From the NCBI RefSeq assembly GCF_019443405.1, contig NZ_CP080376.1:930001-994000 (forward strand): a DNA stretch of 64,000 nt. The letters are read 5' to 3'. The position numbers and the translations under genes were made by a program. The DNA comes from Brevundimonas sp. PAMC22021. GTDB lineage: Bacteria > Pseudomonadota > Alphaproteobacteria > Caulobacterales > Caulobacteraceae. Of the stretch, positions 1 through 64,000 are shown one piece after another. The first letter of the stretch is position 1. Each line of letters opens with the position of its first letter. The notes beneath the pieces were generated by a model. The model ran no database searches. It was given only the letters and a program-made list of their open reading frames with translations, and had not been told where the DNA came from.

Positions 1-1
1 C

Positions 2-370
2 AATGTCACGCCTTTCGTCGACATCATGCTCGTTCTCCTCATCATCTTCATGGTGGCGGCTCCGCTCGCCTCCGTGTCGGTGCCGGTGACGCTTCCCACG
101 GCCGTCGCGCCGCCCGCCCAGAACCCGCCCAAGCCGATCTACATCTCGATCCAGAACGACGGCGACGTCTTTGTGGGCGACTCGCGGACGGACGTGGGCG
201 TGCTGGGCGACGATCTGCGCACGCAGATCGGCGGCGGCAGCCCCACGGATGAGCGTATCTTCATCCGCGCCGACCGTCAGACCCGCTACGGCGACTTCAT
301 GCAGGTCATGAACGCCCTGCAGGACAACGGCTTCTACCAGGTCGCCCTGGTCGGCGAAGACAACTCGTAA
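2..370 (+). CDS. exbD: ExbD-type biopolymer transport protein (5' end outside window)
   Basis: This is the C-terminal part of an ExbD/TolR-family proton-channel subunit, which with ExbB energises TonB at the inner membrane. The frame is open from base 2 and reads NVTPFVDIMLVLLIIFMV, the conserved ExbD segment: the Asp in FVDIMLVLL is the family's proton-carrying residue at the start of the single membrane helix. The periplasmic domain follows and ends in a segment like other ExbD C-termini. The ATG at 26 lies inside the helix, so the true start is upstream of the window. tonB starts 9 bp after the stop, indicating an exbB-exbD-tonB operon. ExbD rather than TolR is inferred from the tonB neighbour. 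Confidence 0.93.
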   Translation, partial: NVTPFVDIMLVLLIIFMVAAPLASVSVPVTLPTAVAPPAQNPPKPIYISIQNDGDVFVGDSRTDVGVLGDDLRTQIGGGSPTDERIFIRADRQTRYGDFMQVMNALQDNGFYQVALVGEDNS

Positions 371-379
371 GGGGAACGC

Positions 380-1105
380 ATGACAGCAGCCGAACCCCAC
401 GCGCACAGGGATCCGATCCTGGATCCCCCGCGCAAGAAGAAGAAGGGCCTCTCCACCGGCGCCATCATTGGCATCGGCGTCTCGGTGGTGGTCCACGCTC
501 TGGTTGGCATCTACTTGTATCAAAACAAGTTCAAGCTGAAGGAGTTTAACTACGTCGACGACTCGGTGGACGTGGAGCTGGTGGAGCTTCCGCCGCCTCC
601 GCCGCCTCCGCCGCCTCCGCCGCCTCCGCCGACCGACACGCCCCCGCCGCCCAAGCTGCAGGTGCGCGTGCCGGCCCCGGTGACGACGCCCAATCCGCCT
701 CCGCCGGTCTATATCGAACCGACGAAGAAGGATGATCGTCAGGAGTACACCGGTCCTCCGGTCGTGGTCCCCGGACCGCCGCCGCCTCCGGCCCCTCCGG
801 CTCCCGTGGCTCCGCCGCGTCAAGCGGTCACGACCAATGTGTCGTGGGGACGTCGCCCGGCTCCCGAGTTCCCGCAACGGGCTCAGGACCGCGGCATCGA
901 GGCCGGATCGGTGACCCTGCTCTGCACGGTCGGCGCGAACGGCTCGGCGACGAACTGCAGCGTCGTCTCCGAGACGCCTTCGGGCGCCGGCTTCGGCCAG
1001 GAGGCCTTGCGGTCGATGCGTTCGGCCCGCTTCTCGCCCAGCACCGTCGATGGTGTGGCGCAAGGCGGACAGGCGCGGTTCACCGTGCGGTTCCAACTCC
1101 AGTAG
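380..1105 (+). CDS. tonB: TonB family energy transducer
   Basis: A 241-residue TonB protein that couples the ExbBD proton channel to outer-membrane TonB-dependent receptors. Visible parts: a short cytoplasmic N-terminus with a KKKK cluster, one membrane helix at about residues 28-47 (AIIGIGVSVVVHALVGIYLY), a Pro-rich periplasmic spacer with an uninterrupted run of about 14 prolines near residues 70-84, and a C-terminal TonB domain from about residue 155 (RRPAPEFPQRAQDRGIEAGS) to the end. Length fits the family. The GGGG run in AAGGGGAACGC just upstream is a usable ribosome site. A strong terminator follows. The Pro run is encoded by a 9-bp tandem repeat. Confidence 0.94.
   Translation: MTAAEPHAHRDPILDPPRKKKKGLSTGAIIGIGVSVVVHALVGIYLYQNKFKLKEFNYVDDSVDVELVELPPPPPPPPPPPPPPTDTPPPPKLQVRVPAPVTTPNPPPPVYIEPTKKDDRQEYTGPPVVVPGPPPPPAPPAPVAPPRQAVTTNVSWGRRPAPEFPQRAQDRGIEAGSVTLLCTVGANGSATNCSVVSETPSGAGFGQEALRSMRSARFSPSTVDGVAQGGQARFTVRFQLQ
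590..631 (+). repeat. 9-bp tandem repeat inside tonB
   Basis: Perfect unit CCGCCGCCT in four full copies (590-625) plus CCGCCG, encoding poly-proline in the TonB spacer. Copy-number change would keep the reading frame and only change spacer length. Confidence 0.9.
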
Positions 1106-1125
1106 GGGTTGGCGTCATCAGGATG

Positions 1126-1160
1126 AAACGCCCCGCGGGTTCGCCCCGCGGGGCGTTTTT
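1126..1160 (+). terminator. Rho-independent terminator of exbD-tonB
   Basis: A 14-bp perfect stem (left arm 1126-1139, right arm 1145-1158, loop TTCGC-like of five bases) followed by a T run (five T, then CTTT). It lies 20 bp after the tonB stop. Confidence 0.92.
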
Positions 1161-1267
1161 CTTTGTCCGCGATGCTTGTCGCAGGCGCGGCGGCTTCGAC
1201 GGAAATGCTGTCGGAGTGCTTGATCCTGGCGTCCCATGCCGTTAGACAACGCCTCTCGCGAAAGCGG

Positions 1268-1344
1268 GCCGCCTTAGCTCAGTTGGTTAGAGCGCCGGTT
1301 TGTGGAGCCGGAGGTCCTCAGTTCAAGCCTGAGAGGCGGTACCA
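1268..1344 (+). tRNA. tRNA-His (GTG anticodon)
   Basis: A 77-base cloverleaf folds by eye: acceptor arms 1268-1274 and 1334-1340, D arm GCTC/GAGC, anticodon stem 1295-1299 with 1307-1311, loop TTGTGGA giving anticodon GTG, T arm CTCAG/CTGAG with loop TTCAAGC, and an encoded CCA at 1342-1344. The discriminator (base 73) is A, whereas most bacterial tRNA-His has C73. Alphaproteobacteria are known to have lost the usual G-1:C73 identity pair, so this fits the inferred lineage. A G happens to precede the first base. Confidence 0.96.
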
Positions 1345-1823
1345 TCTTCGACGGCGGCGAACGGCCGTTGTTCTCTCCTCATTGAGATGACTTGTTGATC
1401 CGGGCGCGCGGAGCCCCGGCCTGCTGTTGGGCATCCGGTTGGAGGGCGGGCGGGGCGCCGGGCCTTCGCCCGGAGTGTTGGTGGTTGTGTACCGTTTCAA
1501 CGAAAGCTGACGCCCCGCGCGGGTGGTTGGCTGCAAGCTCGGGACGGAGGATGGTGGCGGTCTTATCGCCTAACCCCATAAGCCTGCGCCCCCGGGTCAA
1601 GCCCGAGTGTGACGTGGGCAGGCGGCCCTGCGAGGCTGTCCTTGGACCGGCCGAGTATCCCCTCGACCCTCTCGGCGCTGAACCGTGTTCAGCACCGGCG
1701 ACCGCAAAGCTCAGGCGGGTAAGTTGGGGTGAGGATTGGCTAGGGAGTCGTTTCGGCTGCCCTTTGCTGCCTCTGATGCGCTGGCTGGCCCTCTATTCCC
1801 TTCATCCTCGCCCTTGTGGCGAG

Positions 1824-1894
1824 GATCCAGACTCCCGGTGCCAACCGGCCGAGACCGGGAGTCTGGACCCTCGGGACAAGCCCGAGGGTGACGA
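1824..1894. repeat. Palindromic intergenic repeat, GGGAGTCTGG type
   Basis: Inverted arms around CCAGACTCCCGG and CCGGGAGTCTGG, immediately followed by a second small hairpin CCCTCGGGACAAGCCCGAGGG and the tail TGACGAGGGG. A related tail (CAAGCCCGAGTGTGACG) occurs near 1596-1617, so this is a dispersed family. Confidence 0.8.
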
Positions 1895-1935
1895 GGGGAA
1901 GGGAAAGGGAACGAAGTGGCGGCGAGGCGTCGGTT

Positions 1936-2098
1936 CTCCCTCCCGTTCGGGGAGGGTGGTCGCGTCAGCGACCGGGTGGGGGCGGCCCGGCAGGGTCGCG
2001 CCGGCCTGAAGCCGGACAGGTCGTCGATGGGTCGCACGGCCGCCCCCACCCGGCTTCGCCTGCGGCTCAGCCACCCTCCCCGAACGGGGAGGGAGAGC
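1936..2098. repeat. Long imperfect inverted repeat, CTCCCTCCCG type
   Basis: Left arm from 1936 (CTCCCTCCCGTTCGGGGAGG, then GGTGG and a CGGGTGGGGGCGGCC block) is mirrored by a right arm ending near 2098 (CCACCCTCCCCGAACGGGG onward). Each outer arm is itself a small hairpin. The arms enclose about 50 bp. It resembles the repeat at 17681-17799 in layout. Confidence 0.85.
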
Positions 2099-2107
2099 GT
2101 CGTGCGT

Positions 2108-2139
2108 CCACCTCTCCACGGCGTGGGGAGGAGAGGTGG
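2108..2139 (-). terminator. Hairpin immediately after cobS
   Basis: Arms CCACCTCTCC (2108-2117) and GGAGAGGTGG (2130-2139) end one base from the cobS stop codon at 2141-2143. There is no T run on either side, so it may be a repeat remnant acting as an mRNA 3' stem instead of a true intrinsic terminator. Confidence 0.5.
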
Positions 2140-2140
2140 A

Positions 2141-3151
2141 TCAGGCGATCTTCACGCGGGTGGCGGCTTCGGGGAGGTCTTCGCCGAAGGCGCGCTGGTA
2201 GAACTCGGCGATGGTGGGGCGTTCCAGTTCGTCGCACTTGTTCAAGAAGGTCAGGCGGAAGGCCTGGCCGATCTCGCCGAAAATCTGGACGTTCTGGGCC
2301 CAGGTGATCACCGTGCGGGGGCTCATTACGGTGGAGATGTCGCCGTTCATGAAGGCGTTGCGGGTCATGTCGGCAACCCGGACCATGGCGGCGATGGCTC
2401 GACGGCCCTCGGCGTCGGCCATCTCGGGCACCTTGGCCGAGACGATTTCGGCCTCCACGTCGTGGTCGAGATAGTTCAGCGTCGTTACCACGCTCCAGCG
2501 ATCAAGCTGGGCCTGATTGATCTGCTGGGCGCCGTGATACAGGCCCGTGGTGTCGCCAAGGCCGATGGTGTTGGTGGTGGCGAACAGGCGGAACCAGCGG
2601 TTCGGGCGGATTACGCGGTTCTGGTCCAGCAGGGTCAGGCGGCCTTGCGTCTCCAGGACCCGCTGGATCACGAACATAACATCCGGGCGGCCCGCGTCGT
2701 ATTCGTCGAACACCAGGGCGATCGGACGCTGCAGCGACCAGGGCAGGATGCCCTCGCGGAACTCGGTGATCTGCTTGCCTTCGCGCAGGGCGATGGCATC
2801 CTTGCCGACCAGGTCGATGCGGCTGACGTGGCTGTCGAGGTTGATGCGAACCAGGGGCCAGTTCAGGCGGGCCGCGATCTGCTCGATGTGGGTCGATTTG
2901 CCCGTGCCGTGATAACCCTGGACCATGACGCGGCGGTCGTAGGCGAAGCCCGAGCAGATGGCGATCGTGGTCTGCGGATCGAAACGATAGCTGTCGTCGA
3001 TCTCGGGCACATGGGCGTCGCGCTCGGCAAAGGCCGGGACCTGCATGTCGCTGTCGACGCCAAAGGCCTCGCGCAGGGTGACCCGCCGGGCGGGTTCAAG
3101 CGTCAGCAGCGGATCTGGGAGGGCGTCGAGCGTCGAGGTCATGCGACTCAT
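2141..3151 (-). CDS. cobS: Cobaltochelatase subunit CobS (MoxR-like AAA+ ATPase)
   Basis: A 336-residue AAA+ ATPase of the CobS family, the ATP-driven motor that with CobT and CobN inserts cobalt into hydrogenobyrinate diamide in aerobic cobalamin synthesis. Seen: Walker [11 protein letters not shown] near residue 80, then [16 protein letters not shown], which is highly characteristic of CobS, Walker [11 protein letters not shown] and sensor-1 ATTNT. Length matches the family (about 330). Two Mets near the start (MSRMTS) leave a three-residue ambiguity. cobT, often adjacent, is not here: downstream come only repeats and the tRNA. No other cobalamin gene is in the window. Confidence 0.93.
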
Positions 3152-3201
3152 CTAGAGACCCCGCGCGCGCGGCTCAACACGCGCGCGGGGCTCAGAGGCG
3201 C

Positions 3202-3630
3202 TTATTCGGCGCTGAGCTTCACATCGACGTTGTTGCGGGTCGCGTTGGAGTAGGGGCACACCTGGTGCGCCTTTTCGATCAGGTCGTCGATCAAGGCCTG
3301 CTCCAGTCCATGGTCGGTGACGGTGAGCGTGACGTCGAGGTTGAAGCCCTCGCCGCGCGTGTTCTTGCCGAAGCCGACGCCGGCCGCGACCTTGGTGTCC
3401 GGCCCGACGGGCGAACCCGCCTTGCCGGAGACCAGGCGCAGCGCGCCGAGATAGCAGGCCGCGTAGCCCGAGGCGAATAGCTGCTCAGGGTTCGTGCCGT
3501 CGCCGCCCTTGCCGCCCATCTCGGTCGGGGTGGAGAGCTTGACGTCGATCTTGCCGTCATCGGTGGTCGCGCGCCCGTCTTCGCGGCCGCCGCCGGATGC
3601 GGTGGCGTGGGCGGTGTAGAGAACGTCCAT
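3202..3630 (-). CDS. ohr: Organic hydroperoxide resistance protein (Ohr/OsmC family)
   Basis: A 142-residue thiol peroxidase that reduces organic hydroperoxides in the cytoplasm, normally recycled by lipoylated proteins. Both catalytic cysteines are present: Cys59 in YAACYLGAL and Cys125 in HQVCPYSNATR, the Ohr signature rather than OsmC. Length is standard. A GGAACC stretch precedes the ATG. Ohr genes are usually paired with the MarR regulator OhrR; none is seen next to it, so regulation is not visible. It is 50 bp upstream of cobS on the same strand; functional linkage is unlikely. Confidence 0.94.
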   Translation of the reverse strand: MDVLYTAHATASGGGREDGRATTDDGKIDVKLSTPTEMGGKGGDGTNPEQLFASGYAACYLGALRLVSGKAGSPVGPDTKVAAGVGFGKNTRGEGFNLDVTLTVTDHGLEQALIDDLIEKAHQVCPYSNATRNNVDVKLSAE

Positions 3631-3776
3631 GTGCGGTTCCTTTGCTGGTGCTCGCCAAACGCAGGTAGGCGCGAATCGTCAAAGACCAAGGGGCGGTCGT
3701 GTGCAGATGCGCACTGGCGCATTGCGGGCGACGCGGTCTAAAGCAGTCAATCGGGGCGCGTCTTTCGGAGTTGGCG

Positions 3777-6188
<2,412 letters not shown>

Positions 6189-6210
6189 GGCTCTAGATAG
6201 AACAGACCAA

Positions 6211-6246
6211 GGCGCGCCGGCCGACCGGCGCGCCTTTCCTTTTTTG
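6211..6246 (+). terminator. Terminator between mrcA and prfB
   Basis: Perfect 10-bp stem GGCGCGCCGG (6211-6220) with CCGGCGCGCC (6225-6234), four-base loop, then TTTCCTTTTTT. It separates the PBP gene from prfB. Confidence 0.9.
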
Positions 6247-6265
6247 CTGTCGCATGGAGATTGCG

Positions 6266-7388
6266 ATGAGACCGGATGTCGAGGCCATGAAGGCCGACAT
6301 CGAGCAGAGCGTCGCTCTGCTCAGGAGGCGTCTTTGACTGGGATGTCGCGCTTCGAAAGCTCGATGAGCTGAACGCCCGGGTCGAGGACCCGACCCTGTG
6401 GGACAGGCCGGACGAGGCGCAGGCGGTCAGCCGCGACCGCTCTCGCCTTGAAGCCCAGATCAACACCGTCCGGGAGATGGAGCAGGGCGTCGAGGACGGC
6501 GTCATGCTGGCCGACATGGCCGACGAAGAGGGCGACGAGGCGGCTCTGGAAGACGCGCGCGCCCAGCTGAGGGCCATCAAGGAACGCGCGGCGCGCGCCG
6601 AGCTGGAGGCGCTCCTGTCCGGCGAGGCGGACGGCAACGACGCCTATCTGGAAGTGAACTCCGGCGCCGGAGGCACCGAGTCCAACGACTGGGCCGGCAT
6701 GCTGTTGCGCATGTACAGCCGCTGGGCCCGCGCTCACGGCTATGAGGTCACCGTCGAGGCGGAAGAATCGGGCGAACAGGCCGGCATCAAGTCGGCCACG
6801 ATCCAGATCTCGGGGCCGAACGCCTATGGCTGGCTGAAGTCCGAGTCGGGCGTGCACCGGCTGGTGCGCATCAGCCCCTATGACGCGGCGGCCAAGCGGC
6901 ACACCTCGTTCGCCTCCATCGGCGTGTCGCCGGTGGTGGACGACGCCATCGAGATCGACATCAACCCTTCGGACGTGCGCACCGACACCTATCGCGCGTC
7001 CGGCGCGGGCGGCCAGCACATCAACAAGACCGATTCGGCCGTGCGCCTGACGCACGTACCGACCAACACGGTGGTGGCCTGCCAAGCCGGCCGCTCGCAG
7101 CACCAGAACCGCGAACAGGCGTGGAAGATGCTGCGGGCGCGTCTGTACGAACTGGAGCTGCAGAAGCGCGAGGCGGCGGCGCAGGCGTTGGCCGACGCCA
7201 AGACCGACATCGGCTGGGGCCACCAGATCCGTTCCTATGTGCTGCAGCCATATCAGATGGTGAAGGACCTGCGGACTGAGGTCGAGACCTCGGACACGCA
7301 AGGCGTGCTGGACGGCGATCTGGACGCCTTCATGGGCGCAGCGCTGGCGGCGCGTGTCGGCGAGACGCGCGGCTCGACCGTCGAGTGA
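6266..7388 (+). CDS. prfB: Peptide chain release factor 2, made by programmed +1 frameshift
   Basis: RF2 recognises UGA and UAA in the ribosome and triggers peptide release. The gene is in two frames: ATG at 6266 (GGAGA five bases upstream) reads 23 codons to an in-frame TGA at 6335-6337; a +1 shift at CTT continues as [13 protein letters not shown] and runs to 7388. The shift site has the classic parts: an AGGAGG Shine-Dalgarno-like stretch, CGT, then CTTTGAC. Downstream the catalytic GGQ is in [15 protein letters not shown]. The anticodon-like recognition tripeptide reads SPY where E. coli RF2 has SPF. Full length is about 373 aa, normal for RF2. The shift lets RF2 level control its own synthesis. 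Confidence 0.95.
6323..6338 (+). promoter_or_regulatory. Programmed +1 ribosomal frameshift site of prfB
   Basis: AGG AGG CGT CTT TGA C. The AGGAGG pairs with the anti-Shine-Dalgarno of the translating ribosome, the slow UGA codon in a poor context (followed by C) pauses it, and the Leu tRNA slips from CTT to TTT. The layout matches the conserved bacterial prfB site. Confidence 0.95.
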
Positions 7389-7395
7389 AGCCAAA

Positions 7396-7425
7396 GGGGG
7401 CCGGCGGCGGCGCCGGCCCTTTTTC
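7396..7425 (+). terminator. Terminator after prfB
   Basis: Stem GGGCCGGCG (7398-7406) with CGCCGGCCC (7411-7419), loop GCGG, then TTTTT. The A run on its left flank could let it act for the facing bactofilin gene too. Confidence 0.88.
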
Positions 7426-7429
7426 GCTC

Positions 7430-7954
7430 TTAGTGGCGGCTTTCGGAGACGAGGCCGGGCGCGGCCGAAAAGGCGCCGACGACCGGCGCGGCCGGGGTCA
7501 TATCCGCCTCGGTTTCCAGCGCAGCGGCCTGGACCGGCTCGGGGCGCGCTTCCGGCATGATCGGCTTCACCTGCGGCTGGATCTGGGTGCAGCGTCCCTG
7601 GAAGTAGGCGCCGCTGTCGATCGACAGCTTTTCGGTGGTGATGTCGCCCTGGACGTAACCGGTCGCCGCAACCCGCACCTCGCGCGCGGTGATCGGCCCC
7701 TGGATGCGACCGCCGACCTGGACCAACTCGGCGGACACCGCGCCCTCGATCGCGCCCGTCTCTTCAACGAACAGGCGGCCGACATGGACGTCGCCCTTGA
7801 TCTGGCCTTCCAGCTGCAGCCAGCCGTCCCCGACGACCGAGCCGCGCACCTGCAGGTCGACGCCGATCCGCGACGGGCTGCGGCCGGCCGGGGGCGGAGA
7901 GGCGGCGGGTTCCGACGCGGCGACCGGTGTCTTCGGCTTGGGCTTGTTGAACAT
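7430..7954 (-). CDS. Bactofilin family cytoskeletal protein
   Basis: A 174-residue bactofilin, a self-polymerising scaffold of beta-helical repeats that in Caulobacterales recruits cell-wall enzymes to specific sites such as the stalk base. The core at about residues 28-120 has the family's rung pattern (IGVDLQVRGSVVGDGWLQLE; VEETGAIEGAVSAELVQVGG). Termini are Pro/Ala-rich and disordered, as usual. The ATG at 7954 is preceded by GGAGGT with seven-base spacing, so the in-frame ATG 30 bases further upstream is not needed. It stands alone, facing prfB. Which paralogue (BacA or BacB type) cannot be told. Confidence 0.88.
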   Translation of the reverse strand: MFNKPKPKTPVAASEPAASPPPAGRSPSRIGVDLQVRGSVVGDGWLQLEGQIKGDVHVGRLFVEETGAIEGAVSAELVQVGGRIQGPITAREVRVAATGYVQGDITTEKLSIDSGAYFQGRCTQIQPQVKPIMPEARPEPVQAAALETEADMTPAAPVVGAFSAAPGLVSESRH

Positions 7955-8088
7955 GGTGGCGACCTCCGCACGGCGACTGTTCACGCCACGGCAGCTTCAC
8001 ATGGATTGCGCCGTAACCTTACCGACTTCACCCCTGAGGCGACGATTCGCGCAAGCGGCGAACGCGGTCAGGCGTTCGCGACAGTGGA

Positions 8089-8535
8089 TCAAAGGGCGCG
8101 GGCGGCCTCCAGCACCTCCTGCGCATGGCCCTTGACCGAGACCTTGCGCCAGGCGCGTCGGATGCGACCCTCCGCGTCCACAAGGAAGGTCGCCCGCTCG
8201 ATCCCCATGTATTTGCGGCCATAGAGGGTCTTTTCCACCCAGACGCCCCAGGCCTCGCAGGCGGCGCCGTCCTCGTCGGAAGCCAGGATCACGTCCAATG
8301 CGTGCTTGGCCTTGAAGCGGCCGTGCTTGGCCACGGTGTCCCTGGACACGCCGATGACGGCAACGCCCAATGCGGCGAATTCGCCGGCCAAGGCGGTGAA
8401 GTCCTGCGCCTCGCGCGTACAGCCGGCGGTGTCGTCCTTGGGGTAGAAATAGATCACGACCGCACGGCCGAGCAAGGCGGCGAGATCGACGCGGCCGCCG
8501 CCGTCTGTGGGCAGGTCGAGAGCGGGGGCTTTCAT
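8089..8535 (-). CDS. bcp: Thioredoxin-dependent peroxiredoxin, Bcp/PrxQ type
   Basis: A 148-residue peroxiredoxin of the Bcp/PrxQ family that reduces hydroperoxides in the cytoplasm. The peroxidatic Cys39 is in DDTAGCTREAQDF. The resolving Cys five residues later in E. coli Bcp (Cys50) is replaced by Gln44; a second Cys (Cys93 in GAACEAWGVW) aligns with E. coli Cys99. It may use a different partner thiol. The start ATG shares one base with the stop of the GIY-YIG ORF (TGATG), suggesting coupled translation. The longer in-frame extension upstream runs through a palindromic repeat and is rejected. Confidence 0.9.
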   Translation of the reverse strand: MKAPALDLPTDGGGRVDLAALLGRAVVIYFYPKDDTAGCTREAQDFTALAGEFAALGVAVIGVSRDTVAKHGRFKAKHALDVILASDEDGAACEAWGVWVEKTLYGRKYMGIERATFLVDAEGRIRRAWRKVSVKGHAQEVLEAARAL

Positions 8536-8885
8536 CACGCTTCTTCTCCGCTCATCCCCGCGCAGGCGGGGATCCAGGACGCCGCATCGCTGAGGCCGCC
8601 GAGTCGGAACTCGTCGTACAGATCGCGCCAGGTCGGGTTCTGCGCCTCGATCAGTCGCAGCTTCCAGGGACGGTCCCACTTCTTGATGTGCCGTTCGCGC
8701 AGGAAGGCGGATTCGCGAGTTTCATGAGCCTCGTACCAGACCAGCAGCATCACGCCGTGTCTGGCTGTGAATCCGCCAAAGGTCTTGGCGCGGTGCTGGG
8801 CCACCCGACGGATCAAGTCGTCGGTTGATCCAGTATAGAGCGTGCCGTTCCGCTGGCTGGCCAGGATGTAGGTGAAGAAGGCCAT
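8535..8885 (-). CDS. Single-domain GIY-YIG nuclease family protein
   Basis: A 116-residue protein of the small GIY-YIG superfamily (UPF0213/YhbQ-like). Residues 1-85 carry the domain: FTYILASQRNGTLYTGSTDD supplies the YIL...LYTG version of the GIY-YIG motif, followed by the conserved Arg in LIRRVAQH and a Glu near ESAFLRERHIKKW. The last about 15 residues (WIPACAGMSGEEA) are translated from a palindromic repeat, not from the domain. A reverse-oriented copy of the same repeat lies just upstream of its start, so the gene is framed by inverted repeats. Function of the family in cells is unknown; DNA cleavage is inferred only from the fold. Confidence 0.85.
   Translation of the reverse strand: MAFFTYILASQRNGTLYTGSTDDLIRRVAQHRAKTFGGFTARHGVMLLVWYEAHETRESAFLRERHIKKWDRPWKLRLIEAQNPTWRDLYDEFRLGGLSDAASWIPACAGMSGEEA
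8551..8578 (+). repeat. 28-bp palindromic repeat, copy 1 (downstream of the GIY-YIG domain)
   Basis: CTCATCCCCGCGCAGGCGGG followed by GATCCAGG, with hairpin arms ATCCCCGC and GCGGGGAT. It encodes the tail of the GIY-YIG ORF on the minus strand. It matches copy 2 in inverted orientation at 25 of 28 positions. Confidence 0.88.
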
Positions 8886-8900
8886 CGTTCGTGCGCCTGT

Positions 8901-8928
8901 TCTGGGTCCCCGCCTTCGCGGGGATGAG
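8901..8928 (-). repeat. 28-bp palindromic repeat, copy 2 (upstream of the GIY-YIG ORF)
   Basis: TCTGGGTCCCCGCCTTCGCG followed by GGGATGAG, the reverse complement of copy 1 with three mismatches. It sits between the GIY-YIG start and the tyrS stop and could also serve as a 3' hairpin for tyrS. Confidence 0.88.
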
Positions 8929-8935
8929 CGGGACT

Positions 8936-10189
8936 CTAAACTGGCTTGACCAGCACGATCTTCTTCTTGCCGGCCGCCAGCTTGATCACGCCGTCGCTCA
9001 CGTCGCCTTCGCCCAGCAGCTGCGCGCCGTCGGTCACCGGAACGTCGTTCAAGCGGAGGCCGCCACCCTGGGCCAGGCGGCGGGCTTCGCCGTTGGAGGC
9101 GGTCAGGCCGGCCTTGGTGACGACGGCGGCGATCATGGCGCCGAAGACCTCGGACGCGGGCAGTTCGACGGTCGGCAAATCGGCCGACAATCTGCCCTGC
9201 TCAAACGCGGCTTCGGCGGCGGCGCGGGCCTGAGCGGCGGCCTCTGCGCCGTGCAGCATGGTGGTGGCGGCGTCGGCCAGCGCCTTCTTGGCGTCGTTGA
9301 TGGCGGCGCCTTCAAGCGCCTCGTAGCCGGCGATCTCGGCGTCCGACAGGTCGGTGAACAGGCGCATGAACCGGCCCACGTCGCCGTCCTCGGTGTTACG
9401 CCAGTACTGCCAGTAGTCGTAAGGCGACAGGGCGTCGGCGTTCAGCCAGACCGCGCCGCCCACCGTCTTGCCCATCTTCTGGCCCGAGGCGGTGGACAGC
9501 AGCGGGGTGGTCAGGCCGAAGGCGGCCTTCTGATCGACCCGCCGGGTCAGTTCGACGCCGTTGACGATGTTGCCCCACTGATCCGAGCCGCCCATCTGAA
9601 GCTGGCAGCCGTAGCGGCGGTTCAGCTCCAGGAAGTCGGTGGCCTGCATCAGCATGTAGTTGAACTCGAGAAACGTCAGCGGCTGCTCGCGTTCGAGCCG
9701 CAGCTTGACCGAGTCGAAGCTCAGCATGCGGTTGACGGTGAAGTGCGTGCCGTAGTCGCGCAGGAACTCCAGGTAGCCGAGTTTCGACAGCCATTCGTCG
9801 TTGTCGAGCATGATCGCGTCTGTCGGGCCGTCGCCGAAGTGGAGGAACTTCTCGAACACGCCTCGGATGCCGGCGATGTTCTCGGCGATCCGCTCTTCGG
9901 TCAGCAGGGGGCGCTGGGTGTCCTTGAATGAGGGATCGCCGACCTTGGTCGTGCCGCCGCCCATCAGGACGATGGGCTTGTGCCCCGCCTGCTGAAGCCG
10001 ACGCAGCAGCATGATCTGGATCAGGTGGCCGACGTGCAGCGACGGCGCGGTGGCGTCAAAGCCGATGTAGCCGGTCACCACGCCCGCCGAGGCCGCCGCA
10101 TCCAGCTCCGCCGGGTGGGTGATCTGGTGGATATAGCCGCGCGCCTGCATGGTCTGGAGGAAGTCGGACGTAAAGGCGTGTTCGGTCAT
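8936..10189 (-). CDS. tyrS: Tyrosine-tRNA ligase
   Basis: A 417-residue class I aminoacyl-tRNA synthetase that charges tRNA-Tyr. Seen: HVGHLIQ (HIGH-type motif), the tyrosine-pocket segment [14 protein letters not shown], and KMGKTVGG in the place of KMSKS. The C-terminal S4-like RNA-binding region contains [18 protein letters not shown]. The start ATG at 10189 gives [18 protein letters not shown], a typical TyrS opening; the frame extending to 10354 overlaps the divergent DOMON-like gene and has no support. Length is normal. Confidence 0.96.
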
Positions 10190-10278
10190 GGTCGGCTTGC
10201 GGCGCTTGGCGTGAGGGGGAAGGGGCGTGTAGCACGGCTGTCGCCTCGAGGGGGAGGCTTGGCGGTGGAGGCGGAAAG

Positions 10279-10779
10279 GTGGCGCACGAACTGAAGCCCT
10301 TCGGCGGGATGGCCGGCGGCCTGTCGTTGTCCGTCGAAGTTGAGCGGCGCGCACAGGGGCTGTGGCTGAGGTTCGTCCTTGAAGGCGATGTGGATGCGGT
10401 GGCGTGGCCGCCGCTTTCGGCGCGGGGACGAGCGGACGATCTGTGGCGCCACACCTGCTTCGAAGCGTTTGTGCGTACAGGCGGCGGCTATGTCGAGTTC
10501 AACCTGTCGCCGTCCGGTGCGTGGGCGTCCTATAGGTTTGACGGTTACCGCAGGGGCATGGTCCAGGCGCCGGAAAGGGTCGAGGTCTCCGGCCTCGATG
10601 GCGCGGAAGCCTATGTGGCGCTCGAAGGGCTCGTCGACCTGCCGCCGGACGCGGCGGCTCTGGCGCTGTCGGCCGTGGTCGAACGGGAGGATGGTCGGAT
10701 TTCCTATTGGGCGCTGAGGCATCCCTCGGATAAGCCGGACTTCCACCATCCGGAATCCTTTGTGCTGGACCTTCCATGA
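10279..10779 (+). CDS. DOMON-like domain protein, function unknown
   Basis: A 166-residue protein resembling the DOMON-like (type 9 carbohydrate-binding-module-like) family: [14 protein letters not shown] followed by [23 protein letters not shown] is the conserved core, where a beta-sandwich typically binds a ligand. No signal peptide or membrane helix is seen, so it is probably cytoplasmic. It begins with GTG at 10279 and overlaps the start of namZ by ATGA, implying an operon with a peptidoglycan-recycling enzyme. Its ligand is not known. Confidence 0.8.
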
Positions 10780-11978
10780 ACTTCGGCCTCGACCGCCTGC
10801 TGTCCGATTCCACGCTCCGGGCCGAGCTGAAGGGGCGGCGCGTCGCCTTGCTGGCGCATCCGGCGTCGGTGACCAAGGACCTGACGCATGCGGTGGATGC
10901 GTTGGCCGCCTGTCCCGAGATCACGCTGGCGGCGGCCTTTGGTCCCCAGCACGGGATGAAGGGCGACCTGCAGGACAATATGATGGAGAGCCCGGACTAC
11001 ACCGACCCGGTGCACGGCATTCCGGTGTTCAGCCTCTATGGCGAGGTGCGGCGTCCGCGCGGGCAGTGGATGGGCACGTTCGACGTGCTGCTGGTGGATC
11101 TCCAGGACTTGGGGTGCCGCATCTACACCTTCGTGACCACGCTTCTGTATGTGCTGGAGGCGGCGGCCGAGCACGGCAAGACGGTGTGGGTGCTGGATCG
11201 ACCCAATCCCGCCGGGCGACCGGTCGAGGGCCTGACGCTGCGCCCCGGCTGGGAGAGCTTCGTCGGCGCCGGGCCGATGCCGATGCGGCACGGCCTGACC
11301 ATGGGCGAACTAGGCCTGTGGTTCATCGACCGTCTCAAGCTGGACGTCGATTATCGCGTGATCCCCATGGAGGGATGGCGGCCAGGGGAGGGGCCGGGGT
11401 TCGGCTGGCCGCTGCTGGACCGGGCCTGGATCAACCCCAGCCCCAATGCGCCCAACCTGTCGATGGCGCGGGCCTATGCCGGCACGGTGATGCTGGAGGG
11501 AACAACACTGTCCGAGGGGCGCGGCACGACCCGGCCGCTGGAGCTGTTCGGCGCGCCGGACATCGACGCGCGGGCGGTGATCGCAGAGATGCAGGCGCTG
11601 GCGCCCGAGTGGCTGACCGGCTGCGTGCTGCGCGACTGCTGGTTCGAGCCGACCTTCCACAAGCATGTGGGGCGGCTGTGCTCGGGGGTGCAAATCCACG
11701 TGGAGGGGCCGCACTACGATCACGCGGCCTTCCGGCCTTGGCGGGTGCAGGCGCTGGCGTTCAAGGCGATCCGGCGGCTGTATCCGGACTACGACCTGTG
11801 GCGCGATTTCCCGTACGAGTACGCCTTCGGCAAGCTGGCCATCGACGTCATCAACGGCTCGCCGCTGCTGCGGGAGTGGGTGGACGATCCGGCGGCCACG
11901 CCGGCCGATCTGGATGCGGTGACCCAGCCCGACGAACAGGCCTGGGAAGAGGCGCGCCGGCCGTTCCTGATCTACTAA
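10776..11978 (+). CDS. namZ: Exo-beta-N-acetylmuramidase NamZ family (DUF1343)
   Basis: A 400-residue DUF1343 protein. The characterised member NamZ (glycoside hydrolase family 171) removes terminal MurNAc from the non-reducing end of peptidoglycan fragments. Family landmarks: GRRVALLAHPASV near the N-terminus, AAFGPQHGMKGDLQDN, GTFDVLLVDLQDLGCRIYTF, VLDRPNPAGRPVEG and a conserved EGTTLSEGRGTTRPLELFGAP. Length is normal. No signal peptide is visible, unlike Bacillus NamZ, so a cytoplasmic role in muropeptide recycling is inferred. Start overlaps the DOMON-like stop by four bases (ATGA). Confidence 0.9.
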   Translation: MNFGLDRLLSDSTLRAELKGRRVALLAHPASVTKDLTHAVDALAACPEITLAAAFGPQHGMKGDLQDNMMESPDYTDPVHGIPVFSLYGEVRRPRGQWMGTFDVLLVDLQDLGCRIYTFVTTLLYVLEAAAEHGKTVWVLDRPNPAGRPVEGLTLRPGWESFVGAGPMPMRHGLTMGELGLWFIDRLKLDVDYRVIPMEGWRPGEGPGFGWPLLDRAWINPSPNAPNLSMARAYAGTVMLEGTTLSEGRGTTRPLELFGAPDIDARAVIAEMQALAPEWLTGCVLRDCWFEPTFHKHVGRLCSGVQIHVEGPHYDHAAFRPWRVQALAFKAIRRLYPDYDLWRDFPYEYAFGKLAIDVINGSPLLREWVDDPAATPADLDAVTQPDEQAWEEARRPFLIY

Positions 11979-11994
11979 GGACGGCCGGTTCGGC

Positions 11995-12645
11995 TCAGGC
12001 CGGCTTCTCGGCCAGGCGCTTGTCGAGGTAGGCGCCGACGCGGCGGTCGACGGCGGGGACGTGGTCCTGCCAGAAGTGGCTGGCGCCTTCCTCCAGCTCG
12101 TAATCGATGACGATGCCCTTCTGGCTGCGCAGCTTGTTGACCACGCGCTCGACCTCGATCGGCGGCACGATGGTGTCGGCGGTGCCGTGCAGGAAGAGGC
12201 CGGACGCCGGACAGGGCGCCAGGAAGCTGAAGTCGTACATGTTGGACGGCGGCGAGACCGAGATGAAGCCGTCCGTTTCGGGCCGGCGCATCAACAGCTG
12301 CATGCCGATGTAGGCGCCGAACTGATAGCCGGCGACCCAGGTCTGGCTGGCGCCCGGATTGTTGGCCTGAAGCCAGTCCAGGGCGGTGGCGGCGTCCGCC
12401 AGCTCGCCGATGCCCGAATCGAACTCGCCCTGCGATTTGCCCACGCCGCGCGAGTTGTAGCGAAGGGTGGCGAAGCCGCGCTGCACGAACAGCTGGTGCA
12501 GGGTCACCGCGACCGGGTTGTTCATGTGACCGCCCGCCTTGGGGTGCGGGTGCAGGATCAGGGCGATCGGGGCGTTCGGCCGCTTGCCGGGCGAGTAGCG
12601 GCCTTCGATGCGGCCGGAGGCGCCGGGCAGGATGACTTCGGGCAT
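11995..12645 (-). CDS. Alpha/beta hydrolase fold protein lacking the nucleophile serine
   Basis: A 216-residue alpha/beta hydrolase of the short COG2945-like type. HPHPKAGGHMNNPV forms the oxyanion-hole region, RYNSRGVGKSQGEFD follows, and Asp157 (HGTADTIVPP) and His190 (GASHFW) are in place for a triad. The nucleophile elbow, usually GFSFG in this group, reads GYQFG: Gln108 (codon CAG at 12322-12324) replaces Ser. The rest of the fold is intact, so this looks like a pseudoenzyme or an altered activity and not a decaying gene. It is divergent from the iscR-type gene. Confidence 0.86.
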   Translation of the reverse strand: MPEVILPGASGRIEGRYSPGKRPNAPIALILHPHPKAGGHMNNPVAVTLHQLFVQRGFATLRYNSRGVGKSQGEFDSGIGELADAATALDWLQANNPGASQTWVAGYQFGAYIGMQLLMRRPETDGFISVSPPSNMYDFSFLAPCPASGLFLHGTADTIVPPIEVERVVNKLRSQKGIVIDYELEEGASHFWQDHVPAVDRRVGAYLDKRLAEKPA

Positions 12646-12689
12646 TCAGGGCTCCGGAATCCGTTCAAGTGTCGTTTCGCCGCCGGGCA

Positions 12690-12720
12690 ATACTTGACCG
12701 CATCGGTAGGACTTTCTAAG
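12690..12720 (+). promoter_or_regulatory. Candidate promoter and IscR-type site for the suf operon
   Basis: ATACTTGACCGCATCGGTAG lies about 100 bp before the regulator start. ATACTTGAC resembles the left half of the IscR type-1 motif and TTGACC could be a -35 box, with a weak TCTAAG about 15 bases later. The second half-site is poor, so this is a proposal. Confidence 0.4.
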
Positions 12721-12805
12721 TCCGGCCTGCGCGCCGACGCCCTGGCGAGGGCGCGGGTTCTAGCACAGGAGCCCCGAAAAGCGCGCGGATTTTCATAGGT
12801 GCGCA

Positions 12806-13291
12806 ATGCGTCTGTCGACCAAGGGACGATACGCCGTGATGGCGATGGCCGACCTGGCCAAGAACGGGCGCGCCGCCGACGGGCAGACCCGCGCCGTGTC
12901 CCTGGCCGAGATCGCCGCACGCCAGGAGATTTCGCTGAGCTATCTGGAGCAGTTGTTCGCCCGTTTGCGCAAGAGCGGGCTGGTCAGAAGCGTGCGCGGA
13001 CCCGGCGGCGGCTATCGGCTGGCTAAGGATGCGGACCAGACGGTGGTGGCCGAGATCGTCTTGGCTGTGGACGAGCCGATCCGGGCGACGCGGTGCGTGG
13101 CGCACGGCTCGCCCAAGGGCTGCATGCTGGCCGGCGAGCGGTGCATCACCCATAACCTGTGGGAAGATCTGGGCGAGGAAATCCATCGCTATCTGGCGGG
13201 CGTGTCGCTGGAGGACGTGGTGATGAACCGCACCGGGCGGCGGGGCGACGTTGCGGCGGCTCAGCCCGAAGCCGTCGGAGTGGCGGCGTGA
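12806..13291 (+). CDS. iscR: Rrf2 family Fe-S regulator, IscR-type
   Basis: A 161-residue Rrf2-family winged-helix repressor that probably senses Fe-S status and controls the suf operon it heads. MRLSTKGRYAVMAMADLA is the standard opening; SLAEIAARQEISLSYLEQLF is the recognition helix region. Cluster ligands expected in IscR are visible: Cys97, Cys106, Cys113 and His116 in the segment TRCVAHGSPKGCMLAGERC. The desulfurase gene start overlaps its stop by GTGA. SufR-like naming is possible; the Cys spacing (8 and 6) differs a little from E. coli IscR. Confidence 0.9.
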   Translation: MRLSTKGRYAVMAMADLAKNGRAADGQTRAVSLAEIAARQEISLSYLEQLFARLRKSGLVRSVRGPGGGYRLAKDADQTVVAEIVLAVDEPIRATRCVAHGSPKGCMLAGERCITHNLWEDLGEEIHRYLAGVSLEDVVMNRTGRRGDVAAAQPEAVGVAA

Positions 13292-14427
13292 GCGGCGTCT
13301 ATCTGGACTACAATGCCTCGGCCCTGACGCGGCCCGAAGTGCAGGCGGCGACGGCGGCGGCGCTGGCCGACAACGGCAATCCATCGGCGGTGCATGCGGC
13401 GGGCCGACGCGCACGCGCGCGGATCGAGACGGCGCGGGCGCAGGTGGCCGAACTGGTCGGCGTTGATCCGACGGCGGTGGTGTTCAACTCGGGCGGCACG
13501 GAGGCGAATGCGCAAGGCGTCGCTAGCGCGCTGGCCGCCGGATGCGAGCGGCTGATCGTCTCGGCGACCGAGCACCCTTGCGTAGCCGAGACGGCGGCGA
13601 ACGCCGGCGCGGCGGTCGAGGTGCTGCCGGTCGATGCGGACGGCATGGTCGATCTGGACTGGCTGAAGGCGGCGCTGGCGCGTCCCGGACGGGCGGCGGT
13701 CGCCATCCACCACGCCAACAACGAAAGCGGCGTGATTCAGCCGATCACCGAAGCGGCCGCCTTGGTGCGGGCGGCGGACGGCTGGCTGCACGTCGATGCG
13801 ATCCAGTCTGCGGGCAAGATCACGGTCAACATGCGCGACCTGGACGCCGACAGCCTGACGCTGTCAGCACACAAGCTGGGCGGGCCGCAGGGCGTGGGCG
13901 CCCTGGTGCTGAAGGAAGGCCGCACGGGCGTGCGCATCCTGCACGGCGCGGGGCAGGAGCGCGGCCTGCGCGCGGGGACAGAGAATGTCGCGGGAATCGC
14001 GGGCCTCGGCGTCGCGGCGGGCTGCGCCATGCGCGACCTGTCGCAGGCGGCGGATCACGTCGCCTGGCGCGATGCGGCGGCTACGGCGGTCAAGGCGGCG
14101 GGCGCGGTGGTGATCGGCGAGGGCGCGCCGCGCCTGCCCAACACCCTGTTCCTGGCGGTTTCCGACTGGGACAGCCCGCAGCAGCTGATCACCTTGGATC
14201 TCGCCGGCGTCATGGTCTCGGCCGGCTCGGCCTGTTCGTCGGGCAAGGTGAAACCGTCCAAGACGATCGCGGCCATGGGGCTGGACGCCTTGGCTCGCGG
14301 GGCCGTGCGCGTCTCCGGCGGCTGGGGCACGACGCAAGCCGACTGGGTCCGGTTCGCGGATGCGTGGTCGGGCGCCTATATGAAGCACAGGACGCGCCAG
14401 GCAGAGCGCGTGAAGGAAGTCGCGTAA
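13288..14427 (+). CDS. Cysteine desulfurase, NifS/IscS-like
   Basis: A 379-residue PLP enzyme that removes sulfur from cysteine for cluster assembly. The opening VYLDYNASALTRPEV and NSGGTEANA are of the NifS/IscS type, the PLP lysine is in LSAHKLGGPQGVGAL, and the active Cys loop is SAGSACSSGKVKPS. It begins with GTG overlapping the regulator's stop (GTGA); the frame runs open further upstream but that part is the antisense-free shadow of iscR. This is a class I type desulfurase in an operon that also has the class II SufS, so the operon has two. No IscU scaffold is nearby. Confidence 0.92.
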   Translation: MSGVYLDYNASALTRPEVQAATAAALADNGNPSAVHAAGRRARARIETARAQVAELVGVDPTAVVFNSGGTEANAQGVASALAAGCERLIVSATEHPCVAETAANAGAAVEVLPVDADGMVDLDWLKAALARPGRAAVAIHHANNESGVIQPITEAAALVRAADGWLHVDAIQSAGKITVNMRDLDADSLTLSAHKLGGPQGVGALVLKEGRTGVRILHGAGQERGLRAGTENVAGIAGLGVAAGCAMRDLSQAADHVAWRDAAATAVKAAGAVVIGEGAPRLPNTLFLAVSDWDSPQQLITLDLAGVMVSAGSACSSGKVKPSKTIAAMGLDALARGAVRVSGGWGTTQADWVRFADAWSGAYMKHRTRQAERVKEVA

Positions 14428-14430
14428 ATC

Positions 14431-15897
14431 ATGGCCGCCGTTCAGGAAACCATCGACGCCGTCGCCGAGCTGGAGCGCTACAAGCACGGCTTCACCTCGG
14501 ATATCGAGCAGGAGTTCGCGCCCAAGGGCCTGAGCGCAGACATCGTGCGCTTCATCTCCGAAAAGAAGGGCGAGCCGGAATGGATGCTGGAGTGGCGCCT
14601 CGCCGCCTATGAACGCTGGCTGGCGATGGAGGAGCCGACCTGGGCGGCGGTGAAGTACGAGCCTGTCGATTATCAGGACCTGTATTACTACGCCGCGCCG
14701 AAGCAGAAGGAGGGACCCAAGTCGCTGGACGAGGTCGATCCCGAGCTGCTGGCCGTCTACGAGAAACTCGGCATTCCGCTGAAGGAGCAGGCGGTGCTGG
14801 CGGGCGTGCAAGGCGCGCCTCGGGTAGCGGTGGACGCGGTGTTCGACAGCGTCAGCGTGGTCACCACCTTCAAGGAAGAGCTGTCCAAGGCCGGCGTGAT
14901 CTTCATGCCGATCTCAGAGGCGCTGCGCGAACACCCCGAGCTGGTGCGCCAGTATCTGGGGTCGGTGGTGCCGGTTTCGGACAACTATTTCGCGGCGCTG
15001 AACAGCGCGGTGTTTTCGGACGGATCGTTCGTCTACATCCCGCCGGGCGTGCGCTGCCCGATGGAGCTGTCGACCTATTTCCGCATCAATGCATCTCAGA
15101 CGGGCCAGTTCGAGCGGACGCTGATCATCGCCGACAAGGGCAGCTATGTCTCCTATCTGGAGGGCTGCACGGCGCCGATGCGCGACGAGAACCAGCTGCA
15201 TGCGGCGGTGGTGGAGATCGTGGCGCTGGACGACGCCGAGGTGAAATATTCGACCGTCCAGAACTGGTATCCGGGCGACGCGGAAGGGCGGGGCGGCATC
15301 TACAACTTTGTCACCAAACGCGCCGACTGCCGGGGCGATCGGTCCAAGGTGTCCTGGACGCAGGTCGAGACGGGCTCGGCCGTGACGTGGAAGTATCCGT
15401 CCTGCGTGCTGCGAGGCGAGGAAAGCTCGGGCGAGTTCTATTCGATCGCCATCACCAACGGGCATCAGCAGGCAGACACCGGCACCAAGATGATCCACCT
15501 GGGCCGAAACTCCAAGTCGCGCATCATCGCCAAGGCGGTGTCGGCGGGACGGTCGGATTCGACCTATCGCGGCCTGGTGTCGGTGCACCCCAAGGCCGAG
15601 AACGTGCGCAACTTCACCCAATGCGACAGCCTGCTGATCGGCAAGGAGTGCGGATCGCATACCGTGCCCTACGTCGAGGCGCGCAACGGCTCGGCCCAGC
15701 TGGAGCACGAGGCCACGACGACCCGCCTGTCCGACGACCAGCTGTTCTACGCCCAGCAACGCGGCCTGAGCCAGGAAGAGGCGGTTGCGCTTCTGGTCAA
15801 CGGCTTCGTCCGCGACGTGCTGCAGGAACTGCCGATGGAGTTCGCCGTCGAGGCGCAAAAGCTGGTGGCGATCAGCCTTGAAGGCTCGGTTGGTTAG
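14431..15897 (+). CDS. sufB: Fe-S cluster assembly protein SufB
   Basis: A 488-residue SufB, the scaffold subunit of SufBC2D on which nascent Fe-S clusters form. Seen: the N-terminal [37 protein letters not shown], the [20 protein letters not shown] stretch and the C-terminal [18 protein letters not shown] with the interface His/Glu region. It carries the Cys in [17 protein letters not shown]. Length is normal. It lies three bases after the desulfurase stop, inside the operon. Confidence 0.97.
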
Positions 15898-15912
15898 ACA
15901 ACAAGAAAAACA

Positions 15913-16662
15913 ATGCTGAACATCAACAATCTCCACGTTTCCGTTGGCGACAAGCCGATCCTCAAGGGACTGACGCTCGATGTGCCCGCTGGCGAGGTGC
16001 ACGCCGTCATGGGGCCGAACGGGGCGGGGAAGTCGACGCTGGGATACGCCTTGTCGGGGCGGCCGGGCTATGAGGCGACGGAAGGGTCAGCCGCCTGGAA
16101 TGGCGAGGACCTGCTGGCGCTGGAGCCGGCCGAGCGGGCGGCCAGGGGCGTGTTTCTGTCATTCCAATATCCGATCGAGATCCCGGGCGTGCCGGCGCTG
16201 ACGTTCGTGCGTACGGCGCTGAATGCGCAGAAGCGCCAGCGCGGCGAGGAGGAGGTGTCGGCGCCGGCGTTCCTGAAGCTGGTGCGCGAAGCGTCCAAGC
16301 GCCTGCGGATGGACTTCGACATGCTGAAGCGGCCGCTGAACGTCGGCTTCTCGGGCGGCGAGAAGAAGCGGATGGAGATCCTGCAGATGGCGCTGCTGGA
16401 GCCGTCGCTGCTGATTCTGGACGAGACGGATTCGGGCCTCGACATCGACGCCCTGCGGATCGTGTCTGAGGGGGTCAACGCGCTGCGCTCGCCGGACCGG
16501 GCGATGCTGGTGATCACCCACTATCAGCGGCTTCTGGACTATATCAAGCCGGACCGGGTGCATGTGCTGGCGGCCGGCCGGATCGTGGCCTCGGGCGGGC
16601 CGGAACTGGCGCTGCAGCTGGAGGCGGAAGGCTACGACAAGTATCTTCCGGCCGCGGCATGA
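15913..16662 (+). CDS. sufC: Fe-S cluster assembly ATPase SufC
   Basis: A 249-residue ABC-type ATPase that drives conformational change of SufBC2D. Walker A GPNGAGKST, Q-loop FQYP, signature FSGGEKKRMEILQ and Walker B LLILDETDSGLDIDALR are all present; LDETDSGLD is the SufC form. No membrane segments. Fifteen bases separate it from sufB and its stop overlaps the sufD ATG (ATGA). Confidence 0.97.
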   Translation: MLNINNLHVSVGDKPILKGLTLDVPAGEVHAVMGPNGAGKSTLGYALSGRPGYEATEGSAAWNGEDLLALEPAERAARGVFLSFQYPIEIPGVPALTFVRTALNAQKRQRGEEEVSAPAFLKLVREASKRLRMDFDMLKRPLNVGFSGGEKKRMEILQMALLEPSLLILDETDSGLDIDALRIVSEGVNALRSPDRAMLVITHYQRLLDYIKPDRVHVLAAGRIVASGGPELALQLEAEGYDKYLPAAA

Positions 16663-17675
16663 CGGCGGCGCTCGATATCCGCGACGCCTCGACCTTTCCT
16701 TCGCGGCGGGTGGAGGCCTGGCGCTACAGTGACCTGAGGCGGGTGCTGAGAGAAGCGCCGCCGCCTTCCGGCCCGGCTGAGGTCGGCGGGCCGGGGCCTT
16801 TCCACGACCTGGGCGGGGACGCGATTGTCTTCGCCAACGGGCGGCCGGTCGGCGTAACGGACTTCATCGCCGGCGGCGAGCAGACGCTGCGGCTGCGCTT
16901 CATCTCCGATGCGACCGGAACGGCGCACGCCGCCTCGGCTCGGGTCTCGGCTCGGCCGGGCGCGAAGCTGCTGCTGCTGGAGAGCCATGAAGGCAGCGGT
17001 TCGGCCTATCTGGCGCATAATCGGCTGGAGCTGGATGTGGCGGCGGGCGCCGAGGTGACGCGCATCGTCCTGGTCGAAGAGCCTGAGGCTGCGCTGTCGG
17101 TCACCGAGGCCAGGGTTCGGGTCGAGGCGGGCGGCGTCTATTGCCAGACGATCGTGGCCACCGGCGCGCGGCTGCAGCGGCTGGAAACGCAGCTGACGCA
17201 TGGCGGCGAGGGCGCCGAGGTGCGGATGGATGGGCTTTATCTGCTGAACGGCTCGCGGCATGTGGACATGACCACCGTGGCCGATCATGTGGCCCCGAAC
17301 GGAGCTACCAGCCAACTGACCAAGGGCGTGGCGCGAGACACCGCGCGCGGCGTCTTCCAGGGCAAGATCGTGGTTCAGCGTGGGGCGGACGGCACGGACG
17401 CGCGGATGGGCCATCATGCGCTGATCGCCTCCGAGCGGGCCGAGATCGACGCCAAGCCTGAGCTGATCATCTATGCCGACGACGTTCAGTGCGCGCACGG
17501 CAACACGGTCGGCAATCTGGACGAGAGCGCCCTGTTCTACATGCAGCAACGCGGCATTCCGGCGGACGAGGCGAAGGCGCTGCTGACGCAAGCCTTTTTG
17601 ATCGAGGTGGTGGACCGGATCGAGCACGAGGCGGCTCGGAAAGTGGTGCGGGAATGGCTGACGGTCAGGCTGTGA
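16659..17675 (+). CDS. sufD: Fe-S cluster assembly protein SufD
   Basis: A 338-residue SufD, the SufB paralogue of the SufBC2D complex. The N-terminus contains PSRRVEAWRYSDLRRVL (the conserved EAWRYTDL-type entry), the middle is a beta-helix, and the C-terminus has CAHGNTVGNLDESALFYMQQRGIPADEAKALL, typical of SufD. It is shorter than E. coli SufD (about 423), with the shortening in the N-terminal half, common in alphaproteobacteria. Its stop overlaps the probable GTG start of sufS. Confidence 0.94.
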   Translation: MTAALDIRDASTFPSRRVEAWRYSDLRRVLREAPPPSGPAEVGGPGPFHDLGGDAIVFANGRPVGVTDFIAGGEQTLRLRFISDATGTAHAASARVSARPGAKLLLLESHEGSGSAYLAHNRLELDVAAGAEVTRIVLVEEPEAALSVTEARVRVEAGGVYCQTIVATGARLQRLETQLTHGGEGAEVRMDGLYLLNGSRHVDMTTVADHVAPNGATSQLTKGVARDTARGVFQGKIVVQRGADGTDARMGHHALIASERAEIDAKPELIIYADDVQCAHGNTVGNLDESALFYMQQRGIPADEAKALLTQAFLIEVVDRIEHEAARKVVREWLTVRL

Positions 17676-19012
17676 AAAGTCCTCCCCTCTTGGGGGAGGG
17701 GGACCATGCGAAGCATGGTGGAGGGGGCGCGCCCCAGACACCATCCTTGCGTTCGGCCCCCTCCACCGCTTCGCGGTCCCCCTCCCCCAATGAGGGAGGA
17801 TTCGATCCCTATGCCGCGCGCGCGCAGTTCCCGATCCTGTCGCGGACGGTGAACGGCAAGCCGCTGGTCTATCTGGACAATGCCGCCTCGGCGCAGAAGC
17901 CAAGGGCGGTGATCGACGCCATGGTCGGCGCGATGGAAGGCGCCTACGCCAATGTGCACCGGGGGCTGCACACCCTGGCCAACGAGACGACCGAGGCGTT
18001 CGAGGCGGCGCGGGAGACAGCGGCGCGGTTCCTGAACGCCGAGGCGGCTTCCAACATCGTCTGGACCAAGGGCGGGACCGAGGCGGTGAACCTGGTGGCG
18101 TCCAGCCTGGGGCAATCGATCCAGCCGGGCGACGAGATCATCATCTCGGAGATGGAGCACCACTCCAACATCGTGCCTTGGCACCTGTTGCGCGAGCGGC
18201 GGGGCGCGGTGCTGAAATGGATCCCGATCCTGGACGACGGCTCGCTGGACATGCAGGCCTATGCGAGCCTGCTGAGCGAGCGGACGCGGATTGTATCGGT
18301 GACGCACATGTCCAATGTGCTGGGCACGATCAATCCGGTGAAGCGGATCACTGAAATGGCGCATGCGGTCGGGGCGCGCGTGCTGATCGACGGCTGCCAG
18401 GGCGGGGTGCACGCCCAGCCGGACGTGCAGGCTATCGGCTGCGACTTCTACGTCCTGACCGGCCACAAGCTTTATGGGCCGACCGGGATCGGCGTCCTCT
18501 ACGGGACCACGGAGGCGCTGGAGGCGCTGCCGCCGTATCAGGGCGGAGGCGAGATGATCGAGACGGTGACGCGGGATCGCATCACCTACGCCAAGCCGCC
18601 GCACCGGTTCGAGGCGGGCACGCCGCCGATCCTGGAGGCGATCGGCCTGGGCGCCGCTTTGAATTGGTTCATGGGTTTCGATCGCGCGGCGGTGCGGGCG
18701 CACGAGGACGCGCTGTACGAACACGCCCGCGCGCGGCTGACGGACGCCGGATGGCTGAGAGTGCTCGGCGAGGCGGAAGGCAAGGGTGCGATCCTGGCCT
18801 TTGCGGTCGAGGGCGCGCACGCGCACGACGTGGCCCAGATCATGGACCGCTATGGCGTGGCGGTCCGGGCGGGGCTGCACTGCTGCGAGCCGCTGGCGCA
18901 GCGACTGGGCGTGACGTCGAGCACGCGGGCGTCGTTCGCCCTATATAACACGCTGGAGGACGCGGACGCCTTCGCCGATGCGCTGATCAAGGCGCGCAAC
19001 TTCTTTGTGTAA
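17672..19012 (+). CDS. sufS: Cysteine desulfurase SufS with repeat-derived N-terminus
   Basis: A class II cysteine desulfurase that supplies sulfur to SufBC2D. Core begins FDPYAARAQFPILSRTVNG; PLP lysine in LTGHKLYGPTGIG; Cys loop RAGLHCCEPLAQRLG; C-terminal ASFALYNTLEDADAF. The core alone is about 402 residues, normal length. No ATG/GTG in frame is found between sufD and the core except GTG at 17672 (GTGA overlap with sufD stop) and ATG at 17654; TTG codons also exist inside the repeat. Between start and core lie about 42 residues encoded by a palindromic repeat (17681-17799), so the mature enzyme appears to carry a low-complexity extension. Start chosen by the overlap; 17654 is possible. 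Confidence 0.93.
   Translation: MKSPPLLGEGDHAKHGGGGAPQTPSLRSAPSTASRSPSPNEGGFDPYAARAQFPILSRTVNGKPLVYLDNAASAQKPRAVIDAMVGAMEGAYANVHRGLHTLANETTEAFEAARETAARFLNAEAASNIVWTKGGTEAVNLVASSLGQSIQPGDEIIISEMEHHSNIVPWHLLRERRGAVLKWIPILDDGSLDMQAYASLLSERTRIVSVTHMSNVLGTINPVKRITEMAHAVGARVLIDGCQGGVHAQPDVQAIGCDFYVLTGHKLYGPTGIGVLYGTTEALEALPPYQGGGEMIETVTRDRITYAKPPHRFEAGTPPILEAIGLGAALNWFMGFDRAAVRAHEDALYEHARARLTDAGWLRVLGEAEGKGAILAFAVEGAHAHDVAQIMDRYGVAVRAGLHCCEPLAQRLGVTSSTRASFALYNTLEDADAFADALIKARNFFV
17681..17799. repeat. Palindromic repeat inside the 5' end of sufS
   Basis: Outer arms at 17681-17705 and 17775-17799 (about 22 of 25 complementary, TTGGGGGAGGGGGACC against GGTCCCCCTCCCCCAA), inner arms GGTGGAGGGGG and CCCCCTCCACC. 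Elements of this form are normally intergenic; this one keeps the frame of sufS open. Confidence 0.9.
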
Positions 19013-19015
19013 GCC

Positions 19016-19405
19016 ATGACCGACACTCCCGTTTCCGACAGCGACGCCTTTGCCGAGGCCTGGAACGAGCCGCAGAAGAGCGCCCTGTCGCAGGGCGAGC
19101 TCGACAAGCTGACCGACGACCTAATCGAGGCGTTGAAGACGGTGTTCGACCCCGAAATCCCAGTCGACATCTATGAGCTGGGACTGATCTACCGCGTGGA
19201 CGTGTCGGACGACCGCGACGTGGTGGTGGACATGACCCTGACGGCGCCAGGTTGCCCGGTGGCCGGCGAAATGCCGGGCTGGGTGCAGGATGCTGTGTTG
19301 AAGGTCGAAGGCGTGCGCTCGGCTCACGCCAACCTGGTGTTCGATCCGCCGTGGGACCCTTCGAAAATGAGCGACGAAGCCAAGCTCGCGCTGAACATGT
19401 TCTGA
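19016..19405 (+). CDS. sufT: SUF-associated MIP18/DUF59 family protein (SufT-like)
   Basis: A 129-residue DUF59 (MIP18-like) protein found at the end of suf operons, with a role in Fe-S cluster maturation. Motifs: TVFDPEIPVDIYELGLIYRV, the DPEIP...GL family signature, and LTAPGCPVAGEMP with the conserved Cys. N-terminal about 30 residues are variable. Starts four bases after sufS and two bases before the sufA-like ATG. The molecular role of SufT is known only in part. Confidence 0.93.
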   Translation: MTDTPVSDSDAFAEAWNEPQKSALSQGELDKLTDDLIEALKTVFDPEIPVDIYELGLIYRVDVSDDRDVVVDMTLTAPGCPVAGEMPGWVQDAVLKVEGVRSAHANLVFDPPWDPSKMSDEAKLALNMF

Positions 19406-19407
19406 CC

Positions 19408-19803
19408 ATGACCGAGCTTCAAACCACCACCCGTCCCCGTCGTCCCCGGCCCAAGGTCGTCACCTTGACGGACGCCGCCGCCGAGCGCGTGCGCGAAATC
19501 ATGGACCATGCCGACAAGCCCTATATCGGCCTGCGCGTCGGGGTGAAGAACGGCGGCTGCGCCGGGCAGGAGTACACCTTCGCCTATGCTGAAGAGGCCG
19601 GCCTGCTGGACGAGGTGGTCGAGGACAAGGGCGTCACCGTCCTGATCGATCCCAAGGCGGTGCTGTTCCTGATCGGCACCGAGATCGACTACGAGACCAC
19701 GCGTCTGTCGTCCAAGTTCGTGTTCAACAATCCCAATCAGACGGACGCCTGCGGTTGCGGAGAGAGCGTCACCATCGTGCCGGCGGCGGCGCTGGACGCC
19801 TAG
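19408..19803 (+). CDS. sufA: A-type Fe-S carrier protein (SufA/HesB family)
   Basis: A 131-residue A-type carrier that passes clusters from SufBC2D to apo-proteins. The HesB fold is clear: TLTDAAAERVREIM, GLRVGVKNGGCAGQEYTF with the first Cys, and the C-terminal DACGCGESVTI pair. ATG at 19408 is chosen because the longer frame overlaps sufT in full. Last gene of the operon; its TAG stop overlaps the convergent plsC stop (bases 19800-19803 shared). SufA versus IscA/ErpA naming rests on operon context. Confidence 0.93.
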   Translation: MTELQTTTRPRRPRPKVVTLTDAAAERVREIMDHADKPYIGLRVGVKNGGCAGQEYTFAYAEEAGLLDEVVEDKGVTVLIDPKAVLFLIGTEIDYETTRLSSKFVFNNPNQTDACGCGESVTIVPAAALDA

Positions 19804-20564
19804 ACCCTCGGCGCTTCCCCCGGTGTGGCAATGAGCTCGGCGGGGGAGACGGGCTTGCCCGTGGCCTCCGCTACCAGTTCGGCGGTGCGGGTCTCGATAG
19901 CGGCTTCCAGGCGCGCCAGGAATTCGTCCTTGGGCAGGCCGGTCGGGATCGGCTCCAGGAAGTCGAGGGTGGCCGTGCCCGGGTGCTTTTCGTACCGCTC
20001 CTCGGGCCAGAACAGGCCGAGGTTGGTGGCGAGCGGCACGACCGGCATGTCGAAGTCGCGGTACATGTGCCAGACGCCGGAACGATAGCGATACTTCTTG
20101 CCGACGGGGGCCAGATGGCCCTCGGGATAGATCAGGATCCTGCGGTTTTCGGCGCGCGCCTCAGCAGCTCGGGTCGCCAGCGCCTTTCGCGCCTCGTGCC
20201 CGCCGCAGGAGGCGACAACGATGGCGCCCAGCTTCTTCAGCACCCCGCCCAGCAGCGGAAACTTCTCCAGGTGATCGCCGGTGACGAAGGCCAGATCGTC
20301 AAACTGGTCATAGGTGACGAAGCCGTCGCCCCAGCTCTGATGCTTCGAAGCGATGATGAAGGCGCCGGCCGGCAGGCTTGCCTTGCCCAGCACGCGCAGG
20401 CGGATGCCGGCGAACAGGCGCATGGCCTGAACCATCCGCTTCACATACCGGCGAATGACCCAGCCCGTCGGCCCTCGACCGGGCGCCAGGGCGGCAAAGG
20501 CGGCGGTCAGGCCATAGCCGATCGACAGGATCCAGTAGGCGACGTTGAAGACCAGGCTGCGCAT
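19800..20564 (-). CDS. plsC: 1-acyl-sn-glycerol-3-phosphate acyltransferase
   Basis: A 254-residue LPLAT-family acyltransferase that adds the second acyl chain to make phosphatidic acid at the inner membrane. The HX4D catalytic motif is in ASKHQSWGD, and YPEGHLAPVG replaces the usual EGTR block. N-terminal hydrophobic stretch (residues 4-25) probably anchors it. Paired with a diguanylate cyclase gene 11 bp upstream on the same strand. Confidence 0.9.
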   Translation of the reverse strand: MRSLVFNVAYWILSIGYGLTAAFAALAPGRGPTGWVIRRYVKRMVQAMRLFAGIRLRVLGKASLPAGAFIIASKHQSWGDGFVTYDQFDDLAFVTGDHLEKFPLLGGVLKKLGAIVVASCGGHEARKALATRAAEARAENRRILIYPEGHLAPVGKKYRYRSGVWHMYRDFDMPVVPLATNLGLFWPEERYEKHPGTATLDFLEPIPTGLPKDEFLARLEAAIETRTAELVAEATGKPVSPAELIATPGEAPRV

Positions 20565-20575
20565 CGCGTCTTCGG

Positions 20576-21670
20576 TCAGTGGGCGCGGGCCCGAGTCTCG
20601 GCGGCGGTGATCAGATTGCGGCCCGTGCGCTTTGAGCGATACAAGGCGGCGTCGGCCCGCTCCATCAGGGCCAGCAGGCTCTCGCCCGCCTGGCGCTCGG
20701 CAAAGCCGCCGGAGATGGTGACTGCGCCGAGTTCATCGTTGGTCGAACGACGACGCAGCGAGCGGGAGGCGATCTCCTTGCGGATGACCTCCAGCGCACA
20801 GGCGACCGCGCCGGACGCCTCGCCCGGGAAGATTAGGGCGAACTCTTCGCCGCCGAAGCGGGCCGCGAAGCGCGTCTCGCCGCAGACGCGCGACAGCACG
20901 CTGGCGACGTAGCGCAGCACCTGATCGCCCGTCTGATGGCCCCAAGTGTCGTTGAAGCGCTTGAAGTGGTCAATGTCGAGCAGGGCCAGCGTCAGCGGCG
21001 AGCCGGTGGCGTCGGCGTGGGCGCAGGCGCGCGCCAGCTGTTCGTCAAAGGCCTTGCGGTTCGCCAGGTCGGTCAGGGCGTCGGTCATCGCCTCGCGCCG
21101 GACCTGATCCAGGTTATCGCGGAGCCGGGCGATCTCGTCGGTCGAGGCTTCCAGCCGCTGCTCCAGCTTGGAGGTTTCAGCTTGGGCCTTGGCGGTGGCC
21201 GAGGTCAGGCTGGCCACCAGCGTCTTCAGGGCCTGCCCGTCGTTGGTGTGGCTGATGGTCTCCGACGCGCCCGCCAGGGTCTGGCCATAGGCGTGCTGGG
21301 AGCGGTGCGCCTCTGCGATCACGTCGGCGACGCTGGAAAGTTCGCGATCCAGCACTGCGCCGGCGTCGCGCATCTGCTCGCTCAGCTTGTTGCGCGGCAG
21401 GAACTTGGCGGCGAGGCGTTCCGAATCGGCCTCGGAGATGGAGCCCTCGACCGCCAGCACACGCTGGATCTCGGTGGCTAGCGCGCCGTCCGGCTCGTGA
21501 ACGGCGTTGAGCCAGATCTCGAAGTTCAGCGGGGTCGGCCAGACGCCGGCGGCTTCCATCTCGGTGATGACGCGTTGGGCCAGGCCATAGGCCGCCGGGC
21601 CCCTTATCGCGAGATCAACCTGAGCCGCCATTCCCATCCCCCACTGCGGCGATTGCGATTCGCCGTTCAT
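20576..21670 (-). CDS. GGDEF domain diguanylate cyclase
   Basis: A 364-residue protein predicted to make cyclic di-GMP. The C-terminal GGDEF domain has DALTDLANRKAFDEQL, DIDHFKRFNDTWGHQTGDQVL and the active GGEEF at ARFGGEEFALIF. The product-binding inhibitory RxxD site is not seen five residues before GGEEF, so feedback inhibition may be absent. The N-terminal about 190 residues have heptad-like, coiled-coil sequence (SATAKAQAETSKLEQRLEAS) and no recognised sensor or membrane helix. It could feed the curli or motility circuits, but nothing in the sequence shows that. Confidence 0.9.
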   Translation of the reverse strand: MNGESQSPQWGMGMAAQVDLAIRGPAAYGLAQRVITEMEAAGVWPTPLNFEIWLNAVHEPDGALATEIQRVLAVEGSISEADSERLAAKFLPRNKLSEQMRDAGAVLDRELSSVADVIAEAHRSQHAYGQTLAGASETISHTNDGQALKTLVASLTSATAKAQAETSKLEQRLEASTDEIARLRDNLDQVRREAMTDALTDLANRKAFDEQLARACAHADATGSPLTLALLDIDHFKRFNDTWGHQTGDQVLRYVASVLSRVCGETRFAARFGGEEFALIFPGEASGAVACALEVIRKEIASRSLRRRSTNDELGAVTISGGFAERQAGESLLALMERADAALYRSKRTGRNLITAAETRARAH

Positions 21671-21722
21671 ATGGAGACATTAGCGCCATTATCCGTAACG
21701 GCGGGTTAAGTCCGCGCCGCCC

Positions 21723-23267
<1,545 letters not shown>

Positions 23268-23418
23268 GTATCCTTGGGGACGAAAAAAGCGTCTGCGTGC
23301 GTCGTTAAGCGACGGAACCGCCCTGATGCTTGGGCGAGCGGGCGGCGCGGATCGCAGACCTGTCCCGAGGCTGGCGCTGATATAGAAGTCCCCGCGAAAT
23401 AGTCAAGTATTTCGCGGA

Positions 23419-25284
23419 TCAGCGCCGGCCGAACAGCTTTTCCATATCGTGAAGCTTCAGCTCCACATAGGTCGGACGACCGTGATTGCACTGTCCGGAA
23501 TGGGGCGTGGCCTCCATCTGGCGCAGAAGCGCGTTCATCTCGGGTGCGGACAGGACGCGGCCGGAACGGACCGAACCGTGGCAGGCCATGGTCCCGCAGA
23601 CGGCGGCCAGCCGCTCCTTCAGCGACAGCGCCGCGCCGTGCTCGGACAAGTCGTCGGCGATGTCGCGGACCAGGCCCTGAACGTCGGTGTCGCCCAGCAG
23701 CGCCGGGGTCTCGCGCACCAGCACGGCGCCGACGCCGAAGGCTTCGACCACCAGGCCCAGTTCGGCGAGTTCGTCGGCGCGGGCGGACACACGTTCCGCC
23801 TCGGCGGGGTCAAGCTCCACCACCTCGGGGGTCAGGAGGGCCTGACGCGACACGGCGCCCTCGGCCATCTGGGCCTTCATCCGTTCGTAGACGAGGCGTT
23901 CGTGGGCGGCGTGCTGATCGACGATGACCAGGCCGTCGCGGGTCTGGGCGACGATGTAGTTGGCGTGGAGCTGCGCCCGCGCGGCGCCCAGGGGGAGGGA
24001 GACTTCGTCAGGGTGTGGGGTGTGGGGTGTGGGGTGTGGGGTCGGTTCAACGCGGGCGCTGGGTTCGTTGAGGCCGGGGATGATCTGCGCCGTGGCGGTT
24101 GCTGGGGCGGCCCAGGCTTGCCAGCCGGACCAGCCGGTCGCTCGCGAATCTGCGACGCTTCCATCGGGCGCCCCCACACCCCACACCCCATGCCCTATTC
24201 CCGTCGGGCCGCTGTGCGGGCGAAAGCCGCTCAGCGCATCCGCGGCGACCGTCGTGCTGGCGCGGTGACCCGCCGCGTGCAGGGCGTGACGCAGGGCGCC
24301 GACGATCAGGCCGCGCACCAGCGCCGGGTCGCGGAAACGGACCTCGGCCTTGGCCGGATGGACGTTGACGTCCACCAGCAGCGGGTCGATCTGCAGGAAC
24401 AGGGCCGCCGCCGGGTGGCGGTCGCGCGCCAGGAAGTCGGCGTAGGCGCCGCGCAGCGCCCCCTGCAGCAGGCGGTCGCGGACCGGCCGGCCGTTGACGA
24501 ACAGATACTGATGCGCCGCATTGCCCCGCGAATAGGTCGGCAGACCCGCATAGCCGGACAGCCGAACGCCATCGCGCTCCTGATCGATCAACAGGGCGTT
24601 GGCCTCGAAGTCGCGGCCGAGCAGGGCGGACAGGCGCTTCAGCCGACCCTCGTCGCCGGGATGTTCGGCCGGCAGGCGCAGGGTGGTCTTGCCGTCCAGC
24701 GACAGGGTGAAGGCTGTCGCCTCATGCGCCATGGCCTGACGCTTGATCTCTTCCGAGATCGCCATGGCCTCGGCGCGCTCGGACTTCATGAACTTCCGCC
24801 GGGCGGGCGTGGCGTAGAACAGGTCGCGCACCTCGACGCGGGCGCCGTGCGGTCCGGGAAAGCCGGTGGGTGACAGCGGGCGCTGGTCGCCGCCCTCGAC
24901 CACCACGGACCAGGCTTCGGCCGCGTCACGGGCGCGGCTGGCGATGGTCAGGCGCGCGACCGAGCCGATCGAGGGCAAGGCCTCGCCGCGAAAGCCCAGG
25001 GTGTGGATACGCAGCAGGTCCACGTCGCCCGCATCGTCTGGCTCGAGCTTGGAGGTCGCATGGCGTTCGATGGCGAGCGCCAGTTCGTCCCGGGGGATGC
25101 CCCGGCCGTCGTCGGCGATCAGGATTCGCGACAGTCCGCCGCCGTCGGCCTGAATCTCGATCTGGCGGGCGCCGGCGTCCAGGCTGTTCTCCACCAGCTC
25201 CTTGATGGCGCTGGCGGGGCGCTCGACCACCTCGCCGGCGGCGATGCGGTTGACGGTCTCGGGCGGGAGGCGGCGGATCGGCAT
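23419..25284 (-). CDS. mutL: DNA mismatch repair protein MutL with endonuclease motif
   Basis: A 621-residue MutL. The GHKL ATPase shows [31 protein letters not shown] and [16 protein letters not shown]. The C-terminal domain carries [12 protein letters not shown], fitting the DQHA(X)2E(X)4E endonuclease motif, with [10 protein letters not shown] and [11 protein letters not shown] as further metal-site motifs; this suits a bacterium without MutH. The linker at about residues 340-430 is unusual: it has VWGVGAPDG and [10 protein letters not shown] encoded by GT-rich tandem repeats that are inverted at its two ends. Confidence 0.95.
24014..24190. repeat. TGTGGGG tandem arrays in inverted pair within mutL
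   Basis: TGTGGGG repeated four times at 24014-24041, and its reverse complement (CCCCACA type, about 19 bases) at 24172-24190, flanking about 130 bp of the linker region. On the minus strand it encodes His/Pro/Thr repeats. Confidence 0.85.
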
Positions 25285-25399
25285 GAGTCCGCAAAGGATA
25301 GGCCGATTGCGGCCGGTACGCGAGGCCGGCGGCGTTGCTCAGGCCCGTTTGGGCCGTTAAGGCGTTTGCCTTCTCCCGCCTGCCCGAAAAGACGCCGCC

Positions 25400-26688
<1,289 letters not shown>

Positions 26689-26692
<4 letters not shown>

Positions 26693-27480
26693 AGATCCTC
26701 CTGACCAACGACGACGGGATCGAGGCGGAAGGCCTCGCCTGTCTGGAGCGGATCGCGCGGACGCTGTCGGACGACGTCTGGACCGTCGCGCCCCAGACCG
26801 AGCAGTCGGCCAAGGGGCGCGGGATCACCCTGACCGAGCCGTTGCGCGTCGCTTCCCTCGGTGAGAAGCGGTTCGCCGTCAGCGGCACGCCGACCGACTG
26901 CGTGATCCTGGCCGTCAACGACCTGATGCCGGACAAGCCGGACCTGGTGCTGTCCGGCGTCAACCGCGGGCACAACATCGGCGAGGACGTCAGCTATTCC
27001 GGCACTGTCGCGGGCGCGTTGCAGGGCATGGCCTTCGGGATCCGCTCCATCGCCCTCAGCCAGAGCCTTGAGCGCTTCCACGACGAGGTGATCGCGCGCT
27101 GGGAAACGGCCGAGGCTTTCGCGCCCGCCATCGTCTCGCGCCTGCTGGACCAGAAATGGCAGCCGAACGTGATCATGAACCTGAACTTCCCCAACCGCCC
27201 GCCCGAGGCGGTGAGCGAGGTCGAGGTGACGACGCAAGGATTCCGCGACATCGGCGAGATGCACGCGGTGCGCCGAACCGATCTGCGCGGGCGCGATTAC
27301 TACTGGATGAGCTTTCGCGGAAAGAAGCAGGAGCATGCCGAGGGCACCGACCTGCGCGCCATCGACGAGGGCCGCATCTCGGTCACGCCGCTGCATGTCG
27401 ACCTGACCCACATGCCCAGCGTCAACGACCTGAAGAAGGTGCTGGGCGGCGCGCCGCCGCGCCGGGTGGAGCGAGCGTGA
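26689..27480 (+). CDS. surE: 5'/3'-nucleotidase SurE
   Basis: A 263-residue metal-dependent nucleoside monophosphatase linked to stationary survival. [14 protein letters not shown] holds the metal-binding Asp pair, VSGTPTDCV and [20 protein letters not shown] are signature segments. Starts with GTG overlapping serS and its stop overlaps the pcm GTG, giving strict translational coupling. The surE-pcm-nlpD order is the one known from enterobacteria, there followed by rpoS, which is not present here. Confidence 0.96.
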
Positions 27481-28121
27481 AGCTGGACGACGAGCGCGCC
27501 GGGCGGCTGATCCTGGCGCTGCGACAGCAGGGCGTCACCGACGGCCGGGTGCTGGCGGCCATGGAGGCGGTGGACCGCGCGCTGTTCGTGCACCAGAAGT
27601 TCCTGGACCAGGCCTGGGAAGACCAGGCCCTGCCGATCGACTGCGCCCAGACCATCAGCCAGCCCTTCATCGTCGGCCTGATGACCCAGGCGCTGGACGT
27701 GCAGCCGCGTCACCGGGTGCTCGAGATCGGCACCGGCAGCGGCTACCAGTGCGCGGTGCTCAGCCGCCTGGCGCGCTACGTCTATTCGGTCGAACGCTAT
27801 CGCAGCCTGCTGTCGGAAGCCGAGGAGCGGCTGCGGGCGCTGGGCGCCGACAACGTCATCACCCGGCACGGCGACGGCGGCCTCGGCTGGCCCGAACAGG
27901 CGCCCTTCGACCGCATCATGGTCACCGCCGCCGCGCCCGGAGAGCCGACCGAACTGCTGAAGCAGCTGAAGCCCCAGGGCGTGCTGGTCGCCCCGGTCGG
28001 CCGAGGGTCCGTGCAGATGCTGCACCGCTACGTCGGCCAGGGCGACGGCTCCTTCCGCCGCGAGAGCCTGACGGAGGTCCGCTTCGTGCCGCTGGTCGAG
28101 GGGTTGGCGAAGGAGGGATAA
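27477..28121 (+). CDS. pcm: Protein-L-isoaspartate O-methyltransferase
   Basis: A 214-residue SAM-dependent methyltransferase that starts repair of isoaspartyl residues in aged proteins. SAM-binding motif I is VLEIGTGSGYQCAVLSRL; substrate-side motif ALPIDCAQTISQPFIVGLMT is diagnostic. GTG at 27477 overlaps surE by GTGA; the open frame further upstream is inside surE and has no support. Length is standard. Confidence 0.95.
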   Translation: MKLDDERAGRLILALRQQGVTDGRVLAAMEAVDRALFVHQKFLDQAWEDQALPIDCAQTISQPFIVGLMTQALDVQPRHRVLEIGTGSGYQCAVLSRLARYVYSVERYRSLLSEAEERLRALGADNVITRHGDGGLGWPEQAPFDRIMVTAAAPGEPTELLKQLKPQGVLVAPVGRGSVQMLHRYVGQGDGSFRRESLTEVRFVPLVEGLAKEG

Positions 28122-28234
28122 GGTGCGGCCTTAACCTTATCGCCCAACTTCCGCGCGGTTTGCGGGGTTGGCTTGGGGCGCGCCAAGGGGCACACCGGGC
28201 GGGCGAGTTCTTCAGGCAGCAGGCGAGGCGACGA

Positions 28235-29290
28235 ATGGCCAGTTGGTCGGGCGTGATCAGGATGGCGGCGATCGCCGGTGCGGCGGCGAGCCTGGCGGCC
28301 TGCGTCAGCTATCCGTCCGAGCCGCGCTATTCGACGCGGGCGACGCCGGGAGAGGCGTCCGCCTATCCGCCGCCGGGCACGCCGGCGGGGCAGCCCTATA
28401 ATCCTTATGGTGCGCAGCCCGCCCAGCCGACCCCGTCCTACGAATCACCGCCCCCGTCGGCGGCGCCCGTCGCGCCGGTCGAGGGCGGGGCCCTGCCGCC
28501 GACTTCGGCGCAGCCCTATGCGACGCCGGCGAACTCCACGCCGACCTATCCGCCAATCTCGAGCGCGCCTGTCGTGGCGGGCGCGGGTTATGCGATCCAG
28601 CCCGGCGACACCCTGTCCGGCGTCGGAAGACGTTTCCAGACGCCGGTGCAGACGCTGATCGACCTGAACAACCTGGGGCCGCGCGGGGCGATCACGCCGG
28701 GCCAGCAGATCGTGCTGCCCGACTCGGCCGTCGATACGGGACGTGATCCTTACGCCACCGGGCCTTCACCGGTTGGGGTGCTGGTGCCCAGCGCCGGCGC
28801 GGTTCCGCCGCCCCCGCCGCCGCCGTCCGGCAACGCCGCCTTGCCGGTGCAGTCGCGGCCCAGCGCGCCTCTGGCCAGCGCGCCGACGCCAGGGACGGCC
28901 CAGGTGGCGCTGGTCTGGCCGGTGCGCGGCGAGATCCTGCGCCGCTTCGGCCCGGTCGGCATGGGCGAGCGCAACAACGGCATCAACATCGGCGCCTCCG
29001 CGGGCGCGGAAGTGGTCGCCTCGGCCGCAGGCCGGGTGGCCTATGTCGGCGACGACCTGGTGGGGCAGGGGCTGACGGTGCTGATCGTCCACGCCAACGG
29101 CTGGCGCACCGTCTATGGCCATCTGGGCTCGGCCACGGTGCGCGACGGCGAGGATGTGCGCCAGGGTCAGCAGATCGGCACGGTCGGCCTGACCGCCGGC
29201 GACGGGCGGCCGTCCATTCACTATGAGACCCGCCGGATGCAAGGCGACGATCCCGTTGCGGTGGATCCATTGACGGTGTTGCCAAGGTAG
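28235..29290 (+). CDS. NlpD-like lipoprotein with LysM and degenerate LytM (M23) domain
   Basis: A 351-residue lipoprotein. The signal ends in a lipobox SLAAC near residue 25; a Pro/Ala-rich linker follows; LysM at about residues 113-160 (YAIQPGDTLSGVGRRFQTPV, then PGQQIVLP); M23/LytM domain from about 225 (VWPVRGEILRRFGPVGMGER). The usual zinc ligands at HxxxD are replaced (NNGINIG), as in E. coli NlpD and EnvC, so it is probably an amidase activator at division and not a hydrolase. Location after surE-pcm matches NlpD synteny. DipM is an alternative name in Caulobacter relatives but has a different LysM layout. Confidence 0.88.
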   Translation: MASWSGVIRMAAIAGAAASLAACVSYPSEPRYSTRATPGEASAYPPPGTPAGQPYNPYGAQPAQPTPSYESPPPSAAPVAPVEGGALPPTSAQPYATPANSTPTYPPISSAPVVAGAGYAIQPGDTLSGVGRRFQTPVQTLIDLNNLGPRGAITPGQQIVLPDSAVDTGRDPYATGPSPVGVLVPSAGAVPPPPPPPSGNAALPVQSRPSAPLASAPTPGTAQVALVWPVRGEILRRFGPVGMGERNNGINIGASAGAEVVASAAGRVAYVGDDLVGQGLTVLIVHANGWRTVYGHLGSATVRDGEDVRQGQQIGTVGLTAGDGRPSIHYETRRMQGDDPVAVDPLTVLPR

Positions 29291-29389
29291 CGCTTTCGCC
29301 GCGTTGCAATCGTCAAGCCTCGGCCCTAGGTTCCGCGCCTCGTTTGACCGGGGCGCCGACGAGGGCCTGCCCCTGCCCGGAGTTCACCG

Positions 29390-29719
29390 ATGTCCCCAGC
29401 AGCCGACGGCGGCGTGATGGCCGTGATCATGCAGTTCCTGCCAATCCTGGCCATCTTCATCCTGTTCTATTTCCTGCTGATCCGTCCTCAGCAGAAGCGG
29501 GCCAAGGAGCATGCGAACACGATCGGCGCCATCAAGCGCGGCGACACGGTTGTTCTGTCCAGCGGCATGATCGGCAAGGTGACCCGCGTCGAGGACGCCG
29601 AGGTCAACGTCGAGATCGCCCCCAGCGTCAATGTGCGGGTGGTCAAGGCCATGGTGGCCGAGGTGCGCAACCGCACCGCCATCGCCGCCCACGACGCCAA
29701 GCCGCTCGCCAAGTCCTGA
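29390..29719 (+). CDS. yajC: Preprotein translocase subunit YajC
   Basis: A 109-residue single-span subunit that joins SecDF at the SecYEG translocon. The membrane helix is QFLPILAIFILFYFLLIRPQ followed by QKRAKEH, then a small cytoplasmic domain with GDTVVLSSGMIGKVTRVED. Followed 49 bp later by secD, the usual order. Confidence 0.96.
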   Translation: MSPAADGGVMAVIMQFLPILAIFILFYFLLIRPQQKRAKEHANTIGAIKRGDTVVLSSGMIGKVTRVEDAEVNVEIAPSVNVRVVKAMVAEVRNRTAIAAHDAKPLAKS

Positions 29720-29768
29720 TCCGCGTCCCTCCGCGCCGCACGACGGCCGGTAACCGAGACCTTCGCCC

Positions 29769-31361
29769 ATGATTCAGCTGTCGCGCTGGAAAGTCACGCT
29801 GGTGGTGCTGTCCCTGATCGTGGGCGTGCTGCTGGCCTTTCCGAACCTCCTGTCGCCGCAGCAGCGGGCAAGCCTGCCGGGCTGGCTGCCCAAGAACGCG
29901 CTGAACCTGGGGCTGGACCTCCAGGGCGGCTCCTACCTGCTGCTCGAGGTCGATGTGCCGGCCATGCGCCAGGCGCGGGTCGCCAACCTGGTGGAGGACG
30001 TGCGGGTCACCCTGCGCGAGGCTGGGATCGGCGTGAACCAGCTGCAGCGCGAAGAGGGCGGGGTGGTCGCCACCATCGCCAACGCTGGCCAGTATGACGC
30101 GGCCTTCCAGGCGCTGCGCACCCTCGGCGGCGCGACGGGGCCGAGCGGCGAGGTCGAACGCGCGGCGACGCGCCTGTCCGACAACCGCATCCGCTTCGGC
30201 TACACCGACACGGCGCTGAACGGCATGGGCACGACCGCCGTCGATCAGTCGATCGAGGTGGTGCGCCGCCGCATCGACAGCCTCGGCACGCGCGAGCCCT
30301 CCATCACTCGCCAGGGCGCGGACCGCATCGTGGTGCAGGCGCCGGGCGAGAGCGATCCGACGCAGCTGGAGCGGGTGATCGGCCAGACCGCGCAGCTGAC
30401 CTTCCAGATGGTGGACGTCGAGAACTCGGTGAACGACGCCGTCGCCGGTCGGGTCCCGCCGGACTCGCAGCTGCTGACCGACGAGCAGGGCACGCCCTAT
30501 CTGGTCAAGCGCCGCATCCTGGTGTCGGGCGAGAACCTGACGCGCGCCGGCGTGGGGGCGGACCAGAGCGGTCGTCCCGCCATCGACTTCCGCTTCGACG
30601 GCACGGGTGCGCGGCGCTTCGGCGAGGCGACGGCGCAGAACATCGGACGGCCCTTCGCCATTATCCTGGACGGCAAGGTGATCTCGGCGCCGACCATTCA
30701 GAGCGCCATCACCGGCGGCACGGGCCAGATCACCGGTCAGTTCTCGATCGAGGAAGCCTCGACGCTGGTGAACCTGCTGAACGGCGGCGCCTTGCCCGCG
30801 CCGCTGAACGTGGAGGAACGCCGCGTCGTCACGGCCGAACTAGGCGCCGACGCCGTCGCGGCCGGCGGCCTGTCGACGGCCATCGGCTTCGCCATCATCG
30901 TGGTGTTCATGATCCTGGCTTACGGCTTCCTGTTCGGCGGGGTGTCAGTGCTGGGTCTGATCCTGAACGGCATCCTGATCGTGGCGGCCATGTCGCTGAC
31001 GCAGGCCACCCTGACGCTGCCGGGCATCGCCGGTCTGATCCTGACGTTCGCGGTGGCGGTGGACGCCAATGTGCTGATCTATGAGCGGATGCGCGACGAG
31101 GCGCGGGCGGGCCGCAGCGTCATCGCCTCGATGGACGCCGGCTTCAACAAGGCCATGGGCACCATCATCGACGCCAACCTGACGACTCTGGTCGCGGCCG
31201 CCATCATGTTTGTGTTCGGCGCGGGGCCTGTGCGCGGCTTTGCCTGGACGCTGACGATCGGCGTGTTCACCTCGGTGTTCTCGTCGGTTCTGGTGGCGCA
31301 GGTGCTGCTGGCCTACTGGCTGAAGACGGCCAAACCCAAGAAACTGCCGATCGCGGAGTGA
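29769..31361 (+). CDS. secD: Protein translocase subunit SecD
   Basis: A 530-residue RND-type subunit that uses the proton gradient to pull proteins out of the Sec channel. First helix at residues 8-24, then the large periplasmic P1 domain opening with GLDLQGGSYLLLEVD, and the C-terminal bundle of five helices with VAVDANVLIYERMRDE (conserved Asp of TM4). The stop overlaps secF. Confidence 0.97.
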   Translation: MIQLSRWKVTLVVLSLIVGVLLAFPNLLSPQQRASLPGWLPKNALNLGLDLQGGSYLLLEVDVPAMRQARVANLVEDVRVTLREAGIGVNQLQREEGGVVATIANAGQYDAAFQALRTLGGATGPSGEVERAATRLSDNRIRFGYTDTALNGMGTTAVDQSIEVVRRRIDSLGTREPSITRQGADRIVVQAPGESDPTQLERVIGQTAQLTFQMVDVENSVNDAVAGRVPPDSQLLTDEQGTPYLVKRRILVSGENLTRAGVGADQSGRPAIDFRFDGTGARRFGEATAQNIGRPFAIILDGKVISAPTIQSAITGGTGQITGQFSIEEASTLVNLLNGGALPAPLNVEERRVVTAELGADAVAAGGLSTAIGFAIIVVFMILAYGFLFGGVSVLGLILNGILIVAAMSLTQATLTLPGIAGLILTFAVAVDANVLIYERMRDEARAGRSVIASMDAGFNKAMGTIIDANLTTLVAAAIMFVFGAGPVRGFAWTLTIGVFTSVFSSVLVAQVLLAYWLKTAKPKKLPIAE

Positions 31362-32350
31362 TGACGATGCGTGGATGGCCCTTTATCAAGCTGCTGCCGC
31401 AGAAGACCAACTTCCAGTTCGTGAAATATGCGCGAGCGGCCGGCGTCCTGTCGGTCGTGCTGTGTCTCGCCGCCATTGTCGGCTGCTTCTATCCCGGCCT
31501 GAACATGGGCATCGATTTCCGGGGCGGCGCCTCGATGGAGGTCGCCAAACCGGCTGGGCAGGTGATCGAGCTGGATCGCGTGCGCGAGGCGGTGAACACC
31601 CTGAGCCTTGGCGACGTGCAGGTGCAGGGCATTGCCCGGCGTGACAGCAACGCCAACGACGGCTCGACCGCGATTGTCCGCTTCCAGGTGCCGGAAGGCC
31701 GCAACCAGACGCAGGTCGTCCAGCAGGTCGAAGGCGCGATCAGCGGCGCGGTCGGCGAGGTAACCTATTCCGGCGTCAGTGTCGTGGGCTCCAAGGTGTC
31801 GGGCGAGTTGTTCACCTCCGGCCTCCTGGCGCTGGGCGTCGCGATCGGCCTGATGTTCCTCTACATCTGGTTCCGGTTCGAGCCGCAGTTCGGCTTCGGC
31901 GCCGTGATCGGCCTGCTGCACGACGTGATCCTGACGTTCGGCCTGATCGTGGTGATGCGGCTGGAGTTCAGCCTGAACATGGTGGCCGCGATTCTGACCG
32001 TGATCGGCTATTCGATGAACGACACGGTGGTGGTGTTCGACCGCCTTCGCGAGAACCTGCGCAAGTACAAGACCATGCCCCTGCGCGACGTGATCGACCT
32101 GTCGCTGAACGAGACCCTGTCGCGGACCATCATCACCGGCGTGACGGCGGTCATGGTGCTTGCGGCGCTGGCGGTGTTCGGGGGCGAGGCGCTGTTCGGC
32201 TTCTCCATCGCTCTGATGTTCGGCATCATCATCGGCACCTATTCGTCGATCTATGTCGGCGCGCCGATCATCCTGCTGTGGGGCGTCAAGCGCGGCGCGC
32301 TCGTCGAGGACGCCAAGCCGGTGAAGCTGGGCATGGCCAGCCGGCCCTGA
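31361..32350 (+). CDS. secF: Protein translocase subunit SecF
   Basis: A 329-residue partner of SecD. First helix after LPQKTNFQFVKYARAAG, then NMGIDFRGGASMEV in the periplasmic part and VIGYSMNDTVVVFDRLRENL in TM4, the SecF signature. GTG (31358), ATG (31361) and ATG (31367) are all possible; 31361 shares one base with the secD stop and is chosen. A bidirectional terminator follows. Confidence 0.96.
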   Translation: MTMRGWPFIKLLPQKTNFQFVKYARAAGVLSVVLCLAAIVGCFYPGLNMGIDFRGGASMEVAKPAGQVIELDRVREAVNTLSLGDVQVQGIARRDSNANDGSTAIVRFQVPEGRNQTQVVQQVEGAISGAVGEVTYSGVSVVGSKVSGELFTSGLLALGVAIGLMFLYIWFRFEPQFGFGAVIGLLHDVILTFGLIVVMRLEFSLNMVAAILTVIGYSMNDTVVVFDRLRENLRKYKTMPLRDVIDLSLNETLSRTIITGVTAVMVLAALAVFGGEALFGFSIALMFGIIIGTYSSIYVGAPIILLWGVKRGALVEDAKPVKLGMASRP

Positions 32351-32372
32351 TCAGGGTCGCAACCCGAACTCG

Positions 32373-32405
32373 AGGCCGCCGGGCGAAGGCACGGCGGCCT
32401 TTGTT
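32373..32405 (+). terminator. Terminator between secF and the convergent gene
   Basis: Stem AGGCCGCCG (32373-32381) with CGGCGGCCT (32392-32400), ten-base loop, followed by TTGTTG. Short T run; may serve both converging genes. Confidence 0.7.
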
Positions 32406-32408
32406 GCT

Positions 32409-34070
32409 TCAGGACAGACGAAGCGTCGCTTGGACGTAGCGGGAGACTTCGCGCGCGGCGCTGGGGTCCTGCGCCATCGACCACCAGCCGACTTGAAAGC
32501 CGAGGTAGGCGACCGTCATGAAGTCGCACAGCTCCGGGGCGGCATTAGTTTCGGACAGCAATACGGATCGCTCCGCCGCCGACAGATCGAACTCGACGAC
32601 CGCGCCGGCCACATCCCAGGCGATGTCCTGCGGGCCGATCAGGTCGTGCGATTGGGAATGATCCACAGCGTCGGTCTTCAGCACGCCGCCTGGTCCTTGC
32701 AGCCACTCCCAGCGGTGGAGACGCCCGTCGATGTGGACGGGTCGGCTGGCGGCCTGAAGCTGCTCGAGCCGCCGTTCTGTCCATGCGCCGAGGTCCGGCG
32801 CCGCGTCGCCCAAGGCTTCGCGAAGGTTCTGGCGCGCCATGGCGAAAAGCTCGTTCAGGGTCGCACCTTGATGTGGGGCGGGAAAGGCGCTGGCGCGAAA
32901 GGCGAGATAGGGCCCCAGCGCCTGAACGATCTGTCTCCGCTCGGGCGCGCCGCCATCGATCCAGGGTTCGAGCAGAAAGCCATGCCGTAGCGCGAGCGGC
33001 TCGGGCGCAAAGCCGGCGCGGCTGAGGGCTCGCGCTCGCTCCAGCTTCTCCTCGGCGGTCGCGTCCAGGCCGACAAAGCTCAGAAGATACAGGCCTCGTT
33101 CCGTAGTCAGCCGGTATTTGCGCGCCTCGCGCGACGGATCGGCGGGCGCATCGGGCCAAGGCGAGAGCTTGCGCCAGGCGCCGCCTGACAAATCCTTCAA
33201 CGGCCGGGTCGGCTTGCCGGCCACGTCTTCGAACCAGGCCGCCAGCGGCGCTCCGGGTGCGTTGAGAATCACCGCCTCGAACGAGGCGACGCGGCGCTCT
33301 GCCGTGTCCCAGCGCGCACGATGATGCGGCTGGGCATGCGGACCGAGGTCGCCCGAGTGGCTGGGCATGAAGACGATGCGCTCGGCCGGAACGCCCTGGC
33401 TTTCCAGCCAGTCGGCTGCGCCGCCCAGCGAGGAGCCCGACAGGCCCGGACCTTCATCGACAAGGACGAACGTGGCTTGTGGATCGTCCAGGATGCGCGC
33501 GCGCAGGGCGGAGCTGATGTCCAGCGAGCGCGCGAACGGCTCGCCGCGTGGGCGAACGGTGATGCAGGCGCGGGCGTCGGCCACGGCAGCCACCAACGCC
33601 GCGAGCCCGACGCCGATGCTGCGCAGACCGATGACGACACAGCCGTTCGGCAAGCCCCGCGCGGCCTGAAGGTAAAGCTCGGGATAGAGGGCGTAGTAGG
33701 CGAAGCCTTCCGGATGCTTCAGCGTCAGGCGGTGCGGTGCAAGGCGAACCAGTGGACGCAGCCGCTCCAAATCGACGGAAGGCGCGGGTTCGTCAGGGTG
33801 CGTCCATGCCTCGTCAAAGGCGCGCGCAAGCTCGACCAAGACCGCCATCAGTTGGTCCTGCGCGTCCGAGACATCGTCGATGTCGCCGGCCGCCTCGCTT
33901 TCGGCGTCGGCCCAGCCCTGAAGCAGAGACGAAAGGCGCAGAAAGACCCGGAACACCGCCGCGCGCAGCGCCAGTCCCTGCAAGGCGCCGAAGTCCGCGC
34001 CGTCTTCGATGAAGCCTTTCAGAACCGCCGGCCCGTCCACGACGTCGGCGTGATCTCCGTAGACGAGCAA
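32409..34070 (-). CDS. Uncharacterised protein: phosphoribosyltransferase-like plus kinase-like region
   Basis: I do not recognise a named family. From a TTG at 34070 it has 553 residues. A central block, NGCVVIGLRSIGVGLAALVA followed by VLVDEGPGLSGSSLGGAADW and ERIVFMPSHSGD, looks like a type I phosphoribosyltransferase fold, with VDEGPGLSGSS in the position of the PRPP loop. The C-terminal third has HIDGRLHRWEWL then, about 27 residues on, DLIGPQDIAWDVAGAVVEFD, resembling the catalytic HxD and metal-binding Asp regions of aminoglycoside-phosphotransferase-like kinases. No signal peptide or helix. It sits 5 bp after the aminotransferase stop. Start is uncertain: GTG at 34040 is possible and the open frame to 34448 is the shadow of aspC. 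Confidence 0.75.
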   Translation of the reverse strand: MLVYGDHADVVDGPAVLKGFIEDGADFGALQGLALRAAVFRVFLRLSSLLQGWADAESEAAGDIDDVSDAQDQLMAVLVELARAFDEAWTHPDEPAPSVDLERLRPLVRLAPHRLTLKHPEGFAYYALYPELYLQAARGLPNGCVVIGLRSIGVGLAALVAAVADARACITVRPRGEPFARSLDISSALRARILDDPQATFVLVDEGPGLSGSSLGGAADWLESQGVPAERIVFMPSHSGDLGPHAQPHHRARWDTAERRVASFEAVILNAPGAPLAAWFEDVAGKPTRPLKDLSGGAWRKLSPWPDAPADPSREARKYRLTTERGLYLLSFVGLDATAEEKLERARALSRAGFAPEPLALRHGFLLEPWIDGGAPERRQIVQALGPYLAFRASAFPAPHQGATLNELFAMARQNLREALGDAAPDLGAWTERRLEQLQAASRPVHIDGRLHRWEWLQGPGGVLKTDAVDHSQSHDLIGPQDIAWDVAGAVVEFDLSAAERSVLLSETNAAPELCDFMTVAYLGFQVGWWSMAQDPSAAREVSRYVQATLRLS

Positions 34071-34075
34071 GCGGC

Positions 34076-36000
<1,925 letters not shown>

Positions 36001-36054
36001 GCCGTCTGCTCCCGGCGTTGGCGCGGTTCATGACGGCATCGTGAATGCGGCAGG

Positions 36055-36083
36055 GCGCGGCGGTCATGAACCGCCGCGCTTAT
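36055..36083 (+). terminator. Hairpin after gst
   Basis: Stem GCGCGGCGGT (36055-36064) with ACCGCCGCGC (36070-36079), loop CATGA, then TTAT. Weak T run, so a putative terminator. The rest of 36001-36264 shows no gene and presumably holds the mreB promoter. Confidence 0.55.
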
Positions 36084-36255
36084 CGGCTCCACAGCGATGC
36101 GAAGGGGCTTGCCATCCCCCCTTGGGACGGGCAAACGGGCCGCAGGTAGGCATGGCGCGAGCTGTCAGGAGCCTTCTCGCGCTGGGGATGCGCGAGGCGG
36201 CGGGCGTCGTCAGGCAGACTGCAATCAAGTCGTCCTCAGGCCCGAGAAACGGTAA

Positions 36256-37305
<1,050 letters not shown>

Positions 37306-37316
37306 TCGCAAGACCT

Positions 37317-37342
37317 TGCGGCCAAGCTTAAGCTTGGCCGCA
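37317..37342. other. Perfect palindrome between mreB and mreC
   Basis: A 26-bp perfect palindrome centred on AAGCTTAAGCTT with flanks TGCGGCC and GGCCGCA, starting 11 bp after the mreB stop. Downstream bases TAATCTTG are not a clean T run, so it may be a partial terminator that lowers mreC expression, or a dimeric protein site. Confidence 0.7.
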
Positions 37343-37455
37343 TAATCTTGTGCAGCAATGTTGCGAGTGGTTCCATTCCCGCCGTGATTTTGCGATAGGC
37401 GGGAAGAACGGCAGGGGGACTGCCGTCACCGCACTCTTCTACAGGAAGGCTGACC

Positions 37456-38703
37456 GTGGCGTTTCGCGACGGCCCGTTCGATACCATCAAGGTGCCGCTG
37501 GTCTGGACGGCGGCGGTCGTCGTCGTGGTCGGCCTGATCGTCGCGGTCCTGCTGCTGATCAGCGACACCAACGAGCCGCAGACCAGCACCAGCTACGGCG
37601 TGGCGCGAGGCGGCTTCGAGGCGGCGGCCGCGCCGGCGGGCAGCGCGCTTTCGGCGCCCGTGCGCTGGGTGGGCGGGGCCTTCGACTATGTCGGCAGCTA
37701 CTTCTTCGCGCTCGGTGAAAACCGGCGTCTGCGCCGCGAGGTGGCGGACCTGCGCGCCTGGCGCGACGACGCGATCGCGTTGAAGAACGTCAACCGTCGC
37801 TACGAGACCATGCTGGGCGTGCGCGTCGAGCCCGAGGTGCCGATGGCGACGGCGCGGACGATCTCCGATGCGCGGGGCCCCTTCAAGAACGCGCGCTTGC
37901 TGGATATCGGATCCAACAAGGGTGTTCAGGTCGGCAATCCCGTCGTCAACGAACATGGCCTGGTCGGGCGCATCTCCGGCGTGACCGGCGGCGTCAGCCG
38001 CATGGTGCTGCTGACCGACGTGGCCTCGCGCACGCCGGTGCTGATCGACCGCACCGACGCTCGCGCCATCCTGACCGGCGACGGCAGCGGTAACCCGCGA
38101 CTGGCCTTTGTGCGCGGGGCCGACGCGGTCAAGGCCGGCGACCGCATCCTGTCGTCCGGCGACGGCGGCGGCATTCCGCGCGGCGTCCCGATCGGCGTCG
38201 CGGCCAAGGGGTTGGACGGCTCCTGGCGGGTGAAGCTGTTCAGCGATCGAGGCGCTGTCGATTACGTCCGAGTGCTGCTGTTCCGCGACTTCGCACAGCT
38301 GGTGAACCCGGCGGCGCTGAACGCGCCGACCCTGTCCGGCCTCCGTTCGGCCGCACCGCCGACGCCCGAGCAGGCCGCGATCATCGCCGATGCGGTGGGG
38401 CGGCTCCAGGCGCTGGCGCAGGCCGACGCCGAGCGCGCCCGCGCGGCGCTGGCGGCCCAGGCCCAAGCTCAGGCTCAAGCGCCGACCCAGACGCCGCCCA
38501 ACCCGGCCGCGCCCGGCCAGCCATCGCCTCTGCCGACAGGCTCTTCAGCCGCAACAACGCGGCCGGCGCCGGCCGCCGTCGCTCCGGCTCGATCCACGCC
38601 TTCGCCGACGCCAACAGCACAGGCGCCTGCCGCACAACCGGCTGCGGCGCCGACCGCGCCCGCACCGGCCGATACGACCCCGGCGCCAGGAGGCGCGCTG
38701 TGA
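37456..38703 (+). CDS. mreC: Rod shape-determining protein MreC
   Basis: A 415-residue MreC, the periplasmic scaffold that activates PBP2-RodA. One helix at residues 16-37, a coiled coil at about 80-115 (LGENRRLRREVADLRAW), then the two-beta-barrel core with DIGSNKGVQVGNPVVNEHGL and LTDVASRTPVLIDRT. After residue 290 comes an Ala/Pro/Gln-rich tail of about 120 residues, longer than in E. coli MreC (367 aa total). GTG start after CAGGAAGG. Overlaps mreD. Confidence 0.95.
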   Translation: MAFRDGPFDTIKVPLVWTAAVVVVVGLIVAVLLLISDTNEPQTSTSYGVARGGFEAAAAPAGSALSAPVRWVGGAFDYVGSYFFALGENRRLRREVADLRAWRDDAIALKNVNRRYETMLGVRVEPEVPMATARTISDARGPFKNARLLDIGSNKGVQVGNPVVNEHGLVGRISGVTGGVSRMVLLTDVASRTPVLIDRTDARAILTGDGSGNPRLAFVRGADAVKAGDRILSSGDGGGIPRGVPIGVAAKGLDGSWRVKLFSDRGAVDYVRVLLFRDFAQLVNPAALNAPTLSGLRSAAPPTPEQAAIIADAVGRLQALAQADAERARAALAAQAQAQAQAPTQTPPNPAAPGQPSPLPTGSSAATTRPAPAAVAPARSTPSPTPTAQAPAAQPAAAPTAPAPADTTPAPGGAL

Positions 38704-39218
38704 GACGCCCTGTCGCGGTTCGGGTGATCGGGCCGATGCAGTGGATCGTCTATCCGGCGCTGCTGGCGGCCGCCGCCACCGTGGTGCTCGGGACGCCCCT
38801 GCGCTTGGCTGGCGTCGGTCTGCCGGAGCCGGTGACACCGTTTGTGCTGGCCTTTGCCTGGCCTCTGATCCGGCCGTCGATGCTGGCGCCGGCCGTGCTG
38901 TTCGCCCTGGGCCTGTTCCTGGATCTGTTCTGGGGCAATGTGTTGGGGCTGTGGCCGCTGAGCCTGATGGGAGTCTACGCGGTTGTGCTGTTCTCGCGCA
39001 GTCTGCTGGCGGGACAGCAGATGCTGTTCCTGTTTGCCGGCTATGTCGGCTGCGTGCTGGCCGCCTTCGGCCTGGCGTATCTGATCGTGACGATGCGCGC
39101 GGGCAATGCGCCGAGCCTGGTGGCGTTCGCCGGCCAGGTGATCCCGACCCTGATCCTGTTTCCCATCGCCGCCTGGATGCTGGACCGGTTCGACGATGGC
39201 GACGTGAGGTTCCGATGA
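38700..39218 (+). CDS. mreD: Rod shape-determining protein MreD
   Basis: A 172-residue inner-membrane protein with about five hydrophobic segments (for example FVLAFAWPLIRPSMLAPAVL), typical of MreD in length and position. It starts at GTG 38700 overlapping the mreC stop (GTGA) and its own stop overlaps the PBP2 ATG. Sequence conservation is low in the family, so position is the main support. Confidence 0.92.
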   Translation: MRRPVAVRVIGPMQWIVYPALLAAAATVVLGTPLRLAGVGLPEPVTPFVLAFAWPLIRPSMLAPAVLFALGLFLDLFWGNVLGLWPLSLMGVYAVVLFSRSLLAGQQMLFLFAGYVGCVLAAFGLAYLIVTMRAGNAPSLVAFAGQVIPTLILFPIAAWMLDRFDDGDVRFR

Positions 39219-41218
39219 GCAGCGAACCGTCGATCTTCTTTGCCGATCCCAACGAGCGTCAGGGATCGTTCCTCAGGCGGACGCTGGTGTTCGGCGGTCT
39301 GTCGGCGCTGGGCGTCACCGCCCTGGTCGGACGACTGGGACAGCTTCAGGTCGTTCAGGCCCAGGAATATGCGACGCTTGCGTCCAACAATCAGTTCAAC
39401 TTTCGCCTGGCGCCGCCGCCGCGCGGGGTGATCAAGGACCGCAACGGCGTGGTCATCGCCGGCAACCGGCCGAGCTTCCGTGTGCTGGTGGTCCGCGACG
39501 AAACCAAGGACCTGGACCAGACGCTGGATCTGCTGGGGCAACTGCTGCCGGACACGGTGGAGCGGCGCCGCGCCATCATCCGCGACGTCAACGCCGCGCC
39601 GCGTTTTTCGCCGGTGCCGGTCAAGAGCGACCTGACCTGGGAAGAGTTCGCCAAGGTCAACCTGTACGCCCCCGAGCTGCCGGGCGTCATGGCCGACATG
39701 AACGACGCCCGCTACTATCCCTTCGGCGGGTCGTTCGCCCACGTCATCGGCTATGTCGCCAAGGTCACCGACCGCGACGTCAAGACGATGCGCGAGAAGG
39801 GCGAGGAGCCGCCCGCCATCCTGTTCAACCCGGCCTTTCGCATCGGCAAGCTGGGCGTGGAGAAGGCGCTCGACACCGATCTGCGCGGCGAGGCCGGCGG
39901 CAACCGGGTCGAGGTGGATGCGCGTGGCCGTGTGGTGGCCGAGGACGTCGGCGGCTCTCGCCCCGCGGTGCCCGGCAAGGAGGTCGTCCTGACGCTGGAC
40001 GCCGATGTTCAGAACCGCGCGCTGGAGGTGTTCGGCGAAGAGGCGGGCAGTTGCGTCGTCATGGACGTGCGCAACGGCGACATCCTGGCCATGGTGTCGG
40101 CGCCGTCGTTCGATCCCAACCTGTTCGTGGGCGGCGTGCCGTCCAACATCTATCGTGCGCTGGCTGACTATGAGCGCCGGCCGTTGCTGGACAAGGCGCT
40201 GACGGGCACCTTTGCGCCGGGTTCGACCTTCAAACCGGTGGTGGGTCTGGCGGCGATGAAGCGCGGCGCCAATCCTGACCGCCGCATCGTCTGCAACGGG
40301 GCCTATTATCTGGGCCGGCGCTTCGCCTGCCTGGGGCGGCACGGCGCCCTTGATATGCGGGGCGCGATCAAGAACTCGTGCAACGTCTACTTCATGACCC
40401 TGGCGGTCGAGATGGGGCCGGACGCCATCGCCGAGACCGCGCGCGAGATGGGCCTGGGCCAGATCTTCGACATCGGCATTCCGGGCCAGAAGAGAGGCCT
40501 GGTGCCCGACCGGCAGTGGCGGCGCGACAATCCGGTGCGCGGCGACGGCAAGTGGTATCCGGGCGAGACGCCGAGCTATGGCATCGGGCAGGGCGCCCTG
40601 AACGTCAACGCGCTGCAGCTGGCGGTGTACACGGCGCGGCTGGCCAATGGGCGCAAGGCGGTGACGCCGCGCCTGATCAAGTCGATCGGCGGGGTGGAGC
40701 AGGCTCCTGGCGCCGACTTCGCGGACCTGCCCTACGACCCCGAGGCGCTGAAGGTGCTGCGCGACGGCATGGAGGCTGTGACCGACGTGGGCGGTACGGG
40801 CTTTCGTAACAGTCAGCTGGGACTGGGCGCGGTCCGCATGGCCGGCAAGACCGGCACCGCCCAGGCCCAGAACTATGGCGCGGGATCGCGCAAGGGGGCA
40901 GGGCGGCCCTGGGCGCAGAAGGACCACAACCTGTTCATCGCCTATGCGCCGACCGACAATCCACGCTACGCCGTGTCGGTGATCGTGCAGCACGGCGGCA
41001 TGGGCGGCGGCACCGCCGGCGCGCCGCGCGCGCGTGAAGTGATGAAGGTGGCCCTGCTGAAGGATCCCGAGATCCGCGCCCGCATCCAGCAGTCGGGCTT
41101 TGCAGAGACCGAGGACGCGGGGGTGCAACAGGGCGCGCCGCCTGACGCCGTTCAGCCCGAGGTCGCGGCGCCCTTGGACGCGGCCCCGGCGCCCGCACCC
41201 ACGGAGCCGCCCCGGTGA
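39215..41218 (+). CDS. mrdA: Penicillin-binding protein 2 (elongation transpeptidase)
   Basis: A 667-residue class B PBP that crosslinks peptidoglycan during elongation with RodA. N-terminal helix near residues 24-42, non-catalytic pedestal with APPPRGVIKDRNGVVIAGN, catalytic SxxK at Ser337 (APGSTFKPVVG), SCN-type motif IKNSCNVYF, and KTGTAQ at Lys545. The last about 40 residues are acidic and Pro/Ala-rich. ATGA overlap with mreD and GTGA overlap with rodA. Confidence 0.96.
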   Translation: MSSEPSIFFADPNERQGSFLRRTLVFGGLSALGVTALVGRLGQLQVVQAQEYATLASNNQFNFRLAPPPRGVIKDRNGVVIAGNRPSFRVLVVRDETKDLDQTLDLLGQLLPDTVERRRAIIRDVNAAPRFSPVPVKSDLTWEEFAKVNLYAPELPGVMADMNDARYYPFGGSFAHVIGYVAKVTDRDVKTMREKGEEPPAILFNPAFRIGKLGVEKALDTDLRGEAGGNRVEVDARGRVVAEDVGGSRPAVPGKEVVLTLDADVQNRALEVFGEEAGSCVVMDVRNGDILAMVSAPSFDPNLFVGGVPSNIYRALADYERRPLLDKALTGTFAPGSTFKPVVGLAAMKRGANPDRRIVCNGAYYLGRRFACLGRHGALDMRGAIKNSCNVYFMTLAVEMGPDAIAETAREMGLGQIFDIGIPGQKRGLVPDRQWRRDNPVRGDGKWYPGETPSYGIGQGALNVNALQLAVYTARLANGRKAVTPRLIKSIGGVEQAPGADFADLPYDPEALKVLRDGMEAVTDVGGTGFRNSQLGLGAVRMAGKTGTAQAQNYGAGSRKGAGRPWAQKDHNLFIAYAPTDNPRYAVSVIVQHGGMGGGTAGAPRAREVMKVALLKDPEIRARIQQSGFAETEDAGVQQGAPPDAVQPEVAAPLDAAPAPAPTEPPR

Positions 41219-42372
41219 CCGCCTCGGCCCTGACCCGCCCGGGCGAGCGCGAGCGCGTTTCCACCAAGCTGTCCGAGATCGACTGGCGCCTGGTCGCCCT
41301 GTTGTGCGTCATCGCCGGGACCGGAACCGCGATGCTGTATTCCATCGCCGGCGGCCACTGGCAGCCCTGGGCGGCCAACCACCTGATCCGCTTCGGCGGT
41401 TTGCTGACGGTGATGCTGGCGCTGTCGCTGGTGCACCTGAAATGGTGGTTCCGCGCGGCCTATCCGATCTACGGCGTGCTGCTGCTGCTGGTGCTGATGA
41501 TCGAGTTCACGCCGCTGGGTTATACGGCCGGGGGCGCGCGCAACTGGCTGAATCTGGGCTTTACCCGCATCCAGCCGGCCGAGTTCATGAAGATCGGCCT
41601 CGTTCTGGCGCTGGCGCGCTGGTATCACAAGCACAGCGCCCAGGAGGCGCGGTGGTCGTGGAAGCTGCTGTTTCCCGCCGGCATGATCGGTGTGCCGTTC
41701 CTGTTGGTGGCCAAGCAGCCCGACCTGGGATCGGCCATGATCATCGGCCTGACCGGTGCGGTGGTGATGTTCCTCGCGGGCCTCAGCTGGCGGATCATCG
41801 CGGCCTGCGCCGCCGCCGTGGTCGCCGTCGTGCCGCCGTTCGTGATGTTCGTGATGCACGACTATCAGCGCAACCGGGTGCTGACCTTTCTTGATCCGGC
41901 CTCCGATCCGTCGGGGACGGGCTACAACATCATCCAGTCCAAGATCGCGCTGGGCGCCGGCGGTCTGCTGGGCAAGGGCTACGGCCTGGGCAGCCAGAGC
42001 CAGCTCGAGTTTCTGCCCGAGCGGCATACCGACTTCATCTTCTCGACCGTGTCTGAGGAGTTCGGGTTCCTGGGCTCCTTCACCATGCTGGGGTGCTACA
42101 TCGCGGTGATCCTGATCGCGCTGCGGATCGCCTCCTTGTCGCACAGCCACTTCGGCCGCATCGCCGCGGCCGGCATGACGGCCTATTTCGCGCTGTTCGT
42201 GATGATCAACGGCGCCATGGTGATGGGGCTGGCGCCGGTGGTGGGGGTGCCGATGCCGCTCTTGTCCTATGGCGGATCGTCGATGATGACGGTGATGTTC
42301 GGCTTTGCCCTGGTGATGGCGACGCGGGTGCACCGCTATGCCGAACTGCCGAAGGGCGAGGGGCTGTTCTAG
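41215..42372 (+). CDS. rodA: Peptidoglycan glycosyltransferase RodA
   Basis: A 385-residue SEDS-family glycan polymerase with about ten membrane helices. Conserved segments: QPAEFMKIGLVLALARWYH, VAKQPDLGSAMIIGLTG with the catalytic Asp, FLPERHTDFIFSTVSEEFGFLG and GVPMPLLSYGGSSMM. Partner of the PBP2 encoded just upstream. Starts at GTG in GTGA overlap. Ends the cluster. Confidence 0.97.
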   Translation: MTASALTRPGERERVSTKLSEIDWRLVALLCVIAGTGTAMLYSIAGGHWQPWAANHLIRFGGLLTVMLALSLVHLKWWFRAAYPIYGVLLLLVLMIEFTPLGYTAGGARNWLNLGFTRIQPAEFMKIGLVLALARWYHKHSAQEARWSWKLLFPAGMIGVPFLLVAKQPDLGSAMIIGLTGAVVMFLAGLSWRIIAACAAAVVAVVPPFVMFVMHDYQRNRVLTFLDPASDPSGTGYNIIQSKIALGAGGLLGKGYGLGSQSQLEFLPERHTDFIFSTVSEEFGFLGSFTMLGCYIAVILIALRIASLSHSHFGRIAAAGMTAYFALFVMINGAMVMGLAPVVGVPMPLLSYGGSSMMTVMFGFALVMATRVHRYAELPKGEGLF

Positions 42373-42423
42373 AGGCTTCTTGGGGGACTGGTCCGAGGCG
42401 AGACGGCGCGGCATAGGTCGGGC

Positions 42424-43059
42424 ATGACCGATGACGCCGCTCCCGAACCCCGTTGGGCCTCCGCCCTGAGCAAGCCCCTTGCCTGGCGCGCAATCGCCGA
42501 GACGCCGGTGTTCGAGAACCCGTGGATGCGGTTGATCCGCTACCAGGCCGTCGCGCCCAGCGGCGCCGAGACGGAATACACGGTGATGCGGCCCAAGAAC
42601 GTAGCCACGGGGGTGCTGCCGATCCACGACGACGGCATGGTGGTGCTGGTGGGCCAGCAGCGGTTCGCGCGGATGAACTACTCCTGGGAGATGCCGGAGG
42701 GCGGCGCCGAGCCCGGAGAGGACCCGGCCGAAGGCGTGCGACGCGAGCTGGCCGAGGAGGCGGGCTTGGTGGCCGACAGCTGGTCCGAGCCGATGGTGGT
42801 GGAGCTGTCGAACTCGATCACCGACGAGGTGGCGCACACCTGGATCGCCTGGGACCTGCGCCCGTCGGTGCAGACGGCGGCGGATGCGACCGAGGTGCTG
42901 GCGGTGGTGCGCGCACCGTTCCGGCAGGTGCTGGAGGCCATCGGCCAAGGCGCGATCCGCGACGTGATGACGGTGGCCGCCGTCTACCGGGCCTACCATA
43001 TGGCGCGAGAGGGCCTGCTGCCGACCGCGCTGGCGCACGCCATGCTGCAGGGCGTATGA
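42424..43059 (+). CDS. NUDIX hydrolase
   Basis: A 211-residue NUDIX enzyme of the ADP-ribose pyrophosphatase-like group. The Nudix box is GGAEPGEDPAEGVRRELAEE followed by AGL, fitting GX5EX7REUXEEXGU. Upstream segment VFENPWMRLIRYQAVAPSG is common in NudF-like proteins. Exact nucleoside diphosphate substrate cannot be told. Its TGA overlaps a possible cysE ATG. Confidence 0.9.
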   Translation: MTDDAAPEPRWASALSKPLAWRAIAETPVFENPWMRLIRYQAVAPSGAETEYTVMRPKNVATGVLPIHDDGMVVLVGQQRFARMNYSWEMPEGGAEPGEDPAEGVRRELAEEAGLVADSWSEPMVVELSNSITDEVAHTWIAWDLRPSVQTAADATEVLAVVRAPFRQVLEAIGQGAIRDVMTVAAVYRAYHMAREGLLPTALAHAMLQGV

Positions 43060-43082
43060 TGCCCCGCCACGAGGAGACGGCG

Positions 43083-43904
43083 ATGCCCAAGCTTGAAGTG
43101 GTCGCGGAAACGGCCGGACCCTGGCGACAGCTGCGCGCCTCGGCCGAGGCCGCGACGCGCGAGGAGCCGCAGCTGGCCTCACAGATGAACTCGGTGATCC
43201 TGTCGCACGACGGCATGGCGGGCGCGCTGAGCTATCAGGTCGCGCGCAAGCTGGGGGACGACGAACTCGGCGCCATGTCGGTGCGCGAAATCTGCCTGTC
43301 GGCGTTCGCGGCCGATCCGGCCATCGTGCAGGCGGCCGAGGCCGATCTGGAGGCGGTGGCGGAGCGCGATCCCGCCATCCGCTCGCTGCTGCAGCCGTTT
43401 CTCTACTTCAAGGGTTTCCAGGCGCTGCAGGGCTGGCGCGTGGCGCACTGGCTGTGGGAGCAGGGGCGCGAGACGCTGGCGTTTCACTTCCAGAGCCGAA
43501 TCTCCGAGCTGTTCCAGGTCGACATCCATCCGGGCGCGCGGATGGGCAAGGGGCTGTTTCTGGATCACGGCACCGGCATCGTCATCGGCGAGACGGCGGT
43601 GGTCGATGACGAAGTGTCCATGCTGCACGGCGTGACGCTGGGCGGAACGGGCGCCGAGCGCGGAGATCGCCATCCCAAGATCGGCCGAGGCGTGCTGCTG
43701 GGCGCCAGCGCCAAGGTGCTGGGCAACATCGTGATCGGCGACTACGCCAAGGTGGCCTCCGGCTCGGTGGTGCTGAAGGCCGTGCCTTCGGGCTGCACCG
43801 TCGCGGGCGTGCCGGCGCGGCTGGTCAACTGCCCGACCAACGCCGAACCGGCGCGGACGATGGACCATACGCTGGCCGACGTGGTCTACGACTTCGTCAT
43901 CTGA
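43083..43904 (+). CDS. cysE: Serine O-acetyltransferase
   Basis: A 273-residue left-handed beta-helix acetyltransferase giving O-acetylserine for cysteine synthesis. Catalytic and CoA features: DIHPGARMGKGLFLDHGTGI, VSMLHGVTLGGTG, GDRHPKIGRGVLLGASAKVL and AGVPARLV. N-terminal helical SATase domain is present. GAGGAGA five bases before ATG 43083 decides the start; ATG 43056 overlapping the NUDIX stop would add nine residues. Feedback by cysteine is a family trait. Confidence 0.95.
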   Translation: MPKLEVVAETAGPWRQLRASAEAATREEPQLASQMNSVILSHDGMAGALSYQVARKLGDDELGAMSVREICLSAFAADPAIVQAAEADLEAVAERDPAIRSLLQPFLYFKGFQALQGWRVAHWLWEQGRETLAFHFQSRISELFQVDIHPGARMGKGLFLDHGTGIVIGETAVVDDEVSMLHGVTLGGTGAERGDRHPKIGRGVLLGASAKVLGNIVIGDYAKVASGSVVLKAVPSGCTVAGVPARLVNCPTNAEPARTMDHTLADVVYDFVI

Positions 43905-43969
43905 CGGGTTTTCATCAAGGACGGGCTTCTCTAGGGTCCCGCGCCAATCCCCGAACAAAGGCTGGACCG

Positions 43970-44179
43970 ATGAAAGACACCGACCTGAAGCGCATCGAGA
44001 GCCATCTCAAGCGCACCTTCAACACCGGCGGCATCATCGTGAAGGCCCGGCCCAAGCAGAACGACTCGGCCGAGGTCTATGTCGGCGACGAGTTCATCGG
44101 CGTGGTGTTCGAAGACGAGGACGAAGCCGGCTCCTTCATGTTCGAGATGGCGATCCTGGCCGAAGATCTGCAGGACTGA
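43970..44179 (+). CDS. DUF3126 family protein
   Basis: A 69-residue small protein matching the DUF3126 family, nearly confined to alphaproteobacteria and of unknown function. It has no Cys, no membrane helix, a basic N-terminus (LKRIESHLKRTFNTGGI) and an acidic C-terminus (FEDEDEAGSFMFEMAIL). The gene is a single unit with its own terminator. In this family it commonly lies next to cysE, as here. Confidence 0.9.
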   Translation: MKDTDLKRIESHLKRTFNTGGIIVKARPKQNDSAEVYVGDEFIGVVFEDEDEAGSFMFEMAILAEDLQD

Positions 44180-44202
44180 GCCGCGCCAGACATGGCAAGA
44201 TC

Positions 44203-44233
44203 AAAGGCCGGACGGGTGACCGTCCGGCCTTTT
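44203..44233 (+). terminator. Terminator after the DUF3126 gene
   Basis: Stem AAAGGCCGGACGG (44203-44215) with CCGTCCGGCCTTT (44220-44232), loop GTGA, then TTT/CTGCTTT. Strong, and its left A run allows action on the convergent gene as well. Confidence 0.9.
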
Positions 44234-44254
44234 CTGCTTTCTTCCTGGAAGCGG

Positions 44255-44812
44255 TCAGCGCTTGCCGAAGATGATCTTGGCCAGGCTGGCGAAGAAGCCG
44301 GGGCGATGCGCCTGCGGCGTCACTTCGGCCGTCGCCTCAGTGATCGAAGACGCGGCGGCGGGTTCGGGCGAAGAAGCAGCCTCGGCTTCCGCGCTGGCTG
44401 CGGCGGCGGGGATGGCGGCTTCCGGCGCGATGGTCGAAGCGGCCGCGGCGGGCGCGGGATCGACGGTCGTCGGCGCTTCCTCATGAACCGGATTGACGAT
44501 CGGGGCGACGACCACGCCTTCGGGAGCCGGCTGGATTTTGGGTTTGGACGCTCGCGGACGCGGCGGGGCCTTTGCGGTCGCTTCGCCAGCCGGAGCCTTC
44601 GGCTTGGCTGCGCGGGCTGTGGTCGCGCCGACGACGCCGGACGCCGGTGTCCGGGCGCGGGAAGCGGTCTTCTTGGGAGCCGGCGTGGTCTTCGCGTCAG
44701 AGATGTCCGAGGCGACTTTGGTGCGAGGCGTGCGAGGCCTGGGCGTCGCCTTCGGCTTTGCGGCCGTCTCTTCCGACGGCCCGGTCTCGATGTTTGACGG
44801 CGCCTTGGCCAT
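44255..44812 (-). CDS. Ala/Pro/Lys-rich hypothetical protein
   Basis: A predicted 185-residue low-complexity protein. Residues 1-100 are rich in Lys, Pro, Thr and Ala (KPKATPRPRTPRTK), the middle in Ala/Glu, and the end is a distinct hydrophobic-basic patch FFASLAKIIFGKR that may bind membrane or a partner. It lacks a signal peptide. ATG 44812 follows GGGTGGGTAAATCC; an earlier in-frame ATG at 44842 exists. No homologue is recognised; coding status rests on an open frame bounded by a terminator and on the ordered C-terminus. Confidence 0.6.
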   Translation of the reverse strand: MAKAPSNIETGPSEETAAKPKATPRPRTPRTKVASDISDAKTTPAPKKTASRARTPASGVVGATTARAAKPKAPAGEATAKAPPRPRASKPKIQPAPEGVVVAPIVNPVHEEAPTTVDPAPAAAASTIAPEAAIPAAAASAEAEAASSPEPAAASSITEATAEVTPQAHRPGFFASLAKIIFGKR

Positions 44813-44900
44813 GGATTTACCCACCCCTCCGATTGACAGCACGCGCGTGGGCGCGTCTGTCGCGCCATCGCTGATTCCCTATCCTAACCGGGTTTGAGAC

Positions 44901-45770
44901 ATGTCCGAAACCGCCGCCGTTCAGGTGATCGCGCGGGGCGAACGCGCCGCCTGCGAGGCCGCCGCCGCCGCCATCGACGCCGATCCCATGCTGGAGGGCG
45001 CCACCTATTCCATCCTGGAGGAGGACGAGGATCGCGGCCTGTGGCGCATCGACGCCTTTCCGACCACCGACGGGGAAGTCGAAGGGCTGAAGGCGGCGCT
45101 GGCGGATCATCCGGTCACCGTGTCGGTGGACAAGCTGGCCGACGCCGACTGGCTGGCCATGTCGCTGTCGGGCCTTCCGCCGGTCACGGCGGGACGCTTC
45201 TTTGTCTATGGAGCGCACGACGAGGGGCGGGTGCCGCCGAACTCGATCAATCTGAAGATCGACGCGGGCGCCGCCTTCGGGACCGGGCATCACGGCACCA
45301 CGGTCGGTTGCCTCGAGGCGTTCGACGAACTGCTGAAGCGCGAAAGCTTCGAGCGGGTGCTGGATGTTGGCTGCGGCACGGGCGTGCTGGCCATCGCGGC
45401 CGCGCGCACGGGAAGCCGTGTGGCGGTCGGGACCGACATCGATGCGCCGTCGGTCCGCATCGCCAACGAGAACGCCGCGCTCAACCGGGCGAAGGCGACC
45501 TTTGTTCATGCCTCGGGGCTGAACGACCAGCGCGTGCGCCGGCACGGCCCCTATGATCTGGTGTTCGCCAACATCTTGGCGCCGCCCCTGGTGGCTCTGT
45601 CGCAGGACATCCGCATGGCGCTGAAGCTGGACGGCGTGGCGATCCTGTCAGGTCTGCTGCGGACGCAGGAGCGGCGCGTCACCGCCGCCTATCTGTCGCG
45701 CGGATTCCGGCTGGAGCGGCGCATACGCCACGACGCCTGGAGCGCCCTGGTTCTGCGCCGCGTCGGCTGA
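44901..45770 (+). CDS. prmA: Ribosomal protein L11 methyltransferase
   Basis: A 289-residue SAM-dependent methyltransferase that methylates ribosomal protein L11. C-terminal domain: [20 protein letters not shown] (motif I), [15 protein letters not shown] (NPPY-like NIL), with the preceding [19 protein letters not shown] diagnostic of PrmA. Convergent with the SDR gene, stops adjoining. Confidence 0.95.
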
Positions 45771-46544
45771 TCAGTCGAAGTCCTTGAAGTCGGGCTGGCC
45801 GGTCGAGGCGAACAGCCCGCCGTCCACCGACATCACCAGACCATGGACGAAGCTGGCGTCGTCGCTGGCCAGAAAGGCGATAACGGAGGCGATCTCCTCC
45901 GGCTGGGCACCGCGGCCCAGCGGGATGGCCTTGGCGAAGGCGTCCATCAACGCCTTGTCGTCCTTCATCTCCGCCGTCAGGCCGGTGTGCACCAGGGTCG
46001 GTGCGACTGCGTTCACGCGCACGCCGTCGCGTCCGCTGTCGCGCGCCATGGCCCGCGTCAGCTGTGACACCGCGCCCTTGGCCATGTTGTAGCCGATCAT
46101 GGCGCCGTCGCCGCCCAGCCCCGAGATCGAGGAGGTGTTGACGATGCAGCCCTTGGTCTTCTTCAGCTCCGGATAGGCGGCGCGGCTACCGAACAGCACG
46201 CCGTCGACGTTGATCGCCATCACCTTGCGATAGTCGGCCATCGCCATTTCGGTGACCGTGCCATCACAGCCGACGCCGGCGTTGTTGACCATGACGTCCA
46301 GGCGGCCGAAGCGGTCGGTCGCCGCCTGGACCAGGGCCTCGACCTGAGCCTGGTCGGACACGTCGACGATGCGCGTCACGACGCGCGAGGCGTCCACGCC
46401 CCTCAGCGTTTCCGCCAGGCCGTCTTCGTCGACGTCGGCGGCGACCACATTGGCGCCCTCCTGGGCGAAGCGGCGGGCGGTCGCCTGGCCTATGCCGGAT
46501 CCTGCGCCGGTCACGATCACGGTCTTGCCTGCGAAGCGGTTCAT
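45771..46544 (-). CDS. SDR family oxidoreductase
   Basis: A 257-residue short-chain dehydrogenase. TGAGSGIGQATA binds NAD(P), NNAG is present, and Ser (NTSSISGLGG) with YNMAK completes the catalytic set. D in AADVDEDGL after beta-2 suggests NAD preference. Substrate unknown; typical glucose-dehydrogenase-like or acyl reductase-like family member. ATG 46544 chosen because the longer frame is antisense to pepP. Confidence 0.92.
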   Translation of the reverse strand: MNRFAGKTVIVTGAGSGIGQATARRFAQEGANVVAADVDEDGLAETLRGVDASRVVTRIVDVSDQAQVEALVQAATDRFGRLDVMVNNAGVGCDGTVTEMAMADYRKVMAINVDGVLFGSRAAYPELKKTKGCIVNTSSISGLGGDGAMIGYNMAKGAVSQLTRAMARDSGRDGVRVNAVAPTLVHTGLTAEMKDDKALMDAFAKAIPLGRGAQPEEIASVIAFLASDDASFVHGLVMSVDGGLFASTGQPDFKDFD

Positions 46545-46670
46545 CGCAATGTCCTTCTGCGGTTCGGGTTTGAAGGGGTAACAAGACGCGCCAAGGCCCG
46601 TTCCATCAGCAATCCTTGATCTCGAAAGCCGCCGCTTGAGCCGGGCGAGAGACCGGCTTAGGTCTGAGGG

Positions 46671-48476
46671 ATGCGCCAGACATTCAACGAATCCACCGAT
46701 CCCGCGTTCGGAGCCCGCCACCTGCCGCTGCTGCGCGCGCGCATGGCCGAGCAGGAACTGGACGGCTTTCTCGTGCCGCATGAAGACGAGCACCAGAACG
46801 AGTATCTGCCCGAGGCGAACGAACGCCTGGCCTGGATCAGCGGCTTCACCGGCTCGGCGGGCGCGGCGGTGGTGCTGACGGACCGTGCGGCGATCTTCAC
46901 CGATGGACGCTACACCGTGCAGGTGCGGGCTCAGACGGACGGCGACCTGTTCGAGCGGGTCGATCTGGCGGCTTTGCCTGAGTGGCTGGAGCGTGCGCCG
47001 ACCGGATCGGTGATCGGTTACGATCCGCGCCTGCACAGCCCGGATGCGCTGACCGTGCTGCGTCGCGCGGTGCTGAAGGCCGGAGGCGAGCTGAAGGCGA
47101 TTGACGTCAATCCGCTCGACCGGGCCTGGGGCGACGATCGGCCGGCGCAGCCCTCGGCGCCCGTCGTGCCGCACGAGGACCGCTACGCGGGCGAGAGCCA
47201 TGCGGACAAGCGCGTTCGCATTGGCCGCGCCGTGGCGGAAGCTGGCGCCGACGTCGTCCTGCTGACCGCGCCCGCGTCCATCGCCTGGCTGTTCAATGTG
47301 CGGGGCGGGGACGTGATCCGCACACCGTTGCCGCTCGCGCAGGCGATTCTGGAGGCGGACGGGCGCGCACGGCTCTTCCTGGATGCGCGCAAGGTGACCA
47401 ACGCACTGCCGGGCTGGCTAGGCGACGCGGTGTCGATCGAGGCGTCTGAAACCCTTTCCGAGGCGCTGGATGCGCTGAGCGGCCGGCGGGTGCTGGTCGA
47501 TCCGGCGGTCTCGTCCGCCTGGTTCTTTGAGCGGCTGCAGGCGGCCGGCGCCGACATCGTACGAGGCCAGGACCCGTGCGCCATCACGCGCGCCGCCAAG
47601 AACCCAGTCGAGATCGAGGGCAGTCGCCAGGCGCATATCCGTGACGGCGCCGCGCTCGCACGCTTCCTGCACTGGGTGGATACGACGGCTCAGGAAACCC
47701 TGCCGGACGAGCGGGAGGTCGTGGAGGCGCTGGAGCGGTTCCGCGAAGAGACCGGCGCGCTGAAGGATCTGTCGTTCGACACCATCGCGGGCGCGGGACC
47801 CAACGGCGCCTTGCCGCATTACAAGCCCGTCGGCGGCACGATCCGTCGGACCGAGCGTGGGTCGCTGCTGCTGGTCGACGGGGGCGGGCAGTACCTCGAC
47901 GGCACCACCGACGTGACCCGCACGGTGGCGGTGGGGGAGCCTACGGCCGACCAGCGCCGCATGTTCACCCTGGTTCTGAAAAGCCACATCGCCATGGCCG
48001 CCGTGCGCTTTCCCGAAGGCACGTCGGGGCGACAGCTGGATGCGGTGGCGCGCGCGCCGATGTGGGCGGCGGGTCTCGACTACGACCACGGCACCGGTCA
48101 CGGCGTCGGCAGCTATCTGGGCGTTCATGAAGGACCCCAGCGCATCGCCAAATGGGGCACGGACCAGCCGCTGCTGGAAGGCATGATCCTGTCGAACGAG
48201 CCCGGCTATTACCGCGAGGGGCACTGGGGCATCCGCATCGAGACCCTGCAGGTGGTGACGCCCGCGACCGCCATTCAAGGCGGCGAGCGGCCGATGCACG
48301 GTTTCGAGCAACTGACGTTTGCGCCGCTCGATCGCCGGCTGATCGACGTCGATCTGCTAAGCCCGGCCGAGCGGGCCTATGTGGACGCGTACCACGCAGA
48401 AACGTTGGCCAAGATCGGACCGTTGCTCGATGGCGATGTCGGGGCGTGGCTAAAGGCGGCGTGCGCGCCGCTCTGA
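46671..48476 (+). CDS. pepP: Xaa-Pro aminopeptidase (M24B, three-domain type)
   Basis: A 601-residue aminopeptidase P that removes N-terminal residues before proline. Two creatinase-like N-terminal domains are followed by the M24 pita-bread domain: first Asp ligand in VDGGGQYLDGTTDVTRTV, His in DYDHGTGHGVGSYL, Glu in LSNEPGYYREGHWGIRIE. The length matches the long AppP form seen in eukaryotes and alphaproteobacteria and not the 440-residue PepP. Cytoplasmic by absence of signal. Confidence 0.92.
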   Translation: MRQTFNESTDPAFGARHLPLLRARMAEQELDGFLVPHEDEHQNEYLPEANERLAWISGFTGSAGAAVVLTDRAAIFTDGRYTVQVRAQTDGDLFERVDLAALPEWLERAPTGSVIGYDPRLHSPDALTVLRRAVLKAGGELKAIDVNPLDRAWGDDRPAQPSAPVVPHEDRYAGESHADKRVRIGRAVAEAGADVVLLTAPASIAWLFNVRGGDVIRTPLPLAQAILEADGRARLFLDARKVTNALPGWLGDAVSIEASETLSEALDALSGRRVLVDPAVSSAWFFERLQAAGADIVRGQDPCAITRAAKNPVEIEGSRQAHIRDGAALARFLHWVDTTAQETLPDEREVVEALERFREETGALKDLSFDTIAGAGPNGALPHYKPVGGTIRRTERGSLLLVDGGGQYLDGTTDVTRTVAVGEPTADQRRMFTLVLKSHIAMAAVRFPEGTSGRQLDAVARAPMWAAGLDYDHGTGHGVGSYLGVHEGPQRIAKWGTDQPLLEGMILSNEPGYYREGHWGIRIETLQVVTPATAIQGGERPMHGFEQLTFAPLDRRLIDVDLLSPAERAYVDAYHAETLAKIGPLLDGDVGAWLKAACAPL

Positions 48477-48486
48477 GCCCCGGCGG

Positions 48487-49068
48487 TCAGATGCGACAGC
48501 GGATCGCCGCCAGCATCTCGATCTGGCTGTTCACGCCGGCCTTCAGGAAGGTCGAGCGGATGTGGCTGCGCACCGTGCTGATCGACACCTCCATGCGGTC
48601 GGCCACGGCTTGCGGGCTCAGACCGTTCAGCAGATGGGCGGCCACGGCGGCCTCGGCGGCCGTAAAGCCATAGAGCGCCCGGCCCGCGGCCGAGGCGCGA
48701 TCCGCAGGATCGGAGCCGGGCCAGCGCACGATCACCACGACGCCTGTCCAATCCACGTGACCGACGCCCAGGCGCACGATCTCGGCCAAGGCCGTCTCGC
48801 CGCCGTCAGGGCCGGGCAGGGGCAGCAGCCGCGCGCCGATCCGCTGGCCCGACGCCATCTCGGCGATGGCGGCGCGGAGCGTCCGTGATCCCGACGCGCG
48901 CATTTCCAGCTGCTCGTCCTTCAGACGCAGATAAAGGCCGTCATCGAACAGGCGCAGACCGCTCGGAGTGGCGGCGAGCACCCGGCCCTCCGCGTCACAG
49001 ACAAAGGCGGCAAGCCCCATCGCCTGGAGCACCCCGGCGGTCTGCGCCGCCTCCTGCATCCGCTGCAT
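48487..49068 (-). CDS. LuxR-type HTH regulator with PAS-like N-terminus
   Basis: A DNA-binding regulator, 193 residues from ATG 49068. The C-terminal LuxR/FixJ helix-turn-helix is FTAAEAAVAAHLLNGLSPQA followed by VADRMEVSISTVRSHIRS. The N-terminal part (AFVCDAEGRVLAATPSGLRLF) looks PAS-like, without a phospho-acceptor domain. It is divergent from csgF-csgG with a 385-bp gap, so it may be the local counterpart of CsgD, though it lacks CsgD's receiver-like domain. Start is uncertain; the frame is open to 49317 through AT-richer sequence that looks non-coding. Confidence 0.85.
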   Translation of the reverse strand: MQRMQEAAQTAGVLQAMGLAAFVCDAEGRVLAATPSGLRLFDDGLYLRLKDEQLEMRASGSRTLRAAIAEMASGQRIGARLLPLPGPDGGETALAEIVRLGVGHVDWTGVVVIVRWPGSDPADRASAAGRALYGFTAAEAAVAAHLLNGLSPQAVADRMEVSISTVRSHIRSTFLKAGVNSQIEMLAAIRCRI

Positions 49069-49453
49069 GTCCGACGCCGACTGCGGAAACTCGGGTCGTG
49101 TGCGTGATTGTCCCACTTTTGGGATTTTTCCTCTCGACGGCGGCCGTTGCTGTGCTATTGCCCGTAGCCAGACGTGCCGATCGAAACTTAGCAAAAGTTG
49201 CGATTCCGCCGGCCATGGTGCACGGGTAAGGTTAAGCTTCGAACTTAACGGCAAAAAAGCCAGCCTTCTCGCCTTTTCTCCCATGACGCGAAAAGCCCGA
49301 CGAACTCTGGGTTTCAAAAGGTTAATGCCCGCGAACGCTGTGGATCGCGCGGCTCGGCGAACCCTGTCTCCTCAATAATGATGATGCTTACCAAATCACT
49401 AACGGCCATGTTCCGCCGCGTCGCGGACGGGGGTCCGCTGGGGCTAGGTAAGC
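49069..49453. promoter_or_regulatory. Intergenic control region between luxR-type gene and csgF
   Basis: This gap is distinctly more AT-rich than its surroundings and carries the inverted repeat GTTAAGCTTCGAACTTAAC at 49231-49249 (arms GTTAAG and CTTAAC). A second GGTTAA half site is near 49318. The TTAA pair is nine bases apart, not the seven of a CtrA box. Promoters for both divergent units should lie here, but no clear -35/-10 pair was identified. Confidence 0.6.
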
Positions 49454-49930
49454 ATGAGAGTTTTTCTGGATGCGTCCGCAGGGCGCAAGCCGCCTAGCGG
49501 GCCGCTGAAGCGCGGCGCGCTGTTCATCGCGGCGGTGATCGCGAGCGCCACGGGAGCCGGCGCCGCCTCGGCGCAGGATCTTGTCTATACGCCGATCAAT
49601 CCGACATTCGGCGGCAACTCGTTCAACTCGGCGCACCTTTTGGGCATCGCCAATGCGCAGAACGACTATCGGGATCCAAACTCGACCACGGGCTCGAGCC
49701 AGGGCGACATCTTCGCTCGCCAGCTGCAATCGCGTCTGCTGTCGGCGGTGTCGTCGCAGCTGGTGGACGCCATATTCGGCGAGAACCCGCAGGAAAGCGG
49801 CACCATCAGCCTGGGCGGCCAGACGATCGATTTCAATCGCGATCTCGAAAACGTCACCATCACCATCACCGATGACGCCACGGGCGAGATCACCACGATC
49901 ATCGTCCCGCTGTTCGTGAACATCCAGTGA
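49454..49930 (+). CDS. csgF: Curli assembly protein CsgF
   Basis: A 158-residue CsgF, the surface-located factor that caps the CsgG pore and helps nucleation. Mature start after ASAQ: DLVYTPINPTFGGNSFNSAH then LLGIANAQND, the conserved CsgF N-terminus that plugs into CsgG. The signal peptide has an unusually long n-region (about 21 residues) beginning MRVFLDASAG. The closely similar MRVFQDESAG begins the ORF at 54746. Its stop overlaps the csgG start by one base. Confidence 0.92.
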   Translation: MRVFLDASAGRKPPSGPLKRGALFIAAVIASATGAGAASAQDLVYTPINPTFGGNSFNSAHLLGIANAQNDYRDPNSTTGSSQGDIFARQLQSRLLSAVSSQLVDAIFGENPQESGTISLGGQTIDFNRDLENVTITITDDATGEITTIIVPLFVNIQ

Positions 49931-51033
49931 TGCGCGCCCTTTCCGCCATCGCCGCCGTCTTGACCCTGACGGGTTGCGCCGCGCAGGCCGTGCAGTCGGT
50001 CGCCGACATCACGCCGACGGCCCTGCCGACCTATCAGTCCGCGACCGAGAGCCAGAAGGCGCTGTTCGGCATTCCGTCGCCGGCGCGCCCGGTGGCCGTC
50101 GCCGTCTACAGCTTCACCGACCAGACCGGCCAGTTCCGCCCATCCTCGACCGGCCAGACGCTGTCGCGCGCGGTGACGCAAGGCTCGACCTCGATCCTGA
50201 TGAAGGCGCTGCAGGACGCCGGCCGTCGCAGCTGGTTCACCATCATCGAGCGCGAACAGCTGGCTCATCTGCTGAACGAGCGCCAGATCATCCGCGAGAT
50301 GCGCGAACGCTATCTGGGTGAGACCACGCTGAACGCAGAGGCGCTGCCGTCCCTGCTGTTCGCCGGCGTGATCCTGGAGGGCGGGGTCATCGGCTATGAC
50401 TCCAACACCATGACCGGCGGCGCCGGCGCGGGCTTTCTGGGCATCAGCGCCCGCAGCGAATATCGCCAGGACACGGTCACCGTCTATCTACGCGCCGTGT
50501 CGGTGCGCACCGGCGAAGTGCTGACCACCGTCACCGCGGCCAAGACCATCGCCTCCTACAGCGTGGGCGGCGGCGCCTTCCGCTATGTCGGCTTCAAGGA
50601 GTTGCTGGAGGCCGAAGCCGGTCTGACCACCAACGAGCCGGACCAGGTGGCGCTGCAACAGGCGATCGAAAAGGCGGTCTACGCCATGGTCATGGAAGGC
50701 GTCGAGTTGAAGCTCTGGAACTTCGCCGACACCGACGCCGGCTGGCCGCTGTTCTACCGCTATCAGCAAGAGCGGGACGGCCACATGACGGCCGAGCAGG
50801 TCGCCGCCGCCAACGCCCGGGTGCAGCACGCCCAGGCCATGGCCGAGGCCTCGCCCGTTCAATCAAGACCCCGCCTGGCCCGCCTGGAAGGCGGCCAGAA
50901 TGTGGCGCAGGTCTTGCAACCCAGTACAGCGTCGGGAGGCGGCGTCCCAATCGGGAACACGACCTCCAGCGGTGTAGCGTCCACGTCCGCCCAGACCCGC
51001 GCTCTGAACACGGGCCCAACCGGACACCAGTAG
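49930..51033 (+). CDS. csgG: Curli secretion pore lipoprotein CsgG
   Basis: A 367-residue outer-membrane lipoprotein that forms the nonameric secretion channel for curlin subunits. Lipobox LTLTGC with Cys16. Family core: VAVAVYSFTDQTGQFRPS, STILMKALQDAGRRSWFTII-type segment, LNERQIIREMRERYLGET, VILEGGVIGYDSNTMTGG and ISARSEYRQDTVTVYLRAV, including the pore-loop region. The C-terminal about 90 residues beyond the E. coli length (277) are Gln/Ala/Ser-rich. ATG 49930 follows TGATG overlap; GTG 49927 is an alternative. Confidence 0.95.
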   Translation: MRALSAIAAVLTLTGCAAQAVQSVADITPTALPTYQSATESQKALFGIPSPARPVAVAVYSFTDQTGQFRPSSTGQTLSRAVTQGSTSILMKALQDAGRRSWFTIIEREQLAHLLNERQIIREMRERYLGETTLNAEALPSLLFAGVILEGGVIGYDSNTMTGGAGAGFLGISARSEYRQDTVTVYLRAVSVRTGEVLTTVTAAKTIASYSVGGGAFRYVGFKELLEAEAGLTTNEPDQVALQQAIEKAVYAMVMEGVELKLWNFADTDAGWPLFYRYQQERDGHMTAEQVAAANARVQHAQAMAEASPVQSRPRLARLEGGQNVAQVLQPSTASGGGVPIGNTTSSGVASTSAQTRALNTGPTGHQ

Positions 51034-51166
51034 GCGTAACGCCTCCGCGCGGGCGAGTGTCGCGCGGGCTTAACCCAGAACAGAACCGCGCCGGCCTGCA
51101 CGCCGGCGGTCGTCAACCCGACGGCGCGACCCTGCATGGGCGGTCGTCACCAGGGAGTTAACACCC

Positions 51167-52852
51167 GTGAAACGCACCATTCTCGCTTCGGTTTCCGCCG
51201 TCGCGCTTCTGGCCGGAGGCTCAGCCTTCGCCCAGACAAACAACACGTCGACGATCAACCAGTCTGGTACAGATCAGCAAGCTGAAGTTGAACAATACGG
51301 TCGCAACAACACCTCGAACGTCACTCAAAGCGGCAGCAACAATCGCACCAACATTGGTGACATCGGCGTTGAGCAGCGCGGAAACGACCACTCGTCGATT
51401 GTCAACCAAACCGGAGCGGGCGGCACTGTTCGCGTGCAGCAGTTCAATGAGGCCGGCGTTGGTGGCAACACGTCGCTTGTGAACCAGAGCGCGAACGGCG
51501 TGGTCAGCGCCAAGCAACACGGCGACAATGATCTGGTCGTGAACCAGGACGCAGGCCGCATCGACTACAGCGCCAGCATTCCGGGCAGCCCCACGAACGC
51601 CATGGCTTGGGTGGAGCAGCACGGCGACAACACCGCAAACATCACCCAAACCGAAACGGCCGATGGTTCGGATGCTTCGGTGTACCAGAACGGCTCGGGC
51701 AACCGCGCAACAGTCGATCAAGATGCCGGCATGAACGACGCGGGCGATGAGTGGAACGCCCGCGGTCTGGGCGGCATCGACCAAGTCGGCGATGCAAACG
51801 AGGCGACCATCACGCAACGCGCCGGATCCTACGCGGACGTGATGCAGAATGGTGACGGCAACTCCGCCGAAGTGACGCAGCAATCCGCCGGCAACTACGC
51901 GGCTACGAGCCAAACAGGTTCAGACAACACTGTTGACGTGGTGCAGCGTGACCAAGCCGGCGGCATCGTCACGACGGTGCAAAACAGTGACGACAGCTCC
52001 ATCAACGTCACGCAAACGTCGGACAACTCGGAAGCCTATCTCGAGCAAGGCGCAGGCGAGGGCAACAGCATCGTCCTGACGCAAGGCCGCGCGGCTGGAT
52101 CTCAGTTCCAGACCAACGGTCAAGAAGCCAACATTCAGCAGTACGGCGACGACAACGAAGTGTTGGCCAGCCAGTCGGGCAGCTCCGGCGATCTCGACAT
52201 CTATCAAAATGGTGATGGCAACTACGCCAACACGTCGCAATCCGGCTTCGACAACTCGATCGGCGACAGTGACCTGAACGGTTCAGTGGGTATCGATCAG
52301 ATCGGCTCTCGCAACGACGCCTTTGTGTCGCAGTCGGGTCAACTCTCGACCGTCTTGATCTCGCAAGTCAGCAGCGACAACTTCGCCGAAGTCAATCAAG
52401 GCGTGAACAACGCGCCGAACCCGGCGGGTTCGCCCGACCCTGCAGTTGCGATGGCCTCGATTCGCCAAGAAGGCGGCAGCTTCAACAGCAGCACAATTAA
52501 CCAGGTCGGCGGCAACGCCACCAACAGCGCCCGTCTGATGAACGCCGTCTCGACCCAGAGCGGCAATGACAACGTCAGCACAATCGACCAGACGAACACG
52601 TCCATCGCGTCGGCCTTCTCCAGCAACCTGGCGCAGGTTCGTCAGTCGGGCGACAACAACGACTCGGAAGTCCGACAAGACGGCATCCTGCTGATCGCCG
52701 ACGTGACTCAATCGGGCTCGGACAACACCTCCGACCTGTTCCAGACCGGAACGCAGAACAGCGCCACCGTGGTGCAGTCGGGCTCTTTCGACACCTCCAT
52801 CATCAATCAAAGCGGCGCCAACAACACCGCTTCGGTGCGTCAAGGCAACTGA
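51167..52852 (+). CDS. Very long curlin-repeat amyloid subunit (CsgA/CsgB-like), 561 aa
   Basis: A secreted protein with signal MKRTILASVSAVALLAGGSA ending FAQ. The rest is built of curlin-type strands of the form xVxQxGxxN; by eye about 40 Q-centred strands, compared with about ten in E. coli CsgA (151 aa). Typical units are NTSNVTQSGSNNRTN and IDQIGSRNDAFVSQSG. It ends TASVRQGN, as does the next protein (VASVRQGN). Function inferred: major or co-major matrix amyloid exported through CsgG. GTG start has CAGGGAG nine bases upstream. GC is lower than in neighbours, from Asn/Gln-rich codons. Confidence 0.9.
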   Translation: MKRTILASVSAVALLAGGSAFAQTNNTSTINQSGTDQQAEVEQYGRNNTSNVTQSGSNNRTNIGDIGVEQRGNDHSSIVNQTGAGGTVRVQQFNEAGVGGNTSLVNQSANGVVSAKQHGDNDLVVNQDAGRIDYSASIPGSPTNAMAWVEQHGDNTANITQTETADGSDASVYQNGSGNRATVDQDAGMNDAGDEWNARGLGGIDQVGDANEATITQRAGSYADVMQNGDGNSAEVTQQSAGNYAATSQTGSDNTVDVVQRDQAGGIVTTVQNSDDSSINVTQTSDNSEAYLEQGAGEGNSIVLTQGRAAGSQFQTNGQEANIQQYGDDNEVLASQSGSSGDLDIYQNGDGNYANTSQSGFDNSIGDSDLNGSVGIDQIGSRNDAFVSQSGQLSTVLISQVSSDNFAEVNQGVNNAPNPAGSPDPAVAMASIRQEGGSFNSSTINQVGGNATNSARLMNAVSTQSGNDNVSTIDQTNTSIASAFSSNLAQVRQSGDNNDSEVRQDGILLIADVTQSGSDNTSDLFQTGTQNSATVVQSGSFDTSIINQSGANNTASVRQGN

Positions 52853-52914
52853 GTGCTCAGGCCGCGTCTTCGGGCGCGGCTTTTCTCAAACCATAGATCC
52901 AACAGGAAACGACA

Positions 52915-54627
52915 ATGAAACTCTCCATCCTCGCGTCGGTCTCGGCCGTCGCTCTCCTCGCCGCCGGCGCCGCTTCAGCCCAAAGCAACACCTCGAACGT
53001 CACTCAAGCCGGAAATGGCCAGAACGCTGACGTGACGCAACGTGGCGCGAATGGCGTCTCCGCCGTGTTGCAAGACGGTTCGAACTCCAACTACGCTATC
53101 GTGGCTCAATACACGGGCTCCTCCCGCGCTGACTCCTACGTCTCGCAGAACGGCCAATACAGCATCGCTCGTGTGGACCAGGAGGGCGCGGGCGCCGAGT
53201 CGGATGTCACTCAGACCGGAAGCTCGCACCGCGTAGACGTGGATCAGAACGGCGACAGCTTCTCGTCGATCACACAGCAGAACTTCAACAACGACGCCAA
53301 CGTCAAGCAGACGGGCGACGCCAATCAGTCGTACATCTCGCAGACGGGCGACCGCGGCAACATTGGCTTGCACCCGAACAGCGTGAGCGGACTGGTCCAG
53401 AATGGCACTGCGAACGTCTCGAACATCACCCAGTCCGGTTCAGAACAAGATGCGGCTGTGAGCCAGCTGGGCAACGCGAACACCTCGGTTATCGACCAGA
53501 GCGGTAATCTGGCATCCTCGACGGTCCTCCAAAACGGCGACCGCAACGACTCCTTCGTGTCCCAGTTCGCTGAAGGCGCGTCGGCTACCGTTGCGCAGAA
53601 CAGCGACGACAACCGCTCCAACATCGTTCAGAACGCCGACGCCACCGCCTCGGTGACGCAGGGTGGCGGCTTCAACAGCTTTGGCACGATCGATGGTCGT
53701 GAGAACAACGTCTCGAACATCTTCCAGGAAGCTGGTTCCGCGGGTGCTGCCGCGACGGTTTCCCAAAACGGCGTTCTGAACTCGTCGCTGATCTATCAAG
53801 GCGCGGATTCGGACGCGACTGTGTCGCAAACCGGCACGTTCAACACCTCCGAGATCGACCAGGACGCCGACACCTCGGCTTCGGTGACTCAAGGCGGCGC
53901 CTACGGTGACAACCGCTCCTATGTTCTGCAAGGCGTGGGTTCGGACGGTTCGCAAGCCATCGTCAATCAATCCTCGGATAGCCGTCAGGCGGCTGCTCCG
54001 AGCAACGACTCGGTGATCCGCCAGTCAGCCGAGAACGCCTTCGCTGGCGTCAACCAAACCGGCGACGATAACTTGTCTAACGTGATCCAAAGCGGCGCCT
54101 TCAGCACCGCTGGCGTGTTGCAGAACGGCACGGGCAACGTGTCGAACGTTGACCAAGCGGGCGTCGTCACGTCAGCTGCGCTGCGCAACGCCGCTATGGT
54201 CGAGCAGATCGGCAGCAACCTCAACTCGGATATCGATCAAGTCGGTGAGTACGGCGACGCGATCGTTGACCAAATCGGCTCCGGCAACCGCTCGGTGGTT
54301 TATCAAGCCGCCAGCGGCAACACCGCCGAGATCGAGCAATCGGGCAGCGACAACCGTTCGCTGCTGTCGCAAACGGGGAACAACAACAACTTCTTCTTCG
54401 GCACGGGCGGCATCTCGCAATCCGGCACGGGTAATGAGTCTGATGCTTTCCAAACCGGCGACAACGGCATCCTGAATGTCACGCAAAGCGGATCGAACAA
54501 CGACTCGCTGGTCAACCAAGGCGGCAACCTGAACACCGCCACCGTTGTGCAAACGAGCGACTTCAACGTCTCGACCATCACTCAAGGTGGTTCGAACAAC
54601 GTCGCCTCGGTGCGTCAGGGCAACTAA
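52915..54627 (+). CDS. Very long curlin-repeat amyloid subunit (CsgA/CsgB-like), 570 aa
   Basis: Paralogue of the preceding gene, 62 bp downstream. Signal MKLSILASVSAVALLAAGAA ends ASAQ. About 45 Q-centred curlin strands were counted by eye, for example VTQAGNGQNADVTQRG, ISQTGDRGN and VSQLGNANTSVIDQSG. Same C-terminal cap VASVRQGN. The two share signal sequence and terminus but the repeat cores are diverged, so they arose by an old duplication and are probably both structural. Which is nucleator and which is fibre cannot be told. Confidence 0.9.
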   Translation: MKLSILASVSAVALLAAGAASAQSNTSNVTQAGNGQNADVTQRGANGVSAVLQDGSNSNYAIVAQYTGSSRADSYVSQNGQYSIARVDQEGAGAESDVTQTGSSHRVDVDQNGDSFSSITQQNFNNDANVKQTGDANQSYISQTGDRGNIGLHPNSVSGLVQNGTANVSNITQSGSEQDAAVSQLGNANTSVIDQSGNLASSTVLQNGDRNDSFVSQFAEGASATVAQNSDDNRSNIVQNADATASVTQGGGFNSFGTIDGRENNVSNIFQEAGSAGAAATVSQNGVLNSSLIYQGADSDATVSQTGTFNTSEIDQDADTSASVTQGGAYGDNRSYVLQGVGSDGSQAIVNQSSDSRQAAAPSNDSVIRQSAENAFAGVNQTGDDNLSNVIQSGAFSTAGVLQNGTGNVSNVDQAGVVTSAALRNAAMVEQIGSNLNSDIDQVGEYGDAIVDQIGSGNRSVVYQAASGNTAEIEQSGSDNRSLLSQTGNNNNFFFGTGGISQSGTGNESDAFQTGDNGILNVTQSGSNNDSLVNQGGNLNTATVVQTSDFNVSTITQGGSNNVASVRQGN

Positions 54628-54745
54628 GGCCTACCCGCGACCGACCTCTTCCTCCGGGATCGGGTCGGTCGCGACACCGGAGGGGCGGGCGCAGGGATGC
54701 GTCCGCCTCGACGGCTGATCGCGAGAAGCTCCAAGCTTTGACGCG

Positions 54746-55402
54746 ATGCGAGTTTTTCAAGACGAGTCGGCTGGGCCGGCGGTCTTTTGCAACGGAGCTG
54801 GATCCATGATCCGCACTCTCCTTCTTTCCGCCCTGTTCGCCGCCGCCGCCGCCTCGGGCGCGCAGGCCCAGATCGCGGCCAGCGCCTATGTGGAGCAGAT
54901 CGGCGACGCCAACCGCGCCACGATCACCCAGGCGCGGGGCTCGGCGTCGACCGCCGCCCGCATCCAGCAGCGCGGCGACAACAACACGGCCGGCGTCCGG
55001 CAGGAGGCTGGATCGGCCTATGCCGACGTGGCGCAATTCGGGAACGGCAACGGGGCCGGTGTCCTCCAGCAGGGAGATGCCGGCGGCCGGGCCACGGTGG
55101 GCCAGAACGGCAACGGCAACCAGGCCTCGGTCACGCAGATGGCCAGCGTCACGGCGCACGCCGCCTCCATTCAGCAGGACGGCGACCGCAACAGCATCGC
55201 CCTGAACCAGTCGGGCGAAGGCAACTCGGCCACCCTGACGCAGGACGGCGATGACAACGGCATGGTCGTCGCGCAGTCCGGCGCCGGCAACGCCCTGAAC
55301 TGGACGCAGGTCGGATCGAACCTGAGCGCGCCCGCCGTGATCATGGACGGGGTTGGCAAGACCCTGACCATCACCCAGACCAGCATTGTCACGCCCAAAT
55401 GA
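54746..55402 (+). CDS. Short curlin-repeat protein with extended signal region
   Basis: A secreted curlin-like protein. From 54806 it has 198 residues with signal MIRTLLLSALFAAAAASGAQ; from 54746 it has 218 with an added n-region beginning MRVFQDESAG, nearly the same as the start of CsgF. GGAG eight bases before 54806 favours the short form, but the shared decapeptide, with mainly synonymous codon differences, favours the long. Repeats include VEQIGDANRATITQ, GQNGNGNQASVTQ and LNQSGEGNSATLTQDG, about eight to ten strands, close in size to CsgA/CsgB. It may be the minor, nucleating subunit. Stop overlaps the next gene (ATGA). Confidence 0.85.
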   Translation: MRVFQDESAGPAVFCNGAGSMIRTLLLSALFAAAAASGAQAQIAASAYVEQIGDANRATITQARGSASTAARIQQRGDNNTAGVRQEAGSAYADVAQFGNGNGAGVLQQGDAGGRATVGQNGNGNQASVTQMASVTAHAASIQQDGDRNSIALNQSGEGNSATLTQDGDDNGMVVAQSGAGNALNWTQVGSNLSAPAVIMDGVGKTLTITQTSIVTPK

Positions 55403-56493
55403 CGGACGCGGTGGCCGACAGCGACATCGCGGTCGGCGCCCCGGCCGGCCGGAACCGGCGTCTGGCCGCGACCGTCGTTCTGGCGGTCATGTCGCTGGTG
55501 TGGGTCGGTGATGCGGGCGTGCGGGTGGTCAGGTCCATGGGCGACACTCCGAAGCTGTTCTCGCTCGGTGGCCTGGGCGCGGATGCCGACGGCGCGGACG
55601 CGACCGCGCCCGGTCCGCAGTCGGTCCTGATCCAGACCGGCCAGGGCAATCTGGCCGCCATACTCTCTTCCGGGGCGGTTCAGTCGCGGGTCTCCCAGTT
55701 CGGCGCTGACAACGAAGTGCAGGTGCGCCAAAACGGCGACGGCCTCGTTTCCGTGGTCGAGCAGGGCAGGGCGCCGGGAGCGGCCTCCGTATTCGAAACC
55801 GATCTGGCGGGGCGTCGCGCGGGGGTCGATCCGCTCGGTGGGGTCTCGGGCAACCGCGCCTTTATCGATCAGACGGGGGTGAACAACCGGTCGCTGATCG
55901 GCCAGTTCGGGACGGGCGCGACGGCCGACGTCGTGCAGCGCGGCGCGGGCAATCTGTCCAGCATCTTCCAGTCCGGCGCCGACGCCTCTGTGTTTGTCAG
56001 CCAGGCGGGCGAGCGCAACGGCTCGCTGATCATGCAGCACGACTTCGCGGTGCGCGCCAATGTGGTCCAGGTCGGCGAAGACGGCCTGTCCGAAGCGCGC
56101 CAGTGGGACCAGTCCTCCGGCTCGATCGCCCAGGTGTTCCAGGCGGGATCGCGCTCCATGTCCGACATCGACCAGGCCGGCGTGCGCAATCTCGCCACCG
56201 TGGTCCAGTGGGACGGCAGCGAGCGGGTCGCCTCCACCGTGATCCAGGACGGAAACCTGGGTCAGGCGCGGGTGGATCAGGCGGGGGTGGAGCTGGTCTC
56301 CATCGTGCGCCAGGCGTCCGGAGAGGCCAACGTCGCCGAGGTGTACCAGGCGGGTCTGAACAATGTGTCGGAGATCCTCCAGTCGGGATCCGCCAACATG
56401 GCCGCAGCGCGTCAGTCCGGCAGCGGCAATCGATCCGTCATCACCCAGTCCGGAACGGGCAACGTCGCCAGCGTCAGCCAGTCCGCCCTGTAG
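55399..56493 (+). CDS. Curlin-repeat protein with N-terminal membrane anchor
   Basis: A 364-residue protein. Instead of a cleavable signal it has a 20-residue Arg-preceded hydrophobic helix (RRLAATVVLAVMSLVWVG, residues about 22-40) without an evident cleavage site, then about 40 spacer residues and curlin strands: LIQTGQGNLAAIL, VSQFGADNEVQVRQNGDG, ITQSGTGNVASVSQSAL. The strands are spaced less regularly than in the two long proteins and several repeats have Glu or Trp in place of Asn. Translationally coupled to the preceding gene. It could be an anchored nucleator or assembly guide; it may instead be cleaved and secreted. Confidence 0.82.
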   Translation: MTDAVADSDIAVGAPAGRNRRLAATVVLAVMSLVWVGDAGVRVVRSMGDTPKLFSLGGLGADADGADATAPGPQSVLIQTGQGNLAAILSSGAVQSRVSQFGADNEVQVRQNGDGLVSVVEQGRAPGAASVFETDLAGRRAGVDPLGGVSGNRAFIDQTGVNNRSLIGQFGTGATADVVQRGAGNLSSIFQSGADASVFVSQAGERNGSLIMQHDFAVRANVVQVGEDGLSEARQWDQSSGSIAQVFQAGSRSMSDIDQAGVRNLATVVQWDGSERVASTVIQDGNLGQARVDQAGVELVSIVRQASGEANVAEVYQAGLNNVSEILQSGSANMAAARQSGSGNRSVITQSGTGNVASVSQSAL

Positions 56494-56540
56494 GTTCGGG
56501 GCTCGACCTGCTACAATCGTTGTCAAGGAGGCCGCGCCGC

Positions 56541-57272
56541 ATGATCCGTTCCGCCGCCGTTTTCGCCGCCGTCCTGCTCGCCTCCGGCGCCGCCGTGGGC
56601 CAGGATGGCTCGGGCGTGGCCATCACCCAGACCAATCCGACGCGGCCGGGCTCCTCCGACGCCGCACGCGCCGCCCAGGTGGGCGCGCCCGCCGCGCCTC
56701 TGCCGCAGGCAGAGCCGAGACCGCGCGACCGCACCGTGTCCGGCTCGACCCCGCCCGCCGACGGACCCGTGCCCTATACCCAAGTGACGGGCGAACGCGG
56801 ACAGGCCTATTCGCGGCTGGACCTGGCCACAGGCAGGCCCAGCGCCGAGGCGCCGGCGTCGCCCGCGCGCCGGGCCGAGGGACGAAACACCAGCACCGTG
56901 GTTCCAACCGGCCCGGATCGTTGCGATCCGCAGAACGCCCAGGCCCTCGCGGCATGTGCGCGCGTGATCGAGACGCGAGCCGGGGATTTTCCTGCGCCGA
57001 ACCCCGAACCGCTGTCGCCGGAACAAAGACTGCTGGCGACGCAGAACGAGCAACGGACGGCGCCGAACGATCTGGGCGCCGCCGCGCGTCGCCTGGCCAA
57101 TGGCGAGGTTGACGGCTCCAACGCCGCCCTGGCCGTCGCCTCCATGGCCCTGAACCGGCCCGCGCCGGATGAAGAGGATGCGGAAACGCCGGCGCTGGAC
57201 GCCGCGACCCAGGCGATCGTCGCCGGCGTGATAGGGGTGATCGGCGCAGGCGCTCCGGTCACGCCGAACTAG
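56541..57272 (+). CDS. Secreted protein of unknown function in the curli locus
   Basis: A 243-residue protein, not recognised. Signal MIRSAAVFAAVLLASGAAVG is followed by mature QDGSGVAITQTNPTRPG. The middle is Pro/Ala-rich; it has two Cys at PDRCDPQNAQALAACARVIE, about 13 residues apart, which could form a disulfide, and a C-terminal hydrophobic AIVAGVIGVIGAGAPVTPN. Strong AAGGAGG precedes ATG. It ends with TAG 12 bp before csgH, in the same frame. Position suggests a role in curli export or assembly; a CsgE-like function is conceivable but no CsgE similarity is seen. Confidence 0.8.
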   Translation: MIRSAAVFAAVLLASGAAVGQDGSGVAITQTNPTRPGSSDAARAAQVGAPAAPLPQAEPRPRDRTVSGSTPPADGPVPYTQVTGERGQAYSRLDLATGRPSAEAPASPARRAEGRNTSTVVPTGPDRCDPQNAQALAACARVIETRAGDFPAPNPEPLSPEQRLLATQNEQRTAPNDLGAAARRLANGEVDGSNAALAVASMALNRPAPDEEDAETPALDAATQAIVAGVIGVIGAGAPVTPN

Positions 57273-57284
57273 AAGGACTGCGCG

Positions 57285-57605
57285 ATGATCCCGGCCGATG
57301 GCGTGGACGCCCACTTCGAGATGGTTCGGTCCGAACGCGGGGTGGCCGTGTCCGCCTATGTCGCCGCCGACACGCCGCGCGAGCTGCGTTGGCGGCTGGT
57401 GGTCAGCTCGCGCACAAGCGGCGGGACCAGCAATGTCAGCCAAGGCGGCTCCACCGATGGCCGGTCGTCCGGACCTGTGGGCGTGGTGACCGTCTCGCCC
57501 GACAGTCAGGGCGCGGTGACCCTGTCCGTCTATGACGGCGAACGCATGGTGCACGAAGAGACGGCGGACCTCGCCGAGATGTCGTCGAGCTCGGAAGGCC
57601 GCTGA
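57285..57605 (+). CDS. csgH: Curli chaperone CsgH (CsgC-like)
   Basis: A 106-residue protein with the CsgH pattern: LRWRLVVSSRTSGGTSNVSQ then GG, and a beta-sandwich continuing as GVVTVSPDSQGAVTLSVYDG. CsgH in alphaproteobacteria, like CsgC, keeps CsgA from polymerising in the periplasm. It has no Cys, so no CxC of CsgC. No signal peptide is visible in the first residues (MIPADGVDAHFEMVRSE), which is odd for a periplasmic chaperone. The previous ORF, which has a signal, is in the same frame across a TAG. AAGGA lies eight bases before ATG. Confidence 0.84.
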   Translation: MIPADGVDAHFEMVRSERGVAVSAYVAADTPRELRWRLVVSSRTSGGTSNVSQGGSTDGRSSGPVGVVTVSPDSQGAVTLSVYDGERMVHEETADLAEMSSSSEGR

Positions 57606-57611
57606 CCGGCT

Positions 57612-58958
57612 CTACTGCTCGCTGCCCGTCCGCCACAGGCTGGAGGTGAGGGGCTCGGTCAGATAGGCGAGGGCGGTGCGCTTGCGCAGCAGCACGACGA
57701 CCTCGGCGGGCATGCCGGGCCGGATCTGGCGAGCCTTGGCGCCGAGCCGCTCGAGCTCGGCCGGCGGCACCACCACCTCGGCCCGGTAGTGACTGCGGCC
57801 GGTGGCCTCGTCGACGAAGCTGTCGGCCGAGATGCGCGTGACCTGACCGTGCAGGATCGGGATCGAACGCTCGCGAAGGCCAGGGAACTTGACCTCGGTC
57901 TCCTGGCCGATGCGGAGGTTGTCGATGTCGGCGGGATTGACCTGGGCGACGATCACCTGCGACGCCTCGTCCGGCACCACATCCATCAGCGTCTGGCCGG
58001 GCTGGATCACGCCGCCGGGCGTGAACACCGTCAGGCCGACGACCTGGCCGGTCGAGGGGCTGCGGATCTGGCTGCGGGCGATCTGACGCCGCGCCTCTTC
58101 CAGCCTTGGGCGGAGTTCGTTCAGCTGCACCTCGAGCTGGCGCAGGGTGTCGGCGACATCCTCGTTCATCTTGGTGGACACGCCCAGCATCTCGAGCCGG
58201 GTTTCGCCCACGGCCTCGCGCGCACTGGCGACCTGGGCGCGCAGGGCGCCGAGTTCGCCATCGAGGGACGCGGCCGTGCGCTCGAGCGCGCGCACGCGGT
58301 TCTGCGGCGCGAAACCCTTGGCTGCGAGTTCGCGCATGCCGACCAGTTCCTCCTCGATCAGGCGGCGCTGGGCGATGTTGGATTCGATCTGGCGCTGATA
58401 GCCCTCGATCTGCTGGTCGACCTGGCCGATGCGCTGCTGCAGCACGCCGGTCTCGGTCGAGCGGCCGCTGCGGCGGGCGCCGAACTGGAGGCGCTGTAGC
58501 CGCAGAGCCTCGTCGGCGAGGGCGCGGTCTTCGGCGGAAAGGCCGGCGAACTCTGCCGGAATGGGAATGGCGCCCAGGCGGTCGCGTTCGGCGATCATGC
58601 GGGCGCGCTGGGCCAGCAAGGACAGGACCTGTCCGGTCAGGCCGCGCTCGACGGCGCGCAGCTCTCCGGTGTTCAGCTCCACCAGCACCTGGCCGCGCTG
58701 GACCCGGTCGCCCTCGGCCACATGCAGTCGCGAGACGGTGCCGCCCTCGCGGTGCTGAACGGCCTGGCGATTGCCGGACACGGCGACCTGACCAGAGGCG
58801 TAGGCGCCCGCGTCCAGCGGCGCGAACGCCGCCCAGCCCAGGAACAGGCCAAAGAACAAGGCGATCAGCACGCCGCCGATGATCAGGTCACGACGGGGCG
58901 AATCGAGCTGGTCGTCGGAAGCGGAGACGCCGCCGGGGGGATCAAGCGTCTGGGTCAT
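57612..58958 (-). CDS. Type I secretion membrane fusion protein (HlyD/PrtE family)
   Basis: A 448-residue periplasmic adaptor linking the ABC transporter to a TolC-type channel. N-terminal anchor helix at about residues 25-46 (DLIIGGVLIALFFGLFLGWA), lipoyl half-motifs (VSGNRQAVQHREGGTV) near residues 60 and 300 (QIRSPSTGQVVGL), long coiled-coil hairpin at about 140-290, and a C-terminal PGMPAEVVVLLRKRTAL typical of the PrtE group. Starts in ATGA-type overlap with the ABC gene. The wider open frame (to 60266) is antisense shadow of the ABC gene and is rejected. Confidence 0.94.
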   Translation of the reverse strand: MTQTLDPPGGVSASDDQLDSPRRDLIIGGVLIALFFGLFLGWAAFAPLDAGAYASGQVAVSGNRQAVQHREGGTVSRLHVAEGDRVQRGQVLVELNTGELRAVERGLTGQVLSLLAQRARMIAERDRLGAIPIPAEFAGLSAEDRALADEALRLQRLQFGARRSGRSTETGVLQQRIGQVDQQIEGYQRQIESNIAQRRLIEEELVGMRELAAKGFAPQNRVRALERTAASLDGELGALRAQVASAREAVGETRLEMLGVSTKMNEDVADTLRQLEVQLNELRPRLEEARRQIARSQIRSPSTGQVVGLTVFTPGGVIQPGQTLMDVVPDEASQVIVAQVNPADIDNLRIGQETEVKFPGLRERSIPILHGQVTRISADSFVDEATGRSHYRAEVVVPPAELERLGAKARQIRPGMPAEVVVLLRKRTALAYLTEPLTSSLWRTGSEQ

Positions 58959-60691
58959 TGCGGGCGAGCTCCGGCGGCGGCGGGTTCGGCGCGCATGCGG
59001 CCAAGGACAGCTTCGCGCGGGCCTTCCAGATGCACCGCACCGTCGCGCAAGGTCAGCAGACGATCGACTCGAGACAGCACGCCGGCCCGGTGCGCGACGA
59101 TCACGACGGCGGCCCCGCGCGCGGCGGCGGCCAGCATGGCGCTCATCAAGGCGGCCTCGCCGTCGCTGTCCAGGTTGGAGTTGGGCTCGTCCAGCACCAG
59201 CAGCACCGGGTCGTCGTAGAGGGCGCGCGCCAGGGCGATGCGCTGAGCCTGGCCGGCGGAGACGCCCGCGCCGGAGGGGCCAAGCACCGTGTCGTAGCCG
59301 TGCGGCAGGCGCAGGATCATCTCGTGCGCGCCGGCGGCTTGGGCGGCGGCGACGGCCTTCGCGTCGATCTCTGGGGAAGACGGGCCTGCGCCACGAGCGA
59401 AGCGAGAAATGTTGTCGGTGATCGCGCCGGCGAAGAGGCTTGGGTTCTGCGGCAGATAGCCGATGTGGCGCGCCAGTTCGTCGCTGTCGCGGGCGCTGTA
59501 TTCCGCGCCGTCCAGCCGCACGACGCCGACCGTGGGGTCCAGCGCGCCGGCAAGGACACGCGCCAGCGTCGTCTTGCCCGATCCGCTGGGGCCGATCACG
59601 CCCAGGATCTGGCCCGGCGCCAAGGTCAGGGACACGCCGCGCAATTGGGGCTGGTCGGTGTCGGGCAGGCGCACGGCGACGCCCTCCGTCTGCACCTTGC
59701 CGGACGGGGCGGGCAGGGCGGTGCGCGGGCGATCTTCGCTCTTGCTGGCGGCGAACAGGACGATCAGCGACTTCCAGGCGGCGATGGCCTGGTTGATGCC
59801 GGTCCAGGCGCCGACCAGCTGTTCGATGGGCGCGACCGCGCGGCTGAGCAGGACCGAGGCCGCGATGATCGAGCCGATGGAGATGTCTCCATGCACCGCC
59901 AGCCAGGCGGCCAGACCAAGCGCGGCCGACTGAAGAACCAGGCGCAGGAATTTGGTCAGGCCGGAGTATTTGCCGCCATGAAGCTGGGCGTCGGCGTGTT
60001 GCGCGGTGGCGATCCGGCGTTGTTCCAGCTGGCGGGCGATGCTGCTGCGTCGCATGCCCAGGGCGCGCAGCACCTCGGCCTGGCCGGCGACCGCGTCCTG
60101 GGCCGCGTAGGCGGCGTTGGTTGAACGGACGGCCTTGTTCGTACGCGGGCGGCTGTCGCGCTCGTTCAGCACCGCCAGGATCAGCAGGACGGCCCCGCCG
60201 CAGAGGGTCAGAACGCCGATGGCGGGGTGCAGGAGAAAGCAGCAGATCAGATAGATCGGCGTCCACGGGGCGTCAAAGAAGGCCAACGCGCCGGCGCCGG
60301 ACAGACCGGATCGCACCGTGTCGAAGTCGCGCAGAGCCTGTGCGCCCGACCGTCCCGACTTCAGGTCGATCACCCGGCCGAGCACGTCGGCGGCCAGCAG
60401 CCGGTCCAGTCGCAGCCCCGCCCGCAGCAGCAGCCGCTGGCGCAACCAATCCAGGCCCGACAGCGTGGCGAGCGCGAACAGGGCGGCGGCGCTGATCAGC
60501 ATCAGCGTCAGCATGCCGCCGGTCGGCACCACCCGGTCATAGACCTGCATCATGTACAGGGTGGGCGCGAGATACAGCAGGTTGACCAGGGCGCTGAACA
60601 CCGCCGCCCAGACCATATAGGTCCGCACCGCGCGCACGCCGGCCGTCAGCGGCTCTGTTCCCGGCGTGGTCGGCAGCAGGCTTTTGAACAC
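58955..60691 (-). CDS. Type I secretion ABC transporter (PrtD family)
   Basis: A 578-residue permease-ATPase exporting RTX proteins without a cleaved signal. Membrane part with about six helices (MVWAAVFSALVNLLYLAPTL; FFDAPWTPIYLICCFLLHPA), then the ATPase: Walker A GPSGSGKTT, signature GVSAGQAQRIALARAL, Walker B LLVLDEPNSNLD and AHRAG. It has no C39 peptidase domain, fitting PrtD. GTG 60691 with upstream GGGGGAG is chosen over an ATG at 60751. Transcribed away from the metalloprotease gene, its probable cargo. No tolC is adjacent. Confidence 0.94.
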   Translation of the reverse strand: MFKSLLPTTPGTEPLTAGVRAVRTYMVWAAVFSALVNLLYLAPTLYMMQVYDRVVPTGGMLTLMLISAAALFALATLSGLDWLRQRLLLRAGLRLDRLLAADVLGRVIDLKSGRSGAQALRDFDTVRSGLSGAGALAFFDAPWTPIYLICCFLLHPAIGVLTLCGGAVLLILAVLNERDSRPRTNKAVRSTNAAYAAQDAVAGQAEVLRALGMRRSSIARQLEQRRIATAQHADAQLHGGKYSGLTKFLRLVLQSAALGLAAWLAVHGDISIGSIIAASVLLSRAVAPIEQLVGAWTGINQAIAAWKSLIVLFAASKSEDRPRTALPAPSGKVQTEGVAVRLPDTDQPQLRGVSLTLAPGQILGVIGPSGSGKTTLARVLAGALDPTVGVVRLDGAEYSARDSDELARHIGYLPQNPSLFAGAITDNISRFARGAGPSSPEIDAKAVAAAQAAGAHEMILRLPHGYDTVLGPSGAGVSAGQAQRIALARALYDDPVLLVLDEPNSNLDSDGEAALMSAMLAAAARGAAVVIVAHRAGVLSRVDRLLTLRDGAVHLEGPREAVLGRMRAEPAAAGARPQ

Positions 60692-61185
60692 TCCGCGCTC
60701 CCCCGAGCTGCTCGCGGCGTTCCGGCCGCATAGCCGACCAAGAAACCACATTGAGCAGGCAACACAAGCACTTCCTCAGCCGGCAAGCTTGACCGTTCCG
60801 CAAGAAGATCAACCGCTTAACAAAAGAGGATCGACAAAGCGGTCAGACATCGAATGCTGGCCAACAGCTATTGACGGACTTCCGTTTACCACGTCCTCTG
60901 ACGATCGGGCGCCGTTGTGAAGAGGGACAGCAGCGGTGTCCAGGCGACAAAGCAGGGGAAGCGGTCAGTCTGATGCGGGGGAATGCATGTTGAATCCATC
61001 AAGCGGTGGAGCGGGCCTGATCGATGCGGCGTCGCGGATCGCGAGCGACGCGCATGATCCCGGATCGTCTCCGGCTGGTTGGCCAACGCTTACAGACAAC
61101 TGCGTTTTCAGAGATCCTGCCTCGGCGAACAGAAAAAGCCGCGCCGGGCGGTAATCCATCAATCATCTAACGGAGGGACTGCGAG
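60692..61185. promoter_or_regulatory. Divergent promoter region of secretion genes and metalloprotease
   Basis: A 494-bp gap with no convincing ORF. It is moderately less GC-rich than the coding parts. It must hold the promoters of both directions. A TTGACC box at 60789 has no good -10 partner. GGAGGG at 61172-61177, eight bases before the protease ATG, is its ribosome site. Confidence 0.55.
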
Positions 61186-63741
61186 ATGAAATTGGTTTCA
61201 AACGAGGGGCGCGAAGGAAGTGGAGCGTCGGCTGCGCGGGCGTCGGACACCTACCAACCGTCTACGCTGAACATCGACGCCCTGCACGGCATCTCCGCGC
61301 ACACGGGCCAGGTCGGCTGCCCCTGCGCCGGCTGCATGAACGATCCGGACGTGGGCCCGGACAGCTCGACCTCGCCGCTCGACGCGAACATCGACGGCAC
61401 TGGCGGCACGGTTGCCGGAAAGCCGGTGTGGACGCTGGAGCAGGTCATCGCCAACCTGAACCGCACGGGCGCGTCATGGGCGCCGGGCCCTAACCATCCG
61501 ACCCCGTCCAGCGGCAGCGTAAGCGAAATCCGCTACGGCTTCTTCGATACCCTAGAGCAGGTCGAGACGAACGGCTACACCTATGAGTTGAATGGCGGCT
61601 ACTACGGCTTGGCCGAGTACTTCAACTTCGCCGCCTTCACGCCCGAGCAGCGGGCGGCGACGCGCGAGTCGATGCAGGCCTGGGACGACCTGATCGCGCC
61701 GACCTTTGTCGAGACCTCGGCCGACATCGCCGATTTGAACTTCGGCAACCTGGCCAGTGCGCCCACGACGCAAGCCTATGCGCGCCTGCCCTCGACGCTG
61801 CTGTCCAGCAACCCCAGTGTGAACGCCCAGGTCGCCGAGATTTCGGGCGACGTCTGGGTCAGCGCCTCGCAGGCCAGCAACTTCCAGCTGGATGAAGGCG
61901 GCTATGGCATCCACACCCTGGTGCACGAGGCGGGCCACGCCCTGGGCCTCAGCCACCCCGGCGCCTACAACGCCGCGCCGGGCCTCAGCATCACCTATCC
62001 GGCCAACGCTGAATATGCGCAGGACACCCGGGCCTACACGGTGATGTCCTATTTCAACGCTTCGTCGCTGGGCGGCGCACGGCATTTCGACTTCAACATC
62101 TCGACGACGGTCTATGCCGCGACGCCGTTGATCCACGACATCGCCACGATCCAAGCCATGTATGGCGCGGACAAGACGACCCGCACCGGAGATACGGTCT
62201 ACGGTTTCAACAGCAACGCCGGCCGCGATTCGTACGACTTCACCAAGACGCCTGCGCCGATCATGGCCATCTATGACGCGGGCGGGATCGATACGCTCGA
62301 TGCGTCCGGCTATGACACGACCCAGCTGATCGACCTGACGCCCGGCTCGCTGAGCAGCATCGGCGGGGTGACGGCGGCCTCGGCCCCGTCGTTCGAGCAG
62401 ACCAACGCCAATCGTGCGGCGCTGGGCCTGCCGCCCGTTCCGCGCGCGACCTACGACGCCAACATCGCCGCCCTGCGCGCCAACCCTGTGGTCGGGCGAC
62501 TAACCGACAATGTCGGCATCGCCTATGGCGTGACCATAGAAAACGCGATCGGCGGCTCGGGCGCCGACGCCATCATCGGCAATGCGGCCAACAATCGCCT
62601 CGTCGGCAACGCCGGCGACGACGTGCTTCTGGGCCGCGAAGGCAATGACATCCTGGAAGGCGGCTCGGGCGCCGACTCGCTGGATGGCGGCGCCGGCGAC
62701 GACCTGATGACCGGCGGCTCGGGCAACGACATCTATGTGGTCGACAGCACGGGCGACCAGCTGGTGGAACTGGCCGGCGGCGGCGTGGACGAGGTCCGCA
62801 CCACGCTGAACACCTTCAGCCTGCAGGACCATTTCGAGAATCTGACGGGCGCCGCCTCGACCGGCCAGACGCTGAACGGCAACGCGCTGGACAACGTCAT
62901 CAAGGCGGGCGCCGGCAACGACGTCCTGAACGGGGGCGCTGGCAACGACACCCTGGACGGCGGCGTCGGGGCGGACGTGATGACGGGCGGGATCGGCAAC
63001 GACGTCTACTTCGTCGACAACGCCGGCGACCGTATCGTCGAGGCCGCGAGCAGCGGAACCGACGAGGTCCGGACGACGCTGAGCGCCTATACGCTGCAGC
63101 AGCATCTGGAGAACCTGACCGGCCTGTCCGGTGGCGGCCAATCGCTGACCGGCAACGCCCTGGACAACGTCATACGGGGCGGCGCCGGCGCGGATCGTCT
63201 CAGCGGCTTGACCGGCAACGACGTGCTGCGAGGTGGCGGCGGTGACGATTTCGTCGACGGCGGCGCGGGCGACGATTTCGTCTATGGCGACGCGGGAAGC
63301 GATCAGCTGTTCGGCGGCAGCGGCGTCGATACGCTGTTCGGCGGCGCCGATAATGACGTGCTCGACGGCGGAAGCGCCGATGACATCCTGATCGGCGGGG
63401 CGGGCGATGACGTCCTGACCGGCGGCACGGGGGCGGACACTTTCGTCTTCGGCCCCGGCTCGGGGGTCGATCGCATCACCGATTTCCGCAGCGGCGACGT
63501 GATCGACTGGTCAGCGATGACGACGGCGGGCATCGGGCACACCATCGAACAAAGCGGACGCAACACCCTGATCTCGTTCGAGGACGGATCGTCGATCCTG
63601 CTGGAAGGCGTCGGCGCCCGCGATCTACGCGGCGACTGGTTCAATGACGTGGCGACGTCCGGCGCGACCTGGAACGCCGCCGACGTGGGCAAGTCGGACC
63701 TCAGCGCCAAGGTTCACGGCGACTGGGATCTGGTCGCCTGA
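61186..63741 (+). CDS. Serralysin-like RTX zinc metalloprotease (M10), type I secreted
   Basis: An 851-residue secreted protease. The N-terminal pro-region has the only cysteines, CPCAGC (45, 47, 50). The catalytic domain shows the HExxHxxGxxH zinc motif at 247-257 (HEAGHALGLSH) and Met-turn VMSYFNAS near 287. From about residue 455 come RTX nonapeptides GGxGxDxLx in three blocks (for example GGSGADSLDGGAGDD), each followed by an EVRTTL...ENLTG module. The C-terminus ends with a short acidic-hydrophobic segment, as in type I substrates. No Sec signal. The adjacent PrtD/PrtE-type pair is its likely exporter. Larger than classic serralysins (about 470 aa) because of extra RTX blocks; resembles the Sap protease of Caulobacter in outline. 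Confidence 0.94.
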   Translation: MKLVSNEGREGSGASAARASDTYQPSTLNIDALHGISAHTGQVGCPCAGCMNDPDVGPDSSTSPLDANIDGTGGTVAGKPVWTLEQVIANLNRTGASWAPGPNHPTPSSGSVSEIRYGFFDTLEQVETNGYTYELNGGYYGLAEYFNFAAFTPEQRAATRESMQAWDDLIAPTFVETSADIADLNFGNLASAPTTQAYARLPSTLLSSNPSVNAQVAEISGDVWVSASQASNFQLDEGGYGIHTLVHEAGHALGLSHPGAYNAAPGLSITYPANAEYAQDTRAYTVMSYFNASSLGGARHFDFNISTTVYAATPLIHDIATIQAMYGADKTTRTGDTVYGFNSNAGRDSYDFTKTPAPIMAIYDAGGIDTLDASGYDTTQLIDLTPGSLSSIGGVTAASAPSFEQTNANRAALGLPPVPRATYDANIAALRANPVVGRLTDNVGIAYGVTIENAIGGSGADAIIGNAANNRLVGNAGDDVLLGREGNDILEGGSGADSLDGGAGDDLMTGGSGNDIYVVDSTGDQLVELAGGGVDEVRTTLNTFSLQDHFENLTGAASTGQTLNGNALDNVIKAGAGNDVLNGGAGNDTLDGGVGADVMTGGIGNDVYFVDNAGDRIVEAASSGTDEVRTTLSAYTLQQHLENLTGLSGGGQSLTGNALDNVIRGGAGADRLSGLTGNDVLRGGGGDDFVDGGAGDDFVYGDAGSDQLFGGSGVDTLFGGADNDVLDGGSADDILIGGAGDDVLTGGTGADTFVFGPGSGVDRITDFRSGDVIDWSAMTTAGIGHTIEQSGRNTLISFEDGSSILLEGVGARDLRGDWFNDVATSGATWNAADVGKSDLSAKVHGDWDLVA

Positions 63742-63781
63742 CGATGTGATGGCCCGCCCGCTCGTCGGGAGGGGACGGCTG

Positions 63782-63816
63782 AACGCCGGCGCGGTTCGCC
63801 CGCGCCGGCGTTTGTC
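63782..63816 (+). terminator. Terminator after the metalloprotease
   Basis: Stem AACGCCGGCGCG (63782-63793) with CGCGCCGGCGTT (63801-63812), loop of seven bases, then T and GTCG. Stem strong, T run short. Confidence 0.75.
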
Positions 63817-63948
63817 GTGGATGCCGACGCAGGCTGACGCCGCCCTGCGCCCATGCTGATGGCCGCGCGTTGCAGATTTTCCTTACTCCTCAACCATCTG
63901 CGGAACTGTCGGCCGCCTGCGGCATTTGGTCATCGGAAGGAACCACCG

Positions 63949-64000
63949 ATGATCGACGAGGCGTTGACGCCGGCGGCTGGCGCGCGACGCCTGCCGGCTG
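63949..64000 (+). CDS. Start of a CDS running off the window
   Basis: ATG at 63949 with GGAAGG eight bases upstream opens a frame MIDEALTPAAGARRLPA that is still open at the last base. Only 17 codons are visible, so no function can be given. Its place after the protease terminator makes it a separate unit. Confidence 0.5.
   Translation, partial: MIDEALTPAAGARRLPA

What the first reader, a model, noticed from the sequence alone, without database searches (positions are those of the whole stretch)
49454..57605. Curli-like locus with oversized amyloid subunits and extra parts
Seen: csgF-csgG, two curlin-repeat proteins of 561 and 570 aa with about 40-45 Q-centred strands each, two shorter curlin-repeat proteins, an unknown secreted protein, and csgH, all on one strand with overlapping or close genes. 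E. coli uses one 151-aa CsgA and one CsgB. Established: CsgG/CsgF secrete curlin, CsgH blocks early polymerisation. Inference: one polypeptide here would give a beta-solenoid about four times longer than CsgA, so fibre nucleation and secretion through CsgG may work differently. No csgE or csgD was recognised.
Basis: partly seen in the sequence, partly recalled or inferred. Interest (0 to 1): 0.7.

Follow-up and report, generated by a model that had tools for sequence, protein, structure and literature searches.

The report
Alphaproteobacterial curli locus with undescribed accessory protein
This is a real gene cluster for making curli-type amyloid fibres, and its long fibre subunits are normal for this group of bacteria, but it also carries a conserved, apparently undescribed secreted protein and a chaperone without an export signal that deserve testing.

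Summary
In detail: csgF, csgG, four curlin-repeat proteins (561, 570, 218 and 364 aa), an unknown secreted protein and csgH lie in tandem at 49454-57605. The headline is not new. Curlins with up to 22 (2012) and 62 (2023) repeats are published, and so is the absence of csgC, csgD and csgE from Alphaproteobacteria. In 51 related loci with curlins, window included, the longest has a median of 569 aa. The 'unknown secreted protein' belongs to a conserved two-cysteine family; no Pfam or NCBIfam match was found for it. I found it in 24 loci, each beside curlin genes, usually before csgH. CsgH here has no recognisable signal peptide and no cysteine. CsgE was not found in this genome or 384 others of the class, and curlins A and B lack an N22-sized leader. 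CsgG has a 102-residue tail; such tails are longer and more basic in loci with the new protein, though the window's own tail is neutral. Best reading: a CsgE-less type VIII secretion system for long acidic curlins with a lineage-specific accessory set; the accessory roles are inferred.

The parts
48487..49317 (-). LuxR-type HTH regulator, divergent from csgF (candidate regulator; role inferred)
   Evidence: GerE 1.9e-6, above cut-off; matches E. coli CsgD only in the HTH, 27% over 60 aa, E 8e-5
49454..49930 (+). csgF
   Evidence: PF10614 2.6e-33; aligns to E. coli CsgF structures, NPxFGGN segment kept
49927..51033 (+). csgG, with a 102-residue C-terminal extension after the LWNF motif
   Evidence: PF03783 3.8e-58; residues 3-267 align to E. 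coli CsgG, E 6e-55; tail
51167..52852 (+). curlin A, 561 aa, long subunit, net charge -43
   Evidence: PF07012 4.9e-43, 13 stretches; 44 strand motifs in the mature part
52915..54627 (+). curlin B, 570 aa, long subunit, net charge -36
   Evidence: PF07012 2.9e-38, 14 stretches; 48 strand motifs in the mature part
54746..55402 (+). curlin C, short subunit, CsgB-like role inferred (218 aa; 198 aa if the start is 54806)
   Evidence: PF07012 2.4e-21; 15 strand motifs, shuffle mean 6.2, maximum 11 of 500; apparent counterpart of the short curlin that precedes the two-cysteine gene in most relatives
55399..56493 (+). curlin D, 364 aa, with an atypical N-terminus (long n-region, then a roughly 20-residue hydrophobic segment)
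   Evidence: PF07012 1.2e-24; 25 strand motifs, shuffle maximum 16; N-terminal 95 aa found in only two clusters, 92% and 83% identical
56541..57272 (+). two-cysteine curli-operon protein, 243 aa, apparent signal peptide, no Pfam or NCBIfam match
   Evidence: 79 proteins at E <= 1e-3, its own included; invariant C128 and C139; curlin genes beside it in all 18 named loci found
57285..57605 (+). csgH, 106 aa, without recognisable signal peptide and without cysteines
   Evidence: NF041112 47 bits, cut-off 35; N-terminus and cysteines

Best explanation
A complete, CsgE-less type VIII secretion (curli) locus of an alphaproteobacterium. Shown by sequence: a CsgG pore, CsgF, four curlin-repeat proteins, CsgH and a conserved two-cysteine protein with an apparent signal peptide, in an operon-like row. 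Inferred: A and B are made as unfolded, very acidic chains, pass the inner membrane by Sec, thread through CsgG-CsgF and fold outside into long beta-solenoid blocks that stack end to end; the short curlin C plays a CsgB-like nucleator or end part. The jobs that CsgE and the N22 leader do in E. coli (recruitment to the pore and gating) are done by other means, most likely the C-terminal extension of CsgG together with the two-cysteine protein, whose mature N-terminus carries one curlin-like strand followed by a probably flexible region and a core with two invariant cysteines. CsgH, lacking an export signal, would act before export, in the cytoplasm, if it is translated as the DNA reads.
For: Family matches. 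The order csgF-csgG-long curlin(s)-short curlin-two-cysteine protein-csgH recurs in relatives, with exceptions. Of loci found by the two-cysteine family's sequence, 18 of 18 have curlin genes beside it. CsgE in 0 of 385 class genomes including this one, E. coli ringing as control. First strand Q lies 9 and 8 residues after the AxA site in A and B against 28 after residue 20 in E. coli CsgA. All 67 long curlins counted are acidic. CsgG tails are longer and more basic in loci with the two-cysteine protein (20 vs 14 loci, medians 73.5 vs 43.5 aa and +4.5 vs -3.5).
Against: No expression, fibre or structure data. The window's own CsgG tail has net charge 0, against the electrostatic idea for this strain. 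Clade structure confounds the tail and CsgH correlations. Most CsgF-bearing genomes of the order lack the two-cysteine protein (31 of 42), so it cannot be generally required for CsgE-less curli. CsgF was found in only 1 of 121 genomes sampled from the genus, the own one, so the locus may be dispensable or recently gained.
Confidence: 0.7

Rival explanations
1. The two-cysteine protein is an extracellular part of the fibre (cap, anchor or minor subunit), exported through CsgG with the curlins, and has no role in export. (An alternative for that part only; compatible with the rest of the best explanation.)
For: Apparent signal peptide and a nearly invariant curlin-like strand: Q30 in 71 of 75 aligned rows, V, I, A or M two residues before it in 73 of 73, about nine residues after the likely cleavage site, as in curlins A and B. 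Its gene usually follows the short curlin.
Against: The other conserved glutamines (46, 81, 94) are mostly followed by I, V or L and do not fit the curlin strand; the window's protein has no clear excess of strand motifs over shuffles (6 vs mean 3.2, maximum 8); being next to csgH fits a chaperone-side role as well.
Confidence: 0.35
2. The locus is an ordinary alphaproteobacterial curli operon and the two-cysteine protein only a lineage marker without a special role.
For: Most CsgF-bearing genomes of the order do without it (31 of 42); long curlins and missing CsgE are published as general.
Against: A conserved core with two invariant cysteines, in Caulobacterales and Sphingomonadales, and a nearly constant place speak for a kept function.
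Confidence: 0.3
3. A decaying or recently acquired locus that is not expressed.
For: CsgF and the two-cysteine protein were each found in only 1 of 121 sampled genomes of the genus, the own one; no sigma-70-like promoter found by a simple scan (0 found, 0.7 expected in shuffles).
Against: All eight frames are open; close homologues of the two-cysteine protein (89%) and of curlin D (83% and 92%, same length) exist elsewhere; the promoter scan does not cover other promoter types.
Confidence: 0.1

Closest known systems
Alphaproteobacterial csg loci with csgH (Dueholm et al. 2012, PMC3521004; outline, passages and sections 7 and 14 seen)
   Same: Multiple curlins with csgH; no csgC, csgD or csgE in Alphaproteobacteria; curlins up to 22 repeats and 529 aa reported.
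   Different: The parts read name no extra conserved secreted protein and no CsgH without an export signal; curlins here reach 561 and 570 aa, and 1110 aa in Brevundimonas variabilis.
Long curlins surveyed by Sleutel et al. 2023 (PMC10192328; passages seen)
   Same: Tandem curlin repeats of about 23 aa, secondary maxima near 15 and 22 repeats, a degenerate class with arc insertions. A solved 363-aa curlin-repeat protein, 8c50, matches curlin A at 2.8e-21; that 8c50 belongs to that study is my recollection.
   Different: The passages read treat subunits and count the known csg genes; they name none of the accessory features seen here.
E. coli curli (csgBAC, csgDEFG)
   Same: CsgG homologous over residues 3-267, CsgF, curlin repeats.
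   Different: E. coli has CsgE, CsgD, CsgC and 151-aa subunits with an N22 leader (PMC7217966, passages); no CsgE and no N22-sized leader on A and B here.
CsgC/CsgH chaperones (Taylor et al. 2016, PMC4838910; passages and section 4 seen)
   Same: The window protein passes the NCBIfam CsgH model and sits in the curli operon.
   Different: Published CsgH has two distant cysteines in a disulfide and a periplasmic role (PMC5135000, passages); here no cysteines and no recognisable signal peptide.

Membership tests
Curli / type VIII secretion system | CsgG pore | tested here: met
   PF03783 3.8e-58; alignment to E. coli CsgG structures
Curli / type VIII secretion system | CsgF | tested here: met
   PF10614 2.6e-33
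Curli / type VIII secretion system | Curlin-repeat subunits in the same locus | tested here: met
   Four proteins over the PF07012 cut-off
Curli / type VIII secretion system | CsgE (E. coli type; reported absent from all Alphaproteobacteria, so not required for membership) | tested here: not met
   0 of 41 genomes (own and relatives) and 0 of 385 class genomes, own included
Curli / type VIII secretion system | CsgG-dependent extracellular amyloid fibres | not testable with these tools
   Needs the bench
CsgH | Match to a curated CsgH model | tested here: met
   NF041112 47 bits over 35; but PF21112 only 17.6, below its 27
CsgH | Two sequence-distant cysteines forming a disulfide | tested here: not met
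   No cysteine; definition from PMC4838910 section 4. So I call it CsgH by sequence model and place, not by this feature
CsgH | Export signal for a periplasmic role | tested here: not met
   No hydrophobic leader by a simple hydropathy measure; 12 bp separate the upstream stop from the start codon; no trained predictor was on hand
CsgE | Two-cysteine protein detectably related to CsgE | tested here: not met
   hhalign probability 0.2% against the single E. coli CsgE sequence; CsgE has no cysteines (PMC5135000, passage)
CsgD | Regulator homologous beyond the HTH | tested here: not met
   The divergent LuxR-type protein aligns to E. coli CsgD only at residues 216-267

The most novel reading that the evidence does not exclude
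Alphaproteobacterial curli of this lineage use a different loading step: a conserved two-cysteine protein, with a curlin-like first strand, works with the C-terminal tail of CsgG in place of CsgE and N22, and a cytoplasmic CsgH guards very long curlins before Sec export rather than in the periplasm.
Probability: 0.17. Interest if true: 0.7.

Novelty: new variant of a known kind. Interest (0 to 1): 0.42.

Why it matters
How CsgE-less curli systems recruit and meter subunits about four to seven times longer than CsgA seems open, because the E. coli model rests on a CsgE-capped CsgG pore that takes in one small subunit (PMC4838910 and PMC7217966, passages). The two-cysteine protein, the CsgG tail and the signal-less CsgH are concrete parts that make the question testable by gene deletion.

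Tried and rejected
Oversized subunits as the novelty: rejected, published and typical. Two-cysteine protein as a diverged CsgE or CsgC: no signal against the single E. coli sequences. As a known family: the window's protein has no Pfam or NCBIfam match; among 32 family members two Pfam families appear, each in one member at E 0.046 and 0.096; no solved relative up to E 1. Read-through fusion of the two-cysteine protein with CsgH: in the window the two genes share a frame, but in L032 and L037 they do not (my reading of the coordinates), so it is not a conserved arrangement. Loss of cysteines in CsgH as a mark of a cytoplasmic place: rejected, since the signal-bearing CsgHs of L042, L048, L064 and eight of L090-L099 have none either, while some signal-less ones have one or two. 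Curlin D as a proven inner-membrane-anchored curlin: not settled; a GDA site could be a signal-peptidase site. The shared MRVFxDxSAG start of csgF and curlin C: no other instance in the ORFs of the 41 stretches; not explained.

Mistakes mended: the home-made CsgH model missed CsgHs outside the stretches and at least one inside (L066, genome G390); the co-occurrence count therefore uses the NF041112 search of 42 genomes, but the signal-peptide count of 22 still rests on the home-made model. In one search curlin C was read in a wrong frame; redone. In one search one CsgG tail (L063) came from an N-terminal match; dropped. ORF lengths of relatives run from the first possible start, so they are upper bounds. 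Structure prediction was off, so neither the solenoid nor the two-cysteine fold was modelled.
Full report
What is there. The + strand from 49454 to 57605 encodes CsgF, CsgG, four curlin-repeat proteins (A 561, B 570, C 218, D 364 aa), an apparently secreted protein without a Pfam or NCBIfam match, and CsgH. Gaps are -4, 133, 62, 118, -4, 47 and 12 bp. All 19 curlin-repeat matches of the 2.9 Mb genome are here; a second, distant CsgG relative lies elsewhere. The repeat count is far above chance: 44 and 48 strand motifs in mature A and B against shuffle maxima of 23 and 25 in 500, with Q periodicity of 11; E. coli CsgA has 10 on the same measure. A has nine and B four intervals longer than 13 residues, so a solenoid would carry outward loops.

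What is not new. Dueholm et al. 2012 (PMC3521004; outline, passages and two sections seen) report curlins of up to 22 repeats and 529 aa, absence of csgC, csgD and csgE from Alphaproteobacteria, and csgH. Sleutel et al. 2023 (PMC10192328; passages) report 4 to 62 repeats with maxima at 5 or 7-8 and near 15 and 22. CsgF occurs in 42 of 398 genomes sampled from the order, own included, but in only 1 of 121 of the genus, the own one. I annotated 56 stretches: the window, 40 of the 41 other CsgF-bearing genomes of that sample (G163 was not fetched), and 15 of the 18 named loci; three named loci were dropped because their contig lengths equal those of fetched genomes. By coordinates L087 is probably G163 itself, and L088 probably the other half of the broken G193 locus (L071), so the 56 stretches stand for about 55 genomes. 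Curlins were recognised in 51 of 56; the longest has a median of 569 aa, 26 of 51 are 561 aa or more, and the maximum is 1110 aa, in Brevundimonas variabilis. No curlin was recognised in L061, L063, L067, L068 and L071, of which L067, L068 and L071 are short contigs (5-13 kb). The window's subunits are typical.

What is new to me. The 'unknown secreted protein' is one of 79 proteins at E <= 1e-3 (only the 8000 candidates sharing most words were scored). Alignment: six invariant columns, among them C128 and C139, and a core reading GxDRCDP...CxRVIETR...LSPEQRLL. A scan of named genomes with a 32-member alignment of the family gave 18 loci, and in all 18 curlin genes lie next to the match; csgG or part of it is present in 17 of 18, the other (L097) being a 7.7 kb contig. 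Hosts include Brevundimonas variabilis, Asticcacaulis tiandongensis and Aquidulcibacter (Caulobacterales) and Sphingomonas, Sphingosinicella and Sphingobium (Sphingomonadales; lineages of four of these names, the rest recalled). Of the 56 stretches 24 carry it and one more does weakly (L065); csgH was recognised in 19 of these 24. Among the 42 CsgF-bearing order genomes the family is in 11. A sample of 385 class genomes gave only the own one (at most seven candidates per genome were scored, so this may undercount). CsgH by NF041112 is in 20 of the 42 at E <= 0.001, 14 of them over the curated cut-off; of the nine in genomes with the two-cysteine protein only three are over it. Placing the hits beside csgF by coordinates, by eye, gives 9 of 11 genomes with the two-cysteine protein and 4 of 31 without (Fisher 7e-5); I counted G193 as beside although its contigs are broken, and seven further CsgHs lie elsewhere in their genomes. 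Clades are not independent, so this is suggestive only. G030 and G213 have the two-cysteine protein without a CsgH match.

CsgH. The window's CsgH starts 12 bp after the upstream stop, leaving no room for an export signal, and has no cysteine. Of 22 CsgHs recognised by my own model in the annotated stretches, 11 show no signal peptide; all 11 are in loci with the two-cysteine protein, from the window's family, from family f3 of the sample, or from Brevundimonas, Asticcacaulis and Aquidulcibacter (L036 has an uncertain start). The other 11 look signal-bearing: eight in loci with the two-cysteine protein (six Sphingomonadales and two MAGs, one of them, L091, labelled Caulobacteraceae) and three in loci without it. 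The hydropathy measure is crude: L096, counted as signal-bearing by eye, and L033, counted as signal-less, both score 1.57; the other signal-bearing ones exceed 1.85 and the other signal-less ones reach at most 1.50. Five CsgHs from outside the order have two or three cysteines, spaced far apart (L101-L104, L106; a sixth locus, L107, gave no match), as in the definition of Taylor et al. 2016 (PMC4838910 section 4). A review places CsgH in the periplasm (PMC5135000, passages).

CsgG and leaders. Residues 3-267 of CsgG match E. coli CsgG; after LWNF a 102-residue tail follows. In 34 of 55 stretches with csgG (count) a simple motif located the tail: those with the two-cysteine protein have longer and more basic tails (n = 20, medians 73.5 aa and +4.5) than the others (n = 14, 43.5 aa and -3.5), Mann-Whitney 4e-4 and 3e-5, not corrected for relatedness. 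The window's tail is neutral, which is against a simple charge story here. All 67 long curlins counted are acidic. In A and B the first strand glutamine comes 9 and 8 residues after the AxA site, against 28 in CsgA and 24 in CsgB counted from residue 20, so there is no N22-sized leader. In E. coli N22 binds CsgG, and CsgE prefers CsgA without N22 (PMC7217966, passages). Absence of both in one system is consistent, but not proof of a substitute. Over the annotated stretches 70 of 116 curlins with a recognisable AxA site start within 12 residues and 18 at 22 or later, so short leaders are common but not universal.

Curlin D. Its first 95 residues occur in only two clusters, 92% and 83% identical. 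It has an n-region of about 21 residues and a hydrophobic stretch of about 20; it could be a signal anchor or a long signal peptide cut after GDA. Not settled.

Mechanism. Shown: parts list, order, conservation, no CsgE found. Inferred: unfolded export through CsgG-CsgF, solenoid stacking outside, short curlin as nucleator-like part, two-cysteine protein as loading factor or fibre end part, CsgH acting before export. In the two-cysteine family Q30 is kept in 71 of 75 aligned rows with V, I, A or M two residues before it in 73 of 73, which fits one curlin strand; the other conserved glutamines do not fit.

Literature. The searches (listings, apart from the papers named; one search found none) showed me no description of the two-cysteine family or of a CsgH without an export signal; the library lacks most subscription journals. 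The name CsgI is taken by E. coli YccT (listing).

Verdict.

Noticed in passing
window 49454-49483 and 54746-54775: csgF and curlin C share a start MRVFxDxSAG at protein level with differing third codon bases; no other instance in the ORFs of the window stretch and 40 order relatives. Curlin C has another start at 54806 with GGAG upstream.
   Followed up: partly
window 48487-49317: Divergent LuxR-type HTH regulator 136 bp from csgF; LuxR-type ORFs recur near curli loci of relatives, though LuxR proteins are common and no background was counted.
   Followed up: partly
G000:C1:500836-501456 (L109 3142-4146): Second, distant CsgG-family protein of 334 aa (1.8e-14), possibly HfaB-like (recalled, not tested); no curlin repeat there.
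   Followed up: partly
L082 5753-9085; L083 5934-9002; L032 5105-8155: Curlin ORFs of 1110, 1022 and 1016 aa with 38, 34 and 32 QxxxxN-type motifs in Brevundimonas variabilis, Asticcacaulis tiandongensis and an unnamed relative.
   Followed up: partly
window 57612-60751: Convergent pair that looks like a type I secretion ABC transporter and an HlyD-like fusion protein, judged from the ORF translations only; apparently unrelated to the curli genes.
   Followed up: no
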